In this document: positions 1-64,000 of the stretch, piece after piece
How the letters are laid out: each line of letters starts with the position of its first letter
Numbering within the stretch: position 1 is the stretch's first letter
From: Dyella sp. RRB7
GTDB taxonomy: Bacteria > Pseudomonadota > Gammaproteobacteria > Xanthomonadales > Rhodanobacteraceae
Assembly: GCF_022761115.1 (NCBI RefSeq)
Contig: NZ_JAKWJS010000001.1
Location: 1,302,001-1,366,000, forward strand
Direction: 5' to 3'
DNA length: 64,000 nucleotides
The notes under the pieces: model-generated
Told to the model about the DNA's origin: nothing
Database searches by the model: none
The model's input: the letters and a program-made list of their open reading frames with translations, nothing else
Made by a program: the position numbers and the translations under genes

Positions 1-3198
<3,198 letters not shown>

Positions 3199-3207
3199 AG
3201 GCTACGT

Positions 3208-3257
3208 GCCGGCGTTGGCGGTCGTCGCGTGACGGCCGTCACGCCGGCTTTCGTTTT
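3208..3257 (+). terminator. Probable gyrB terminator
   Basis: Ten bases after the gyrB stop, GCCGGCGT (3208-3215) is complementary to ACGCCGGC (3241-3248), with further GC-rich pairing possible inside and a T-rich run (TTTCGTTTT) directly after. This looks like a rho-independent terminator, though the central part is not a perfect stem. Confidence 0.6.
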
Positions 3258-3264
3258 CCCTGTC

Positions 3265-3290
3265 GTACTAGCCTGTTAGCACATTAGTAC
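3265..3290. promoter_or_regulatory. Inverted repeat GTACTA-N14-TAGTAC in the gyrB-TPR gap
   Basis: The 316-base gap between gyrB and the TPR gene (3199-3514) holds the gyrB terminator and this perfect 6-bp dyad with 20-bp centre-to-centre spacing, as expected for a dimeric regulator on one DNA face. No regulator can be assigned. Nothing else in the gap is convincing apart from an AT-rich stretch near 3395-3425 that could contain the TPR gene promoter. Confidence 0.3.
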
Positions 3291-3514
3291 ATGAAGACAG
3301 CGGCGATAACCGCGCGATTTCCAGGGCAAAAAGTCATGGCTGCCATGATGCTGATGCTTGAAAATCACGTCCAGTCGCCGGCGTATGGTTCAACTTATTG
3401 ATTATTAACAATCTTTGTTATGGCGCTGCGACTTGTTATCTGCCACCTAGTCAGGTTACGCTCAGCGATCCCCCCGTGCCTCCGGCGCGAGAACACCTAC
3501 ACTCGAGGACTGCC

Positions 3515-4804
3515 ATGAAGCGTGTTGCCCTGATCAAGATGCTCGCAGGTACGGCGCTGGCCCTGGCCGTGGTGAGCACCCCGGTCATCGCAGGCGACAG
3601 CTCTTCCAAAGACAAGAAGGAAGTGCTGTACCCCAACGCCACCCGCAAGGAACCGAAGCTGGACCTGACCAGCGAGAAGGACCAGAAGGCCATCAACGAC
3701 GGCCTCGATGCGGTCAATGCGCAGGACAAGGCCAAGGCCGAGCAGATCCTCCAGCCCATCGCCGACAGCAGCAAGAGCAAGTACGCCCAGGCGCTCGCCC
3801 TGCAGGGCCTGGCCAACGTGCACTACAACGACGGCGACGTGAAGGGCGCCATCGACCTGCTCAAGCGCGCGCTGGACAACGGCGTACTGCCGAACGACAC
3901 CTACTTCCAGCTCGAGTACATGCTTGCCCAGTTCTACCTGGCCGACGAGCAGTACCAGCCTGCCCTGGACACCATCGCCAAGTGGCGCGCCGAAGGCCGC
4001 AAGGAGACCCCGGAGTCCTATGCGCTGGAAGGCAACGCCTACTACCGCCTGCAGAAGTACCCGGAAGCCATCGCCGCCATCAAGAAGGCGCAGTCGATGA
4101 CCGACAAGCCGAATGACAGCTGGAACCAGCTGCTGCTGGCCTGCTACTCGGAATCGGGTCAGTCCGACCAGGCCGCCCAGGTGGCGCAGGCGCAGCTTGC
4201 CGCCAACCCGAACGACACCACTGCCCTGAACAACGCCGTCGCCGTGCTGATGCAGGCGCAGAAGTATCCGGAAGCCATCGCGCTGATGGAGAAGGCCCAG
4301 GCCGCTGGCGCGTTCAAGTCCGAAAAGGACTACGTGAACCTTGCCAAGCTGTACCTGATCACCGGCCAGGACAGCGAAGATCCGAAGGGCCCGGCCAGCA
4401 AGGCGGTGGCTACCCTCACCGACGGCATGAACAAGGGCGTGGTCACGCCCACCTACGAAAACTACAAGCTGCTCGCTGACGCCTCCTATGTGGCTGGCGA
4501 TTCGAGCAAGGCGATTGCTGCTTATCAGAAGGCGATCCCGCTGGCCAGCGACGGCGAGGCTGCCGTACGCGCCGGCCAGCTGCTGATCGAGCAGAGCAAG
4601 TACAGCGAGGCCAAGGGCCTCATTCAACAGGGCATCGACAAGGGCGTGCAGCACAAGGGCACTGCTTATATGTTGCTGGCCGAAGCGTGCCGTGGCCTGA
4701 AGGACAAGCCGGGCACGATCGCAGCCATGGAGAAGGCCGCACAGGACCCTGAAACCTCAGCAAAAGCCAAGGCTTGGCTGAAGGCGCAGGCGTCCAGCAA
4801 GTAA
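3515..4804 (+). CDS. Secreted tetratricopeptide-repeat protein upstream of tonB
   Basis: A 429-residue protein with a signal peptide (MKRVALIKMLAGTALALAVV...VIAG, about 25 residues) and then a series of TPR-like helical repeats over most of its length, for example segments around AEQILQPIADSSKSKYAQALALQG and YPEAIAAIKKAQ. The ATG at 3515 is chosen over the frame opening at 3398 because it starts the signal peptide and has GAGGA just upstream. TPR proteins of this type sit beside tonB-exbB-exbD in Xanthomonadales. Role inferred: periplasmic scaffold, perhaps for TonB-dependent transport. The exact function is unknown. Confidence 0.85.
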   Translation: MKRVALIKMLAGTALALAVVSTPVIAGDSSSKDKKEVLYPNATRKEPKLDLTSEKDQKAINDGLDAVNAQDKAKAEQILQPIADSSKSKYAQALALQGLANVHYNDGDVKGAIDLLKRALDNGVLPNDTYFQLEYMLAQFYLADEQYQPALDTIAKWRAEGRKETPESYALEGNAYYRLQKYPEAIAAIKKAQSMTDKPNDSWNQLLLACYSESGQSDQAAQVAQAQLAANPNDTTALNNAVAVLMQAQKYPEAIALMEKAQAAGAFKSEKDYVNLAKLYLITGQDSEDPKGPASKAVATLTDGMNKGVVTPTYENYKLLADASYVAGDSSKAIAAYQKAIPLASDGEAAVRAGQLLIEQSKYSEAKGLIQQGIDKGVQHKGTAYMLLAEACRGLKDKPGTIAAMEKAAQDPETSAKAKAWLKAQASSK

Positions 4805-5006
4805 GGCAGGCCGTATGACGGCCGTGAGGCAGATGGACGTCCATTCGGATGCCTCACGAAAGCTATACAAATGCCATGTGCTGTTGTACCGTTGGAATCT
4901 TTCCGTGCTCTCGTCCAGTGGCAAATGTCATCCCTCTTTGGATCGATATTGCCACCGGGTGCCGTGACCACGTCTCCTCGTTTGATTAGCTCCAGATTAG
5001 TGACAG

Positions 5007-5666
<660 letters not shown>

Positions 5667-5716
5667 CCGAAGGTTACGGTTAATCAGTTCACGCTTGACT
5701 TTCCAAGGGTAGCGTT

Positions 5717-6463
5717 ATGTTCCAACAGACTCCTCCAGCCCCCACGGGCGGTACCACCAACGCCGAAGCCATGAAGTCGATGGGCTTTGACCACCTCATC
5801 CACAACTTCGATTTCCTTGGCTGGATCGTGTTTGTGGTGCTCGTGGTGATGTCCTTCTCCTCGTGGTACTTCATTGTCGCCAACGCCATCCGCAACTCGA
5901 TGGTCCGCGGTCGCGCCGACAAGGTCATCAACGGCTTTTGGGCCAACGGCTCCACCCAGGACGCGATTCGCGAACTGGAAGCCCAGCCCAAGGGCGAACC
6001 GTTCTCCAAGATCGCCCTCGACGCCGCTTCGGCCGTCGCGCATCACCAGCAGGCTTCGGCCGGCGGTGGTCGCCTCGCCGAGTCGCTGAGCCGTTCGGAG
6101 TTCATCGACCGCGCCCTGCGCCAGGCCGTGGCTCGCGAGAGCCTGCGTCTGGAAGGCGGCCTGACCCTGCTCGCCACGGTCGGTTCGTCGGCTCCGTTCA
6201 TCGGTCTTCTCGGTACCGTGTGGGGCATCTACCACGCGCTGATCAAGATCTCCGCGTCGGGCAACGCCTCGATGGAAGCGGTGGCAGGTCCCGTGGGTGA
6301 AGCTCTGATCATGACCGCCTTCGGTCTGTTCACCGCTATCCCGGCCGTGCTTGCCTACAACTTCTTCAACCGCTCGAATCGCCTGACCTACGCTCAGTTC
6401 GACGAGTTCGCGCACGACCTGCACGACTTCTTCGCCACCGGCGCTCGCGTCGAAGGCAAGTGA
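5717..6463 (+). CDS. exbB: ExbB, MotA/TolQ/ExbB proton channel protein
   Basis: Inner-membrane subunit of the proton-driven motor that energises TonB. The 248-residue protein has three membrane segments: about residues 35-57 (LGWIVFVVLVVMSFSSWYF), 148-170 (TLLATVGSSAPFIGLLGTVWG) and 195-218 (ALIMTAFGLFTAIPAVLAYN). The second carries the conserved GSSAPFIGLLGTVWGI signature. It lies between tonB and two exbD genes, 11 bases from the first. Length and topology are normal for the family. Confidence 0.95.
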   Translation: MFQQTPPAPTGGTTNAEAMKSMGFDHLIHNFDFLGWIVFVVLVVMSFSSWYFIVANAIRNSMVRGRADKVINGFWANGSTQDAIRELEAQPKGEPFSKIALDAASAVAHHQQASAGGGRLAESLSRSEFIDRALRQAVARESLRLEGGLTLLATVGSSAPFIGLLGTVWGIYHALIKISASGNASMEAVAGPVGEALIMTAFGLFTAIPAVLAYNFFNRSNRLTYAQFDEFAHDLHDFFATGARVEGK

Positions 6464-6474
6464 GGATCTGACCC

Positions 6475-6888
6475 ATGGCAATGAGCACCGGAGGCAATGC
6501 CGGCGGTCCGATGTCGGAGATCAACGTCACGCCGCTGGTCGACGTGATGCTGGTGCTGCTGATCATCTTCATGATCACGGCGCCGCTGATGTCCCATCGA
6601 ATCACGGTGGAACTGCCGACTGCCAATCCGAAGGTTACGGATTCGGAGCCGGTGGAGCCGATGGACTTGGCCGTGAAGCCTGATGGTTCGATGTACCTCA
6701 ATGACGTTGAAGTCACCGAGGCCGAGCTGAAGGCGCAGTTTGCGGTTGCGGCGGCGAAAGCCCCGCAGCCGGAACTGCAGATCCGTGCGGACAAGACCAC
6801 GGAATACAAGATCGTGAAGAAGATCCTGGGCGACGCCAAGGATCAGGGCATGGTCCATGTCGGTTTCATCACGACCGGCAAGGAGTAA
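6475..6888 (+). CDS. exbD: ExbD biopolymer transport protein, first copy
   Basis: A 137-residue ExbD/TolR protein: short cytoplasmic start, one membrane helix (about residues 18-38) with the family's essential aspartate in TPLVDVMLVLLIIFM, and a periplasmic domain. It forms the proton channel with ExbB. It starts 11 bases after exbB and is followed 5 bases later by a second exbD. In Xanthomonas campestris the same arrangement is called exbD1-exbD2. Confidence 0.93.
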   Translation: MAMSTGGNAGGPMSEINVTPLVDVMLVLLIIFMITAPLMSHRITVELPTANPKVTDSEPVEPMDLAVKPDGSMYLNDVEVTEAELKAQFAVAAAKAPQPELQIRADKTTEYKIVKKILGDAKDQGMVHVGFITTGKE

Positions 6889-6893
6889 CAGTC

Positions 6894-7310
6894 ATGGCAT
6901 TCAGTTCTGGAAGTGGTAGCGGGCCGATGGCTGACATCAACGTCACGCCGCTGGTCGACGTGATGTTGGTGCTGCTGATCATCTTCATGATCACGGCGCC
7001 GATACTTACCCATAAAGTGAAGATCGATCTGCCCCAGCCCAACCCGAATGTGGTCCAGCCGGAAAATCCGCCGGAACCCATTCGCCTGAAGATCGACCAG
7101 TCCGGCGCGCTGTACTGGAACGATACTCCGGTCGACGAGCTGGGCCTGAAGGCGCAGCTGGCGGTGATCGGTGGTCTGGGCGATCCGGCCAAGCAGCCGG
7201 AAGTGCAGATCAACGCGGACGACGCTGTGGCCTACGAGCACGTCGCTCGTGTGCTGTCCGATGCGAAGAGCTACGGCCTGACCAAGATCGGCTTCACCGA
7301 AGGCCAGTAA
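6894..7310 (+). CDS. exbD2: ExbD biopolymer transport protein, second copy
   Basis: A 138-residue paralogue of the preceding gene. The membrane helix is nearly identical (TPLVDVMLVLLIIFMITAP, aspartate kept) but the periplasmic domain has diverged (PQPNPNVVQPENPPEP against TANPKVTDSEPVEP). It is the last gene of the operon and is followed by a strong terminator. From Xanthomonas, a second ExbD is known to be dispensable for basic iron uptake but to matter for other processes; whether that holds here is unknown. Confidence 0.9.
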   Translation: MAFSSGSGSGPMADINVTPLVDVMLVLLIIFMITAPILTHKVKIDLPQPNPNVVQPENPPEPIRLKIDQSGALYWNDTPVDELGLKAQLAVIGGLGDPAKQPEVQINADDAVAYEHVARVLSDAKSYGLTKIGFTEGQ

Positions 7311-7341
7311 TCCCGAAAGGGATTGCAGTAACACTACCCTT

Positions 7342-7373
7342 AGAACCCCCGCCTTGTGTGGGGGTTCTTTTTT
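7342..7373 (+). terminator. Rho-independent terminator of the tonB-exbB-exbD-exbD operon
   Basis: Perfect 9-bp stem AGAACCCCC (7342-7350) / GGGGGTTCT (7360-7368) with a 9-base loop, running into a T tract to 7373. It lies 31 bases after exbD2. Confidence 0.93.
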
Positions 7374-7456
7374 GCGAGCGTGATAAACGCGGCGTGGCCG
7401 AAGCTATTTCCGCCGAGTCGGCCACAGCCGTTTAGACGGCTATTTGAAATGCCAGA

Positions 7457-8200
7457 TCAGCGCAGGATCTGCAGGTATTTCCGCACCGTGGTGGCGAGCC
7501 CTTCATACAGTGCCTCACCGATCAGCGCGTGACCGATGGACACTTCGGCCAGCCCGGGAATGGCCGCCCTGAAGGTGCCGAGGTTGGCCTGGCTCAGATC
7601 ATGGCCGGCGTTGACGGCCAACCCCGCATGCTGGGCGCGACGTGCGGTGTCGGCGCAGCGGTCCAGCTCTTCCTGCACCTGCCCTTCGGCGAATGCATGC
7701 GCGTAGGGTCCGGTGTAGATCTCGATACGTTCCACGCCGATATCCACGGCGGCTTCGAATCCGCTGGCGCCGGCATCGACGAACAGGCTCACGCGACTGC
7801 CGATATCGCGCAGTTCGGCCACGATGGGGCGCAGCACGTCGATATTGCGCTCCAGGTCGAAACCGTGATCGGAGGTGATCTGGCCATCGCTATCGGGTAC
7901 CAGGGTGACCTGGGTGGGGCGTACCTCGCGCGCCAGTGCGATGAGGCCGGGATACGAGCCTCGCGCCGAGGCAAACGGGTTGCCCTCAATGTTGTATTCG
8001 ACGCGCCCGCGCAACGCGGCAGCGAGTGCGCGGACATCATCCGGGCGCACATGGCGTTGGTCAGGGCGCGGATGCACGGTAATGCCGCCACAACCGGCTT
8101 CGATGCAGGTATGCGCGGCGCGCGTGATATCGGGTTCCGAGCCACCGCGCGAATTGCGCAGCACGGCGATCTTGTTGAGGTTGACGCTGAGCAGGGTCAT
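7457..8200 (-). CDS. pdxJ: Pyridoxine 5'-phosphate synthase
   Basis: PdxJ condenses 1-deoxy-D-xylulose 5-phosphate with 3-amino-2-oxopropyl phosphate in the last ring-forming step of vitamin B6 synthesis. The protein (247 residues from the ATG at 8200, [20 protein letters not shown]) has the family motifs [25 protein letters not shown] and GHDL followed by [11 protein letters not shown]. The frame opens 20 codons earlier but homology begins at 8200. In Xanthomonas pdxJ also neighbours exbD2. Here it is on the opposite strand, 72 bases downstream of a phosphopantetheinyl transferase gene. Confidence 0.94.
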
Positions 8201-8272
8201 GGGAAAGACGGTACTCGCAGACAGGACTGGCGTGGGCGCCGCGAAGGCGGCGGGTTGCAAACAGTGCGCCGA

Positions 8273-8917
8273 TCAGCCTGCTTCGACAAGTGTCCACAGG
8301 CGCACGCGTCGGGGTTCGCCATGCCATGCCAGCGAACCGATGTGGTCGTGATCGAGCAACAGACGGTGCAGTTGCCACTGCCCGGCTTCATGGCCTTCCA
8401 GGCGCCCGAGCACGGGCGCATCGGATGGACCGCCGATGCTCAGGCGGTGCAGGCCAAAGGCAATGCCGCGTCCCAGCGCCTTGAGCACGGCTTCCTTGGC
8501 GGTCCACAGTTCAAGGAAGGCGCGATCGCGCTGCTGGTCGGGCAAGGCCTCCAGTGCGGCTGTCTCGTCGGGGCTGAAATAGCGCCTGGCAATGGATAAG
8601 GCGCGGGGATGCGGGCGCAGCCGCTCCAGGTCGACGCCCGGCGAGCAGCCGCGGGCGATGGCAATCAACGCCTGATCGCTGCTGTGTGTCCAGTTGAAGC
8701 CAAAGGCATCATGGTGGGCGGCGGCCAGCATGGGCCGGCCGTGCGCCGACTCCTCCAGTTGAACCTGTGCCACCGGCAGGCCGAGATAAGCCGCCAGCAT
8801 GGCCAGCAGCGGCGCGCGACCTTGGCGATGGTCGTAGGCAAGCCGCCACACATGTATCTCGTCATCACCCAGCCGCTCTGCTACTTTCGCTGGCGTCTGG
8901 CCGTCCGTCGTCATCAT
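8273..8917 (-). CDS. 4'-phosphopantetheinyl transferase, Sfp/Gsp type
   Basis: Transfers phosphopantetheine from CoA to a carrier-protein serine, activating fatty-acid, polyketide or peptide carrier domains. The roughly 214-residue protein has the superfamily motifs GVDLE and FLELWTAKEAVLKALGRGI (WTxKEA), whose acidic residues bind magnesium. The frame could begin at a TTG at 8953. I place the start at the tandem ATGs (8917/8914) beside GGAAGG. It lies directly upstream of pdxJ, echoing the E. coli pdxJ-acpS pairing but with the larger Sfp type. The target carrier protein is not visible in this window. Confidence 0.85.
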   Translation of the reverse strand: MMTTDGQTPAKVAERLGDDEIHVWRLAYDHRQGRAPLLAMLAAYLGLPVAQVQLEESAHGRPMLAAAHHDAFGFNWTHSSDQALIAIARGCSPGVDLERLRPHPRALSIARRYFSPDETAALEALPDQQRDRAFLELWTAKEAVLKALGRGIAFGLHRLSIGGPSDAPVLGRLEGHEAGQWQLHRLLLDHDHIGSLAWHGEPRRVRLWTLVEAG

Positions 8918-9002
8918 CCTTCCATGGTGACGGTTGCGTGGCGATACTTTCAAGCCTGGCCGCTCATTCCCGCAGGGACGCTCTCATTACGGAGAATCGC
9001 GC

Positions 9003-12000
9003 TTGATCGCCGGATGGCTGCTGTTGCTGGTTTCGCTGCTCTACGTGGGCCTGCTGTTCGTGGTGGCCTACGCCGGCGACCGGCGGCCGCTGTATCCACG
9101 CCAGCCGCGCCTGCGACCGCTGGTGTACAGCCTGGCGTTGGCGGTGTACTGCTCGTCGTGGACGTTCTACGGCGCGGTGGGCACGGCAGCGCGCGATGGC
9201 CTGGCGTATCTGCCGATCTACCTGGGACCGATCCTGCTGTTCGTGTTTGGCTTCGGGTTGTTGCGTCGTCTGGTGCTGGTAGCGCGGCAGCGCAATATCA
9301 CGTCGATCGCCGACTTCATCGGTGCGCGCTTTGGCAAGTCGCACGGCCTGGGCGCGCTGGTGGCCATCATCGCGGTCATCGCCGTGGTGCCCTACCTGGC
9401 GTTGCAGTTCAAGGCGGTGTCGATGTCCTACGCCGTGCTGGGCGGCTTTGGCGCACCCGGTTCCGCGCAGTTCGGCGACAGTGCGTTGTGGTGCGCGATC
9501 CTGCTGGCGACGTTCGCGATACTGTTTGGTACGCGCACCATCGATGCCACCGAGCATCACCACGGCATGATGCTCGCGATCGCGGTGGAATCGCTGATCA
9601 AGCTGTTCGTGTTCATCGCGCTGGCCGTCTATGCGCTGTGGCGCGGCCCGGGCCTGCAGGCGACGGCGCAGTTGCCGTTGCAACAGTTCTCCCAGGGCGT
9701 ATCGCCCGGCTTTCTCGCACAGACGCTGCTCGCCTTCTGCGCGATGTTCTGCCTGCCGCGGCAGTTCCAGATTGGCGTGGTGGAATGCGAGGACCCGCGT
9801 GATCTGACCCGCGCACGTTGGCTGTTCCCCATCTACATGGTGATCGTCAGCCTGGCGGTGCTGCCCATCGTGGCCGCCGGCCTGCATCTGCCACAGGCGC
9901 CGTTGGGCAGCAAGGACGCGTGGGTGTTGACCTTGCCGATGGCCTACGGTGATCGCGGCATGGCCTTGCTGGCGTTTATCGGCGGCTTCTCCGCCGCGAC
10001 CGGCATGGTGATCGTGGCCTGCGTGGCGTTGTCCACCATGATCAGCAATGACCTGGTGATGCCGATGCTGCTGCGCCTGCGCGCTTTCAAGCTGGAGCAG
10101 CGCGCGGACCTGTCCCAGCTGGTGTTGCTGGTACGTCGCGTCGCCATCATCGGCCTGGCCGCGATGGCCTATGTGTATTACCGGGTGGTGGCCGACACCA
10201 CCAATCTGGCGGCGACCGGACTATTGGCCTTTGCCGCCGTGGCGCAGTTCGCGCCGGGCATCGTGGCGGCGCTGTATTGGCGCAGCGCCAGCCGCAAGGG
10301 CGTGGCGGTGGGCCTGGCCGTGGGTTTTTCCGCCTGGGCCTACACGCTGCTGCTGCCGGCGATGGGGCGCTCGGCCCACTGGCTGGATACCGGGCCGATG
10401 GGCCTCAGCTGGCTGCAGCCGCAGGCCTTGTTCCACTTGAGTGGATGGGACCCGGTGATGCATGGCACGTTCTGGTCGTTGCTGCTGAACGTGGCGTGCC
10501 TGATCTTTGTCTCGCTGCGCTTTCGCCCCACCCTGGAAGAACGACTGCACGCGGCGATGTTCATCGACCCCTATGCGATCGACAACCGTGGCGCGGGTGA
10601 CTGGCGCGGCCGCGTCGCCGTGGCCGACCTGCGCACCATCGCCGAGCGCATCGTGGGCGAGCGGACCAGCCAGCGCGCGTTCGATGACTATGCCGAACGC
10701 CGCGGCAAGCCGCTGCAGGCGAGCGAGGCCGCGGATCGTGCGTTGATCCAGTACACCGAACGCCTGCTGGCCTCGGCCGTGGGCGCGGCCAGTGCGCGAC
10801 GAATCCTGATGGGAGCGTTGTCGGGCTCGGGGCTGGATATCGCCGAGGCGATGGCGCTGATGGACGAGGCCTCGCAGGAACTGCGCTTCAATCGCGAGTT
10901 GCTGTCCACCACGTTGGAGAATGTGTCGCAAGGCATCAGCGTGGTTGATGCGGGCATGCGGCTGGTGGCGTGGAATCGCCGCTACCTGGAGTTGTTCGAT
11001 TATCCCGACGGTATGGTTTATGTCGGCGTGCCGGTCGCCGACCTGATTCGCTGGAACGCCGAACACGGCGAATGTGGACCCGGCGAAGTGGAAGCGCATG
11101 TGGCCAAGCGCATCGGCCATATGCATGCCGGTTCGCCCCATCTGTTCCAGCGTATTCGTCCTGACGGTACCGTGATCGAGATGCGCGGGCGTGCGCTGCC
11201 CGGCGGTGGCTACGTCACCACCTATACCGACGTCACCGCGTACAAGCACGCCGAACAGGCCTTGATCGAAGCGAACGAAAACCTCGAACAACGCGTCGAG
11301 CAACGCACGGCCGAACTGAGCGAGGCACTCACCGCCACGGCCCACGCGCGTCGCGAAGCGGAGGCCGCCAATGCCTCGAAGACACGCTTCCTCGCCGCTG
11401 CCAGCCACGATCTGTTGCAGCCGTTGAACGCCGCGCGGCTGTTCACCTCGGCGTTGCGCCAGCATCCCGGCCTCGATAGCGAAGCAGGCCAGCTGGCCGA
11501 ACGCATCGATGCCTCGTTCCGTGCGGCGGAAGACCTGCTCGATGCGCTGCTCGACACCTCGCGCCTGGATGCCGGCAGCTATCGTGCGGACATCAGCAAC
11601 TTCGCCCTGGCCGACGTGTTCGATTCGTTGAAAGCGCAGTTTGCCGTGGTCGCCGAACAACGCGGCCTGCGCCTGCGCGTGGCACCGACCACGCTGGCCT
11701 TGCGCAGCGATCCGCAACTGCTGCGCCGCGTGCTGCAGAATTTCATTTCCAATGCGCTGCGCTACACGCGCGAGGGCGGCGTCCTGCTGGGCGCGCGGCG
11801 CATGGGCAGCGAGGTGCGCATCGAGGTGTGGGATACCGGTCCGGGCATCGCCGCCGAGCAGCGCGCACGCATCTTCGGCGAGTTCCAGCGGCTGGATCGA
11901 CCGTCGCCGTGGGGCGAGAAGGGACTGGGCCTGGGCCTGTCCATCTGCGATCGCATCGCCGGCATCCTCGATCACCACCTAGAACTGGAATCGCGCGAAG

Positions 12001-12470
12001 GCAAAGGCAGCCGCTTTGCCATCCGTGTACCGCGCGTCGAGACGGCGGTGGCGCGGCGACGCACGGTCGCGCATCCGGTATCGAACGAACTGCTGCCGCT
12101 CACCGTGCTATGCCTCGACAACGACCTGTCGATACTCGACGGCATGCGCGCGCTATTGCAGCGCTGGGGCGTCGATTGCCGCACGGCGTTGGATGTGGCG
12201 CAGGCGCAGCAGGAACTGCGGCGTGGCCGTATCGACCTGATCCTGGCGGACTACCACCTCGCCGAGGACATGGATGGCTTGCAGGCGCTGGAGGAGCTGC
12301 GCGCAGCGGTGGGCGAGCTGCCGCCGGTGGCGATGATCACCGCCGATGGCAGCAGCGAGCTGAAGCAGCGCGCGCGTGCGCTGGGTTATCCGCTGTTGCA
12401 CAAGCCGATTCGGCCGGCGGCGCTGCGCGCCTTGTTGAGCGCGTTGCTGCGGCGGAAGACGCCGGCTTAG
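9003..12470 (+). CDS. CrbS-like hybrid sensor histidine kinase with sodium/solute symporter domain
   Basis: An 1155-residue protein. The N-terminal half is a multi-helix SSS/SLC5-type transporter domain (about residues 1-510, with TIDATEHHHGMM and YRVVADTTNLAATGLLAF). A STAC-like linker, a PAS domain (STTLENVSQGISVVDAGMRL, about 640-760), a HisKA domain with phospho-acceptor His about 802 (ASHDLLQPLN), a HATPase and a receiver domain with Asp about 1083 (LILADYH) follow. This is the CrbS/CbrA architecture. The TTG at 9003, with GGAG upstream, is preferred to the frame opening at 8934. A LuxR-type regulator and acs follow directly, so a role in sensing acetate-related status is inferred. Confidence 0.85.
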   Translation: MIAGWLLLLVSLLYVGLLFVVAYAGDRRPLYPRQPRLRPLVYSLALAVYCSSWTFYGAVGTAARDGLAYLPIYLGPILLFVFGFGLLRRLVLVARQRNITSIADFIGARFGKSHGLGALVAIIAVIAVVPYLALQFKAVSMSYAVLGGFGAPGSAQFGDSALWCAILLATFAILFGTRTIDATEHHHGMMLAIAVESLIKLFVFIALAVYALWRGPGLQATAQLPLQQFSQGVSPGFLAQTLLAFCAMFCLPRQFQIGVVECEDPRDLTRARWLFPIYMVIVSLAVLPIVAAGLHLPQAPLGSKDAWVLTLPMAYGDRGMALLAFIGGFSAATGMVIVACVALSTMISNDLVMPMLLRLRAFKLEQRADLSQLVLLVRRVAIIGLAAMAYVYYRVVADTTNLAATGLLAFAAVAQFAPGIVAALYWRSASRKGVAVGLAVGFSAWAYTLLLPAMGRSAHWLDTGPMGLSWLQPQALFHLSGWDPVMHGTFWSLLLNVACLIFVSLRFRPTLEERLHAAMFIDPYAIDNRGAGDWRGRVAVADLRTIAERIVGERTSQRAFDDYAERRGKPLQASEAADRALIQYTERLLASAVGAASARRILMGALSGSGLDIAEAMALMDEASQELRFNRELLSTTLENVSQGISVVDAGMRLVAWNRRYLELFDYPDGMVYVGVPVADLIRWNAEHGECGPGEVEAHVAKRIGHMHAGSPHLFQRIRPDGTVIEMRGRALPGGGYVTTYTDVTAYKHAEQALIEANENLEQRVEQRTAELSEALTATAHARREAEAANASKTRFLAAASHDLLQPLNAARLFTSALRQHPGLDSEAGQLAERIDASFRAAEDLLDALLDTSRLDAGSYRADISNFALADVFDSLKAQFAVVAEQRGLRLRVAPTTLALRSDPQLLRRVLQNFISNALRYTREGGVLLGARRMGSEVRIEVWDTGPGIAAEQRARIFGEFQRLDRPSPWGEKGLGLGLSICDRIAGILDHHLELESREGKGSRFAIRVPRVETAVARRRTVAHPVSNELLPLTVLCLDNDLSILDGMRALLQRWGVDCRTALDVAQAQQELRRGRIDLILADYHLAEDMDGLQALEELRAAVGELPPVAMITADGSSELKQRARALGYPLLHKPIRPAALRALLSALLRRKTPA

Positions 12471-12480
12471 CGGTGCTACT

Positions 12481-12506
12481 TCCTCCTCCGCTTTGCGAGG
12501 GGAGGA
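12481..12506. repeat. Pyrimidine/purine-rich hairpin between convergent kinase and regulator genes
   Basis: TCCTCCTCCGC (12481-12491) pairs with GCGAGGGGAGGA (12495-12506) around a TTT loop, with one bulged A and one T-G pair. It lies between convergent stop codons. It may stop transcription from both sides, but has no T tract. Similar hairpins recur at 22634, 48708 and 48791. Confidence 0.5.
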
Positions 12507-12516
12507 GTCATAGAGC

Positions 12517-13191
12517 CTAGCCCTCTTCCTCTTCCGGCATCGACGGCATCGATTCCTGATCCAGCGCGAGATGACTGGCGGCCAGCGCAACCTGGGTGCG
12601 GTTGTTCACGCCGAGCTTGCGCATGATCGCCGTCATATGGGCTTTCACGGTGGCTTCGGAGACGCCCAGGTCGTAGGCAATCTGCTTGTTGAGCAGGCCT
12701 TCGGCGATCATGGTGAGCACGCGAAACTGTTGCGGCGTGAGCGTCGCCACGCGATCGGCCACGGCGGCCTCGTCGGGCTTCAGCTCCAGGCCGCCACCGA
12801 CCAGTTGGTGCGGCATCCATACATCGCCGTCGAGCACCTTGCGGATCGCGGTGATGATGTCTTCGCCCGGCGTGGACTTGGGGATATAGGCCGATGCGCC
12901 ATGCGCGACGGCGCGGCGCGCCACCTGCGCTTCTTCATGCCCGGACACCACGATGGTCGGCAGGCCGGGGAACTGGCCGCGAATATGCACCAGTGCGGAA
13001 TAACCACGGGCACCGGGCATGTGCAGGTCCAGCAGCAACAGCTCGGCGTCCGGGTAGTGCTCGATCAGGCTCAGCAGGCTGTACACGCTGTCGGCGCAGT
13101 GCACGTGCGCCTCCGGCAAGGCGGCCAGCACCGCGCGCTGCAGGGCGTCGCGGAACAGCGGGTGATCGTCGGCGATCAATACGTCAGGCAT
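12517..13191 (-). CDS. CrbR-like LuxR-family response regulator
   Basis: A 224-residue two-component regulator. The receiver domain (1-120) has acidic pocket ADD at 7-9 and phospho-acceptor Asp55 (LLLLDLHMPG). A LuxR-type helix-turn-helix spans about 148-208 (LTPQQFRVLTMIAEG ... IAYDLGVSEATVKAHMTAIM). It ends with an acidic EEEEG. It is convergent with the SSS-domain kinase and transcribed in the same direction as acs, whose coding region ends 80 bases upstream of this start. In Vibrio and Pseudomonas, CrbS-CrbR activates acs during the acetate switch. The same pairing is inferred here. Confidence 0.87.
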   Translation of the reverse strand: MPDVLIADDHPLFRDALQRAVLAALPEAHVHCADSVYSLLSLIEHYPDAELLLLDLHMPGARGYSALVHIRGQFPGLPTIVVSGHEEAQVARRAVAHGASAYIPKSTPGEDIITAIRKVLDGDVWMPHQLVGGGLELKPDEAAVADRVATLTPQQFRVLTMIAEGLLNKQIAYDLGVSEATVKAHMTAIMRKLGVNNRTQVALAASHLALDQESMPSMPEEEEG

Positions 13192-13208
13192 GCAAGGTCA
13201 GCTTGTTG

Positions 13209-13263
13209 CAGGAGCGCACACTATGCGCGATGGAGACTGTCCGCACACCGGGTGCGCTCCTAC
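13209..13263. repeat. Inverted pair of REP-like elements (REPIN-like)
   Basis: AGGAGCGCAC (13210-13219) and its exact complement GTGCGCTCCT (13252-13261) face each other across 32 bases. Each half continues as a small hairpin (GCGCACACTATGCGCG on the left). This fits the GTAGGAGCGCAC-type REP sequences common in Xanthomonadales and Pseudomonas. It lies between acs and the downstream regulator gene. Confidence 0.65.
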
Positions 13264-13271
13264 GGTTCGGG

Positions 13272-15212
<1,941 letters not shown>

Positions 15213-15343
15213 CGTGGGGCTCCTGCGGCCGGGCGCTCCGGCCTCCTCATGGCGTTGGAAACCGCCGCGGCAACCTTGCCGTGCGGTAGCGGCCGAGTTT
15301 AGCGGTTGGCTGGTGATCGGTATGTTGCCGCTGACTTTCGACT

Positions 15344-15362
15344 TTGGTCGAGGTTCGACCAA
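15344..15362. promoter_or_regulatory. Perfect dyad between divergent acs and porin genes
   Basis: TTGGTCGA-GGT-TCGACCAA is an exact 8-bp inverted repeat with a 3-base centre. It sits 132 bases upstream of the acs ATG and 68 bases upstream of the porin ATG, so one dimeric regulator could serve both. The CrbR-like regulator encoded nearby is the obvious candidate, by position only. Confidence 0.5.
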
Positions 15363-15429
15363 TGGGGAATAGGCGCTCGCGCTGCAGCATCGACATGCTC
15401 GGCCCGTCATCGACCTGGGGAGGCGCGCC

Positions 15430-16944
15430 ATGACATCACCGATCACGACACGACGCAGTCGCCTGCTGGCACTTAGCATTGCCTGCGCGCTAGGCCTGCC
15501 GTTGGGCGTGCATGCCCAAAGCACCACGCAGGGCACCAGCACCAAGGAAAGCGCGCGCGAGCAACAGCTTGAGAAACGCGTGAATCAGCTGGAGCAGGAG
15601 CTGGCCGAACTGAAGGCCATGATCCAGGAGCAGAAGGCCACCACCACCCAGGCCGCACAGACAGCCCAGGCGGCCCAGGCCACGGCCGACCAGGCCAACA
15701 CCACCGCGCAGGCGGCATCCACCAAGGTGGCGGCGGCAGCCACCGAGAAACCGCAGTTCACCACGGCGCCGGGTCTGTCGGTGGCGTTGCACGGCTTCAT
15801 CAGCGCCACGGCGTTCGGGCAGGACAAGACGTTCTCCAATTACGGCAACGGCCAGAATGCCGAGGTACCGGCGCCACCCACGGCCGCCAACAAGGCCAAC
15901 GGCTATGCCGGCTCCCTCAGTGGCGTGGACATCCGCAACACGCGCTTCTGGCTCGACTTCACCGGTGCCAAGTTCAATGACCAGTGGAGTGGCGGCGGCC
16001 GCATCGAAATGGACTTCTTCGGCGGCAACAACGGCACCGGCGCGTATTCCCAGCAGCAGCCGATACCGCGCCTGCGCCAGGCCTATATGGACATCGTCAA
16101 TCCGGACAGCGGCACCACCTTCCGCGTCGGCCAGATGTGGGACCTGATGTTCCCGCTGGAAAACACCGCCACGTCGCTTTCGCACATCGCCTTCCCGCTG
16201 GGTTACGGCGTGGGCTTCATCGGCTGGCGCTATCCGGGCGCGATCTGGATGCAGGACCTCAACCATGGTTCGGACGGCGTCAAGTGGCGCCTGGACGTGG
16301 GCGTCTTCGAAGGCAACTGGAATGGCCCGCAGAACGAAGCGGGCACCTCCAACACCAATTACCTCAACGCCGGCGCCGCCAACTTCAGGCCGCAAGTGGA
16401 AGCACGCCTGCACGCGCAGGGCAGCGACTGGCTCGCCTACTTTGTCGCGCACTACTCCAAGATCGACCTCAACGGCGTGGGCAACATCGCGCCGAATCCG
16501 ATCAGGGACACCCTCAACAGCATCGGCTACGAAATCGGCGGACAGTGGAAGCCGGGGCCGTGGACGTTCAAGGGCCTGGCCTATTCCGGCAAGGCGTTGG
16601 GCGAGATCTTCGGCGCCATGTCGCAGTTCGGCAACATCAAGGAATCGGGCGGCTACGTACAGGCGGGCTACAACTTCACGCCGAAGTGGAGCGCCTGGGC
16701 GTTCTACTCGATGATCCGGCCGAACCAGAACGACGTGATCCAGTGGACCACCACCAGCCCCACGGCCGGCACCGCCTTGCTGAGGGACAACCAGGCGGCG
16801 TTGAGCCTGCAGTACGCCTCCGGTGCCTACGAACTGGGCATCGAGTGGATGTACGACAAGCTGCGTTACCAGGTGGGCGCCGATGGCCCGCACCAGAACG
16901 TCAATGGCAACCAGGTCAACCTGAGCGGTCTGTATCACTTCTGA
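15430..16944 (+). CDS. DcaP-like outer-membrane porin
   Basis: A 504-residue protein with a signal peptide ending near VHAQS (about residue 30), a coiled-coil segment (about 38-65, [20 protein letters not shown]), an alanine/threonine-rich stretch, and a beta-barrel from about residue 120 ending in YHF, the terminal aromatic typical of barrels. This layout matches DcaP-family trimeric porins, which admit small organic acids. GGGGAGG precedes the ATG. It is divergent from acs and 181 bases upstream of an MHS transporter, suggesting an uptake route for the same substrate class. Substrate is inferred. Confidence 0.8.
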
Positions 16945-17125
16945 CCCACCGCGACGGCAGCGCGGGAAAGCGCTGCCGCCTGATCAGCCGGACCAAGGGC
17001 AAGGACAATCCCCGACCCCGGCAACGGCGAGAGAGGCACAGGGCGGCAGAGCCGCTCCGGTGGCTTGCACCCTGACATCCTGATCCATCTTCCCGACCGG
17101 GCAGTTCACCATCGAGGGCAACATC

Positions 17126-18784
17126 ATGGCTACGACCGCAGCGGACATGCGCGGATCGCTCGACACCAGCCACCGACGAGTCATCCTGGCATCCAGCCTC
17201 GGTACCGTGTTCGAGTGGTACGACTTCTACCTGTATGGATCGCTGGCTGCGCTGATCGGCAAGCATTTCTTCACCGGCCTCAACGAGACCAGCCAGTTCA
17301 TCTTCGCGTTGCTCGCGTTCGCCGCCGGCTTTGCGGTGCGGCCGTTCGGTGCCATCGTGTTTGGCCGTCTGGGCGACATGATCGGTCGCAAGCACACGTT
17401 CCTGATCACCATCATCATCATGGGCCTGTCGACCTTCCTGGTCGGCGTACTGCCCGGTTACGACAGCATCGGCGTGGCGGCGCCGGTGATCCTCATTGCG
17501 CTGCGCCTGCTGCAGGGCCTGGCGTTGGGCGGCGAGTACGGCGGCGCGGCCACCTATGTGGCGGAGCATGCGCCGCCGGGCAAGCGCGGCCTGTTCACCA
17601 GCTTCATCCAGATCACCGCCACCTTTGGCCTGTTCCTGTCGCTGCTGGTCATCCTGGGCACGCGACTGGGCCTGGGCGATGCCACCTTCGATACCTGGGG
17701 CTGGCGCGTGCCGTTCCTGGTCTCGTCGGTGCTGCTGATCGTGTCGGTGTATATCCGCCTGCAATTGGCCGAATCGCCGGTGTTCCAGCAGATGAAGGCC
17801 GAGGGCAAGCAGTCCAAGGCGCCGCTTACCGAAGCGTTTGGCCAGTGGAAGAACCTCAAGCTGGTGATTCTCGCGCTGCTCGGTGCCACGGCCGGCCAGG
17901 CGGTGGTGTGGTACACCGGCCAGTTCTATGCGTTGTACTTCCTCACCCAGAGCCTGAAGATCGACGGCACCACGGCCAACCTGCTGATCGCCGCCGCGCT
18001 GGCCATCGGCACGCCGTTCTTCGTGTTCTTCGGCTGGCTGTCCGACCGCATCGGTCGCAAGTCCATCGTGCTCGCCGGCTGCCTGCTGGCGGCGCTCACT
18101 TACTTCCCGATCTTCAAGGGACTTACCCATTTCGGCAATCCGGCCATCGAACAGGCGGCGGCCACGTCACCGGTGAAGGTGGTGGCGGACCCGAAGGCGT
18201 GCAGCTTCCAGTTCGATCCGGTGGGCAAGACCAAGTTCACCAGCTCGTGCGATGTGGCCAAGAGCGCGCTGGCCAAGAAAGGCATTCCATACGCCAACGT
18301 CACCGCCGAACCTGGCAGCGTGGCCGAGGTGAAGATCGGCGACACCAGCATTTCGTCGTTTGAAGGCGGCGCGCTCGACAGCAAGGCGTTCGCCGATCAG
18401 AGCAAGGCGTTCGGCGCGCGGATTTCTGCGGCGTTGAAGACGGCCGGTTATCCGGAGAAGGCCGATCCTGCCCAGTCCAACTACGTGATGCTGACCGTGC
18501 TGCTGGCGATCCTGGTGTTCTACGTCACCATGGTCTATGGACCCATCGCAGCGTGGCTGGTGGAGATGTTCCCCACGCGCATCCGCTACACCTCGATGAG
18601 CCTGCCGTATCACATCGGCAATGGCTGGTTCGGCGGCTTCGTGCCCACCATCGGTTTCATGCTGGTGGCATGGAAGGGCGATATCTACTATGGCCTGTGG
18701 TATCCGATCATCGTGGCCATCGGCACGTTCTTCATCGGCCTGTTGTTCTTGCGCGAAACCAAGGACGTCGATATCCGTCATTGA
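17126..18784 (+). CDS. MFS transporter, metabolite:H+ symporter (MHS) type
   Basis: A 552-residue inner-membrane transporter. It begins VILASSLGTVFEWYDFYLYG, the hallmark of the MHS group (ProP, ShiA, KgtP), and has RPFGAIVFGRLGDMIGRKHTF and LALGGEYGGAATYVAEH. The family usually has about 430-450 residues. Here a hydrophilic insert of about 110 residues (about 335-445, with two cysteines in KACSFQF and TSSCDVAK) lies before the last helices, known from a subset of relatives. Position beside acs and a porin suggests uptake of a short organic acid. Confidence 0.85.
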   Translation: MATTAADMRGSLDTSHRRVILASSLGTVFEWYDFYLYGSLAALIGKHFFTGLNETSQFIFALLAFAAGFAVRPFGAIVFGRLGDMIGRKHTFLITIIIMGLSTFLVGVLPGYDSIGVAAPVILIALRLLQGLALGGEYGGAATYVAEHAPPGKRGLFTSFIQITATFGLFLSLLVILGTRLGLGDATFDTWGWRVPFLVSSVLLIVSVYIRLQLAESPVFQQMKAEGKQSKAPLTEAFGQWKNLKLVILALLGATAGQAVVWYTGQFYALYFLTQSLKIDGTTANLLIAAALAIGTPFFVFFGWLSDRIGRKSIVLAGCLLAALTYFPIFKGLTHFGNPAIEQAAATSPVKVVADPKACSFQFDPVGKTKFTSSCDVAKSALAKKGIPYANVTAEPGSVAEVKIGDTSISSFEGGALDSKAFADQSKAFGARISAALKTAGYPEKADPAQSNYVMLTVLLAILVFYVTMVYGPIAAWLVEMFPTRIRYTSMSLPYHIGNGWFGGFVPTIGFMLVAWKGDIYYGLWYPIIVAIGTFFIGLLFLRETKDVDIRH

Positions 18785-18806
18785 CCGCGCCAAGCGCATA
18801 CAAGAA

Positions 18807-18838
18807 AGGCGCGACGGTCACCCGTCGCGCCTCTTCTT
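18807..18838. terminator. Bidirectional terminator-like hairpin
   Basis: AGGCGCGACGG (18807-18817) and CCGTCGCGCCT (18822-18832) form a perfect 11-bp stem with a 4-base loop. T-rich sequence follows on the + strand (CTTCTTT) and, more weakly, on the - strand. It separates the convergent transporter and GlsB-family genes. Confidence 0.8.
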
Positions 18839-18848
18839 TGGCCTTGGA

Positions 18849-19109
18849 TCAGGCGCGCTTGATCACGCCGATAATGGCCAGCAGGATGATCGCGCCGATC
18901 AATGCATAGACGATGTGGGTGACCAGCGGACTGACGATCACAAAGCTGATGCCCAGCATCGGCAACAGCCATCCGGCCAGGAATGCGCCGATGATGCCGA
19001 CCACGATGTTGCCGATCAGTCCGAAGCCGAAGCCGCGTACGATCAGCCCCGCCAGCCATCCGGCAATGGCGCCAACGAGCAGGAATATCAGCAAGCCTGT
19101 TGCGCTCAT
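18849..19109 (-). CDS. GlsB/YeaQ/YmgE-family small membrane protein
   Basis: An 86-residue, very hydrophobic protein with three predicted helices and many glycines (LIFLLVGAIAGWLAGLIVRG, LIGNIVVGIIGAFLAGWLLP). This is the transglycosylase-associated or GlsB family, commonly induced by stress but without known biochemical activity. The frame opens at 19184, but the ATG at 19109 has GGAG upstream and begins the family homology. Confidence 0.87.
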   Translation of the reverse strand: MSATGLLIFLLVGAIAGWLAGLIVRGFGFGLIGNIVVGIIGAFLAGWLLPMLGISFVIVSPLVTHIVYALIGAIILLAIIGVIKRA

Positions 19110-19273
19110 CGTGTTCTCCTCAAGGGGAACGGAAGAAAGAATGCGTTGATCGTGCGATGCCGCGCCGGAATGGTCGCGCGACATTCGTGATGTCGGGGTG
19201 ATTGAATGGCAAAGGCCTCCAAGGCACTACCATGCGCGTGTCCTGATGACGCACGGTGCCGGAGGGGAGCCGC

Positions 19274-21505
19274 ATGCCGACAACTACCGAAGGAATGCGC
19301 AAGCGCGGATCGCACCTGCGTCGTCGCTGGCGACACATGCTCGGCTGGACGGCGTTGCTGCTCGATCACCTCAAGCCGGTACGCGTATCACTGCTGGTAC
19401 TGGCAGCCGCCGTGGTGGTATTCGTTGGCGTGGACCAGGCGGCCGAGCTGTTCATCATCGCTCTCTGGACCGATCCCAGCGAGGCGCGCTACGTCGCGTT
19501 GCTGGCGAGCGGTGCGTTGGCCGGCGTGGCCATCTGGTATGCCGCACGCAATGCCTATCGGTTGTACTACCCGCGCTGGCCCGCCTTGCAGGACGAGCGC
19601 GCCGCGCCATTGCGCGATTGGGTGCCGCGCCTGCTCGGTGCGCTCGTGCCCTTGCTGCTTGCCCTGGGCTATGGGGTGGCCCTGATCAAACTGCCGCATG
19701 GGCCATGTGGCGAGACCGTTCATTGCGCGCAACGCAGCTGGCGTGCCCTGGGCCTGGTGATCGAATGCCTCGTGCTCCTCGTGTTCTTCATCACGCGCCG
19801 CCGCCTGTGGGGAATGGTATCGCCGCGTTATCGCCTGCGCTCGCCACCACGCAGTTCCCCGTCGGCCGAGAAACGCGTGTGGCGCGTGCGCGACCTCGGC
19901 ACGGTGCCATGCGTCATCTACGCGGTGGTGGTGGTGCTCAATATTGTCGCCACCGTGTTGATCGCACTGCGACCCGAGGCGCTGGATGGCATCGGCCCGC
20001 TGGCCATCCTGCTGATTGCCGAAGCCTTCCTGTGCCTCAGTGGCAGCCTGATCTGCATGATCGGCGACCGTCGTGGCGTGCCGCTGCTCAGTGCGATGCT
20101 GCTGCTCAGCGCCTCCCTGCATGGCTTGCATCTCAACGACAACCACAAGGTGCGCCAGTACCCGACGATGAGCACGCACCAGCATCCGGCGACGCCGCCC
20201 GCCGATACGCGCCCGGCCTTCGACGACTATGCGAATGCATGGCTGGATGATCGCTGCGCGGGCCGTGCGATCTGCCCGGTGATCCTGGTTTCCAGCGAAG
20301 GCGGCGGCATCCGTGCCGCGGCGTGGACCGCGCTGGTGCTCAGTCGCTTGACCGCGCTGGTGGATGCATCCGCGCCCTCGCCGGGCGAGCCATTGGTGGC
20401 GCGCTACCTGTTTGCCGCAAGCGGCGTGTCGGGGGGCAGCCTGGGTTTGGCCACCTATGTGAGCCTGCTGCAGCAGCCGGCGCCCGCACCGGGATGGACG
20501 CAGGAGCAGCGCGCGCAGGACGTGCTTGGCCACGATTTTCTCGCGCCCACGCTTGCCAATGCCTTCTTTGTCGACTTCACCCAGCGCTGGTTGCCGGGTG
20601 CATGGTTGAACGATCGCGCCCGCGCGTTGACCCGCGCCTGGGAATCGGCCGCGCGCACGCAAGGCGTCACCGCTTTCGAGCAACCGTTCAGCGCGCTTTA
20701 CCGGCAGGCGGATGGAACGGTATCCACCGCGCTGCCGGCGCTATTCTTCAACAGCACCACCGTGGCCGAGGGCCGGCGCTTCGTGCAGCACCCGTTCCGG
20801 CCCATCGGCACGCCACAGCGCGAAGTGTGGACGGCCGCCTTCGACGGCTCCAGCTGGCTCGACCCGCGCGTACCGTTGAGTGAGGTGGTGCTCAATAGCG
20901 CGCGGTTCACCTACATCAGCCCGGCCGGCACGCTGGAAACCGGCGCCAGGAACCCGCCAGCGCCCAGGCGCCTGCAACTGGTCGATGGCGGCTACTTCGA
21001 AAACTCCGGTACCACCACCCTGCTGGAAGTGATGCGTCTGCTGCGCACCAAGGCGACGCAGCGCAAGCAGACGCTGCGCTTCATCGTCATCCATGTCAGC
21101 AACGATCCGCAGATCAGCGACTTCGTCGATAACCACGATGCCGCTCATCCGTGGCCGTTCTATTCCGCGCTGTGTCCGCCGGCACCCAGCGCCAAGCCTG
21201 ACAGCGTTCGCGGCGAGGCGACCGCGCCGTTCGACGCCTTGCTCAATACACGCAATGCGCGCGGCGATTACGCGCGCGTGCAACTGCTGCACGCACTCAA
21301 GCCCAATGATGCCGATCCTGCGCAAGGCGACATGCTCTGGCATTTCCGCCTGTGTCCCGGCAACTACCCCATCCCGCTGGGCTGGACCATTTCCAGCTCG
21401 GTATTCACCGAACTCGATCGCCAGGTCACGCAGGAATACCCATTGGCGGCGATGGCCAAGGCGTTGCAGCAACAGCTGGCGCCCGGCGCCCAGGTGTCGC
21501 GTTGA
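19274..21505 (+). CDS. Patatin-like phospholipase with N-terminal membrane domain
   Basis: A 743-residue protein. The first third has about six hydrophobic segments (for example VRVSLLVLAAAVVVFVGVDQ and LGALVPLLLALGYGVALIKL). The rest carries patatin features in order: glycine-rich oxyanion motif SSEGGGIRAAAW, nucleophile GVSGGSLG (GxSxG-type) and the dyad aspartate in DGGYFENSG. A membrane-bound acyl hydrolase is inferred; substrate unknown. The ATG at 19274 is chosen because GGAGGGG lies just before it; a GTG at 19256 is the alternative. The next gene starts 29 bases later on the same strand. Confidence 0.8.
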   Translation: MPTTTEGMRKRGSHLRRRWRHMLGWTALLLDHLKPVRVSLLVLAAAVVVFVGVDQAAELFIIALWTDPSEARYVALLASGALAGVAIWYAARNAYRLYYPRWPALQDERAAPLRDWVPRLLGALVPLLLALGYGVALIKLPHGPCGETVHCAQRSWRALGLVIECLVLLVFFITRRRLWGMVSPRYRLRSPPRSSPSAEKRVWRVRDLGTVPCVIYAVVVVLNIVATVLIALRPEALDGIGPLAILLIAEAFLCLSGSLICMIGDRRGVPLLSAMLLLSASLHGLHLNDNHKVRQYPTMSTHQHPATPPADTRPAFDDYANAWLDDRCAGRAICPVILVSSEGGGIRAAAWTALVLSRLTALVDASAPSPGEPLVARYLFAASGVSGGSLGLATYVSLLQQPAPAPGWTQEQRAQDVLGHDFLAPTLANAFFVDFTQRWLPGAWLNDRARALTRAWESAARTQGVTAFEQPFSALYRQADGTVSTALPALFFNSTTVAEGRRFVQHPFRPIGTPQREVWTAAFDGSSWLDPRVPLSEVVLNSARFTYISPAGTLETGARNPPAPRRLQLVDGGYFENSGTTTLLEVMRLLRTKATQRKQTLRFIVIHVSNDPQISDFVDNHDAAHPWPFYSALCPPAPSAKPDSVRGEATAPFDALLNTRNARGDYARVQLLHALKPNDADPAQGDMLWHFRLCPGNYPIPLGWTISSSVFTELDRQVTQEYPLAAMAKALQQQLAPGAQVSR

Positions 21506-21534
21506 CTGAGACGTGCCGGGCGCACACTGGATGC

Positions 21535-22626
21535 ATGGCCGACACCTCCTTCCCATCGCAAGCATTCAAGGGTCGCGGCGCCGCCTCCAACCCCGAGGGG
21601 CGCTTCGAATCGATCCGCCACCATGCGGAGGACGACGGCTGGCAAAGCCTGTTGCTGGACGAGGCCGCTCCCCGGCCGCGCACCGAGGTCACCGAGGAAC
21701 GCGCACGCAGCGTCATCACGCGCAACGACTCGCCGGACATCCATTTCAGCCAGGCGCTCAACCCTTATCGCGGGTGCGAACATGGCTGCATCTATTGTTT
21801 CGCGCGGCCGTCGCACAGCTATCTCAATCTCTCGCCGGGCCTCGACTTCGAGACCAAGTTGCGCGCGAAGAGCAACCTGGCCGAGGTGCTGCGGCTGGAA
21901 CTGGCGCGGCCGGGTTACACGGTCAGTCCGATCAACATCGGCAGCAACACCGATCCCTACCAGCCGATCGAGCGTCGCTGGAAACTGACGCGGGCTGCAT
22001 TGGAGGTGCTGGCCGAATGCCATCACCCGTGCACCATCGTCACCAAGAACGCGATGGTGGAGCGTGACCTGGACATTCTCGCGCCGATGGCGCGCGAAAA
22101 ACTGGTGCAGGTCTTCGTGTCGGTGAACTCACTGGACAACCATCTCGCGGCCAAGCTGGAACCGCGCGCCAGCGCACCGCACCGGCGCATCAAGGCGATC
22201 CGCACGCTGGCCGACGCCGGCGTACCGGTAGGCGTATTGGTGGCGCCGATCATTCCCGCCCTCAACGATGGCGATATGGAAGCGGTGCTGGAACAAGCAG
22301 CCGAGGCCGGTGCCCGTTGCGCGGGCTACACCACGTTGCGATTGCCGTACGAATTGAAAGCGCTGTTCCGCGAATGGCTGGCGCTGCATGCACCGCAACG
22401 CGCCGCGCACGTCATGAGCCTGGTGCAGCAGATGAATGGTGGCCGCGACTACGACAGCAACTTCGCCACGCGCATGCGCGGGCAAGGCGTGTTTGCGGAG
22501 TTGATCCGCCGCCGCTTCGACGTGGCCTGCCGCAAGCACGGCTTTGGCCGTGCGCGGGAGTTGTGGCTGGATACAACGAAGTTCGTACCGCCGCGCAAGC
22601 CGTCGCCGCAGGGGCAGTTGTTCTAA
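21535..22626 (+). CDS. PA0069-family radical SAM protein
   Basis: A 363-residue radical SAM enzyme. The cluster motif is YRGCEHGCIYCFARP (CxxxCxxC, about residues 80-92), followed by INIGSNTDPYQPIE and a TIM-barrel pattern, as in the PA0069/SplB-like group. The reaction is unknown for this family. The ATG at 21535 is where homology begins. It is downstream of the membrane patatin gene and convergent with an S9 peptidase gene, with a hairpin between. Confidence 0.88.
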   Translation: MADTSFPSQAFKGRGAASNPEGRFESIRHHAEDDGWQSLLLDEAAPRPRTEVTEERARSVITRNDSPDIHFSQALNPYRGCEHGCIYCFARPSHSYLNLSPGLDFETKLRAKSNLAEVLRLELARPGYTVSPINIGSNTDPYQPIERRWKLTRAALEVLAECHHPCTIVTKNAMVERDLDILAPMAREKLVQVFVSVNSLDNHLAAKLEPRASAPHRRIKAIRTLADAGVPVGVLVAPIIPALNDGDMEAVLEQAAEAGARCAGYTTLRLPYELKALFREWLALHAPQRAAHVMSLVQQMNGGRDYDSNFATRMRGQGVFAELIRRRFDVACRKHGFGRARELWLDTTKFVPPRKPSPQGQLF

Positions 22627-22633
22627 CGACAGA

Positions 22634-22663
22634 TGCTCCCTCTCGCTTTGGGGAGAGGGAGCA
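22634..22663. terminator. Hairpin between convergent radical SAM and peptidase genes
   Basis: TGCTCCCTCTC (22634-22644) and GAGAGGGAGCA (22653-22663) form a perfect 11-bp stem with an 8-base loop between two convergent stop codons. It has no T tract, and resembles the CT-rich hairpins at 12481 and 48708, so it may be a dispersed repeat acting as a terminator. Confidence 0.6.
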
Positions 22664-22668
22664 AGCGT

Positions 22669-24699
22669 TCACTTCGACGCCGGCAGATACTTCTCGAACC
22701 ACGTCAGCGCACGCTGCAGCACGTCGCGCTGGTGATCGGGGTCGACGAAGTGGTGGCCTTCGTTCGGATACACCACCAGCGCGGTGGGCACGCCTTGCGC
22801 GCGCAGCGCATGCCAGTATTCGAACGACTGCGGCGCCGGGCATTCGGCGTCGCGATCGCCTACCACGATCAGCGTTGGGGTCTTCACCTGCTTGATGAAG
22901 TTGATCGCCGAGCTCTTCGCATACACCGCCGGGTTGTCGTATACCGAGGCGCCGAAGAACGGGATCATCCACTGGTCGATCAGGTTCTGGCCGTAGTAGC
23001 TCTGCCAGTTGGCGATGCCGGCGCCCGCCACCACGGCGCGGAAACGCTGGGTCTGGGTGGGGATGAACATGCTCATGAAGCCGCCGTAGCTCCAGCCGGT
23101 GAGTCCCAGGCGCTGGTCGTCCACCGGCAGCTTCTTCTCGATGGTGTCGATGCCGGCGAGGATGTCGCGCAGGTCGCCGTGGCCGAAGTCCTTGCGGTTG
23201 GCCTGCACATAGGCCTCGCCCTGGCCGAAGCTGCCGCGCGGGTTGGGCATGAAGACGAAATAGCCCAGCGAGGAGAACGGCGCGCCGCCGAAGCCCACGC
23301 TCGGCCAGCGCGGGATCACCGCCGCCGAGGGACCGCCGTGCACGGTGACGATCATCGGGTAGGTTTTCTTCGCATCGTAGTTGGCCGGATACAGCAGCCA
23401 GCCCTGCACGTGGCGGCCTTCGTTGTCCCATTCCACCGACTCGGCCTTGCCCCAGCCGGGCTTGAGCGCAGCGTTGATGTGGGTCACCGCCGGTGGCGGC
23501 GTCATGCCGAATTCGCCGGCATGCACTTCCGGCGCGTCGGTGTAGGAGCTTTGCACGAAGGCGACCTTGCGCTGGTCGGCCGACAACGAAAGCGCCATTT
23601 CCGCGCTGCCGTCGCCGATGCTGGCGGGCAGGGTGAACAGCGTGACCGCTTGCTTGGCCTGGTCACGTGTCACGGCGTATTCCGCCACCTGGCTCTGGCC
23701 GTTGCTGACCTGTGCGACCAGCCATTGTTGCGCGCCGGTCCAGGCGAACCAGGCGGGCGTCACCTGGATGCCTGGGGTGAGATTCACCGCTTCGCCGCCA
23801 CAGGACGGCACCGCGTAGATGTCGCCGCCGGTGGAACCCTGGTCGCTCATCAGGCCGCCGATAAAGGCGATGCGCTGGCCATCCGGCGACCAGCGCGGCA
23901 ATGCGATCTGCAGGCCGTGCAGCGAGCCTTTGCTGGTGGACGGATCGAGCAGCATCGCCGCCTTCGCATCAACCTTGGCGTCCTGCACATACAGCTTGGC
24001 TACCCACCAGTTGTTGTCGCCCGGCGGCGGCGCTCCGACATAGGCGATGCGCTGGCCATCGGGTGACCAGGCGAATTCGTAGGCATAGGTGTCGGCCGAC
24101 GTGAGCAGGCGCAGGTTGCCGCCGTCCGCGTCCACCGTCGCCACACGCTGCACTTCCAGCCCATCGACGCCGATCTCGCCCGCGGCTGGCTTGGCCGCAT
24201 ACAAGGCGCTGGCGCGACGCGTGCCGTTGGGCACGTAGAGGAAGCCCAGCGCCTTGCCGTCCGGCGACCAGCTCAGGTCATCGGCCACGCCGGTGAGCGC
24301 GGCCAGGCGCTTGGGCACGGCGTTGGCCTGGGTGTCGGCGAGGAACAACTCCTTCTGCTTGCCGCCGCTGGCGCAATCGGAGAGAAAGGCCAGGTGGCGC
24401 GAATCCGGTGCCCAGGCGATATCGCCCTGGCTACAGCTGCCGGGCTTGTCGGTGCCGATGCGATGCGCCCCGCTGCCGTCGGCCTGGGCCACCTCGATGC
24501 TGTCCCGGCCCCCGGTGCGCACCACCCAGGCCAGCCGGTTGCCATCGGGCGACAGTTGCACGGCATCGATCTGGCGCACCTTGCCCAGCTCGGTGAGCAG
24601 TTGTTCGATGCGTGGATCGACGTTGGCCGAACCGGCCATGGCAGCGGGAGCGAATGCTGCAACAAGCCAGGGCAGCAGCAGGCGAGCGGATCGGGGCAT
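22669..24699 (-). CDS. S9-family prolyl oligopeptidase-type peptidase
   Basis: A 676-residue exported peptidase. It has a signal peptide (MPRSARLLLPWLVAAFAPAA, cleavage near AMAG). A beta-propeller follows with PD40-type repeats (WSPDGKALGFLYV, WSPDGQRIAYVG, WSPDGQRIAFIG), then a C-terminal alpha/beta hydrolase domain with nucleophile Ser about 537 in GWSYGGF, Asp about 617 in GDRDAEC and His about 649 in EGHHF. This is the dipeptidyl aminopeptidase/acylaminoacyl peptidase group, which cleaves short peptides, probably in the periplasm. It is a single gene flanked by short gaps. Confidence 0.92.
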   Translation of the reverse strand: MPRSARLLLPWLVAAFAPAAMAGSANVDPRIEQLLTELGKVRQIDAVQLSPDGNRLAWVVRTGGRDSIEVAQADGSGAHRIGTDKPGSCSQGDIAWAPDSRHLAFLSDCASGGKQKELFLADTQANAVPKRLAALTGVADDLSWSPDGKALGFLYVPNGTRRASALYAAKPAAGEIGVDGLEVQRVATVDADGGNLRLLTSADTYAYEFAWSPDGQRIAYVGAPPPGDNNWWVAKLYVQDAKVDAKAAMLLDPSTSKGSLHGLQIALPRWSPDGQRIAFIGGLMSDQGSTGGDIYAVPSCGGEAVNLTPGIQVTPAWFAWTGAQQWLVAQVSNGQSQVAEYAVTRDQAKQAVTLFTLPASIGDGSAEMALSLSADQRKVAFVQSSYTDAPEVHAGEFGMTPPPAVTHINAALKPGWGKAESVEWDNEGRHVQGWLLYPANYDAKKTYPMIVTVHGGPSAAVIPRWPSVGFGGAPFSSLGYFVFMPNPRGSFGQGEAYVQANRKDFGHGDLRDILAGIDTIEKKLPVDDQRLGLTGWSYGGFMSMFIPTQTQRFRAVVAGAGIANWQSYYGQNLIDQWMIPFFGASVYDNPAVYAKSSAINFIKQVKTPTLIVVGDRDAECPAPQSFEYWHALRAQGVPTALVVYPNEGHHFVDPDHQRDVLQRALTWFEKYLPASK

Positions 24700-24774
24700 G
24701 GCGGGTGGTTTCTAGCGATGGAAACATCGCAACCTAGCAGGCCCACCAGCCCATGTCAGCGCCCGTTCGTACGG

Positions 24775-25701
24775 TCAGTGCGCGGCGATCGCCGATGATT
24801 GCCGCGCCGCCTGCACCGCCGCGAGCTTCGCCTTGATCGCCGGCATCGCTGCCTGGGTGGCGCGCTCGCCTTCCAGAATGGCCTGGTTCTTCTGCTCGAA
24901 ATCGGCTGAGCCGATCTGGCTGACCCTGGGGCGGATCACGATATCGGCCCGTGCCAGCTCCTGTTCGCCCAGCTTCTGTCCCATGATGCTGATCGACTGG
25001 CCGACGATGTTGATCATGCCCACTGGATTGGTGCCGCTGGCCTTGCTGGAGATGTCCACCGCGATCACCACGTCGGCGCCCAGCTGGCGCGCCGCGTCCA
25101 CCGGCACCGGGCTCACCACGCCGCCGTCCACATAGTGCTTGCCGCTGATCTCCACCGGTTCGAACACACCCGGCACGCTGCTGGACGCACGCACCGCCTG
25201 GCCGGTGTTGCCGCGCACGAACACCGTGCGCTGGCCGGTTTCCAGCTGGGTGGCGACGGCGGCGAAGGGGATGCCCAGCTTGTCCAGCGGCCGGTTCTTG
25301 ACCTGCTGGTTCACGTAGTCCTGCAGCTTCTGCCCCTGTACCACGCCACCGGCGAACAGCCGCACGTCGCGGATGCTGCTCTCATCCAGCGAGAAGGCCG
25401 TCTCCTGCAGCTGGAACGGATCCATGCCGCTGGCATACAGCGAGCCCACCACACTGCCGGCGCTGGTGCCGGCCACCACGTCCGGATGGATGCCGTTGGC
25501 CTCCAGCATCTTGATCACGCCGATATGCGCAAAGCCCTTGGCCGCGCCGCCACCCAGCGCCAGCCCGATGCGCAGCTTCGCCACCGGCGGCGGCACCAGC
25601 GGCGCCGGTGGCGGCGTGGGCTTGGTATGGCCGAAGCAGGCGCACAGCGCCAGGCTGGCGAGCAGGGGCAGCACGGAGCGAAAGCGGCGGGTGGTGGACA
25701 T
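24775..25701 (-). CDS. RssA-like patatin-family lipoprotein
   Basis: A 308-residue patatin-like protein. The N-terminus is a lipoprotein-like signal (LPLLASLALCAC, lipid attachment probably Cys22) and a proline-rich linker. The patatin core follows with oxyanion loop GLALGGGAAKGFAHIG, nucleophile GTSAGSVVG and catalytic Asp in HYVDGGVVSPVP. It resembles E. coli RssA/NTE-type esterases. Envelope attachment and acyl-ester hydrolysis are inferred; the substrate is not known. Transcribed on its own between the S9 peptidase and fbp genes. Confidence 0.87.
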   Translation of the reverse strand: MSTTRRFRSVLPLLASLALCACFGHTKPTPPPAPLVPPPVAKLRIGLALGGGAAKGFAHIGVIKMLEANGIHPDVVAGTSAGSVVGSLYASGMDPFQLQETAFSLDESSIRDVRLFAGGVVQGQKLQDYVNQQVKNRPLDKLGIPFAAVATQLETGQRTVFVRGNTGQAVRASSSVPGVFEPVEISGKHYVDGGVVSPVPVDAARQLGADVVIAVDISSKASGTNPVGMINIVGQSISIMGQKLGEQELARADIVIRPRVSQIGSADFEQKNQAILEGERATQAAMPAIKAKLAAVQAARQSSAIAAH

Positions 25702-25842
25702 GTCGGCGACAGGTTGGGAGAGGGTGTCAACACCGCCTTGCGTACGGTGATGACTGGCGGGCGAGTGTAAGACCGCCGAAGGGCGCCGCGATGTCGGGTT
25801 AGGGCGCGTCGTTGGGCGGCGCTCAGAAATACGCCCCGCCGC

Positions 25843-25864
25843 CGTCCCCGCGAAAGCGGGGACG
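25843..25864. repeat. GAAA-loop hairpin repeat
   Basis: CGTCCCCGC (25843-25851), loop GAAA, GCGGGGACG (25856-25864). The same hairpin type occurs at 28345-28372. It lies 12 bases after the fbp stop codon and could also end fbp transcription. Confidence 0.7.
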
Positions 25865-25876
25865 AGGTGAGCAGGA

Positions 25877-26890
25877 TCAGACCGCCGCGTCGGCCTCGAC
25901 GTGGTAGTGCGTAGCCACTTCCACTTCCTTCTTGGAACCGAGGAACACCGGTACGCGCTGGTGCAGGCCGGTGGGCTGCAGCGCCATGATGCGCTCGCGG
26001 CCGGTGGTGGCGGCGCCGCCCGCCTGCTCGATGATGAAGGACATCGGGTTGGCTTCGTACATCAGGCGCAGCTTGCCGCCCTTGGACTTGATCTTGGCGT
26101 CCAGCGGATAGAAGAACACGCCGCCGCGGGTAATGATGCGGTGCACGTCGGCCACCATCGAGGCCACCCAGCGCATGTTGAAGTCCTTGCCGCGCGGGCC
26201 GTCCTTGCCGGCCAGCAGCTCGCCGATATAGCGCTGCATCGGCGCTTCCCAGTGGCGCTGGTTGGACATGTTGATGGCGAACTCGGCGGTCTCTTCCGGA
26301 ATGCGGATGTCGCGACGGCTGAGGATGAAACTGCCCACCTCACGATCCAGCGTGAACTCGTGCGTGCCGTGGCCGAAGGTCAGCACCAGCACGGTGGCCG
26401 GGCCATACACCACGTAACCGGCGGCCAGCTGGGTGGTGCCCGGCTGCAGGAAATGCTCGGCCTTCGGCTCGGTGACGCCATCAGGGCAGCGCAGGATCGA
26501 GAAGATCGTGCCGACCGAGATGTTCACGTCGATGTTGGAGCTGCCGTCGAGGGGATCGAACAGCAGCAGGTGATGGCCCTTGGGGTACATGTCGGGGATG
26601 GGTTGCGGATCTTCCATCTCCTCCGACGCGCAGGCGGCCAGCTGGCCACCCCAGGCGTTCGCCTCCAGCAGGATCTCGTTGGAGATCACGTCCAGCTTCT
26701 TCTGCGCCTCGCCCTGGATATTGCCGGTACCCGCCTCGCCGAGCACGCCACCCAGCGCGCCCTTGTTGGTGGCTACCGCGATGCGCTTGCAGGCGCGGGC
26801 GACCACCTCGATCAACAGGGAAAGCTCGGCATTCACGTGGCCGGCGCGACGTTCCTCGATCAGGAACTGGATGAGCGAGATGGACTTCAT
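25877..26890 (-). CDS. fbp: Class 1 fructose-1,6-bisphosphatase
   Basis: Hydrolyses fructose 1,6-bisphosphate to fructose 6-phosphate in gluconeogenesis. 337 residues from the ATG at 26890 ([15 protein letters not shown]). Class 1 signatures include the metal-binding [20 protein letters not shown] and the C-terminal [20 protein letters not shown]. The frame could open at 26938, but the extra 16 residues are outside the family. Together with acs in the same window this supports growth on C2 or organic-acid carbon sources. Confidence 0.96.
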
Positions 26891-27043
26891 GGCGAACCCG
26901 CAAGCAAAGGGATGCTTATTGTCCCGGCTCGCGCCCACGCTTGCCAGCGGCCAGCCTGACCGCTCCGTTCAGCTGGCGGCTGCTGACAACACGCTGGCAG
27001 CAGGGGGTACCCACACTGGGCCCCGTCAAAAGGAGGGACTCTC

Positions 27044-27661
27044 ATGCGCGATACGGTGTATTTCCTGGCATTCGATGGCTTCGCCGACTGGCACGCGGCG
27101 CAGGCCCTGTGCGAGATCCGCCGCCCCGGCGAATGGCGGCTGCGGACGGTGGGGTTTTCCATGCAGCCGGTGTTGTCCATGGGTGGCTTGCGCGTGCTGC
27201 CGGAGTTGACGCTGGACGAGCTGGATCTCAAGCGCGTGGCGCTGCTGATCGTGCCTGGCGGCTATCAGTGGGAACGGGGGCAGGGTGAGCAAGCGGTAAG
27301 CGCCGCCCGGCGCGTGCACGCGGCCGGCGCGCCGGTGGCCGCGATCGATAGCGGAGTGCTGGTGCTGGCCCGGGCCGGGCTGCTGGATGCCTGCCGTCAT
27401 ACCGGCAGCTGGCCCGGCCACATCGGCACCCATGTGCCGGCCTACGCCGGCGCCGAGCAGTACGACCCGACCGTGCTGGCGGTCAGCGATGGCGGCGTGA
27501 TCACCGCCAGCCAGCTGGGCAGCGTGGAGTTCGCGCGGGAGGTCATCCGCACGCTCGACCTGTACAGCCCCACCGACCGCGAGCACTGGTTCCGCCTGTT
27601 CAAACACGCGCTGCCGCCGCCGTGGTGCGCGAGCGAAGTCGCCACTGCGGTGGCGGCTTGA
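27044..27661 (+). CDS. DJ-1/PfpI-like protein lacking the usual nucleophile cysteine
   Basis: A 205-residue protein of the DJ-1/PfpI class-1 amidotransferase-like fold (VYFLAFDGFADWHAAQALCE, LLIVPGGYQWERG, VITASQLGSVEFAREVIRTL). At the nucleophile elbow, where family members read AAICHG, this protein reads AAIDSG. The catalytic Cys-His pair is therefore Asp-Ser, and usual glyoxalase or protease activity is unlikely. AGGAGGG precedes the ATG. A 63-residue ORF follows 10 bases later and then a GFA gene, so this looks like the first gene of a three-gene operon. Role unknown. Confidence 0.8.
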   Translation: MRDTVYFLAFDGFADWHAAQALCEIRRPGEWRLRTVGFSMQPVLSMGGLRVLPELTLDELDLKRVALLIVPGGYQWERGQGEQAVSAARRVHAAGAPVAAIDSGVLVLARAGLLDACRHTGSWPGHIGTHVPAYAGAEQYDPTVLAVSDGGVITASQLGSVEFAREVIRTLDLYSPTDREHWFRLFKHALPPPWCASEVATAVAA

Positions 27662-27671
27662 GGAGGATGAC

Positions 27672-27863
27672 ATGGCATCCCTGATCGGACGGATGCTGCT
27701 GGCGTATCGGCCGCTCTACCTGCGCGGCCTGCTGATGGATGGCCAGTACCGGATTCCCCAGCCGTCACCGGCACCCGCCAAACCCGTCAAACCCAGCACC
27801 GAAGTGGTCGCCAAGCGCGCGCCATCCCGTCACCTCAAGCCACTCCATGGAGCCACTCCATGA
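27672..27863 (+). CDS. Small hypothetical protein, 63 residues
   Basis: A short ORF with a perfect ribosome site (AGGAGG at 27661-27666, six bases before the ATG). Its TGA overlaps the ATG of the next gene (ATGA), a usual sign of translational coupling. The protein has a hydrophobic start (MASLIGRMLLAYRPLYLRGL) and a proline/lysine-rich tail (PSPAPAKPVKPS). I recognise no family. Its placement and signals argue that it is translated; it may mainly couple the flanking genes. Confidence 0.6.
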   Translation: MASLIGRMLLAYRPLYLRGLLMDGQYRIPQPSPAPAKPVKPSTEVVAKRAPSRHLKPLHGATP

Positions 27864-28264
27864 TCCGCATTCATCAAGGCAGCTGCCACTGTGGCGCGGT
27901 CCGCTACGAGGCCGAACTGGACCTGGCCTCCGGTACCGGCCGCTGCAATTGCTCGATCTGCCGCAAGTTGCGCTTCTGGGGCGCCATGGCCAGGCCGGAA
28001 ACGTTTCGCGTGCTCAGTGGCGAGGACGCGCTCACCGATTACCAGTTCGGCACCCACAGCGCCCATAACCTGTTCTGCCGTCACTGCGGCGTGCATGCGT
28101 TCCATCGCGGCTATGTGGAGGCGGTGGGCGGTGCCTATGTAGCGATCAACGTCGCCTGCCTGGATGACGTCAGCGACGAGGAATGGGCAAGCGCGCCGGT
28201 GGGCTATGCCGATGGCCGCGCCAACAACTGGCGCGAGACGCCGGCAGTGACCCGTTACCTGTAG
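27860..28264 (+). CDS. GFA-family (glutathione-dependent formaldehyde-activating-like) protein
   Basis: A 134-residue zinc-binding GFA/CENP-V fold protein with the cysteine pattern GSCHCGAVRYEA, CNCSICRK and FCRHCGVHAF. Relatives are annotated as S-hydroxymethylglutathione synthase-like, but few have proven activity. It overlaps the 63-residue ORF by four bases (ATGA), placing it in the DJ-1-like operon. A WYL-domain regulator lies 187 bases downstream. Confidence 0.88.
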   Translation: MIRIHQGSCHCGAVRYEAELDLASGTGRCNCSICRKLRFWGAMARPETFRVLSGEDALTDYQFGTHSAHNLFCRHCGVHAFHRGYVEAVGGAYVAINVACLDDVSDEEWASAPVGYADGRANNWRETPAVTRYL

Positions 28265-28344
28265 ACCGGTGGGGATTTCACGCACGACGGCAAATATCGA
28301 GCGCAGGCGGCGTGAGGTTTCCGTTTCGCGCGGACTTTCCCATT

Positions 28345-28372
28345 CGTCATCCCCGCGAAAGCGGGGATGACG
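28345..28372. repeat. GAAA-loop hairpin repeat
   Basis: CGTCATCCCCGC (28345-28356), loop GAAA, GCGGGGATGACG (28361-28372): a perfect 12-bp stem. It is a longer copy of the hairpin at 25843, in the gap between the GFA and WYL genes. The pair suggests a dispersed palindromic repeat family. Confidence 0.75.
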
Positions 28373-28451
28373 GTGAGGGATGAGCCATGTATTTCCTCAA
28401 CCATGACTCCCGACGCTGGCCGCCTGCCGCCCGCTCGGCCATCATTGACCG

Positions 28452-29159
28452 ATGCGTCGCGCTGACCGACTCTTCCTCATCATCCATGCCTTGCGCGGGC
28501 GCCGCACCGCGCTGCAGGCGCGCCAGCTGGCGGGCACGCTGGGGGTGTCGCTGCGCACCGTGTACCGCGACGTGGCCGACCTGCAGCTGTCCGGCGTGCC
28601 GATCGAAGGCGAGGCCGGCGTGGGCTATCTGTTGCGCAAGGGTTCGGACATCCCCCCGCTGATGTTCACCGCCGACGAGCTCGAATCGCTGGTGGTCGGC
28701 ACGCGCTTCGTGCGCGCGTTCGCCGGGCAGAAGCTGGCCGAAAGCGCGCAGGCGGCCCTGTTGAAGATCGAGGCGGTGCTGCCGCCCGAATTGCGCGAAC
28801 GGGCGGGGCGTACGCGCATCTACGCGCCGATCTGGCGCGACCAGAGCAAGAGCGATTTCGCCGCGCTGATCGACCGCCTCAACGCTGCCATCAGCGACAA
28901 CCAGGTGCTGCGCCTGGATTACAGCGACGAGGCCGGCCGCACCAGCACGCGCGAGGTGGAACCGCTGTGCCTGGCGTTCTGGGGCGGCGCGTGGACGCTG
29001 GGCACGTGGTGCCGGCTGCGCGTGGGCTTCCGCAATTTCCGCCCCGACCGCATCGCCAGCTGCACCATTACCGGCGAGCGTTTTGGCGAGGTGGAAGGCC
29101 GCAACCTCGATGCCTACCTGCAGGCCATGCGGGGCTATTACGAAGGCATGGACGGCTGA
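28452..29159 (+). CDS. YafY-type transcriptional regulator with HTH_11 and WYL domains
   Basis: A 235-residue regulator. The N-terminal winged helix (MRRADRLFLIIHALRGRRT ... LGVSLRTVYRDVADLQLSG) is typical of the DeoR-like HTH_11 group. The C-terminal half (about 140-215) is a WYL-type ligand domain (LRLDYSDEAGRTSTREVEPL, WTLGTWCRLRVGFRNFRPDRI). YafY/PafC-like proteins often control the adjacent gene. The upstream DJ-1-like/GFA operon is the likely target, by position only. Confidence 0.87.
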   Translation: MRRADRLFLIIHALRGRRTALQARQLAGTLGVSLRTVYRDVADLQLSGVPIEGEAGVGYLLRKGSDIPPLMFTADELESLVVGTRFVRAFAGQKLAESAQAALLKIEAVLPPELRERAGRTRIYAPIWRDQSKSDFAALIDRLNAAISDNQVLRLDYSDEAGRTSTREVEPLCLAFWGGAWTLGTWCRLRVGFRNFRPDRIASCTITGERFGEVEGRNLDAYLQAMRGYYEGMDG

Positions 29160-29240
29160 GCAGCCGGCTTCCTCTTCTCCCTGGGAGCAAAAGCAGCGGA
29201 TCGGCTAACCTCGACGTCGCCACCCGCGCCGGAGTGATCG

Positions 29241-30908
29241 ATGTCGCTGACTGGGAGCCCCACCAAAGCCGCTGCAGCGCCGACATGGCACCTGGATCTC
29301 ATCGCCGGCCTATCCATCGCCGGCCTGCTATTGCCCGAGGCCGTGGCGTACTCCGGCATCGCCAACCTGCCACCGCAGGCTGGCGTGATAGCCCTGTTCG
29401 TGGGCCTGGCCACTTATGGCCTGCTGGGTCGCAGCCGCTACGCCATTGTGTCGGCCACGTCGTCTTCCGCCGCGGTGCTGGCGGCGGGCACGCTGGCGCT
29501 GGCCGGCAGCGACAGCGTCTCGCGGGCCGCGGTGGGCGCCATGCTGGTGCTGTTGGCAGGCGTGTGTTTCCTGGTCGCCGGTGTAGCGCGCCTGGGTGGG
29601 CTGTCGCATCTGATCGCGCGGCCGGTGCTGCGCGGCTACACCTTCGGCCTCGCTTGCGTGATCGCGCTCAAGCAACTGCCGCATCTGATGGGCGTGGCGG
29701 ACATGCATGGCGATTTCGTGCCGGCCCTGCTGGCGCAGCTGGCTTCGGTATTGCCCCAGCTCAAGCCCGCCGCCGTGGGCACGGGTGTGCTTGCGCTGTT
29801 CTTGCTGTTCGTGGCTGAACGCTTGCGTCGCCTGCCGGGCAGCCTGGTGGTGATTGCCCTGGGCGTGGCCGCGTCGGGCTGGCTGGCCGCGCGCGGGGTG
29901 ACTCTTACCGGTGAGATCCACCTGGCCGCATCGCTGGGCTGGCCGCGCTGGCCGCAGAGCGGACAATGGGTGCCCAGCGTGGAGCTGGCGGCCGCGCTGC
30001 TGCTCATCCTGTATGCGGAGTCGTACAGCTCGATCCGCGGCTTTGCGCTCAAGCATGGCGATAGCGTCAACCCCAACCGCGACCTGCTGGTGCTGGGCGT
30101 GGCCAATGTGATTTCGGGTGCGTTGCAGGGCATGCCGGTGGGTGCCGGCTATTCGGGCACCTCGGCCAATGAGGCGGCGGGCGCCCGCTCGCGCTGGGCG
30201 GGCGTGATCGCGGCGGCCACCGTGCTGCTGCTGGTGTTGCTGGCGCTGCGCTGGATCGAACGGATTCCTCAGCCGGTACTGGCTGCCATCGTGATCCACG
30301 CGGTGAGCAAGTCGCTTCGGCTGTCGACCTTCGCGCCCTACCTGCGCTGGCATCGGGATCGCCTGGTGGCGCTGGCGTCGGTGCTGGCGGTGCTGTCGCT
30401 GGGCATCCTCAATGGCTTGCTGCTGGCCATTGCCTTCAGCCTGGTCATGTTGTTGCGCCAGCTGGCCACGCCGCGCCTGAGCGTGCTTGGCCGCCTCGCC
30501 GATAGCCACGATTTTGTCGACATCGAGGGGCACCCGGGCGCGCTGCCGATACCCGGCATGCTGATCGTGCGCCCCGAAGAGCCGATGTTCTTCGTCAACG
30601 CCGAAGCCTTGCTGGCCCAGGCGCGGCGGCGCGTCGACGCCAGCCAGGGGCTGCGCCGGGTGATCCTGAGCCTGGAGGAGTCGCCCGATCTCGATGGCAC
30701 GGTGCTGGAGTCGCTGGGCGACTTCGCCACCTGGCTGGGTGCTCGTGGTGTCGAGCTGCGCGTGGCACGGTTGAAGGATGCCGCGCGCGATGCCCTGTCG
30801 CGCATGGCGCTACCCCAGCTTCCGCCACAGGCGCTCAACGACTGGAGCGTGGAGGATGCCGTATTGGCACCATCACCCCCCTCATCTTCGGCCAAGGGAA
30901 ACCCTTAA
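29241..30908 (+). CDS. SulP-family anion transporter with C-terminal STAS domain
   Basis: A 555-residue SLC26/SulP transporter. The membrane domain (about 20-420) opens with DLIAGLSIAGLLLPEAVAYSGIANLPPQAG, here spanning two signature stretches, and includes SSSAAVLAAGTLAL. A STAS domain follows (about 440-540, ILSLEESPDLDGTVLESLGDF). Substrates in the family include sulfate, bicarbonate and dicarboxylates; none can be assigned here. The DUF885 gene begins at the very next base, so the two are probably co-transcribed. Confidence 0.9.
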   Translation: MSLTGSPTKAAAAPTWHLDLIAGLSIAGLLLPEAVAYSGIANLPPQAGVIALFVGLATYGLLGRSRYAIVSATSSSAAVLAAGTLALAGSDSVSRAAVGAMLVLLAGVCFLVAGVARLGGLSHLIARPVLRGYTFGLACVIALKQLPHLMGVADMHGDFVPALLAQLASVLPQLKPAAVGTGVLALFLLFVAERLRRLPGSLVVIALGVAASGWLAARGVTLTGEIHLAASLGWPRWPQSGQWVPSVELAAALLLILYAESYSSIRGFALKHGDSVNPNRDLLVLGVANVISGALQGMPVGAGYSGTSANEAAGARSRWAGVIAAATVLLLVLLALRWIERIPQPVLAAIVIHAVSKSLRLSTFAPYLRWHRDRLVALASVLAVLSLGILNGLLLAIAFSLVMLLRQLATPRLSVLGRLADSHDFVDIEGHPGALPIPGMLIVRPEEPMFFVNAEALLAQARRRVDASQGLRRVILSLEESPDLDGTVLESLGDFATWLGARGVELRVARLKDAARDALSRMALPQLPPQALNDWSVEDAVLAPSPPSSSAKGNP

Positions 30909-32693
30909 GTGAACCAAGCACAACGCATGACATGGCTGGCCGCGGCCGCCCTCGCATTGACCGCACCGGCCTGGGCCGAACAGAACGCGGATGCCCGCTT
31001 CAAGCAGATCTACGAGCAGGAATGGGCCTGGCGCAATGGTCAATCCGGCATCAGCACCTCCGGCGAGGCGCAGCCCAACGGCGCGCGGCTGGACAACGTG
31101 GATGCCGCCAGCCAGCAGAGCCGGCTCGACTACTGGCAGAAAGTGCTCACCCGCCTGGACGGCATCGACCCCAAGCAGTTGCCGGCCGAGGACCAGGTCA
31201 ACTACGCGATCTACCGCGCACAGATCCAGAACCTGCTCGCCGTGCAGCAGTTCAAGCAGTGGCAGATGCCGTTCAACAGCGACTCGGCGTTCTGGAGCGA
31301 GCTCAACTACGTGCTCGAAGGCGACAACCTGCGCACGCCGCAGGACTATCGCCGCTACCTCGACCGGCTCGGCGAGGTGCCGTCCTATTTCCAGCAGCAG
31401 ATCGCCAACATGCGCGACGGCCTGGCGCGCGGCTTCACCGTGCCGCGTGAAGTGCTCAACGGGCGCGATGTATCGATCGCCTCGGTGGCGGAGCTGAAGG
31501 ACCCCACCCAGAGCAGCTTCTACAAGCCGTTCGAGAATATGCCCGGCACGATCACCCCCGCCGACGCCGCCAGGCTGCGCGACGAGGCGAAGAAGGTCAT
31601 CGCCGGCCAGGTGATTCCCGCCTACGGCACCCTGCTCACCTTCTTCCGCACCGAGTACGTGCCCAAGGCGCGCACTACGCTGGCGGCCGAGGCCATGCCC
31701 GACGGCAAGGCCTGGTATCGCCAGCAGATCATCGAATACACCACGCTGGACCTGAGCCCCGACGCGATCCACCAGGTGGGCCTGGACCAGGTGGCCAAGA
31801 TCCACGCCGAAATGGTCAAGACCATGCAGGAGACGGGCTTCAAGGGAAGCTTCGCCGACTTCCTGCACTTCCTGCGCACCGACCCGCAGTTCTACGCCAA
31901 GACGCCGGACGAACTGCTGATGCGCACCGCCTGGGTGGCCAAGCAGGTCGACGGCCAGCTCGGCAAGGAATTCGGCCGCCTGCCGCGCCAGCGCTTCGCC
32001 ATCGTGCCGGTGCCGGACGATATCGCGCCGTACTACACCTCCGGCCGCGGCGGTGCCGGCACCTATCTGGTCAACACCTACGATCTGCCGTCGCGCCCGC
32101 TCTACAACATGCCCGCGCTGACCCTGCATGAATCGATGCCGGGCCACTCGCTGCAGTTGGCGCTGGCGGCCGAGCAGCACGGCCAGCCGGCATTCCGCCG
32201 CGAGGGTTACATCTCCGCCTACGGTGAAGGCTGGGGCCTGTATTCCGAATTCCTCGGCAACGAGATGGGCATCTACAAGACGCCCTACGACCGCTTCGGC
32301 TACCTCACCTACCAGATGTGGCGCGCCTGTCGCCTGGTGGTCGACACCGGCATCCACCACCTGGGCTGGACGCGCCAGCAGGCCATCGACTACATGACGC
32401 AGAACACGGCGCTGTCCGATCGCGAGATCGCCAACGAGGTGGATCGCTACATCAGCTGGCCGGGCCAGGCGCTGTCCTACGAACTGGGCTACCTGAAGAT
32501 CCTGGAGTTGCGCCAGAAGGCCGAGCAGGCGCTGGGACCGAAGTTCGATATCCGCCACTTCCACGACACCGTGCTGCAAGTGGGTTCGGTACCGCTGCCG
32601 GTGCTGGAGCAGCGCATCGACCGCTTTATCGCCGAGGGCGGCCCGGAGCCGGACTTCGGTTGCGATTGCGCCAAGGAAACCAAGGCGCCGTAA
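30909..32693 (+). CDS. DUF885-family exported metallopeptidase-like protein
   Basis: A 594-residue secreted protein: signal peptide (MTWLAAAALALTAPAWAEQ), then the DUF885 fold with LTLHESMPGHSLQLALA (HExxxGH, a zinc-site-like motif), GYISAYGEGWGLYSE and a conserved C-terminal SWPGQALSYELGYLKILELR. Peptidase activity is presumed for the family. The start is uncertain: a GTG at 30909 abuts the SulP stop codon, and an ATG at 30927 would give a neater signal peptide. Neither has a strong ribosome site. Confidence 0.85.
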   Translation: MNQAQRMTWLAAAALALTAPAWAEQNADARFKQIYEQEWAWRNGQSGISTSGEAQPNGARLDNVDAASQQSRLDYWQKVLTRLDGIDPKQLPAEDQVNYAIYRAQIQNLLAVQQFKQWQMPFNSDSAFWSELNYVLEGDNLRTPQDYRRYLDRLGEVPSYFQQQIANMRDGLARGFTVPREVLNGRDVSIASVAELKDPTQSSFYKPFENMPGTITPADAARLRDEAKKVIAGQVIPAYGTLLTFFRTEYVPKARTTLAAEAMPDGKAWYRQQIIEYTTLDLSPDAIHQVGLDQVAKIHAEMVKTMQETGFKGSFADFLHFLRTDPQFYAKTPDELLMRTAWVAKQVDGQLGKEFGRLPRQRFAIVPVPDDIAPYYTSGRGGAGTYLVNTYDLPSRPLYNMPALTLHESMPGHSLQLALAAEQHGQPAFRREGYISAYGEGWGLYSEFLGNEMGIYKTPYDRFGYLTYQMWRACRLVVDTGIHHLGWTRQQAIDYMTQNTALSDREIANEVDRYISWPGQALSYELGYLKILELRQKAEQALGPKFDIRHFHDTVLQVGSVPLPVLEQRIDRFIAEGGPEPDFGCDCAKETKAP

Positions 32694-32776
32694 GCGCCGG
32701 CTAAAGAGCCGTTGTTCCGTGGTCTGTCGAACGGCCACGGGCAACGGCCGGCTTGCCGCTGGCGAAAAATTCACCT

Positions 32777-32803
32777 GTGAAGTAGTATTGCAAATAACTT
32801 CAC
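32777..32803. promoter_or_regulatory. Operator-like dyad upstream of the Xre-RES toxin-antitoxin genes
   Basis: GTGAAGT (32777-32783) and ACTTCAC (32797-32803) form a perfect 7-bp dyad with 20-bp centre spacing, ending 15 bases before the antitoxin ATG. This is the expected place for autoregulation by an Xre/MbcA-type antitoxin. The region is AT-richer than its surroundings and could contain the promoter. Confidence 0.6.
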
Positions 32804-32818
32804 TGGGAGAGTCACGCC

Positions 32819-33217
32819 ATGGCTGCTCATCTCCAGCCTGAAAGCATCCCCGGCGCCGATCTCGGCGGCCCCGCGCTGCGCGCCTTCTTCAACCTCGCCG
32901 AACGCTGGAAGCTGCGCATCGCCGACCAGCGCCGCCTGCTGGGCGATCCGCCGGAATCGACCTTCTACAAGTGGAAGCGCCTGCAAAGCGGCACGCTGGG
33001 TCGCGATACGCTGGAGCGCATCAGCTATCTGCTGGGTATCTTCAAGAGCCTGCAGATCCTGTTTCCCGATCCGGAACAGGCCGATGCCTGGGTGCATCGT
33101 GCCAACCACAGTCCCCTGTTCGGCGGACAGTCGGCGCTGCAGCGGATGCTGTCGGGCAATGTCGCCGACCTCTACGTGGTGCGCCAGTACCTGGATGCCC
33201 AGCGCGGCTGGAACTGA
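32819..33217 (+). CDS. Xre/MbcA/ParS-family antitoxin
   Basis: A 132-residue antitoxin. A helix-turn-helix-like N-terminal part (ALRAFFNLAERWKLRIADQR ... ESTFYKWKRLQ) precedes the MbcA/ParS toxin-binding C-terminal domain (ISYLLGIFKSLQILFPDPEQ ... WVHRANHSPLFGGQSALQRM). These antitoxins repress their own operon and block a RES-domain toxin. GGGAG precedes the ATG. The RES toxin gene follows after 89 bases. Confidence 0.9.
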   Translation: MAAHLQPESIPGADLGGPALRAFFNLAERWKLRIADQRRLLGDPPESTFYKWKRLQSGTLGRDTLERISYLLGIFKSLQILFPDPEQADAWVHRANHSPLFGGQSALQRMLSGNVADLYVVRQYLDAQRGWN

Positions 33218-33306
33218 TCAGCCGCGAGGCGCCTGTCGCAACGGGCGATACCTTCGCCCGGCATACTCCCAGGCTCTGGCAGATCGCGCGAGAAAGAGCA
33301 CCCGTC

Positions 33307-33990
33307 ATGGCCGACATTCCCCCGCTCAAACGCATCCGCTGGAGCCAGGCCTACCGCATCGTGCCCAGCCGCTTTCCGCCGGTCGGCGTGTTCGACCGCA
33401 TCGCCGAGCCGGGTGACCTGGAGGCGCTCTATGCCATCGAGGCGATGACCAACCCGCGCCTGCGCGACGAGATGGGCGAGTTGCGCCTGGTGCCCCCGGA
33501 GCGACGCGTCAGCGGCCCCGGCACCACGCCGGTGATGGCCGCCTTCACCCATCTCAATCCCGAAGGCAGCCGTTTCTCGGACGGAAGCTGGGGCGTGTTC
33601 TATGCCGCCCACAGCGTGGCCACCGCAGTGGAAGAAACGGTCTATCACCGCGAACGTTTTCTGGCCGCCACCACCGAGCCGGCCTGCGATATCGAAATGC
33701 GCTGCTACCGCACCAGCATCCAGGCGCGGCTGCACGATCTGCGCGGTGGCTGGAAGGCAGCCCACGATCCGGACAATTACGCCGCCGGCATCGCGCTGGC
33801 TCGACGGCTGCGCAACGATGGCTCCGATGGCATCGTGTACGACAGCGTGCGTCACCTGGGCGGCGAATGCGTCGCCGTGTTCTATCCCGACCGCGTTGCG
33901 CCCTGCGTGCAGGCGCAGCACCTGATGTACCGCTGGGACGGCACCCGCATTGCACAGGTGCTTACTGTCGATGAGTGGAAGCGCGGCTGA
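33307..33990 (+). CDS. RES-domain toxin
   Basis: A 227-residue RES-domain protein, the toxin of Xre-RES (MbcTA/ParST-type) modules, which degrade NAD+ or ADP-ribosylate targets. The family's catalytic positions are recognisable: Arg in AYRIVPSRFPP, Tyr in SWGVFYAAHS and Glu in AVEETVYHRERF. The open frame reaches back to 32971 across the antitoxin gene, but homology starts at the ATG at 33307. It appears intact. A hairpin follows 24 bases after the stop, probably serving ompW on the other strand. Confidence 0.9.
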   Translation: MADIPPLKRIRWSQAYRIVPSRFPPVGVFDRIAEPGDLEALYAIEAMTNPRLRDEMGELRLVPPERRVSGPGTTPVMAAFTHLNPEGSRFSDGSWGVFYAAHSVATAVEETVYHRERFLAATTEPACDIEMRCYRTSIQARLHDLRGGWKAAHDPDNYAAGIALARRLRNDGSDGIVYDSVRHLGGECVAVFYPDRVAPCVQAQHLMYRWDGTRIAQVLTVDEWKRG

Positions 33991-34005
33991 TAGCGCGCAA
34001 TCGCC

Positions 34006-34036
34006 ATAAAAGAACGGGCCCCCTTGTGGGGGCCCG
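34006..34036 (-). terminator. Terminator of the OmpW-family gene
   Basis: CGGGCCCCC (34015-34023), loop TTGT, GGGGGCCCG (34028-34036): a perfect 9-bp stem. On the - strand it is followed by a T-rich run (TTCTTTTAT), consistent with ending the ompW-like transcript. It may also stop the toxin transcript from the other side. Confidence 0.85.
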
Positions 34037-34068
34037 CCCAGCATCCGTGCCGGTAACCCTTATCGGTA

Positions 34069-34686
34069 TCAGAAGCGGTAGCCGAGGCTGACGCCGTAGA
34101 CCATCGGGTTGATCTTGGCCGTGCCGACCTTGCTGCCGCTGACTTTCACGTCGCTCTCGATGTCGACCCAGCGCAGGTCGGCGGTGAAGATCCACTTCGG
34201 GCTGAGCTTCACGTCCAGGCCAGCATGGGCGGCCACGCCCCAGCTGTTGGCGATGCTGACGCCGGCGCCCTGCAGCGCGCCCGCACCCTTGGTGTTGAAG
34301 AAGTTGGTGTAGTTGAGGCCGATGCCGAGGAACGGCGACACCGTGGCGTCGGGCAAGAAGTGGTAATTCAGGCCGAACGTCGGCGGCAGTTCCTTGGTCT
34401 GGGCCGCCTTGCCCAGGCCGGACAGCTTCACGTCGTGCTGGAACGGCCAGGCGGCGAGTACGTCCACGCCAATATTGGGCGTGATCATGTACTCAAGGCT
34501 GGCGGACGGCCGCACGCTGCTGCTCACCGAAGAACCAAGGCCGGCCAGGTTGCCGTTGTTGCTCTTGGGATCGACGACTGATCCACCAAAGCGCACGACC
34601 CAGTTGTCGTTGCTGTCAGCGTGGGCAGCAGGCGCAGCGATGGCGCCGAGGGCTGCGGCGATGAAGAGGGGAAGTAGAGCTTTCAT
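34069..34686 (-). CDS. OmpW-family outer-membrane protein
   Basis: A 205-residue small beta-barrel protein: signal peptide (MKALLPLFIAAALGAIAAPAAHA) then an eight-strand barrel of OmpW type (SLEYMITPNIGVDVLAAWPF, FGLNYHFLPDATVSPFLGIGLNYT) ending in GYRF with terminal Phe. OmpW proteins take up small hydrophobic molecules. The ATG at 34686 is preferred, with GGACGG nine bases upstream; an ATG three codons earlier is possible. It has its own terminator. Confidence 0.88.
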   Translation of the reverse strand: MKALLPLFIAAALGAIAAPAAHADSNDNWVVRFGGSVVDPKSNNGNLAGLGSSVSSSVRPSASLEYMITPNIGVDVLAAWPFQHDVKLSGLGKAAQTKELPPTFGLNYHFLPDATVSPFLGIGLNYTNFFNTKGAGALQGAGVSIANSWGVAAHAGLDVKLSPKWIFTADLRWVDIESDVKVSGSKVGTAKINPMVYGVSLGYRF

Positions 34687-34813
34687 GGGGTTCATCCGTC
34701 CGTATGGGTCATTCGGGATGAGGCCATGTTCGTGAGGATTTCGTTGTGGGCTATTGATCCAGGTCATATCAAGCTAGGGCATACGGACGCAGGTACGCAT
34801 ACCCTGGAAAGCA

Positions 34814-34839
34814 GACGGCCCGCCATGGGGCGGGCCGTC
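34814..34839 (-). terminator. Probable phhA terminator
   Basis: GACGGCCCGCC (34814-34824), loop ATGG, GGCGGGCCGTC (34829-34839): a perfect 11-bp stem located 25 bases after the phhA stop codon. A short T-containing run (TGCTTTCC) follows on the - strand, so it is a moderately strong candidate. Confidence 0.7.
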
Positions 34840-34863
34840 CGGGCCAAGGCAACGCCTAAAGGT

Positions 34864-35754
34864 TCAGGTGTCGGCGTTGGTAGCCCAACCCTCGCGGTTG
34901 CCGCGGGTGAACACGCGGTCGTTGTCGAGCACGTCACCGGCGGCATGCGCCGGCTGTTCGCGCAGGTGGGCATAGATGGGCGTGAAGTCCGGGCGGGTGG
35001 CGTCGAACAGCTGCTCGAAGCTGTCGATCACGAAGTAGGTCTGCTGGTAGGTGTCGATGCGGTAGCGCGTGCTCATCACACGCTCCAGCCCGAAGCCGAT
35101 GCGGTTGGGCGACGGCGAGTCGAGCGAGTAGATCGACTCGCCCTTGGAGCTGACGATGCCCGCGCCGTAGATGCGCAGGCCATCGGCGGTGTTGATCAGG
35201 CCGAATTCCACCGTGTACCAGTACAGGCGCGTGAGGTTCATCAGCGCCTCGGGGCCGATGGCGAAGGCTTTCATGCCACCGCGGCCGTAGGCTTGCATGT
35301 AGTCGGCGAACACCGGATTGAGCAGCAGCGGCACGTGGCCGAACAGGTCGTGAAACAGGTCCGGCTCGCTGAGGTAGTCGAGCTGGTCCGGCTTGCGGAT
35401 CCACCAGCTGACCGGGAAGCGGCGGTGGGCCAGGTGATCGAAGAACACCTCGTCCGGCAGCAGGCCTTCCACTGCCACCAGCTCCCAGCCGGTGGCGGCG
35501 CCGAGCACCTTGTTCAGGTCGGCGAATTTCGGGATGCCGCCATCTCCCAGGCCGAAGCGCTCCACGCCGTCCAGAAACTCCTGGCAGGCGCGGCCGGGCA
35601 GCAGCTCGCGCTGGCGCTTGTACAAGGTGTCCCAGACCTCGTGGTCGGTACGGGTGTAGTTGGCCCAGGGCTGCTCCACCACGCCGGTGGCGTACACCGG
35701 CACGTAGCCACGGTCAGTCTGCTGGTGTTCGACGCGGCGAGGGGCGGTGTTCAT
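34864..35754 (-). CDS. phhA: Phenylalanine 4-monooxygenase
   Basis: Iron- and pterin-dependent hydroxylation of phenylalanine to tyrosine. The protein has 296 residues from the ATG at 35754, the usual bacterial length. Iron ligands are visible as the HDLFGH pair of histidines and the Glu in WYTVEFGLI. Other family marks are ATGWELVAVEGLLP and RRFPVSWWIR. The frame could extend to 36234, into the divergent regulator, but the family begins at MNTAPRR. A divergently oriented Lrp-type regulator with a shared intergenic dyad suggests control by an amino acid. Confidence 0.95.
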   Translation of the reverse strand: MNTAPRRVEHQQTDRGYVPVYATGVVEQPWANYTRTDHEVWDTLYKRQRELLPGRACQEFLDGVERFGLGDGGIPKFADLNKVLGAATGWELVAVEGLLPDEVFFDHLAHRRFPVSWWIRKPDQLDYLSEPDLFHDLFGHVPLLLNPVFADYMQAYGRGGMKAFAIGPEALMNLTRLYWYTVEFGLINTADGLRIYGAGIVSSKGESIYSLDSPSPNRIGFGLERVMSTRYRIDTYQQTYFVIDSFEQLFDATRPDFTPIYAHLREQPAHAAGDVLDNDRVFTRGNREGWATNADT

Positions 35755-35833
35755 GGCGTGCTCCGGACGGCGTTGGCCGTGGTTGCTGGTGCGATGACAC
35801 AGCATATGGCCGACGAGGCGCACGTTGCTTGTT

Positions 35834-35866
35834 TTATTGCTCATTCGTGGGTCTTTTGCGCAATAA
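35834..35866. promoter_or_regulatory. Inverted repeat between phhA and the Lrp-type regulator
   Basis: TTATTGC (35834-35840) and GCAATAA (35860-35866) form a perfect 7-bp dyad with 26-bp centre spacing in the AT-rich 150-base divergent gap. It is a candidate binding site for the adjacent Lrp-type regulator and is placed to affect both promoters. Confidence 0.45.
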
Positions 35867-35904
35867 TCGGTTATATCTGAAGCTATTTTCGGAATTTCAT
35901 TGCC

Positions 35905-36381
35905 ATGGCCGCGCTGGACCGCACCGATCTGCGCATTCTCGCCGTATTGCAGGGGGAAGGCCGCATCACCAATGCCGACCTGGCCGAGCGGGTCAGCCTG
36001 TCGCCCTCGGCCTGCCTGCGGCGCCTGCAGCGACTGGAGGCCGAGGGCATCCTTACCGGCTATACCGCCCAGGTGGACCCCCAGGCCGTGGGCCTGGGGC
36101 TGCAGGCCTTCGTGCGCGTGCAGCTGACCAAGCACGAGAGCGCGGCGGTGGAGCGCTTCGTCGAACTGGTCAATGGCTGGGACGAGGTGGTGGCCTGTTA
36201 TGCGCTCACCGGCGACATGGACTACCTGCTGCATGTCTATGTGGCCGACCTGCAGGATTTTTCGCGCTTCCTGCTCGACCGCTTGCTGAACGCCGCGGGG
36301 GTGGCTGACGTCAATTCCAGTTTTGTGCTGCGTACAGTCAAGCGCTCGGCTGCTTTACCCCTGACCCAATGGGAGCGTTGA
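35905..36381 (+). CDS. Lrp/AsnC-family transcriptional regulator
   Basis: A 158-residue feast/famine regulator: N-terminal helix-turn-helix (LDRTDLRILAVLQGEGRITN ... VSLSPSACLRRLQRLEAEG) and a C-terminal RAM domain (AFVRVQLTKHESAAVERFVE, GDMDYLLHVYVADLQDFSRF). Such proteins sense amino acids. Divergent transcription from phhA makes phenylalanine hydroxylation its probable target, similar in layout to other phhA loci with a local regulator. Confidence 0.92.
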   Translation: MAALDRTDLRILAVLQGEGRITNADLAERVSLSPSACLRRLQRLEAEGILTGYTAQVDPQAVGLGLQAFVRVQLTKHESAAVERFVELVNGWDEVVACYALTGDMDYLLHVYVADLQDFSRFLLDRLLNAAGVADVNSSFVLRTVKRSAALPLTQWER

Positions 36382-36436
36382 AGCGTTCTCCATGGGGGCA
36401 CAGCGGCCTCCGACTAACGCTAAACTAACCCGACTG

Positions 36437-37255
36437 ATGAACACCCACACCGTTTCCGCCCCGGCCCGCCGCGACCTGATGCGACCACTGCGCTATGCCT
36501 GGCGCGTGCCGCTGCTGCTGCTGCACGTGGTGCTGGGCGTGCTGTTGTGTTCCCTGGTCCTGAGCTGGAACCGCAATGCGGTGATGAGGGACGGTCGCGA
36601 GCCATTTGCGCACCGCACCATCCGCTGGTGGTCGACCGCGCTGTTGCGCATCTTCGGTTTGCGTTCGGTGCGCGTGGGCAAGCCGTTGCCCGACGCGGCG
36701 CTGTTCGTGGCCAACCATACCTCGTGGATCGATATCGAGCTGTTGCATAGCCAGCGTGCCGCCTGTTTCGTGGCCAAGGCCGAGATCGCCAGCTGGCCGC
36801 TGGTCGGCTGGCTGGCCGCCAGCGGGGGCACCATCTTCCATCGCCGCGGCAACAACCATTCGCTGGCGGCGGTGATGCAGGTGATGGTCGATCGCCTGCG
36901 CGGCGGCCGTTCGGTGGCGGTGTTCCCCGAGGGCGGTACCGGCCACAACGGTGTGTTGCGGGTGTTCCACGCGCGCATTTTCCAGGCTGCGCTCGACGCC
37001 GGGGTGCCGGTGCAGCCGGTGGCGCTGCGCTTTGCCCGCGACGGGCACCGGGTGATCGACGCCGGCTTCCGCGAGCATGAAAACTTCATGCAGAACTTCC
37101 TGCGCCTGCTGGGCGAGGCGCCGCTCGATGCCGAGGTGCATTTCCTCGAACCGGTGCCGGCCACGCCCGATGCGCGCCGCCGCATGGCCGAGCTGGCGCG
37201 CGAGCGCATCGCACTGGCGCTGGAAGACAAGCCGAACCACGACAAGCGCGCATGA
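36437..37255 (+). CDS. Lysophospholipid acyltransferase (PlsC-type)
   Basis: A 272-residue 1-acylglycerol-3-phosphate acyltransferase-like protein for phospholipid synthesis or remodelling. It has an N-terminal membrane segment (about 22-44, VPLLLLHVVLGVLLCSLVLS), catalytic HX4D in NHTSWID and the glycerol-phosphate-binding FPEGGTG. The ATG at 36437 fits the family better than the frame opening at 36392. It overlaps the next gene by four bases (ATGA), so the two are translationally coupled. Confidence 0.9.
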   Translation: MNTHTVSAPARRDLMRPLRYAWRVPLLLLHVVLGVLLCSLVLSWNRNAVMRDGREPFAHRTIRWWSTALLRIFGLRSVRVGKPLPDAALFVANHTSWIDIELLHSQRAACFVAKAEIASWPLVGWLAASGGTIFHRRGNNHSLAAVMQVMVDRLRGGRSVAVFPEGGTGHNGVLRVFHARIFQAALDAGVPVQPVALRFARDGHRVIDAGFREHENFMQNFLRLLGEAPLDAEVHFLEPVPATPDARRRMAELARERIALALEDKPNHDKRA

Positions 37256-38256
37256 GCCTGCCCCGGGGAAAGGATTTCCTGCCACCCAGGCCGCTACGCA
37301 GCGGCCATATCCAGACCATGCTGTCGTCCAGCGGCGTACGCCGCCTGTTGTTGCCCCGGGCTGCCCGGGCGGTGCTGCAGGGCGCGCAACCGGTGACGGT
37401 GGATGGCGGCGACGGCGTGCGGCTCACCGGCGCCTACACGGCGCAGTCCAGGCAAGCATCGTCGCGCGGCCTCGCGGTGCTGTTCCACGGTTGGGAAGGC
37501 AGCGTCGATTCCACCTATGTGCTGCAGACGGGGAGCCGCCTGCTCGCCGACGGTTGGGATGTTTTCCGGCTCAATTTCCGCGATCACGGCAATAGCCACG
37601 ATCTCAACGAGGCCTTGTTCCATTCGTGCCGTATCGATGAGGTGGTGAATGCGCTGGGCGACATCGCCCGGCGTTATCCCAGTCGACCCATGGCACTGGC
37701 GGGCTTCTCGCTGGGCGGAAACTTCGCACTGCGCGCCGCCTTGCGCGCGCCGGCCGCGGGGCTGCCATTGAGTTACGCGCTGGCGGTGTGCCCCATCATC
37801 GATCCCAGCGAAGGCCTGTTCTCGCTGGAGGAAGCAGCGCCGTGGTTCTACCAGGCGTACTTCATGCACAAATGGCGGCGCTCGTTGCAGGCCAAGCAGG
37901 CGGCCTTTCCGCACCGGGAGTATTTCGAGCTGTCGGAGCTGAAGCAGAGCCTGCGCGGCCTCACCGCCTCGCTGGTGGCGCGGCATACCGATTTCGATTC
38001 GCTCGAAGCTTATCTGGACGGCTATTCGGTGGCGGGCCGGGCGCTGGCGGACCTGCATATACCGGCGACCATCCTCACGGCGCGCGATGATCCGGTAATT
38101 CCGGTGGATGCGTTCGAAAAGCTGGAATTGCCGGCCAATGTCGAACTGGATATCGCCGCCTACGGCGGGCACTGCGGCTTCATCCGCGGCTGGGACATGA
38201 CCAGCTTCACCGATGACTACATCGCCGCGCGCTTCAATGCGATGACGGCGGGCTGA
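37252..38256 (+). CDS. YheT-family alpha/beta hydrolase
   Basis: A 334-residue hydrolase of the YheT/AB-hydrolase group. It has GHIQTML near the start, FHGWEGSVDSTY as the oxyanion region, nucleophile Ser in AGFSLGGNFALR, Asp in TARDDPVIP and His in YGGHCGFI. Relatives act on esters but their physiological substrates are largely unknown. The ATGA overlap with the acyltransferase suggests a linked role in lipid metabolism, an inference from position. Confidence 0.88.
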   Translation: MSLPRGKDFLPPRPLRSGHIQTMLSSSGVRRLLLPRAARAVLQGAQPVTVDGGDGVRLTGAYTAQSRQASSRGLAVLFHGWEGSVDSTYVLQTGSRLLADGWDVFRLNFRDHGNSHDLNEALFHSCRIDEVVNALGDIARRYPSRPMALAGFSLGGNFALRAALRAPAAGLPLSYALAVCPIIDPSEGLFSLEEAAPWFYQAYFMHKWRRSLQAKQAAFPHREYFELSELKQSLRGLTASLVARHTDFDSLEAYLDGYSVAGRALADLHIPATILTARDDPVIPVDAFEKLELPANVELDIAAYGGHCGFIRGWDMTSFTDDYIAARFNAMTAG

Positions 38257-38380
38257 GCGGCGCGGCTTCGTCGGGTTTCCTGCGGCAGCGATATCGTTGA
38301 CAGTGGGCCGGCCCGCGCCGACGATGGTCCGTCTGTCCGCATCCTCCGCGATAGGGTCGCCCCAGCCTGGAGATAACGCT

Positions 38381-38785
38381 ATGGCCCGTCATGCCAATGG
38401 CACGTTCGAGATCACGATGTCGCCGCAACCGGCGCAAGACGGCGTGGGCGACCCAAGCGTGGGTCGCATGGCCATCCACAAGCAATTCCATGGTGATCTC
38501 GAAGGCACGGGCAACGGCCAGATGCTGGCGGTGGGTACGCCGGTCGATGGTTCGGCGGGCTATGTCGCGATGGAGCGCGTCAGCGGCATCGTGCATGGGC
38601 GGCAAGGCAGCTTTGCGTTGCAGCATGCGGGTACCTTGACCCGCGGCACGCCACAGCTCTCGGTAACCATCGTGCCGGACTCCGGTACCGACGGGCTGAG
38701 CGGCATCGCCGGCCGGCTCGACATCACCGTCGCCAACGGGGTGCACGCCTATCACCTCGAGTATTCACTGCCGGACCTGCCGTGA
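38381..38785 (+). CDS. DUF3224-family protein
   Basis: A 134-residue protein matching the DUF3224 pattern: HANGTFEITMSPQP at the start, MAIHKQFHGDLEGTGNGQML, then YVAMERVSGIVHGRQGSFAL and TVANGVHAYHLEYSLP. The fold is allene-oxide-cyclase-like; the function is unknown. The ATG at 38381, with GGAG nine bases upstream, is chosen over the frame opening at 38297. Confidence 0.82.
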   Translation: MARHANGTFEITMSPQPAQDGVGDPSVGRMAIHKQFHGDLEGTGNGQMLAVGTPVDGSAGYVAMERVSGIVHGRQGSFALQHAGTLTRGTPQLSVTIVPDSGTDGLSGIAGRLDITVANGVHAYHLEYSLPDLP

Positions 38786-38844
38786 CGTTCCCATGGGGTG
38801 TCGCCGGCGCTACGCTTTCGCTTTCCCTTCCTGGAGCCACGTCC

Positions 38845-39939
38845 ATGCGCAAGCTGATGTTCGCTCTGCTCGGCCTGCTCGCCGTCCATGCGGCTGCCGC
38901 CGCGCCGCAACTGGATAAGCTGACCCTGCCGGCGGGCTTCCATATCGCGGTGTACTCGGATGAGGTGCCCAATGCGCGCGAGATCACGCTGGGCGCCAAG
39001 GGCACGGTCTTCGTCGGCTCCAACAGCGCCGGCAAGGTCTATGCGCTTACCGACAGCAAGGGCGATGGTCACGCCGACAAGGTGCGGGTGATCGCCAGTG
39101 GCCTGCAGTTGCCGGTGGGTGTCGCCTTCCGCAATGGTGACCTGTACATCTCCGCCGTCAGCAAGATCCTGGTGCTGCGCGACATCGAGAACCATCTCGA
39201 CAACCCGCCCGCGCCGCAGGTGATCTACGACAAGTTTCCCACCGAGACGCACCACGGCTGGAAGTTCATCGCATTTGGTCCGGACGGCAAGCTCTACGTG
39301 CCGATCGGCGCGCCGTGCAACATCTGCGACAAGGGCAAGGACTACGCCAAGCTCACGCGCATGAATGCCGATGGCAGCGGGCTTGAGGATGTCGCCTACG
39401 GCATTCGCAACACCGTGGGATTCGACTGGCAACCCCGCACGAAGCAATTGTGGTTCACCGACAACGGCCGCGACCTGATGGGCGACGACATGCCCAGCGA
39501 CGAGCTGAACCGGCTCAGCCATGTGGGCGAGCATTTCGGTTTTCCCTACTGCCACCAGGGCGACACGCTCGATCCGGACTTCGGCAAGGGCAAGAGCTGC
39601 AAGGACTACACGCCACCCGTGCTGAAGCTCGGCGCGCACGTGGCCTCGCTCGGCATGCGCTTCTACGAGGGCGCGCAGTTCCCGGCGAGCTACCAGGGCG
39701 CCATCTTCATCGCCGAGCATGGCTCGTGGAACCGCACCAAGAAGTCCGGTTATCGGGTGATGACGGTGCGTCTCCATGGCGACAAGGTCATCGGTTACGA
39801 GCCACTGGTCGATGGTTTCGAGCAGGACGAGAAAGCCTGGGGCCGCCCGGCTGACGTGCAGCCGCTGCCGGATGGCAGCCTGCTGGTGAGCGACGACCTG
39901 GCCGGTGCGGTGTACCGCGTGACCTATCAAAAACCCTGA
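38845..39939 (+). CDS. PQQ-dependent sugar dehydrogenase-like (sorbosone dehydrogenase family) protein
   Basis: A 364-residue exported beta-propeller protein: signal peptide (MRKLMFALLGLLAVHAAAAA), then blades with LPAGFHIAVYSDEVPNAREI, GPDGKLYVPIGAPCNICD, YGIRNTVGFDWQP and IFIAEHGSWNRTKKSGYRV. This matches the soluble glucose/sorbosone dehydrogenase family. Whether it binds PQQ cannot be judged by reading, and many members have unknown substrates. The ATG at 38845 with GGAG upstream begins the signal peptide. Confidence 0.82.
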   Translation: MRKLMFALLGLLAVHAAAAAPQLDKLTLPAGFHIAVYSDEVPNAREITLGAKGTVFVGSNSAGKVYALTDSKGDGHADKVRVIASGLQLPVGVAFRNGDLYISAVSKILVLRDIENHLDNPPAPQVIYDKFPTETHHGWKFIAFGPDGKLYVPIGAPCNICDKGKDYAKLTRMNADGSGLEDVAYGIRNTVGFDWQPRTKQLWFTDNGRDLMGDDMPSDELNRLSHVGEHFGFPYCHQGDTLDPDFGKGKSCKDYTPPVLKLGAHVASLGMRFYEGAQFPASYQGAIFIAEHGSWNRTKKSGYRVMTVRLHGDKVIGYEPLVDGFEQDEKAWGRPADVQPLPDGSLLVSDDLAGAVYRVTYQKP

Positions 39940-40004
39940 CGGCCAAGTGCTTTATCGTGGGCGCCGCCTGATGCTTTTCGATTCATCGTTCCAGGAGAAC
40001 CACC

Positions 40005-40625
40005 TTGCAATTGCGCAGCGACAATTTCACCCACGGACAGCCGATTCCGGCCCCGCTCGCCTTTGGCAAACGCGCCTCGCCGTTCGCGTTGTCGGACAAC
40101 CTGAGCCCGCATCTGGCGTGGAAGGACGCGCCGCTGGCCACGCGCTCGTTCGTGCTGACCTGCATCGACTTCGACGTGCCGAGCAAACCCGATGACGTCA
40201 ACCAGGCAGGGCGAACGGTGCCGGCCGACCTGCCGCGCGTGGAGTTCGTGCACTGGCTGATGGCGAACATCCCGGTGGAATGCGGCGAGCTGGCCGAAGG
40301 CGCCTGCAGCGACGGCATCGTGCCGCGCGGCAAGCGCGCGCCGTATGGTCCGCCCGGCAGCGTGCAGGGCATCAATGACTTCACCGGTTGGTTCGCGGGC
40401 GATGCGGACATGCGCGGCGAATACCTCGGCTACGACGGCCCATGCCCGCCATGGAACGACTCGCTGGTGCATCACTATCACTTCCGCCTGTATGCGCTGG
40501 ATGTGGAGCACCTCAAGCTTGCCGACGGTTTCACCGTGAGCGAGTTGCGTGCCGCGATGGATGGCCATGTGCTGGCCGAGGCGGAACTGATGGGCACCTA
40601 TACGCTCAACCCGGCACTAGCCTGA
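40005..40625 (+). CDS. YbhB/YbcL-family (PEBP-like) protein
   Basis: A 206-residue phosphatidylethanolamine-binding-protein fold: LSDNLSPHLAWKDAPLATRS, FVLTCIDFDVP, FVHWLMANIP, YGPPGSVQGINDFTGW and HHYHFRLYALDVEHL. Bacterial members have no settled role. The start is a TTG at 40005, supported by AGGAG at 39993-39997. Its size and motif order are normal. Confidence 0.85.
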   Translation: MQLRSDNFTHGQPIPAPLAFGKRASPFALSDNLSPHLAWKDAPLATRSFVLTCIDFDVPSKPDDVNQAGRTVPADLPRVEFVHWLMANIPVECGELAEGACSDGIVPRGKRAPYGPPGSVQGINDFTGWFAGDADMRGEYLGYDGPCPPWNDSLVHHYHFRLYALDVEHLKLADGFTVSELRAAMDGHVLAEAELMGTYTLNPALA

Positions 40626-40754
40626 ACCGTGGCGACGAAAGCATGAACAGTGCGCAACCAACGACTGGCGCCGGTCCATCTTCACGCCCGCAAGGCATGG
40701 CCTGTGGGTGAATGAGGGCGGGGCGATCCGCTGCCCCGTCACGAGGACCGCACC

Positions 40755-40910
40755 ATGCTCCACTACGCCCTGGTATTTCTTGTCATCGCCATCATTGCAG
40801 CCCTGTTCGGCTTTACCGGCATTGCGGGTACGGCCGCCGGCATCGCGAAGATCCTGTTCGTTGTTTTCCTGATCCTCGCCGTGATCGCCTTCTTTCGCCG
40901 CGCCAGCTGA
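40755..40910 (+). CDS. DUF1328-family small membrane protein, 51 residues
   Basis: A short ORF of 51 residues beginning [20 protein letters not shown] and ending FFRRAS, with two hydrophobic helices and a glycine-rich middle ([12 protein letters not shown]). This is the DUF1328/YtjA pattern found in stress-induced membrane proteins. GAGGA precedes the ATG. It leads a run of small envelope proteins up to 43281. Confidence 0.85.
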
Positions 40911-40999
40911 GCGGCAGCGCACCGGAGCTGGCACGCTCCGGCACGCGCCCGGCTAGCGATATTGGTTACAGTGAATCCATTGCCTCATGGGAGAACGTC

Positions 41000-41365
41000 A
41001 TGAACAAGCAGGTCCAGGCGCATGAAGAAAGCGGCGCCGCCGAACGTATCGAGGAGCGCGCCGAGCGCATCAAGCAGGCCACCTCCAGCGCCGTGAACAC
41101 CACCAAGGAGGCCGTGGAACGCGCGGCCGACCATGTCGAGGAAGGCCTGCATCGCGCTACCGACAAGGCCGCCGACGCCGCCACGCGCGCCAGCGCCAAG
41201 GCCGAGGAGGTTCGTCAGCGCGGGCGCGAAACCTATGACGAGGTGATCGATCGCGCCGACGAGTGGCTGGACCGCGCGCGCGATTACGTACGCGAGAAAC
41301 CGGTGCAGTCGGTGGCCATCGCGCTTGGCGCCGGCTGGCTGTTAGGCCGCATACTCCGCCGCTAA
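41000..41365 (+). CDS. DUF883/ElaB-YqjD-family membrane-anchored protein
   Basis: A 121-residue protein with a long charged, coiled-coil-like region (ERIEERAERIKQATSSAVNT, LHRATDKAADAATRASAKAE) and one C-terminal membrane anchor (PVQSVAIALGAGWLLGRILR). YqjD-type proteins attach to the inner membrane and bind ribosomes in stationary phase in E. coli. GGGAG precedes the ATG. It is followed by YqjE- and YqjK-like genes, as in the E. coli yqjDEK cluster. Confidence 0.85.
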   Translation: MNKQVQAHEESGAAERIEERAERIKQATSSAVNTTKEAVERAADHVEEGLHRATDKAADAATRASAKAEEVRQRGRETYDEVIDRADEWLDRARDYVREKPVQSVAIALGAGWLLGRILRR

Positions 41366-41384
41366 GCGACACCGAGGACAGCGG

Positions 41385-41852
41385 ATGGACCAGACCGGAC
41401 GCGATGACGCGCCCGCTTCACCCGACGAGACGCCGGCACCCCCGTCGCCGCCGGGCCTGTTGGATGACCTCGGCCGCCTCGGGCGTGCGTTCCACCAGCT
41501 GTTCGGCGCGCAACTTCGCCTGCTGGCGGCGGAACTGGGGCTGGCCCGCAGCGCGGTGCATTGGCTGCTGATCGCAGGCCTGGTCGCGACGGTCGCGGGT
41601 GTGGGCCTTGGCCTGACCCTGCTGGGCCTGATCGGCTGGCTGCTGGCGCAATGGTTCGGCTCGTGGACCTGGGCGCTGCTGGTGCTGGCCCTGGTGGAAG
41701 TGGCTTTCGTAATCGGGGCGGTGCTGCTGTTCCGCCGCTGCATGCACTGGATGACCTTGCCCGCGACGCGGGGCGAATGGAATGCGATGATGCGCGAGGC
41801 CCTGCATCGTCCCGATCCGCAGGACGACATCCGTCCGGAGGACGCGCCATGA
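41385..41852 (+). CDS. YqjE-like phage-holin-superfamily membrane protein
   Basis: A 155-residue protein with a proline-rich start, an amphipathic segment (GLLDDLGRLGRAFHQLFGAQ) and two long membrane helices (LLIAGLVATVAGVGLGLTLL, WALLVLALVEVAFVIGAVLL). This matches the YqjE/holin-superfamily III proteins that neighbour YqjD. It overlaps the next ORF by four bases (ATGA). Confidence 0.82.
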   Translation: MDQTGRDDAPASPDETPAPPSPPGLLDDLGRLGRAFHQLFGAQLRLLAAELGLARSAVHWLLIAGLVATVAGVGLGLTLLGLIGWLLAQWFGSWTWALLVLALVEVAFVIGAVLLFRRCMHWMTLPATRGEWNAMMREALHRPDPQDDIRPEDAP

Positions 41853-42139
41853 GCCTGATCAAGCAGCTGCATGCCGTTCGCGCCGCGCAGGCGCGTGCGG
41901 TGGAAGCACGTCACGAGCTGGCCGTGCCGGCACAGGCGTTGCTCTCACGTGGACAGCGTTATCCCCTGGCCACCGTGGGCGTGGCCGCCGGTGCCGGCTT
42001 CGTGCTGGGCCAGCTCAATGTCCATCCCCTGCGGGTACCCGGCCTGGGCGCGTTGTTGAGCGGTACCGCAGCCGAGTTGGTGAGCCAGGGCGTGCGGCTG
42101 GCCGCCGAGTTCGCGCAAGGCAGCTTCGACCCGTCATGA
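41849..42139 (+). CDS. YqjK-like small protein
   Basis: A 96-residue protein with an N-terminal helical segment (LIKQLHAVRAAQARAVEARH) and a glycine/alanine-rich hydrophobic stretch (LATVGVAAGAGFVLGQLNV). By size and position it corresponds to YqjK in yqjDEK, although sequence identity cannot be judged here. It overlaps its neighbours by ATGA at both ends, so it is tightly coupled within the operon. Confidence 0.7.
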   Translation: MSLIKQLHAVRAAQARAVEARHELAVPAQALLSRGQRYPLATVGVAAGAGFVLGQLNVHPLRVPGLGALLSGTAAELVSQGVRLAAEFAQGSFDPS

Positions 42140-43281
42140 GTGAGCCGGAGTCGCCTGGCCCGCCCGCCACCCCCGGTGACGGCGCCGCGATGGTGCCCAG
42201 CCGCGTGCCTCGTGGTGGCCTCGTGCGTGTTCAGCGCGCGCAGAGCGCACGCCGGCACCTGCGCGGCATCCATATCGTATTGAACGTGTTTCTGGCGTTG
42301 GCGCTGCTGTACACGGTCACCTTGACCAAGCAGCTGCTGATACCGCTGGTGCTCGCTTCGTTCATTGGGCTGGCGCTCAATCCCATCGTGGCGCGCGCCG
42401 CCCATCTGGGCATTCCGCGCTGGCTGGGTGCCAGCGTGCTGATGATCGGGCTGATCGCGGCCATTGGCGGTGGCATTGGCATGCTGACACAGCCGGCGCT
42501 TGGCTGGTTCCATGAGGCACCCACCGCCATTCGCAGCTTTGTGCCGAAGCTGCGCGCCGTGACCCAACCGCTGGAAGCCGCCAACCGCGCCACGCAAAGC
42601 CTCACCGGGCCCGCCCGGCCGCAACAGGTGCAGCAACCCAGCTTGTCCATTACCGCATGGGACATTGTGGCCACGACGCCCAAGATACTTGCCGGTGTGC
42701 TCACCGTGGTGCTGCTGGTGTTCTTCTTCCTGGTGTACGGCGACCTGATGCTGAGGCGGTTGGTACAGGCCTCGCCAGGCTTTGGTTACAAGCGCCATGC
42801 GGTGTCGATCGTGCGCGGCATCCAGTACGAGGTATCGCGCTACATTCTCACCGCCTTGCTGATCAACGTCGGGCTGGGCGCCATCACTGCCGGGATGCTG
42901 TGGCTTTATCACATGCCGGATCCGCTGTTGTGGGGCGCGGTCGCGATGCTGGCCAACTTCATACCCTACGTGGGCGCCATCACCACCACCAGCGTGCTCG
43001 CCGTGGTGGGGCTGCTCAACTTCAACGATGCCACCTCGGCGCTGCTCCCCGCACTCACGTTTGCAGGCATTACGGCGTTCGAAGGCAATGTGGTGACGCC
43101 GCTGATCCAGGGCCATCGCATGCGGCTGAGCCCTATCGCCATCCTGCTGTGGCTGTTGGTGTGGGGCTGGCTATGGGGCATTCCCGGCGCGCTGCTGGCG
43201 GTGCCGATGCTCACCAGCGCCAAGCTGGTGGCCGAGCGCGTGCGCGGGTGGCAGTGGTTTGCGCGGATGGTGCAGCGCTGA
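42136..43281 (+). CDS. AI-2E family transporter (PerM-like)
   Basis: A 381-residue membrane protein of the AI-2E/UPF0118 family. It has about eight helices, with early pair IVLNVFLALALLYTVTLTKQ and LLIPLVLASFIGLALNPIVA, a soluble middle region, and the conserved NFIPYVGAITTT and LIQGHRMRLSPIAILLWLLV. Family members export small molecules or act as Na+/H+ exchangers; the name does not prove autoinducer transport. It is the last gene of the YqjDEK-like run. Confidence 0.87.
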   Translation: MSEPESPGPPATPGDGAAMVPSRVPRGGLVRVQRAQSARRHLRGIHIVLNVFLALALLYTVTLTKQLLIPLVLASFIGLALNPIVARAAHLGIPRWLGASVLMIGLIAAIGGGIGMLTQPALGWFHEAPTAIRSFVPKLRAVTQPLEAANRATQSLTGPARPQQVQQPSLSITAWDIVATTPKILAGVLTVVLLVFFFLVYGDLMLRRLVQASPGFGYKRHAVSIVRGIQYEVSRYILTALLINVGLGAITAGMLWLYHMPDPLLWGAVAMLANFIPYVGAITTTSVLAVVGLLNFNDATSALLPALTFAGITAFEGNVVTPLIQGHRMRLSPIAILLWLLVWGWLWGIPGALLAVPMLTSAKLVAERVRGWQWFARMVQR

Positions 43282-43295
43282 CCTGGGCGTGTGCC

Positions 43296-44060
43296 TTACC
43301 AGTCTATGCGCATGCGGTCGCGGAAGAAGCCGCCGGTGATGGCGGGGCGCGAGGGGAGCGTGGCGGCCCATACGATGCCGGCGGCGCCCTCGGCGACGGG
43401 GCGTCCGCCGTGGCCACCCATGTCGGTGGCGACCCAGCCAGGACAGACCGCATTGACCAGGATGCCGCTGCCTTGCAGCTCCATCGCCAGCATGCGCGTG
43501 TGGCTGTTCAAGGCTGCCTTGGACACGCGATAGGCCGGGCAGCCGGAACCGTCGCTGGCGATCGCGCCGCAGCCGCTGGAGACATTGACGATGCGGCCGT
43601 AGCCGTGACGCTGCATCAGCGGCAGCACGGCTTCGGTGAGTTGCCAGGCGCCGAGCAGATTGGTTTCCAGCGCCTGGCGCACGATATCCATGCTCACCGA
43701 CGTCGCCTGGTTGTCGATGTCGAAATAGGCGCCGGCATTGTTGACCAGGATGTCCAGCCGTCCATAGTCGCGCTCGATGCGCGCGACCAGGGCACGGATA
43801 TCGTCCATCGAGGTCACGTCCAGCGGCGCTGCCATTACCGTGCCGCCATCGCGGCGCAGCTGCCGCGCGGCCTTTTCACCGGCCAGCGGATTGCGTGCGC
43901 CCAGCAGTACGGTGATGCCTTCGGCGGCGAGCTGCCGGGTGATTTCCAGGCCCAGCCCCCGATTGGCGCCGCTGACCAGCGCCACGCGTTGCGCCAGCTC
44001 CGGTTCGGCCGCCGCGGCACGGCGACGTGGCGACCTCACCGGAAACACCACCGCGTTCAT
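43296..44060 (-). CDS. SDR-family NAD(P)-dependent oxidoreductase
   Basis: A 254-residue short-chain dehydrogenase/reductase with cofactor motif SGANRGLGLE, NNAG, catalytic Ser in NVSSGCGAI and YRVSK. The start at 44060 overlaps the stop of the outer-membrane efflux gene (ATGA), which makes it the fourth gene of the RND operon. An SDR in this place may modify the exported compound or a related toxic carbonyl; this is inference. Confidence 0.87.
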   Translation of the reverse strand: MNAVVFPVRSPRRRAAAAEPELAQRVALVSGANRGLGLEITRQLAAEGITVLLGARNPLAGEKAARQLRRDGGTVMAAPLDVTSMDDIRALVARIERDYGRLDILVNNAGAYFDIDNQATSVSMDIVRQALETNLLGAWQLTEAVLPLMQRHGYGRIVNVSSGCGAIASDGSGCPAYRVSKAALNSHTRMLAMELQGSGILVNAVCPGWVATDMGGHGGRPVAEGAAGIVWAATLPSRPAITGGFFRDRMRIDW

Positions 44061-45481
44061 GGCGCGGCGGCAAGCTGATCGCAGCGTTCGGTGGCGCAGG
44101 CCTGCCAGCCACCGCCCAGCGCCTTGTACACCGACACGGCGCGCAGGTTGATGGCGGCCTGTGCGTCGGCCAGCGAATCCTCCGCTTCCAGCTGGGTGCG
44201 TTCGGCATCCAGCAGCTGCAGGAAGTCCGCGGCGCCTTCGTTGTAGCGGATGCGGGCGAGATCGGCCGCACGGCGACTGTTGGCCACCTGGTCCTGCAGC
44301 TTGAGCACGCGATCGCGCTGCAGGTTGTAGCCCACGATGGCGTTGTCCACGTCTTCCACGGCCTGCAGCACGCTGCGCTGGTAGTTGGCCAGCGCCGCAT
44401 CGGCACGTGCCTCGCTCGCCTTCACGTTGGAACGCACGCGCTGCACGTTGAGGCCCGACCAGGTGATGCTCGGCGCGATCGACCACGCACGCGAGGCCGG
44501 TCCGCCGAAATCGTTGCTGCGCCCGGCCAGGAAGCCGAGGAAGCCGCCCAGCGTGATGTGCGGGTAGTAGTCGGCCTTGGCGACACCGATGCGGGCGTTG
44601 GCGGCGGCGAGTTGTCGTTCGGCTACGCGCACGTCGGGCCGGCGCTGCAGCACGTCGCCTGCGTTGCCGATGGCCAGCGCCACGTCGATGGGCTTGAAGC
44701 CCTGCGGCGACAGGTCGATGTCCAGCTCGCCCGGTCGTTCGCCCACCAGTACGGCGAGTCGGGACGTGTCGTTCTGCGCCAGCGTCTGCAAGGTAGGCAG
44801 CTGCGCTTCCACGAACTTCAGGCGCGCGGTGGCGCTGGCCACGTCCTGCTCCGAGCCAGTGCCGATATCGGCGCGGGCATGGATCAGGCGCAGCGACTCG
44901 CGCTGGTTCTCGATGTCGCGGTTGGCCACGTCGATGCGCAACTGCACGCCACGCAGGTCGAAGTAGTAGCGCGCGATCTCGGCGAACAGCGTCACCTGGG
45001 CATCCTGCAGCGAGGCTTCGCTGGCGCCGGCCTCGGCGCCGGCGGCTTCCACCGAGCGACGCACGCCGCCGAACAGATCCAGTTCCCAGCTCGCATCAAA
45101 ACCGGCCTGGTAGCTGGTGATGGTGGTGCGCTGGTCGGTGAAGCCGGGCTCCTGCTCGCGGGCCCGCGAGTAGTTGGCCCCGGTTTCCACGTCGGGAATC
45201 TGCTGCGACTTGGCCACACCCCATAGCGCGCGTGATTCACGCAGATGGGCGAAGGCGATCTTCAGGTCGGGGCTGTTCTGCGCGGCGCGCTGGATCAGCG
45301 CGTCGAGCGTGGGGTCGTTGAACTGCTTCCACCAGTTGGCCTGGAAGTTCGCGGTGGACTCCTGCTGGCTGTTCACGCCCTGCAGCGCTACCGGTTTTTC
45401 CACCGGCGCGTGGTAATTCGGCCCCACGCTGGCGCAACCGGCCAGCAGCAACGAAGCGGCGAGTGCGGTGAGCTTATTCAT
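44057..45481 (-). CDS. RND efflux outer-membrane factor, NodT/OprM family lipoprotein
   Basis: A 474-residue outer-membrane channel. The lipoprotein signal is LAASLLLAGCAS (Cys about 16). Two duplicated efflux-protein domains follow, with typical GAVLGVAKSQQ-like, PDLKIAFAHLRESRAL and QRRPDVRVAERQLAAANARI segments. It starts at the RND permease stop (ATGA overlap) and completes a MexEF-OprN-like tripartite pump. Confidence 0.92.
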   Translation of the reverse strand: MNKLTALAASLLLAGCASVGPNYHAPVEKPVALQGVNSQQESTANFQANWWKQFNDPTLDALIQRAAQNSPDLKIAFAHLRESRALWGVAKSQQIPDVETGANYSRAREQEPGFTDQRTTITSYQAGFDASWELDLFGGVRRSVEAAGAEAGASEASLQDAQVTLFAEIARYYFDLRGVQLRIDVANRDIENQRESLRLIHARADIGTGSEQDVASATARLKFVEAQLPTLQTLAQNDTSRLAVLVGERPGELDIDLSPQGFKPIDVALAIGNAGDVLQRRPDVRVAERQLAAANARIGVAKADYYPHITLGGFLGFLAGRSNDFGGPASRAWSIAPSITWSGLNVQRVRSNVKASEARADAALANYQRSVLQAVEDVDNAIVGYNLQRDRVLKLQDQVANSRRAADLARIRYNEGAADFLQLLDAERTQLEAEDSLADAQAAINLRAVSVYKALGGGWQACATERCDQLAAAP

Positions 45482-48400
45482 CAGTGATTCTCCAAAGCAG
45501 GGGCGGCCGAGGCGAGGCGCGCCGCCTTGCGGGCACGCCGGCGCTCGCTCATGCGCTCGCTCCAGCCGCGCACCAGCACGTAGAACAGCGGGGTGAAGAT
45601 CAGCCCGAAGAAGGTGACACCCAACATGCCCGAGAACACCGCCACGCCCATCGCGTGGCGCATCTCCGCGCCGGCGCCGTGCGAGGTCACCAGCGGCACC
45701 ACGCCCATGATGAAAGCGAACGAGGTCATCAGGATCGGGCGCAGTCGCAGGCGGGCCGCTTCCAGCACGGCTTGCACGCGGTCCATGCCTTCGATGATCT
45801 GCGCCTCGCGGGCGAATTCCACGATCAGGATGGCGTTCTTGCAGGCCAGGCCCACCAGCACGATCAAGCCGATCTGGGTGAAGATGTTGTTGTCACCGCC
45901 GGACATCCACACGCCGCTGATGGCGGACAGCAGCACCATCGGCACGATCAGGATCACCGCCAGCGGCAGGGCGAGGCTCTCGTACAGCGAAGCGAGCACC
46001 AGGAACACCAGCAGCACGCACAGCGGGAACACCAGCACCGCGGTATTGCCGGCGAGGATCTGCTGATAGGTCAGCTCGGTCCACTCGAAGGTCATGCCGT
46101 TGGGCAGGTTGTCGCGTGCCAGCTTCTCGATCGCCGCCTGTGCCTGGCCGCTGCTGAAGCCGGGCGCCGCGCCGCCATTGATCTCGGCGGTGGGATAGCC
46201 GTTGTAGTGCTGCACGCGATCCGGTCCCACCGTCTGGTGCACGGTGACGAACGAACCCAGCGGAATCGCCTCGCCGCTTGCGCTGCGCGTCTTCAGCCGC
46301 AGGATGTCCTCCGGCTCATGACGGAAGCTGGGCTCGGCGGACACGTTCACCTGGTAGGTGCGACCGAAACGGTTGAAGTCGTTGACGTAGAGCGAGCCCA
46401 GGTAGGCCTGCATGGTCTGGTACACATCGGCCAGGTCCACGCCTTCGGCCTTGGCCTTCTCGCGGTCCACGTCGGCGTCGATCTGCGGCACGCTGACCTG
46501 GTAGCTGGAGAACAGGCCGGCCAGCGTGGGTACCTTGGTGCTGGCCTGGATCAGGCCCTGGGTCTGCTTGTACAACTCCTCGAAGCCCGCGTCGGAACGA
46601 TCCTCCACCTGCAGGCGGAAGCCGCCGATGGTGCCCAGGCCGTTCACCGGCGGAGGCGGGAAGATCGCGATGTAGGCGTCCTGGATGGCCGCGTACTTCT
46701 GCTGCAGGGCGGCCGTGATCGCCCCGGCGGACATCGACGCGTCGCGACGCTCCTCGAACGGCTTGAGCGTGACGAACACGATGCCGGAGTTGGTGCTGTT
46801 GGTGAAGCCGTTGATCGACAGGCCCGGGAACGCCACGGCGTTCTCCACGCCCGGCTGCTTGAGCGCGATGTCGCTCATGCGGCGGATCACGTCTTCCGAA
46901 CGATCCAGCGACGCGGCATCGGGCAGCTGCGCGAACGACACCAGGTACTGCTTGTCCTGCGCCGGCACGAAACCGGTCGGTACGTGGGCGAAGCCGAACA
47001 GGCCCAGCAGCACCAGGCCGCCATAAATGAGCAGCGCGATCGAACCCGAACGCAGGATGCGCTTCACGCCACCCACATAACGGTTTGCGCTGCTGATGAA
47101 CAGGCGATTGAACGGGCGGAACAGCCAGCCGAAGCCGCGATCGATCCACCGGCTCAGCTTGTCCTTCGGCGCACTGCGATCCTGCAGCAGCAACGCCGCC
47201 AGCGCGGGGCTGAGGGTGAGCGAGTTGAATGCGGAGATCACCGTGGAGATGGCGATGGTCAGCGCGAACTGGCGATAGAACTCGCCGGTGAGGCCGCTGA
47301 TGAACGCCGCCGGCACGAACACCGCGCACAGCACCAGCGCCGTGGCCACGATCGGGCCGGTGACTTCGGTCATCGCCTTGCGGGTGGCTTCCTTGGGCGC
47401 GAGGCCGTGTTCGATATGTCGCTCGACGTTTTCCACCACCACGATGGCGTCATCCACCACGATGCCGATGGCCAGCACCAGGCCGAACAGCGACAGCGCG
47501 TTGAGCGAGAAACCCGCCAGGTACATCACCGCGAACGTGCCGATCAACGACACCGGCACCGCCACCAGCGGAATGATCGAGGCGCGCCAGGTCTGCAGGA
47601 ACAGGATCACCACCAGCACGACCAGCGCGATCGCCTCGAACAACGTATGCACCACCGCCTCGATCGAACCGCGCACGAACACGGTCGGGTCATAGACGAT
47701 CTGGTAGTCCACGCCCTGCGGGAAATCCTTCTTCAGTTCCGTCATGGTGTGGCGGACTTCGTCGGAAATCTGGATGGCGTTGGAGCCCGGCCGGGCAAAG
47801 ATCGGCAGTGCCACGGCGGGATGGTTGTTGAGCAGGCTGCGCAGCGCATAGGTGTCGGCGCCAAGTTCCACCCGGGCCACGTCGCGCAGATGCGTCACGG
47901 CGCCGTTGGCGTCGGTGCGCACGATGATGTTGAGGAAATCCTCTTCGTTGATCAGGCGGCCACGCGTGTTGATGTTGAGCTGGAACGCGGCGTTGCCATG
48001 GCCCGGGGGCGCATTGAGCGCACCGGCGGCGACGGCCACGTTCTGCTCCTGGATGGCGTGCACCACATCGCCGGTGGTGAGCTGGCGCATGGCCAGGCGT
48101 TCGGGGTCCAGCCACACGCGCATGCTGTATTCGCCGGCGCCGAAGATCTGTACGTCGCCGACGCCGTCGAGGCGGGCCAGCTGATCCTTGATGTGCAGTC
48201 GCGCATAGTTGGACAGGTACAGCATGTCGTAGCGCTGGTCCGGCGAGATCAGGTGTACCACCATGGTCAGGTCGGGCGAGCTTTTCTGGGTGGTCACGCC
48301 CAGGCGCTGCACTTCCTGTGGCAGGCGCGGCTGGGCCTGCGCCACGCGGTTCTGCACTTGCACCTGCGCATTGTCCAGGTCGGTGCCCAGCGCGAAGGTG

Positions 48401-48681
48401 ACGGTGAGCGTCATGGCGCCGTCGCTGGTGGACTGCGAGCTGGTGTAGAGCATGCCTTCCACGCCGTTGATCTGTTCCTCCAGCGGCGTGGCGACGGTTT
48501 CGGCGATCACCTTGGGGTTGGCGCCGGGATAGCTGGCGCGCACCACCACGGTGGGCGGCACCACTTCGGGGTATTCACTGATCGGCAGCTTGAACAGCGC
48601 GATGCCGCCCGCGATGACGATCAGTACGGAAAGGACGCCGGCCAGAATCGGCCTGTCCACGAAAAATTGGGCGATTTTCAT
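45481..48681 (-). CDS. RND multidrug efflux permease, HAE1 family
   Basis: A 1066-residue inner-membrane pump with the two-fold RND repeat: 12 helices and large periplasmic loops. It starts MKIAQFFVDRPILAGVLSVL. The proton-relay aspartates in helix 4 are present (GLVLAIGIVVDDAIVVVENV). It is most like the MexF/BpeF group. It belongs to the operon adaptor (48893-50086), permease, outer-membrane factor, SDR. The 211-base gap behind the adaptor gene holds two hairpins that may lower downstream expression. Confidence 0.94.
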   Translation of the reverse strand: MKIAQFFVDRPILAGVLSVLIVIAGGIALFKLPISEYPEVVPPTVVVRASYPGANPKVIAETVATPLEEQINGVEGMLYTSSQSTSDGAMTLTVTFALGTDLDNAQVQVQNRVAQAQPRLPQEVQRLGVTTQKSSPDLTMVVHLISPDQRYDMLYLSNYARLHIKDQLARLDGVGDVQIFGAGEYSMRVWLDPERLAMRQLTTGDVVHAIQEQNVAVAAGALNAPPGHGNAAFQLNINTRGRLINEEDFLNIIVRTDANGAVTHLRDVARVELGADTYALRSLLNNHPAVALPIFARPGSNAIQISDEVRHTMTELKKDFPQGVDYQIVYDPTVFVRGSIEAVVHTLFEAIALVVLVVILFLQTWRASIIPLVAVPVSLIGTFAVMYLAGFSLNALSLFGLVLAIGIVVDDAIVVVENVERHIEHGLAPKEATRKAMTEVTGPIVATALVLCAVFVPAAFISGLTGEFYRQFALTIAISTVISAFNSLTLSPALAALLLQDRSAPKDKLSRWIDRGFGWLFRPFNRLFISSANRYVGGVKRILRSGSIALLIYGGLVLLGLFGFAHVPTGFVPAQDKQYLVSFAQLPDAASLDRSEDVIRRMSDIALKQPGVENAVAFPGLSINGFTNSTNSGIVFVTLKPFEERRDASMSAGAITAALQQKYAAIQDAYIAIFPPPPVNGLGTIGGFRLQVEDRSDAGFEELYKQTQGLIQASTKVPTLAGLFSSYQVSVPQIDADVDREKAKAEGVDLADVYQTMQAYLGSLYVNDFNRFGRTYQVNVSAEPSFRHEPEDILRLKTRSASGEAIPLGSFVTVHQTVGPDRVQHYNGYPTAEINGGAAPGFSSGQAQAAIEKLARDNLPNGMTFEWTELTYQQILAGNTAVLVFPLCVLLVFLVLASLYESLALPLAVILIVPMVLLSAISGVWMSGGDNNIFTQIGLIVLVGLACKNAILIVEFAREAQIIEGMDRVQAVLEAARLRLRPILMTSFAFIMGVVPLVTSHGAGAEMRHAMGVAVFSGMLGVTFFGLIFTPLFYVLVRGWSERMSERRRARKAARLASAAPALENH

Positions 48682-48707
48682 TGCATTCGTCCTGATGGCT
48701 TCAGGCT

Positions 48708-48732
48708 CCTCCCCCTGCCTTGCAGGGGGAGG
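48708..48732. repeat. CT/GA-rich hairpin, first of two in the RND operon gap
   Basis: CCTCCCCCTGC (48708-48718), loop CTT, GCAGGGGGAGG (48722-48732): a perfect 11-bp stem. It lies between adaptor and permease genes. Confidence 0.75.
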
Positions 48733-48790
48733 TCGGGAGGGGATGAGCCCACGAAGCGAAACGCTTCATGACGGCTACACCCCTCCCCAA

Positions 48791-48817
48791 CCCTCCCCTG
48801 CTACACGCAGGGGAGGG
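48791..48817. repeat. CT/GA-rich hairpin, second of two in the RND operon gap
   Basis: CCCTCCCCTGC (48791-48801), loop TACAC, GCAGGGGAGGG (48807-48817): a perfect 11-bp stem, closely related to the hairpin 60 bases away. It could attenuate transcription or protect the adaptor mRNA end. Confidence 0.75.
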
Positions 48818-48892
48818 GGCGTTTGGGCTTCTTCTTCCTGTCGTGAGTCCCGAAAGGAACTCCGTTCGGTCGCAGGGAAGGGAGTCGCGGAT

Positions 48893-50086
48893 TCAGTTCT
48901 GCGCGGCGATCTTGTTTGCGCTGCCGCCTTGCTGCGCGATCTGCTTGTCCGGATCGAGGCTGCGCGCTTCCATCGCCACCTTGGTCGGGTTCACTTCCAC
49001 GCCGGGGCGCACGTGCTGCAGGCCGTTGACGATCACCACGTCCTTGGCATCGAGCCCGTTGGTCACCACGCGCAGGCCGTCGAGCAGCGGACCGGTTTCC
49101 ACGCGGCGGTATTCCACCTTGCGGTCCTTGTCGATCACGTAGACGAACTTGTTGCCCAGATCCGTGCCGATGGCGCGGTCGTCGACCAGCGCGCGCGGCT
49201 GCGGGCTGTCGCTGCGCAGCTGGATGCGTACGTACAGGCCCGGCGTATAGCGCGCGTCGGCATTGTCGAACACGGCGCGCAGGCGGATGGTGCCGCTGCC
49301 CGCACGCAGCTGGTTGTCCACGAAGTCGACGCGACCGGTATGCGGAAAGCCCTTTTCATCGGCCAGCGCCATGGCGATCTGCGGCGAGGCGCCATGCTCG
49401 CGGCGCTGGCGATCGAACTTCAGGAAGCTGTGCTCGTCCACGTCGAAGTAGGCGTAGATCGGGTTGACGCTCACCACGCTGGTCAGCACATCGTTGCTGG
49501 TGACCAGGTTGCCCGGCGTCACCAGCGCGTTGCTGACGCGGCCGTCGATGGGCGCGCGCACTTCGGTGAAGCTGAGGTTGAGGCGCGCCGCATCCAGTGC
49601 TGCGGTGGTGGAGGCCACCTGGGCCTTGGCGCTCTGCGCCGCGGTGGCCTGGCGGTCGGCTTCTTCCTTGGCAATGGCGTGCTGATCGAGCAGCCGCTGG
49701 GCGCGCTCGGCGTTGGACTGCGCCAGCACCTGCTCGGAACGGGCCTGGTTGAGGTTGGCGCTCAGCCGATCCACTTCGGCCTGATACGGACGCGGGTCGA
49801 TGCGGAACAGCAGCTGGTCCTTGCGCACCAGTGCGCCCTCCTGGAAATGCACCGAATCCACGTAGCCGCCCACGCGGGGCCGCAACTGGATGGTATCGAC
49901 GGCCTGCAGCCGGCCGGTGAACTCATCGGCGTCGTCCACCGGGCGCACCAGCACCTGGGCAACGGTGACCGTGGGTGGCGCCATAGGCGCGGACTGGGCG
50001 TGGGTGTCGGCGCTATGGCCCAGCAGGGCCCAGCTGCCGCCCACCACGGCCAGGGTGAGTAGGGCGAATATCCATTGTTTCTTCAT
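48893..50086 (-). CDS. RND efflux periplasmic adaptor (MexE-like)
   Basis: A 397-residue membrane fusion protein: N-terminal signal or anchor (QWIFALLTLAVVGGSWALLG), lipoyl halves (RVGGYVDSVHFQEGALVRKD and LSFTEVRAPIDGRVSNALVT) around a coiled-coil hairpin (about 105-165), and a beta-barrel domain. It links permease and outer-membrane channel. It is the first gene of the operon, divergent from a LysR regulator across 145 bases. Confidence 0.92.
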   Translation of the reverse strand: MKKQWIFALLTLAVVGGSWALLGHSADTHAQSAPMAPPTVTVAQVLVRPVDDADEFTGRLQAVDTIQLRPRVGGYVDSVHFQEGALVRKDQLLFRIDPRPYQAEVDRLSANLNQARSEQVLAQSNAERAQRLLDQHAIAKEEADRQATAAQSAKAQVASTTAALDAARLNLSFTEVRAPIDGRVSNALVTPGNLVTSNDVLTSVVSVNPIYAYFDVDEHSFLKFDRQRREHGASPQIAMALADEKGFPHTGRVDFVDNQLRAGSGTIRLRAVFDNADARYTPGLYVRIQLRSDSPQPRALVDDRAIGTDLGNKFVYVIDKDRKVEYRRVETGPLLDGLRVVTNGLDAKDVVIVNGLQHVRPGVEVNPTKVAMEARSLDPDKQIAQQGGSANKIAAQN

Positions 50087-50194
50087 GTCGCGATCCCAGA
50101 ATGATCTCGTCGGGGCAGGGGTACGCCGACGAACAGGAGCGAGAGATTAGGTGTACCATGGAGTTCAATAAATGCGTTTTGGTGCAATGCAATA

Positions 50195-50209
50195 GTGACT
50201 GTCAGTCAC
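50195..50209. promoter_or_regulatory. Perfect dyad between the RND operon and its LysR regulator
   Basis: GTGACTG-T-CAGTCAC is a perfect 7-bp inverted repeat, 22 bases before the LysR ATG and about 109 bases before the adaptor ATG. It is a candidate operator for the LysR-type regulator, placed for autoregulation and for divergent control of the pump. Confidence 0.5.
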
Positions 50210-50231
50210 GAATGGGGTAGAAATCGAGCCT

Positions 50232-51185
50232 ATGGAAGACTTTGCCGCAATCTCCGCGTTTGTCCGCGTGGTCGAGGCCAAGAGCTTCGCCGCCGCCGCC
50301 GCCCAGCTGGGCATGACCCCGTCCGGGGTCAGCCGCGCGGTGTCGCGACTGGAGGAACAGCTGGGCGCCCGGCTGTTGTTCCGTTCCACCCGTTCATTGC
50401 GTTTGACCGATGATGGGGCCTCGTTCCATGCGCGTTGCAAGGAGATCCTTGCCGATCTGGCCGAGGCCACCGAGGCGCTGGGTTATGCCAGCCGCAAGCC
50501 CACCGGCAAGCTGCGCATCGGGGTGCCGGCGGCGGTGGGCCGTACCGTGATCATTCCGCGCTTGGCCGAATTCGAGCAGCGCTACCCGGATATCCGCCTT
50601 GAGCTGTCGATGTGTGACTACGCCTACGACCTCAACGAGGAGGGCATCGACTGCGCCATCCGGGTCGGTCCGCTGGAAGATTCCAGCCTGATCGCGCGCA
50701 AGATCGGCTACCTGCGCAACGTCATGATCGCCTCGCCGGACTACCTGGCCAGGCACGGCGCGCCGCAGAGCATCGAGGATCTGAAGGATCACCGCTGCAT
50801 CAACTACATCATGCCCAATGGCCGTCCGCGCCAGTGGCAGTTCGAGACGCCCAGCGGACAGGTGACCGTCGACATCGACGGGCATTTGCTGATCAACGAC
50901 GCCGAGTCGGTGATCCAGGCGGTGGTCGCGGGGCTGGGCATCACCCAAGCGCCGCACGTGATTGCCGCCTGCATGCTCGACTTCGGCAAGCTGCAGCTGG
51001 TGATGACCGACACCATTTCCACCGGCAAGCCGGTGTGGATCGTCTACCCGCAGAAGAAGCACCTGTCCGCCCGCGTGCAGGCCTTCATCGAATGGGTGCG
51101 CGAAGTGTTCGAGCAGACCAACGAGCCCGGCAAGCACAAGAAGCCGATGGCCGTGGTGGCGGAGCCGGAGCGCATCCGCGCCTGA
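50232..51185 (+). CDS. LysR-family regulator of the RND operon
   Basis: A 317-residue LysR-type regulator: helix-turn-helix in residues 1-60 (AISAFVRVVEAKSFAAAAAQ, LGMTPSGVSRAVSRLEEQLG) and a periplasmic-binding-like effector domain (GKLRIGVPAAVGRTVIIPRL). It belongs to the CrgA/AaeR-like subgroup with RSTRSLRLTDDG. The gene is divergent from the efflux operon, which is the usual layout for a pump activator or repressor such as MexT. The inducer is unknown. Confidence 0.92.
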   Translation: MEDFAAISAFVRVVEAKSFAAAAAQLGMTPSGVSRAVSRLEEQLGARLLFRSTRSLRLTDDGASFHARCKEILADLAEATEALGYASRKPTGKLRIGVPAAVGRTVIIPRLAEFEQRYPDIRLELSMCDYAYDLNEEGIDCAIRVGPLEDSSLIARKIGYLRNVMIASPDYLARHGAPQSIEDLKDHRCINYIMPNGRPRQWQFETPSGQVTVDIDGHLLINDAESVIQAVVAGLGITQAPHVIAACMLDFGKLQLVMTDTISTGKPVWIVYPQKKHLSARVQAFIEWVREVFEQTNEPGKHKKPMAVVAEPERIRA

Positions 51186-51192
51186 TCGATCG

Positions 51193-51220
51193 TTCCCGGC
51201 AAGCGCGCGCCTGCCGGGAA
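51193..51220. terminator. Hairpin between convergent LysR and uppP genes
   Basis: TTCCCGGCA (51193-51201) and TGCCGGGAA (51212-51220) form a perfect 9-bp stem with a 10-base loop in the short gap between two convergent genes. There is no T tract, so terminator function is tentative. Confidence 0.5.
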
Positions 51221-51224
51221 ATGC

Positions 51225-52019
51225 TTAGGCGCCGGCCGGGATCAGCAGCAGCAACGCGATGCCCAGCGCCATGCGATAGATCGCGAACGGGGTGAAGCGA
51301 TGGCTGCGGATATAGCCGAGCAGCCACTTCACCGCGATAAAGCCCACGATGCCCGACACCACGAAGCCCACGATCAGCGCGGTCCAGTCCTCGTGGATGC
51401 CGCCTTCCTTGAGCACCTTCAACAGCTCGTAGCCGCTGGCGGCGTACATGGTGGGAATGCCCACCAGGAAGGCGAACTCCGTCGCCGCGGCGCGGTTGCT
51501 GGTGCCGGCCAGCATGGCGGTGAAGATGGTGGCGGCCGAGCGCGAGGTGCCCGGGAAAATGCCCGCCACCATCTGCGCGATGCCGACCAGGATCGCCACG
51601 CGCCAGGTCACCTGGGTGCGGTCCGGCTGGCGCGCGGCCAGGCGCTCGGCGGCAAGCATCCAGACGCCGCCGATGATCAGCGCCCACGCCACCGGCGTCA
51701 CCGCCTCGGGCAGCTTGAAGCCAAGCTTCACCGCCACGAAGCCCAGCACCGCGGTGATCAGGAACGCCGCAATCAGCTTGGCCAGGTAGTCGCGGTTGGC
51801 CGGGTCACGCCATTGCGTGAACAGCTGCCAGATGCGGCTCCAGTAGATAAAGGTCACCGCCAGGATCGCACCCGCCTGGATGCCGACGTTGAACAGGTCC
51901 GAACGCTCGCCCAGGCCGAACTTCTCGGCGATCAGCAGGTGACCCGTGCTGGAAATGGGCAGAAACTCGGTAATGCCCTCGATGATGCCGAGCAGGATGA
52001 CGTTGATCAGATCGCTCAC
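51225..52019 (-). CDS. uppP: Undecaprenyl-diphosphatase UppP/BacA
   Basis: Recycles the undecaprenyl carrier for peptidoglycan and other surface polymers; overproduction gives bacitracin resistance. A 264-residue, multi-helix membrane protein with the family motifs GIIEGITEFLPISSTGHLLI and FPGTSRSAATI. The start is a GTG at 52019 (SDLINVILLG), with CGGAG seven bases upstream; the frame opening at 52064 lies outside the family. Confidence 0.95.
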   Translation of the reverse strand: MSDLINVILLGIIEGITEFLPISSTGHLLIAEKFGLGERSDLFNVGIQAGAILAVTFIYWSRIWQLFTQWRDPANRDYLAKLIAAFLITAVLGFVAVKLGFKLPEAVTPVAWALIIGGVWMLAAERLAARQPDRTQVTWRVAILVGIAQMVAGIFPGTSRSAATIFTAMLAGTSNRAAATEFAFLVGIPTMYAASGYELLKVLKEGGIHEDWTALIVGFVVSGIVGFIAVKWLLGYIRSHRFTPFAIYRMALGIALLLLIPAGA

Positions 52020-52181
52020 GAAAACTCCGGTTAGTTGGCGGGTACCGGTTCCATGCCGGCCCAAAGCGGCATAGCTTAAGGGACTGGCGTGGCGTTTTTG
52101 GGGTGATCCGGAGTCGACCCTGCGGTGTACGTCGGTAGCGTCGGCCCGGACTTCCGCTGGAATGCCGGCCGAAGCTTGTTA

Positions 52182-52196
52182 GCACCATCTTGGTGC
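52182..52196. promoter_or_regulatory. NtrC-binding site upstream of glnA
   Basis: GCACCA-TCT-TGGTGC is a perfect 6-bp dyad with a 3-base centre, the same form as the NtrC sites at E. coli glnA. It lies about 115 bases upstream of the sigma-54 promoter, a normal enhancer distance. Confidence 0.85.
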
Positions 52197-52282
52197 ATTC
52201 GTGTGATTCACATGGATGCAACGAGTCCACGCCAGGATGCTCTGGTATCGTCTAATGGCTTGATGCAGAAAGAAACATCCGC

Positions 52283-52299
52283 TTGGCACGGGCCTTGCT
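52283..52299 (+). promoter_or_regulatory. Sigma-54 promoter of glnA
   Basis: TTGGCACGGGCCTTGCT matches the -24/-12 consensus (TGGCAC-N5-TTGC) with the required 10 bases between GG and GC. It lies 46 bases before the glnA ATG. With the NtrC site at 52182 this explains most of the 325-base gap between uppP and glnA; I see no other gene in it. Confidence 0.9.
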
Positions 52300-52344
52300 C
52301 TGCCGCATGTCGTTTCCTCACCCTTTGACCCGCCGAGGTTGTCC

Positions 52345-53760
52345 ATGTCCGCCGCTGCCCAGAAAGTGCTCGATCTGATCCAGGAACACGAGGTCGAGTT
52401 CGTCGACTTCCGCTTTGCCGACATGCTCGGCAAGCACCACCATGTCACGTTTCCGGCCCATGCCATCGACGAAGGCACCTTCGAGGACGGCAAGATGTTC
52501 GACGGCTCCTCGATCGCCGGCTGGAAGGGCATCAACGAGTCCGACATGATCCTGCTGCCGGATCCGGACACCGCCTACATCGACCCGTTCAGCGCGCACA
52601 CCCAGCTGGTGCTGCATTGCGACGTGCTGGAGCCGTCCACCATGCAGGCCTACGGCCGTGACCCGCGCTCCATCGCCAAGCGTGGCGAAGCGTTCCTCAA
52701 GTCCACCGGCATCGCCGACACCGCCTTCTTCGGTCCGGAGCCGGAATTCTTCATCTTCGATTCGGTGCGCTGGCAGAACGACATGGGCCGCGTGTTCTAC
52801 GAAATCGGCTCCGAGGAAGCCGCGTGGAGCTCGCGCTACAAGTACGAGGACAACAACACCGGTCATCGTCCGGGCGTGAAGGGCGGCTACTTCCCGGTCA
52901 GCCCGGTCGACTCGCTGGGCGACCTGCGCGCCGACATGTGCAAGGTACTCGAATCGCTGGGCCAGGTGGTGGAAGTGCACCATCACGAAGTGGCCAACGC
53001 CGGCCAGTGCGAAATCGGTACGCGCTTCAACACGCTGGTGAAGAAGGCCGACGAGCTGATCACCATGAAGTACGTGATCAAGAACGTGGCCCACCAGAAC
53101 GGCAAGACCGTCACCTTCATGCCCAAGCCGATCGTCGGCGACAACGGCAGCGGCATGCACGTGCACCAGTCGCTGGCGAAGGACGGCAACAACCTGTTCG
53201 CGGGTGATCTGTATGGCGGCCTGTCGCAGACCGCGCTGTGGTACATCGGCGGCATCTTCAAGCACGCCAAGGCCATCAACGCGTTCGCCAACTCCACCAC
53301 CAACAGCTACAAGCGCCTGGTGCCGGGCTTCGAGGCGCCGGTGATGCTGGCCTACTCGGCTCGCAACCGTTCGGCCAGCTGCCGCATTCCGTACGTGTCC
53401 AGCCCGAAGGGTCGCCGCATCGAAGTGCGCTTCCCCGATCCGATGAACTCCGGCTACCTGGTGTTCACCGCGCTGATGATGGCCGGCCTCGACGGCATCA
53501 TCAACAAGATCGACCCGGGTGCGCCGGCCGACAAGGATCTGTACGACCTGCCGCCGGAAGAAGAGAAGAACATCCCGCAGGTGTGCTCCAGCCTCGACCA
53601 GGCACTGGAAGCGCTCGACAAGGATCGCGACTTCCTCAAGGCCGGTGGCGTGTTCACCGACGACTTCATCGATGCGTACATCGAGCTGAAGATGAAGGAA
53701 GTGACGGCCTATCGCGCCAGCACGCATCCGCTGGAATTCCAGATGTACTACGCGCTCTGA
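52345..53760 (+). CDS. glnA: Glutamine synthetase, type I
   Basis: ATP-dependent synthesis of glutamine from glutamate and ammonia. The protein has 471 residues (E. coli 469) from the ATG at 52345; a TTG two codons earlier is the frame opening. Motifs are [17 protein letters not shown], the ATP-binding [16 protein letters not shown] and the adenylylation site near Tyr400 in DLYDLPPEE, so regulation by GlnE is expected. A sigma-54 promoter with NtrC site lies upstream and a very strong terminator downstream, so it is transcribed alone. No ntrBC follows. Confidence 0.97.
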
Positions 53761-53784
53761 TCGCGTAAACATTGGGTGGGAGGG

Positions 53785-53814
53785 ACAACGGGCGCTTCGG
53801 CGCCCGTTGTTTTT
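53785..53814 (+). terminator. Rho-independent terminator of glnA
   Basis: ACAACGGGCGC (53785-53795), loop TTCG, GCGCCCGTTGT (53800-53810), then TTTT: a perfect 11-bp stem with a stable tetraloop and T tract. Confidence 0.95.
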
Positions 53815-53894
53815 CCCGCCGTTGGCATCGCCACTCGTCGCATGGATTTCCGTTGCCCTTGGGCTGAAACCGGCGAGTGGCTGTCGTGCCGCTG

Positions 53895-55592
53895 TCAGTG
53901 TGGCGGCTTGAGGTCCACCGCACCGGCGGGCAATGGTTGGTTCCAGTCCGGTGCCAGCAAGTGGATGCCATCGAGCGTAAATACCGCGTCCTGCGGGCGT
54001 GCGGCACGCGCCACCACATCGATGATGGAGGAGTCGAGCACGTAGAGCGTCTGCTCCTCGGGCGCACCGCTCGACAGCCTTTGCAGCTGTTCCGCGCGCA
54101 CGCGATTGAACACTTTCCAGTCCGCGCGGGCCACCTGGATGTCATCGGTCGACATGCGATGCTCCAGGGCGAAGCGCGCAAGCACCTCCCAGCCGGGTGC
54201 GAGAATGCGTGTGGGCACCAGACGCAAGCGCGTATAGCGCGAACCGGCCTGACTCCAGAAGGGTCCCGTCAGATGCGTGGCATCGTCGACTGCGGCGCGT
54301 GTTTCCAGCGTGGTACGCAAACCCATCACGGCAGGACCGATGTCCACCAGTTGCAGGGCTACGGCCACGCAAAGCAGGGTGGTCAACCAGCGCGCGGGTA
54401 ACGCCCTGGCCAGCACCATGAAGGCGCCGGCCAGCAGTGCGTAATAAGCCACCCAGAACAGCCGGCCGGTAGCCTGGATGGAGGAATGCGCAAGCCGCGT
54501 CTGCAACCAGACCGGCAGCGGCAGATGCCATTGGTGACTGCCAAAGCCGATCGTCGGCGTGACCGCAAACAGGGCCAGGCCCAACGCCACAGCTACCAAC
54601 GGCCATATCGGGCGACGATCCGGCACACGGGCACGCGTTATCCACCATGCCGGTAGGGCGCTCAGCAACAACAGCAGGCCGCCGGCGCCGAAGTAATTGA
54701 AGCCTTCGTACTCGCCAGGAGCTTCGCCAAACGCGAGGCCCAATGACGACCATCCCGCACCATTGAAAGGGGCGAGCAGATTCATCTTGTAGTAGCCGAA
54801 GCCTTCCGCCTGCATGCCGCGGCTTGGGATCATGAAGAAACCGGCAAGCCACGCGACGGCGAGCGTAGCTGCCAACACCTGCGCGATCTCAATCGCCGCA
54901 TCACGCCAAGGCAGCATCGTGCCGGCCCGCAGGCCACGGGCCGGCAGGAAACGGCGCAGGATATCGGCGGCCCATACCGCGCCAACCATCAGAAAAATGT
55001 ACGCATGGATCAGCATCGCCATGGCGACCAGCGCGGTCCACCAGCGGTCTTGATGTTTCGTCGTGGGGCGCAGATACAGATAGAGCGCGGCGAGTATCGC
55101 CCACTGCGCCACCAGGGCCATATGGCCACCCAGGCGCATCAGCAGCGGCGGGGCGATCACGAAAAACACGCCGCCCAGCACGCGTGCCGTCACGTTGTTG
55201 GTGGCCAACGAAAGCAGCTTCCACGCAAACAGCGCCTGCAACGCGAAACACAAGACCACCCACAGGCCGAAGTACTGGAAGGGTTCCGGCAGCCAGGCGG
55301 CGATCGGTTTCAACACCATGGCCAGCAGCGGGATGGAGTCGGAGTAATAGACCGATGAATGGAACTCCAGCCCATAGGAAGGCGCGGCGCCGAAGGGCAG
55401 CGTCCATGCATCGTGCCGATAAAACGCCCAGCCCAGATAGCTCTGCGCGAGATCCGCGTGTTGCAGCCACACGATATTGCCAGGCCACAGCATGGCGCCG
55501 TCGGTGACCAGCACAGCGGCGAGCGCGCCCATGATCAGGGGCAACAACAAGGACAGGCCACGGTTGGACGGCACTCGCCGGAGTGATCGCAT
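53895..55592 (-). CDS. Large polytopic membrane protein (DUF6311-like)
   Basis: A 565-residue protein with about ten or more hydrophobic segments (for example LLLPLIMGALAAVLVTDGAM and TARVLGGVFFVIAPPLLMRL) and a soluble C-terminal region of about 150 residues. The layout, with HADLAQSYLGWAFYRHDAW and SSVYYSDSIPLLAMVLKPI, recalls DUF6311/GT-C-type glycosyltransferase-like proteins, which may act in surface polysaccharide synthesis. Function is not known. The ATG at 55592 has GCAAGG upstream; a start at 55622 is possible. Confidence 0.72.
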   Translation of the reverse strand: MRSLRRVPSNRGLSLLLPLIMGALAAVLVTDGAMLWPGNIVWLQHADLAQSYLGWAFYRHDAWTLPFGAAPSYGLEFHSSVYYSDSIPLLAMVLKPIAAWLPEPFQYFGLWVVLCFALQALFAWKLLSLATNNVTARVLGGVFFVIAPPLLMRLGGHMALVAQWAILAALYLYLRPTTKHQDRWWTALVAMAMLIHAYIFLMVGAVWAADILRRFLPARGLRAGTMLPWRDAAIEIAQVLAATLAVAWLAGFFMIPSRGMQAEGFGYYKMNLLAPFNGAGWSSLGLAFGEAPGEYEGFNYFGAGGLLLLLSALPAWWITRARVPDRRPIWPLVAVALGLALFAVTPTIGFGSHQWHLPLPVWLQTRLAHSSIQATGRLFWVAYYALLAGAFMVLARALPARWLTTLLCVAVALQLVDIGPAVMGLRTTLETRAAVDDATHLTGPFWSQAGSRYTRLRLVPTRILAPGWEVLARFALEHRMSTDDIQVARADWKVFNRVRAEQLQRLSSGAPEEQTLYVLDSSIIDVVARAARPQDAVFTLDGIHLLAPDWNQPLPAGAVDLKPPH

Positions 55593-55943
55593 GAAAGACC
55601 TTGCAGAAAAGGGAGCAGCCATGGCGCATGGCACGCCGCGAATGCAGAGCATAGTGACCGGCGACAGGCTCATAAAGCCGGTGTGATGGCATCCACTACG
55701 CACGAGCATGGCCATCTTCTTTGGCGGCTGTCTTATGATTGACGCGATGTATGGGCCTGATCTTCCGCTTTCGGGCCCGCATCTGCCACGCGGCAAGCGG
55801 TGATTGCCGTTGTTCGCGATCAGGTTCTGGCGCGGGCCCAGCGATAGGGATGCGCTGCCCACAAGCTCAAATGCCAGTGACCTTCACAGTCTGGTGCACC
55901 CCACGCTCTAGGCTCGATTCGAAGCATCCAACCCAGGTATCCC
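55593..55943. other. Gene-free gap upstream of the H-NS-family gene
   Basis: These 351 bases separate the divergent membrane-protein and H-NS genes. The minus-strand frame of the membrane protein stays open here but lacks family features. The stretch is somewhat AT-richer around 55690-55745 and probably holds promoters; no specific site is convincing. Confidence 0.4.
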
Positions 55944-56384
55944 ATGGCCATCGATCTCAAGACACTCTCCCCGAAAGAACTTCAGGCACTCATCGCCAGC
56001 GCCAGCGCGCAGATGCACGAGGCGCATGCCGCGCAAATCCAGACGGTCAGGCAGAAGATCGAGACCCTGCTCAGCAGCAGCGGCCTCACGCTGGAAGACA
56101 TCTATCCGTCCCTCCGCAAAAAGGCCGGAGCCAGGAAAAGTGCCGCAGGCTCGGTGGCTCCCAAATATCGCAACCCCGCTGATCCCTCGCAAACCTGGTC
56201 CGGCCGCGGCCGCCAGCCGGCCTGGTTCGCCGCCGCCCTCAAGCGCCGCGGCGTGACCGAAGACAGCCTGCTCATCGACAGTGCATCGAGCCCGGCCAAG
56301 GTCTCCAAGACCGCCAAGAAGGCATCCAGGAAGCGCGTGGCCAAGCGCGCGGTCAAAAAGGCCGTAGCAAAGAAAAAGGCCTAA
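55944..56384 (+). CDS. H-NS histone-family protein with basic C-terminal tail
   Basis: A 146-residue nucleoid protein. It has an N-terminal oligomerisation helix (LSPKELQALIASASAQMHEA) and the H-NS DNA-binding core (YRNPADPSQTWSGRGRQPAW, with the AT-hook-like GRGRQP, about 74-93). The last 36 residues are almost only Lys, Ala, Arg, Ser and Val (KTAKKASRKRVAKRAVKKAV), like a histone H1 tail. H-NS proteins silence AT-rich, often foreign, DNA. The tail is an addition to the usual fold and is discussed below. Confidence 0.9.
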   Translation: MAIDLKTLSPKELQALIASASAQMHEAHAAQIQTVRQKIETLLSSSGLTLEDIYPSLRKKAGARKSAAGSVAPKYRNPADPSQTWSGRGRQPAWFAAALKRRGVTEDSLLIDSASSPAKVSKTAKKASRKRVAKRAVKKAVAKKKA

Positions 56385-56421
56385 CGGTCATCGCCGGCCG
56401 CAAGATGGGCGTGCCGATGTC

Positions 56422-56763
56422 CTAGTAGCCGATCAACACTGCCGGCGTGGGAAATGCCGCGCCGGCAAACCAGCGGTCACGCTCATCCCGGCAGCCCGGG
56501 CTGCCCATGGTGAATTTGCGACAGATCGCAGGGCGCTGGTCGTAGATGGTGCAGCGTGACGTATTGGGGTCCACCGCGGCACACCAGCCATCTTCGCCCT
56601 TGGCCAGGGTCTCCATGCCATGAGTGTGGCGATCGATGAGCCAGGCTGGCACTTGGTCGTCGGGCATCAGTACGACGGTGAGTCGGCAACATACCGCCTC
56701 GCAATCACTGCAGCTGACGGAGGGGTTGACGCTCTCGGCGTACGGATCGGGGGATATGTTCAC
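56422..56763 (-). CDS. YkgJ-family cysteine-cluster protein
   Basis: A 113-residue protein with the YkgJ metal-binding cysteine pattern: SCSDCEAVCCRL, GWCAAVD, SRCTIYDQRPAICRKF and GSPGC. Zinc or an iron-sulfur cluster is proposed for the family; the role is unknown. The start is a GTG at 56763 without a clear ribosome site. Confidence 0.82.
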   Translation of the reverse strand: MNISPDPYAESVNPSVSCSDCEAVCCRLTVVLMPDDQVPAWLIDRHTHGMETLAKGEDGWCAAVDPNTSRCTIYDQRPAICRKFTMGSPGCRDERDRWFAGAAFPTPAVLIGY

Positions 56764-56971
56764 GCGCCAGTATGACGGCCGGACTATGAACCCCGGGGCT
56801 GGACCGGCCAGACAGCGCTTCGGCCCTTGCGGTGCGGAGCGACAGCCCTTGGCCCAGGTCGCTCACTCTCTGTTAATAAACCAGGTAGTACATTTATACC
56901 CGTGTCGTGAGACATCGCTCCCACCGCATGGCCAGGCTCCCCTCCTTCGTCATGCAATCAGATGGATCCAG

Positions 56972-57002
56972 AACCCGCAGACTCCCCTCTGCGGGTTTTT
57001 TT
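56972..57002 (+). terminator. Strong terminator without an upstream gene on its strand
   Basis: AACCCGCAGA (56972-56981), loop CTCCCC, TCTGCGGGTT (56988-56997) and a run of seven T (56996-57002). The upstream protein gene is on the opposite strand, so this terminator serves either an unannotated RNA or the leader of the next ORF, whose ATG follows immediately. Confidence 0.85.
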
Positions 57003-57416
57003 ATGCGTGCCCGTGCCGCCCGTTGTCTTGTCGCCCAGTCATTCGTGCATGAAGGCCGCACGGATGGCACGCGAATCTACGGCGAACGCAATATCTACGG
57101 CTGGATGCAGCGCCTAGCGGTGGCCTGTCCCGACAACGAGGCGGCCCAGTTCATGTATGTCACGGCGCTGGCGAAGGGGCGCCGTTGCGGTTCCCCCATC
57201 GTCGATGAATTCGAGCAACCCGCCAGCGAACGCCTGCGCAGCCTGATCGCCGAACGCCGCCATGCGGCCAACCTTGCACCGCTGCTGGTCGCCACCTTCC
57301 CGGAAAACACCGCGATCCGCGAGATGGCGGCTGCGCAGCCGGCGCTGCATGATCCGGCTTATCAGGCGTGGAAGGCTAGGCTGGCGGCGGGCGCCTTGCT
57401 CAACGTGGCTCGCTAG
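57003..57416 (+). CDS. Hypothetical protein
   Basis: A 137-residue soluble protein with no family I recognise (RIYGERNIYGWMQRLAVACP, RLRSLIAERRHAANLAPLLV). The third codon positions are strongly GC, as in real genes of this genome, which argues that it is coding. The start is unsure: the first ATG lies directly behind a terminator T tract and has no ribosome site, so translation may begin at an internal codon or the frame may depend on terminator read-through. Confidence 0.55.
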   Translation: MRARAARCLVAQSFVHEGRTDGTRIYGERNIYGWMQRLAVACPDNEAAQFMYVTALAKGRRCGSPIVDEFEQPASERLRSLIAERRHAANLAPLLVATFPENTAIREMAAAQPALHDPAYQAWKARLAAGALLNVAR

Positions 57417-57745
57417 CCATCAGTCTTGCGGGGTGTCCTCACGCTTTCGCGTCACTCGTGGGCTTGCTCCCGAAGCAGTGATCCGAATGACGTGGTCAAA
57501 AACCGAACAAGAAATCCAGTCGATGGACTTTGGATGCAGACCACCAAAGTCAGAAAGACATAAACAGACTATGGCGGTATCGGTGGCACCGATTGGTGGC
57601 ACTTGAGGCAACTCGCTGAATTATTCGCATATCATCGGGCATATATGGGGGTGCAGCCTTCTGCAAATGACGGCATATGGCGGCAGTCGCGAAGCTACTG
57701 ACAGCATTCGTGACCCTCCGGCCGCCAATTCCGCACACGGCCAGA
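57417..57745. other. Gene-free gap with locally lower GC
   Basis: These 329 bases lie between two convergent genes. The part from about 57480 to 57680 is clearly AT-richer than the surroundings. I see no credible ORF, RNA gene or strong terminator. A 12-base near-repeat (GGTGGCACCGATTGGTGGCAC, split at the middle) occurs near 57585-57602. Confidence 0.4.
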
Positions 57746-58429
57746 TCAGAGTTGCGCAGCGACTTGTTGCGCGGTTGCCTTGGCCGATCCGGGGTTTTGG
57801 CCGGTGACCAGGTGTCCGTCAACCACTACCTTGGGCATAAACGGAAGTGGGGCTTTTTCGTAGAGGGCACCGCGGTCTTTCATTGCTTGCTCGGCGTTGT
57901 AGGGCACGTCCTTCGCCACGCCCGCCAGCACTTCTTCGGACCAGGCATAACCGGTGAGACGACGACCGGCCACCAGTAAACGACCATCCGACAAGCGGGT
58001 GTTGAGCAACCCGCAGTAGCCGTGGCACACCGACGACACCACGCCACCGCGCTCATAGATGTCGCGGGTGATTCGCTGCAACCCTGGGTCGTCTGGGAAG
58101 TCCCACATGACGCCGTGTCCACCGGTGAAATAGATAGCGTCGAAGTCCGTGGGATCGACATCTTCGGGCCGAGCCGTGGTCTTCAGCCATGCCTGCTTTT
58201 GCGGGTCGGCCAACCACTGCTTTACGGATTGATCGGCCAGGGGCCATTTCAGCGACCTCGGCTCCAGCGGCGAAAAGCCACCCCGCGGACTGACCAGTTG
58301 CTGCTCAAATCCCTTTTCCGCAAATACGTGGTAGGCGTGTGTCAGCTCGGACAGCCATAGACCTGTCAGATGCCGCGGGTTGTCGTAGTGGGACACGTTG
58401 GTGACGACATGGAGGATGCGCTTGGTCAT
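57746..58429 (-). CDS. DJ-1/PfpI-family protein, Hsp31/glyoxalase III-like
   Basis: A 227-residue class-1 amidotransferase-like protein with the nucleophile elbow intact (VVSSVCHGYCGLL, Cys about 129) and FTGGHGVMWDFPDD before it. This resembles the Hsp31/HchA-like group that removes methylglyoxal or repairs glycated groups. The ATG at 58429 starts the family homology. It is the last of three genes transcribed together behind an acetoacetate decarboxylase-like and an aldehyde dehydrogenase gene, with an 80-base spacing. Confidence 0.87.
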   Translation of the reverse strand: MTKRILHVVTNVSHYDNPRHLTGLWLSELTHAYHVFAEKGFEQQLVSPRGGFSPLEPRSLKWPLADQSVKQWLADPQKQAWLKTTARPEDVDPTDFDAIYFTGGHGVMWDFPDDPGLQRITRDIYERGGVVSSVCHGYCGLLNTRLSDGRLLVAGRRLTGYAWSEEVLAGVAKDVPYNAEQAMKDRGALYEKAPLPFMPKVVVDGHLVTGQNPGSAKATAQQVAAQL

Positions 58430-58509
58430 AGCGGAATCACGGTCTGGAGGGTGGATACCGTAGAACACCCGTGTAGGGAGATTCGGAGGTCGAAGCGGCG
58501 ACTACAGCA

Positions 58510-59991
58510 TCACGCGCTTTGATGCACTCCGGGCGCGCGTGCCTTGGGCGAGGAGGCGCGTTTGCCCCTGAGGGTCGCAGCCAGTGCCAGGTCAACCAAC
58601 CTTCCAAACGGTGCGCGTAACAAGCTGGGCAGGTTCCATTGCCCTTGGACAAACACGCCCTTGGCATGGCTCATCGTGCGGAACCCTTCGATGCCGTGAT
58701 AAGCACCCATGCCACTCGGGCCCACGCCCCCAAAAGGCAAGTCATCCTGGGCCACGTGCATCATCGTGTTGTTGATACCGACGTTACCCGACGTCGTGCG
58801 CGCCAGAAGCTTATTGCATTCCGCGTCCCTGCTCCCGAAGTAGTAGAGCGCCAGAGGACGGGGGCGGGCGTTGATGAAATCGATGACCTCATCCATGGTG
58901 CGATAGCTGCGCACCGGCAGGATGGGACCAAAGATTTCTTCCTGCATGACGGCCAGGTCGTCGCGCGCACCTACCACCAGCGTGGGAGCCATGGTGCGGA
59001 TGCGGCGAGTGGCGTGCTCCGGATGTACGCCCACTTCCAGTACGCGCCCTCCTTTCTGCCGGGCATCTCCAAGAAGGCCTTTCAGGCGATCGTAATGACC
59101 GCTGCTGACGATGGAGCTGTAGTCGACGCTGGTCGGTCCCTCTGGATAGGCGGCACGCACGGCCACGTCGAACTGCTTGACGAAGGCGTCCACGTCGTCC
59201 TCGTGGACCAGCGCATAGTCCGGCGCCACACAGGTCTGCCCGGCGTTGGCCAATTTGCCGAAGACGATGCTGCCGATCGCGCGATCGTTGACCTGGCCGC
59301 GCCCGACGACTACCGGGCTCTTGCCGCCCAGTTCCAGCGTCACAGGCACCAGATTGTCGCTGGCAGCCTTCATCACCTTGCGCCCTACCTGCGTGCTGCC
59401 GGTAAACAACAGGTGGTCGAATGCCAAAGCGCTGAAGGCGGCCCCCATGTCGGGGCCGCCGCGCACCACCGCCACCTCGTCAGCCGGGAAGGTTTGCGTC
59501 AGTAGATCCTTCAGCACGTCGCTGGTGCGGGGCGTGAGTTCGGAGGGCTTGAGCATGGCGCGATTGCCGGCAGCCAGCGCCGTGGCCAGCGGAATGAGCA
59601 CCAGGGAAACCGGGTAGTTCCACGGCGCCATGATGCCGATGATGCCCTTGGGCTGGTACTCCACGTACGCCCTGCCGCTGCGATAAGTGAGCGCCACATG
59701 TCGACGCTCGGTGCGCATGAAGCGGCGCAGATGCCTGGATAGATAGTCGATGGACTGGATGACGCCAACCAGTTCCATTATGGCTGTTTCATGGCGTGAG
59801 CGATGGCCGAAGTCGGCGCTCACTGCGTCTTCGAGCTGATTGCGATACGCCAGCACAGCGGCTCGCAGCCGCTGCAGTCGCTCCTTGCGCTGGTAAATCG
59901 TGGGGATGCCGTCGCGAAGGAATGCCGCGCGCTGCCTGGATAACAAGGATTCCATGTCGGTCGGCGGGCGATTGTCATAGTCAGCGGTCAT
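58510..59991 (-). CDS. Aldehyde dehydrogenase, coniferyl-aldehyde-dehydrogenase type
   Basis: A 493-residue NAD(P)-dependent aldehyde dehydrogenase. The motifs are GIMAPWNYPVSLVLIPL, TGSTQVGRKV, LELGGKSPVVVG (general base Glu) and NAGQTCVAPDY (catalytic Cys). The short N-terminus and hydrophobic/basic C-terminal tail match the group acting on coniferyl and long-chain aldehydes. The ATG at 59991 follows the decarboxylase-like gene by 40 bases. It probably oxidises a reactive aldehyde to the acid. Confidence 0.92.
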   Translation of the reverse strand: MTADYDNRPPTDMESLLSRQRAAFLRDGIPTIYQRKERLQRLRAAVLAYRNQLEDAVSADFGHRSRHETAIMELVGVIQSIDYLSRHLRRFMRTERRHVALTYRSGRAYVEYQPKGIIGIMAPWNYPVSLVLIPLATALAAGNRAMLKPSELTPRTSDVLKDLLTQTFPADEVAVVRGGPDMGAAFSALAFDHLLFTGSTQVGRKVMKAASDNLVPVTLELGGKSPVVVGRGQVNDRAIGSIVFGKLANAGQTCVAPDYALVHEDDVDAFVKQFDVAVRAAYPEGPTSVDYSSIVSSGHYDRLKGLLGDARQKGGRVLEVGVHPEHATRRIRTMAPTLVVGARDDLAVMQEEIFGPILPVRSYRTMDEVIDFINARPRPLALYYFGSRDAECNKLLARTTSGNVGINNTMMHVAQDDLPFGGVGPSGMGAYHGIEGFRTMSHAKGVFVQGQWNLPSLLRAPFGRLVDLALAATLRGKRASSPKARAPGVHQSA

Positions 59992-60031
59992 GGGACACCT
60001 GTCATGCAAGAGGAAGCGGGAATGCGGGCGC

Positions 60032-60955
60032 TCACAGGGCATCGAGCGCCTTCAGTGGCGTGGGCAGGTTCAACACCACCTGGGCGTCCTTCACCACGTC
60101 CAGTCGCAGGTAGCGGGAAGCGCCAAGGCCATCGAGCAGCTGGCTCATCGGGCCGCCGGCCCGGATCAGTTCCACCTTGCGCGGCAAGAGTACCTGCGCA
60201 AACGACAAGGTGTTGGTATTGACCACGGTCTGGTGCCAGGTGCCGTCCACCCGGTGCACCATGGTGGTGGTGCTCATGCGGGATTGCGGCACCACGTGGC
60301 GAAGCGCAGGGAGCGGAGCGCGCAACGACAGATCGGGCGTGCCATCGGGTCCAGCGATGCTTGCGCGGACCTCGGCATCCATGGACACATGCATGTCCTC
60401 GCGCCACTTCGGCAACTGATAGCCGTCCACGCCGCGAACACGCGCGATCTCGGAAGTGACGGGCAGTGCCAGCACGTGGGCAAAGAAACTGCGCCGCCGC
60501 GTAGCCGACAACAGTTGCGAAGCGGATGACGCCTTCGCACCCGGCCGGCGAATGACGATGGCGATGGACGCCTCGTCGTAGGGGTCGTTGTCGCACACGG
60601 CGTACGAGAAGAAGGTCAGGGCGATCAGGCCATAGCCCGGCAGAGCGCTCAATGGTTCAAGTGGCTCGGGCAGCATCGCGCGCAGCCGCGTGAGTGGCGC
60701 CTGCATCAGCAGCTGGACGTTGCTGGTCCGGTAGTAGAAGTTCGGTGCCCAGATCGAACCAACTCGGGAGGCGATCTGTTGTTTGGGAAACCGGCGAAAG
60801 AAGTCGACATTGCCAGCGGCAGGGTCACGCGCCACCTCATCGAGGTCTGGATTCATCCGGTAGCGATCGTAATAACCCCCGGCCAACACAGGAACCTCAT
60901 GGGGGCCAAACTGCGCCAGTGTGTACTGCTTTTCCACGTGCACCTCGGAGGGCAA
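60032..60955 (-). CDS. Acetoacetate decarboxylase-family protein
   Basis: A 307-residue protein of the ADC superfamily (MLPEPLEPLSALPGYGLIAL, DNDPYDEASIAIVIRRPG, VDGYQLPKWREDMHV, with the Lys of PKW in the place of the Schiff-base lysine). Many relatives are not decarboxylases, so only family membership is claimed. The start is a TTG at 60955 with GGGGAG seven bases upstream. A MerR-type promoter lies 31 bases before it. It is the first gene of the ADC-ALDH-DJ-1 operon. Confidence 0.8.
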   Translation of the reverse strand: MPSEVHVEKQYTLAQFGPHEVPVLAGGYYDRYRMNPDLDEVARDPAAGNVDFFRRFPKQQIASRVGSIWAPNFYYRTSNVQLLMQAPLTRLRAMLPEPLEPLSALPGYGLIALTFFSYAVCDNDPYDEASIAIVIRRPGAKASSASQLLSATRRRSFFAHVLALPVTSEIARVRGVDGYQLPKWREDMHVSMDAEVRASIAGPDGTPDLSLRAPLPALRHVVPQSRMSTTTMVHRVDGTWHQTVVNTNTLSFAQVLLPRKVELIRAGGPMSQLLDGLGASRYLRLDVVKDAQVVLNLPTPLKALDAL

Positions 60956-60985
60956 ACAGCGCTCCCCACGGGAGCCGGCTCGTCA

Positions 60986-61016
60986 ACTCTAAGGTTCAAG
61001 TAAGCTTGAAGGTCAA
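60986..61016 (-). promoter_or_regulatory. MerR-type promoter/operator of the ADC-ALDH-DJ-1 operon
   Basis: Read on the - strand: -35 TTGACC (61016-61011), a 19-base spacer TTCAAGCTTACTTGAACCT containing the dyad TTCAAG-N4-CTTGAA, and -10 TAGAGT (60991-60986). Spacers of 19-20 bp are the mark of promoters activated by MerR-family twisting. It matches the promoters at 61521 and 62689. Confidence 0.75.
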
Positions 61017-61046
61017 GCCTGGCCGCTGGATGCTTCAGCCGACCGA

Positions 61047-61499
61047 TCAGCGGCTTGCCCCGGAAGGCTTGGCGGGTTTGGAAGGCTTCGCTTCCTCCGA
61101 GTGAAGACGTTCCAACACCCACTTGGCCCGATCCACGCAGCTAAGGTCCTCGGGACGGTTCTTGATGCTATTCAGGGCCGTGGCGAGCTGCTTTTTGGTC
61201 GCGGCAAGGCGCCGCTGCATGCCCTCGATCTCCGCGATCTTGTGTTCAATGGCCTCCACCAGTTCTTCGTGATGCCAGCCGCCCTTGGAGGCGACGGGCA
61301 ACAAGTGGCGGATCTCATCCAGTGTGAAGCCAGCGTTCTGCGCGCTGGCGATGATATCCAGGATGGCGAGGGCCTCGGGCGGGTAATCACGATAGCCGTT
61401 GGCCTTGCGATCCACGGCCTGGATCAGCCCGCTGGCCTCGTAAAAACGGATGCGTGAGGCCGTCAGGCCGCTTTGTTTGGCGAGATCACCAATCTTCAT
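61047..61499 (-). CDS. MerR-family transcriptional regulator
   Basis: A 150-residue MerR protein: winged helix-turn-helix (MKIGDLAKQSGLTASRIRFY ... GYRDYPPEALAILDIIASAQ) then a dimerisation helix (about 85-115) and a C-terminal loop with the only cysteine, Cys121 (PEDLSCVDRAKW). There is no multi-cysteine metal site, so a metal sensor is unlikely. A single cysteine recalls electrophile sensors such as NmlR/AdhR. It is surrounded by three promoters with MerR spacing. One lies between it and the divergent hydrolase gene, allowing autoregulation. Confidence 0.9.
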   Translation of the reverse strand: MKIGDLAKQSGLTASRIRFYEASGLIQAVDRKANGYRDYPPEALAILDIIASAQNAGFTLDEIRHLLPVASKGGWHHEELVEAIEHKIAEIEGMQRRLAATKKQLATALNSIKNRPEDLSCVDRAKWVLERLHSEEAKPSKPAKPSGASR

Positions 61500-61520
61500 G
61501 CGCTCGAACTCGAAAAGCCA

Positions 61521-61551
61521 TTGACCTTCAAGTTCACTTTAAGGCTACGCT
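61521..61551 (+). promoter_or_regulatory. MerR-type promoter/operator between merR-like gene and hydrolase gene
   Basis: TTGACC (61521-61526), a 19-base spacer with TTCAAG-N4-CTTTAA, and -10 TACGCT (61546-61551). It points to the hydrolase gene (ATG at 61779), giving a leader of about 220 bases, and lies 22 bases from the regulator's own start codon on the other strand. The leader shows no convincing ORF. Confidence 0.72.
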
Positions 61552-61778
61552 CCTCAGGCAGTCAAAGCAGGCTGCACCATGGTCCACCACTTACGCTCCC
61601 TGCGGCCAGCTCCATGCAGGCCGCCCCGCTTGTCCTTCGTCGGGTTTATCGGCGGAGGCGGAGTCGCATGGGCCAGAAATCCACGAGCCACTTTCCCAGG
61701 CCCTTGCTCCCCGTAACGGAAGGCCGTCGGAGAGCGTGTCACTGCTTCATAACCGAACTTCACTGAAGGAGACGCGAT

Positions 61779-62609
61779 ATGGGATACGTGACCACAAAGG
61801 ATGGCGTTGAGATCTTCTACAAAGACTGGGGCCCGAAGGACGCTCCGGTGATTTACTTCCATCACGGCTGGCCATTGAGCGCGGACGACTGGGATGCCCA
61901 GATGCTCTTTTTCCTGTCCAAGGGATTTCGCGTGGTGGCGCATGATCGGCGGGGACACGGGCGATCGAGCCAGGTGTGGGATGGCCACGATATGGATCAC
62001 TACGCCGACGACACGGCCGCGGTGGTCAAGCATCTGGGCGTCCAGAAGGCCGTACATGTGGGGCATTCCACGGGCGGTGGCGAGGTGATCCATTACGTCG
62101 CCCGGCACGGCGAGGACAAAGTGGCGAAGGCGGTGCTGATCAGCGCGGTGCCGCCTATCATGGTGAAGACGCCCAATAACCCCGGCGGCTTGGACAAGAA
62201 GGTGTTCGACGACTTGCAGGCGCAACTGGCCGCCAACCGCGCGCAGTTCTACTACGACGTGCCCGCCGGCCCGTTCTACGGCTACAACCGGCCCAACGCG
62301 AAACCCTCGCAGGGCATCATCTGGAACTGGTGGCGGCAGGGCATGATGGGGAGTGCCAAGGCGCATTACGACGGCATCGTCGCGTTCTCCCAGACGGACT
62401 TCACGGAGGACCTGAAGGGCACCACCATTCCGGTGCTCGTCATGCATGGCGATGACGACCAGATCGTCCCCTACGAGGACGCGGGCGTACTTTCGGCCAA
62501 GCTGGCTCGCAACAGCACGCTGAAGATCTACAAGGGCTTCCCTCACGGCATGCCCACCACCGAGGCCGACACCATCAACGCCGATCTGTTGGCGTTCATC
62601 AAGAGCTAG
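61779..62609 (+). CDS. Alpha/beta hydrolase, cofactor-free haloperoxidase type
   Basis: A 276-residue alpha/beta hydrolase of the non-heme chloroperoxidase/esterase group. It has FHHGWPLSADDWDAQ as oxyanion region, HDRRGHGRS, nucleophile Ser in VGHSTGGGEV, Asp in MHGDDDQIVPYE and His in GFPHGMPTT. These enzymes hydrolyse small esters and show perhydrolase activity in vitro. GAAGGAG precedes the ATG. The MerR-type promoter upstream links it to the neighbouring aldehyde genes. Confidence 0.93.
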   Translation: MGYVTTKDGVEIFYKDWGPKDAPVIYFHHGWPLSADDWDAQMLFFLSKGFRVVAHDRRGHGRSSQVWDGHDMDHYADDTAAVVKHLGVQKAVHVGHSTGGGEVIHYVARHGEDKVAKAVLISAVPPIMVKTPNNPGGLDKKVFDDLQAQLAANRAQFYYDVPAGPFYGYNRPNAKPSQGIIWNWWRQGMMGSAKAHYDGIVAFSQTDFTEDLKGTTIPVLVMHGDDDQIVPYEDAGVLSAKLARNSTLKIYKGFPHGMPTTEADTINADLLAFIKS

Positions 62610-62617
62610 CGTCCCTC

Positions 62618-62650
62618 ACGTTCCGGGGCGGTTCCGGCCGCCCCGAACGT
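62618..62650 (+). terminator. Probable terminator of the hydrolase gene
   Basis: ACGTTCCGGGGCGG (62618-62631) pairs with CCGCCCCGAACGT (62638-62650) with one bulged C. It lies directly behind the hydrolase stop codon. The following sequence has only a short T run, so strength is uncertain. Confidence 0.65.
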
Positions 62651-62688
62651 TTGCTGATGCAGAGGTACGGTCGACACCTCCGGCACAC

Positions 62689-62719
62689 TTGACCTTAAAG
62701 TTGACTTTAAGCTTAAGGT
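62689..62719 (+). promoter_or_regulatory. MerR-type promoter/operator of the Old Yellow Enzyme gene
   Basis: TTGACC (62689-62694), a 19-base spacer with the perfect dyad CTTAAAGT-TG-ACTTTAAG, and -10 TAAGGT (62714-62719), ending 29 bases before the ATG at 62749. It is the cleanest of the three related promoters. Confidence 0.8.
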
Positions 62720-62748
62720 TAAGGCATGGCCCTCCGGAGTTACCCCTC

Positions 62749-64000
62749 ATGAAGCTGTTCGACAAGCTCACGCTCCCCAACGGTTCGACCCTTCCCAATC
62801 GCATCGCCAAGGCAGCGATGGAGGAAAACATGGCCGACGCCGATCAGGCCCCATCCGAATTCCTCATGCGCCTGTATCAGGCCTGGGCCGACGGTGGTGC
62901 GGGCCTGCTGATCACGGGCAATGTGATGGTCGATGGCCGCGCCATGACGGGGCCCGCGGGCGTCGTGCTGGAAGACGCCACCCATTTGGCCAAGTTCAAG
63001 CGCTGGGCGCAGATCAGTCGCTCGAAGGGAGCGCAAGCGTGGTTGCAGATCAATCACCCTGGCCGCCAGATGCAGGCCAACCTCGGCCAGCCGACGTGGG
63101 CGCCGTCCGCCGTGCCGCTGGAGCTCGGCAACATGTCCAAGCGCTTCAATGTGCCGCTCGCGATGACGGAAGCCATGATCGAAGAGGTGATCCATCGGTT
63201 CGCGCGCACCGCGAGCCTGGCCGAAGCCGCTGGCTTCACCGGCGTGGAAATCCACGCGGCGCACGGTTACCTGTTGAGCCAGTTCCTTTCGCCACTCATC
63301 AATCGCCGAACCGATCCATGGGGCGGCTCGTTGGAGAACCGCGCGCGCCTGTTGATCGAGATCGTCCGCGCAGTGCGGGCCGTGGTTTCGCCCGCCTTTG
63401 CAGTAGCCGTCAAGCTCAACTCCGCCGACTTTCAGCGCGGTGGCTTCAGCACGGATGACGCCAAGAAAGTCGTAATCCTGCTCAACGAGCTGGCCGTGGA
63501 TCTGGTCGAAATCTCAGGCGGCAGCTACGAAGCCCCTGCCATGCAAGGACAGGCGCGTGACGGCCGCACCCTGGCACGAGAGGCGTACTTCGTGGAGTTC
63601 GCGCGAGACATTCGAACGGTGGCAAAGATGCCGGTGATGGTGACCGGGGGCATCCGCCGTCGCCAAGTGGCTAACCAGGTGATTGAAAGTGGCGTGGATA
63701 TGGTCGGCATCGCCACGGCACTCGCCATTGATCCGTTTTTGCCGGCGGACTGGCGCATGGGCGCCGACAACACGCCGGAGTTGTCGCCCATCGCCTGGAA
63801 GAACAAGCCGCTGGCGTCCTTGGCGAACATGGCTGCCGTGCGCTATCAGATGCGCAAGATCAGCCACGGCAAGTCACCCAATCCGCGCGTATCGCCACTG
63901 CGCGCTCTTATTGAACAGCAGGCAGCCACCGCGTGGCGCACGCGGACGTATCGACAGTGGATTGTTCGACGTTCGAGGCAGATCCAACGCGCGTCTACCC
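62749..64000 (+). CDS. NADH:flavin oxidoreductase, Old Yellow Enzyme family (3' end outside window)
   Basis: An open frame of 417 codons without a stop, cut by the window end. The protein begins MKLFDKLTLPNGSTLPNRIA. It has the OYE pattern: INHPGRQ, EIHAAHGYLLSQFLSPLINR followed by TDPWGGSLENR, and the FMN-phosphate-binding MVTGGIRR and GIATALA. OYE enzymes reduce activated C=C bonds of enals, enones, maleimides and nitro compounds. Relatives of the single-domain form have about 410-430 residues, so it is nearly complete. A MerR-type promoter precedes it. Confidence 0.92.
   Translation, partial: MKLFDKLTLPNGSTLPNRIAKAAMEENMADADQAPSEFLMRLYQAWADGGAGLLITGNVMVDGRAMTGPAGVVLEDATHLAKFKRWAQISRSKGAQAWLQINHPGRQMQANLGQPTWAPSAVPLELGNMSKRFNVPLAMTEAMIEEVIHRFARTASLAEAAGFTGVEIHAAHGYLLSQFLSPLINRRTDPWGGSLENRARLLIEIVRAVRAVVSPAFAVAVKLNSADFQRGGFSTDDAKKVVILLNELAVDLVEISGGSYEAPAMQGQARDGRTLAREAYFVEFARDIRTVAKMPVMVTGGIRRRQVANQVIESGVDMVGIATALAIDPFLPADWRMGADNTPELSPIAWKNKPLASLANMAAVRYQMRKISHGKSPNPRVSPLRALIEQQAATAWRTRTYRQWIVRRSRQIQRAST

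Follow-up and report, generated by a model that had tools for sequence, protein, structure and literature searches.

Three MerR-type promoters in the window (the whole 64,000-nucleotide stretch of Dyella sp. RRB7 DNA analysed here) are probably operator-promoters of a MerR-family regulator encoded between them, which would hold the promoters inactive and, upon induction, activate them together by distorting the DNA. Promoter 1 (61016–60986, minus strand; TTGACC TTCAAGCTTACTTGAACCT TAGAGT) has its −35 element at 61016–61011 and its −10 element at 60991–60986, and faces the ADC-ALDH-DJ-1 transcription unit. Promoter 2 (61521–61551, plus strand; TTGACC TTCAAGTTCACTTTAAGGC TACGCT) faces an alpha/beta hydrolase gene, and its low end is located 21 bp before the start codon of the divergent merR. 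Promoter 3 (62689–62719, plus strand; TTGACC TTAAAGTTGACTTTAAGCT TAAGGT) is directed at a gene encoding an Old Yellow Enzyme (OYE). All three 31-bp sites share the same layout, i.e., TTGACC, 19 bp holding a TTNAAG-N4-CTTNAA dyad, and TANNNT; an operator dyad inside a −35/−10 spacer of 19–20 bp, the arrangement that characterizes promoters controlled by MerR-family regulators, is thus present in each. A preliminary description of this DNA had placed the three sites with 19-base spacers, one before each of three separate transcription units, around a merR-like gene; reading of the sequence reproduced the positions and spacers exactly, and both the target units and the central gene (61047–61499, minus strand) were found as proposed.

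The unit downstream of promoter 1 includes a gene for an ADC-like protein (60032–60955, minus strand; listed start TTG at 60955, with the true start perhaps slightly further in), a class-3-like aldehyde dehydrogenase (ALDH; 58510–59991, minus strand; identified by profile and structure matches) and a DJ-1/PfpI-family protein (57746–58429, minus strand), which structure matches relate to Hsp31/glyoxalase III. The ADC-like protein matched PF06314 below the gathering score (E 2.3e-4; 21.2 vs. 29.8 bits) and had no PDB relatives at E ≤ 0.1; its relatives are annotated as acetoacetate decarboxylase. The ALDH matched solved structures of class-3 enzymes and of a steroid aldehyde dehydrogenase, and its relatives are annotated as coniferyl aldehyde dehydrogenase. 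The alpha/beta hydrolase (61779–62609, plus strand) is close to PDB 1zoi, an esterase, and 4dgq, a non-heme chloroperoxidase. The OYE-family NADH:flavin oxidoreductase (62749–64000, plus strand) runs past the window (the protein in L005 has 425 aa), carries an Oxidored_FMN domain (PF00724; 188.9 bits, cut-off 27), and has solved-structure relatives that include 7fev and YqjM/NADPH-dehydrogenase types.

The regulator is a 150-aa protein with an N-terminal MerR winged helix-turn-helix (PF13411; 58.7 bits, cut-off 21.6) and further matches to PF09278 (53.8 bits, cut-off 25.4) and PF00376 (47.8 bits, cut-off 28.2); Pfam found MerR DNA-binding domains only and no separate ligand-binding domain. Domain and sequence reading agree with the earlier observation that it has a single cysteine, which is Cys121. 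This residue is kept in 104 of 105 aligned regulator rows, the exception being the second MerR of L099, a different, 37%-identical MerR with its cysteine elsewhere; 95 of 104 relatives, with the L099 exception counted, have one cysteine in total. When 38 members were aligned, NCBIfam equivalog models matched only as relatives, with CueR best (E 4.3e-24). For the window protein itself, none of the identities considered reached its NCBIfam cut-off, i.e., CueR (76.9 vs. 147.4 bits), mercury-type MerR (71.0 vs. 150.85 bits), CadR-PbrR (57.5 vs. 151.45 bits), ZntR (62.1 vs. 167.95 bits), SoxR (43.4 vs. 116.9 bits), and NmlR/AdhR (51.2 vs. 175 bits). The best reading of these sequences is that the protein represents an uncharacterised MerR subfamily that would repress and then activate a carbonyl/enone detoxification regulon.

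The pattern TTGACCTTNAAGNNNACTTNAA had six matches in the window at ≤3 mismatches, three of them exact; the non-exact matches were the reverse-strand readings of sites 2 and 3, and positions 63398–63419. Dinucleotide shuffles of the window (n = 100) gave a mean of 0.00 matches. A whole-genome scan (4,079,393 bases, ≤2 mismatches), which the preliminary description had suggested, returned the three sites plus site 3 read backwards and nothing else, while the reversed-pattern control had no match in the genome at this threshold; shuffles and genome-wide uniqueness together bear out the view that three such matches within 1.75 kb are unlikely by chance. In unrelated genomes of the class, one-mismatch matches to the 22-bp pattern do not rise above background: besides the exact matches in the window's own genome (G000) and G139, eight of 274 genomes matched at ≤1 mismatch, as compared to seven for the reversed control. 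The 31-bp pattern matched nine of 274 genomes at ≤2 mismatches, vs. five control matches; it was exact in G000 and G139 only (2/274) and had one 1-mismatch match (G105).

Conservation of the operator was assessed in 91 loci (80 public, five plasmid, four order, one class and the window's own); the public loci are the best 80 of at least 562, picked by regulator similarity, and many are from Pseudomonas and Burkholderiaceae, so that their sites are non-independent. The plasmid loci, from Caballeronia, Paraburkholderia, Burkholderia, Roseateles, and Agrobacterium, encode regulators 51–62% identical to that of the window and carry subsets of its gene types; a sixth plasmid locus had no annotation. 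Across the 91 loci, 61 contain OYE, 43 ADC, 36 hydrolase, 35 DJ-1, and 13 ALDH genes, counts that include weak matches of ~30% identity. A search for the bare dyad TTNAAG-N4-CTTNAA, which used neither the −35 nor the −10 element, found 84 perfect copies in the 1.21 Mb of these loci (80 of which are the best of at least 562), and 83 of the 84 lie ≤350 bp upstream of an OYE, hydrolase, ADC, DJ-1, ALDH, or merR gene; the reversed dyad had no perfect copy in the same loci. At ≤1 mismatch there were 163 dyads (145 near such genes) vs. 12 (5 near) for the reversed control, at ≤2 mismatches the signal was fading (375, 188 near, vs. 227, 56 near), and at ≤3 mismatches it was gone (2014, 356 near, vs. 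1972, 350 near).

Site composition was derived from the 163 dyads after removal of 18 that had no regulon-family gene in the adjoining 350 bp and of 21 assigned to merR only, leaving 124 oriented sites (61 before OYE, 28 before hydrolase, 20 before ADC, and 15 before DJ-1 genes). At least five of the six TTGACC bases are present in 117 of the 124, and 108 of these 117 have TANNNT at a spacer of exactly 19, with a single case, at 21, among the other spacings within 14–23. Among distinct 31-mers (n = 109), 103 have a good −35 element and 95 have TANNNT at 19, the latter unconditioned on the −35. The consensus proposed earlier held in overall form; across the 124 homologous sites, however, the end base of TTGACC varies (88 C, 29 A, and 7 T), the A that was placed after the central N3 is the majority base but is found in only 81%, and the −10-like box, although present, is better written as TANNGT-like.

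Full promoters were found in 72 of the 91 loci, with at least two in 26 and at least three in eight. The dyad centre is 44–50 nt from the OYE start in 47 of the 61 OYE-assigned sites, and homologous promoter-1-type sites occur upstream of ADC genes in L015–L017, L030–L033, L124, and others. The preliminary description would have counted as refuted had the sites been missing in front of orthologues, but they do recur before OYE, hydrolase, ADC, and DJ-1 genes in regulator-carrying loci of many genera. For the hydrolase, comparison of the 227 nt between the −10 element of site 2 and the start of the gene with three relatives showed no obvious shared element beyond the promoter, and the distance from dyad to start varies from 48 to 334 nt among the 28 hydrolase-assigned sites; we therefore do not claim a leader element upstream of this gene. 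Ten proteins encoded downstream of the 39 left-out dyads (18 plus 21, at ≤1 mismatch) were scanned and included two ADC-like (weak), three SDR/epimerase-like, one saccharopine-dehydrogenase-like, and one zinc-type alcohol dehydrogenase, as well as two other alpha/beta hydrolases and one protein without a match. Fewer than four of six −35 bases are present in six of the 39, some others have no −10 element, and part of this set look like chance occurrences.

The distribution of sites follows that of the regulator. Of 151 order genomes, five encode the regulator (E ≤ 1e-30), and exactly these five also contain 31-bp promoters at ≤1 mismatch; three more genomes have 2-mismatch matches only, a number equal to that of the reversed control. 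The OYE subfamily of the window type (E ≤ 1e-100) is found in four of the 151, all with the regulator, and the fifth regulator-carrying genome has hydrolase and DJ-1 genes beside the regulator instead of OYE. Within the genus, four of 20 genomes carry the regulator (E ≤ 1e-20), and 16–20-kb stretches of the other three carriers contain sites upstream of OYE, hydrolase, or ADC genes; one dyad in these stretches has no −35 element and, like a few others near carriers, may well be a chance occurrence. This patchy spread suggests joint gain and loss of the whole module. In the class, the exact site of G139 is located between an OYE gene and a divergent gene whose product, a regulator of 34% identity, retains the cysteine but falls below the search threshold (E ≤ 1e-15). 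Four further class genomes encode regulators of 36–42% identity (E 6e-16 to 7e-19) and have no promoter at ≤1 mismatch, which argues against a universal rule linking regulator and site.

Sites were also found away from the regulator. Whole-genome scans of 18 carriers gave ≤1-mismatch sites in 17, with none in the control; one carrier (G446) had no such site. Among 30 site loci, the next downstream gene encodes an OYE, hydrolase, ADC, or DJ-1 protein in 26 (23 of 27 on the intended sites, L163, L165, and L167 having been scored on a neighbouring site); the other four have an SDR gene (L149), a saccharopine-dehydrogenase-like gene (L156 and L161), or no assigned target (L159). The site in L155 precedes an ADC gene on a contig other than that of the known regulator copy, and the site in L160 precedes an OYE gene ~277 kb from the known copy; neither has a related MerR within 1.5 kb. 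In L144 and L158 the site precedes an OYE gene that adjoins its own 36%-identical MerR. Phylogenetic footprinting, co-occurrence, and these unlinked OYE and ADC sites together support the earlier proposal that the three promoters form a regulon of the MerR regulator.

The regulator is likely to repress its own gene, because a candidate merR promoter (61537–61565, minus strand), with TTGACT at 61565–61560, a 17-bp spacer, and TTAAAG at 61542–61537, overlaps the site-2 dyad, half of which is covered by its −10 element. In 87 of 90 loci a dyad at ≤2 mismatches lies within 150 bp of merR, and in 82 the dyad centre is 26–42 nt before the merR start; in these 82, the −35 region on the merR strand is only partly kept, with T at the second position in 70% and G at the third in 76%, with an exact TTGAC in 16.

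MerR-type promoters are described as having 19–20-bp spacers that leave them with almost no activity before DNA distortion by the bound regulator (as outlined in PMC9909328), and the strict 19-bp spacing observed here is a direct fit to that mechanism. In the proposed mechanism, a regulator dimer would bind the dyad in the over-long spacer of each promoter and, when uninduced, would keep RNA polymerase inactive at all three, limiting its own synthesis through the overlap at site 2. An inducer would then cause a kink that aligns the −35 and −10 elements, so that the ADC-ALDH-DJ-1, hydrolase, and OYE units would fire together; binding and activation by distortion are what we infer from the layout of the sites. 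The likeliest inducers would be reactive carbonyls, enones, or quinones reacting with Cys121, a residue close to the C-terminus, since the gene set (reductase, dehydrogenase, DJ-1/glyoxalase-like protein, and hydrolase) and the single conserved thiol both point to such compounds, which the induced enzymes would reduce, oxidise, or hydrolyse. Based on gene content and the one cysteine, we give electrophile sensing by Cys121 somewhat better than even chances. The broader proposal, that a MerR subfamily widespread in proteobacteria relies on a novel switch in which one C-terminal thiol (Cys121) per protomer, with no metal, Fe-S cluster, or N-terminal NmlR cysteine, is alkylated or oxidised by carbonyls or enones to induce an OYE-centred detoxification regulon, is one that we regard as evenly balanced. 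While the class of mechanism is already known, the regulator subfamily, the operator, and the regulon appear to be uncharacterised within the open-access papers searched, in which no description of the regulon was found.

Known carbonyl-responsive systems offer partial parallels. AdhR recognizes a CTTAAAG-N4-CTTTAAG-type repeat, and YraA is a DJ-1/PfpI-like protein. In B. subtilis, AdhR upregulates adhA, yraC, and yraA, as stated in PMC4776306; the same source describes NmlR/AdhR proteins of Haemophilus influenzae, Neisseria, and B. subtilis as MerR-family regulators with a cysteine-dependent carbonyl response and, for NmlR in Neisseria and Haemophilus, a divergent target gene. The NmlR clade, however, is reported there to conserve Cys52/54 (PMC4776306), while the lone cysteine of the window regulator is at 121, with none in that part of the protein. 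The NmlR/AdhR targets AdhC/EstD also differ from the OYE, hydrolase, ADC, ALDH, and DJ-1 genes found here. A functional parallel that works alike is the NemR-NemA pair, in which NemA is an OYE-family enzyme. E. coli NemR is presented in PMC7464077 as a cysteine-based electrophile sensor that controls NemA (N-ethylmaleimide reductase) and a glyoxalase. It is, however, a TetR-family repressor with six cysteines, and shared descent is not implied. A predicted likeness exists in Shewanella, where CalR was computed to regulate the coniferyl aldehyde dehydrogenase gene calB, the target named for it in PMC3223726.

It is possible, at appreciably lower probability, that the regulon and mechanism are as proposed but that the inducer is a catabolic substrate or signal bound non-covalently (such as an aromatic aldehyde or an enone resembling oxylipins or terpenoids), with Cys121 having a structural role. 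The OYE, esterase/hydrolase, ADC-like, and class-3 ALDH proteins could form a peripheral degradative route, relatives of the locus also carry SDR and saccharopine-dehydrogenase-like proteins, and the coniferyl annotation of the ALDH relatives is in line with such a route. Gene content that differs among loci (34 of the 72 with full promoters show OYE sites alone) suits detoxification better than an ordered pathway, and the 150-aa regulator has, by Pfam, no separate domain for a ligand.

Metal sensing of the CueR, MerR, CadR, or ZntR kind is improbable, even though both NCBIfam and PDB comparisons place CueR first (the closest model and structure over regulator residues 1–112) and CueR presumably shares the DNA-distortion mechanism. 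The metal-sensor scores are far under their cut-offs; Cys112 and Cys120 are the metal-binding cysteines of CueR, and the window regulator lacks such a C-terminal pair, with its one cysteine at another position and Ile aligned with Cys112. The CueR operator differs from the window dyad, no copper genes were seen alongside, and a partial survey of the identified targets included no metal-export or mercury-like gene.

Assignment of the sites to another regulator, notably SoxR, is very improbable. SoxR has a MerR-type operator (CCTCAAGTTAACTTGAGG) with a similar dyad spacing, and the AAG-N4-CTT core is common to both. However, the best protein in the genome scored 67.8 bits against the SoxR cut-off of 116.9, with none above it; the Fe-S cluster of SoxR requires four cysteines, so that the window regulator, with one, has no cysteine-ligated cluster site. 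The sites also track the MerR regulator in the order sample, and in 82 of 90 loci one lies next to its gene with nearly constant spacing; at the outer position, where the SoxR box has C, 118 of 124 sites have T. That the sites represent chance matches or repeated DNA without function has a negligible probability, given their absence from shuffles, their uniqueness in the genome, and their retention across species before non-homologous genes.

These comparisons point to a real shared control circuit around enzymes of reactive-aldehyde-type chemistry that recurs in many bacteria. The physiological roles of OYEs are described as not fully resolved (in the account given in PMC5891007), and a regulator-operator pair conserved in Pseudomonas, Burkholderiaceae, Dyella-like bacteria, Bradyrhizobium, and others would give a direct way into the question of when these enzymes are produced. 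The pair might also serve as a whole-cell sensor of carbonyls or enones and, as a simple single-thiol MerR, the regulator may allow ligand sensing to be probed by one substitution.

The Burkholderiaceae clusters at three loci contain a second regulator gene of the same subfamily (L015:8989-9468, L016:7496-7966, and L017:8927-9397), adjoined in each case by a DJ-1-like gene. By sequence comparison, these second regulators show 40-49% identity to the window protein, and all retain Cys121; two regulators of the subfamily may share one operator type. Two loci from whole-genome site scans, L144 (G438:C1) and L158 (G448:C54), present exact-match promoters together with an OYE gene and an adjoining MerR gene whose product is much more diverged (36% identity). 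Because exact promoters are paired with such a diverged MerR at both loci, the operator may be older than the close regulator subfamily.

Within the window, the stretch from promoter 2 to the hydrolase start (61552-61778) spans 227 nt, which is long for a single gene; its length varies among relatives. Elsewhere in the window, a 146-aa ORF (55944-56384) has a C-terminal part that, by its motif, appears to resemble an H-NS-type nucleoid protein, and a 113-aa putative zinc/iron-chelating domain protein (56422-56763, minus strand; PF03692 match) carries CxxCxxCC.

The same promoter type also precedes ADC-like paralogs in Pseudomonas (L072:4584-5555, L063:7505-8512, and L097:7508-8515; the domain scan covered L072 only), which, judged by eye, have an apparent N-terminal signal peptide. 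The location of these putatively exported paralogs behind this promoter type suggests a regulon with an exported branch.
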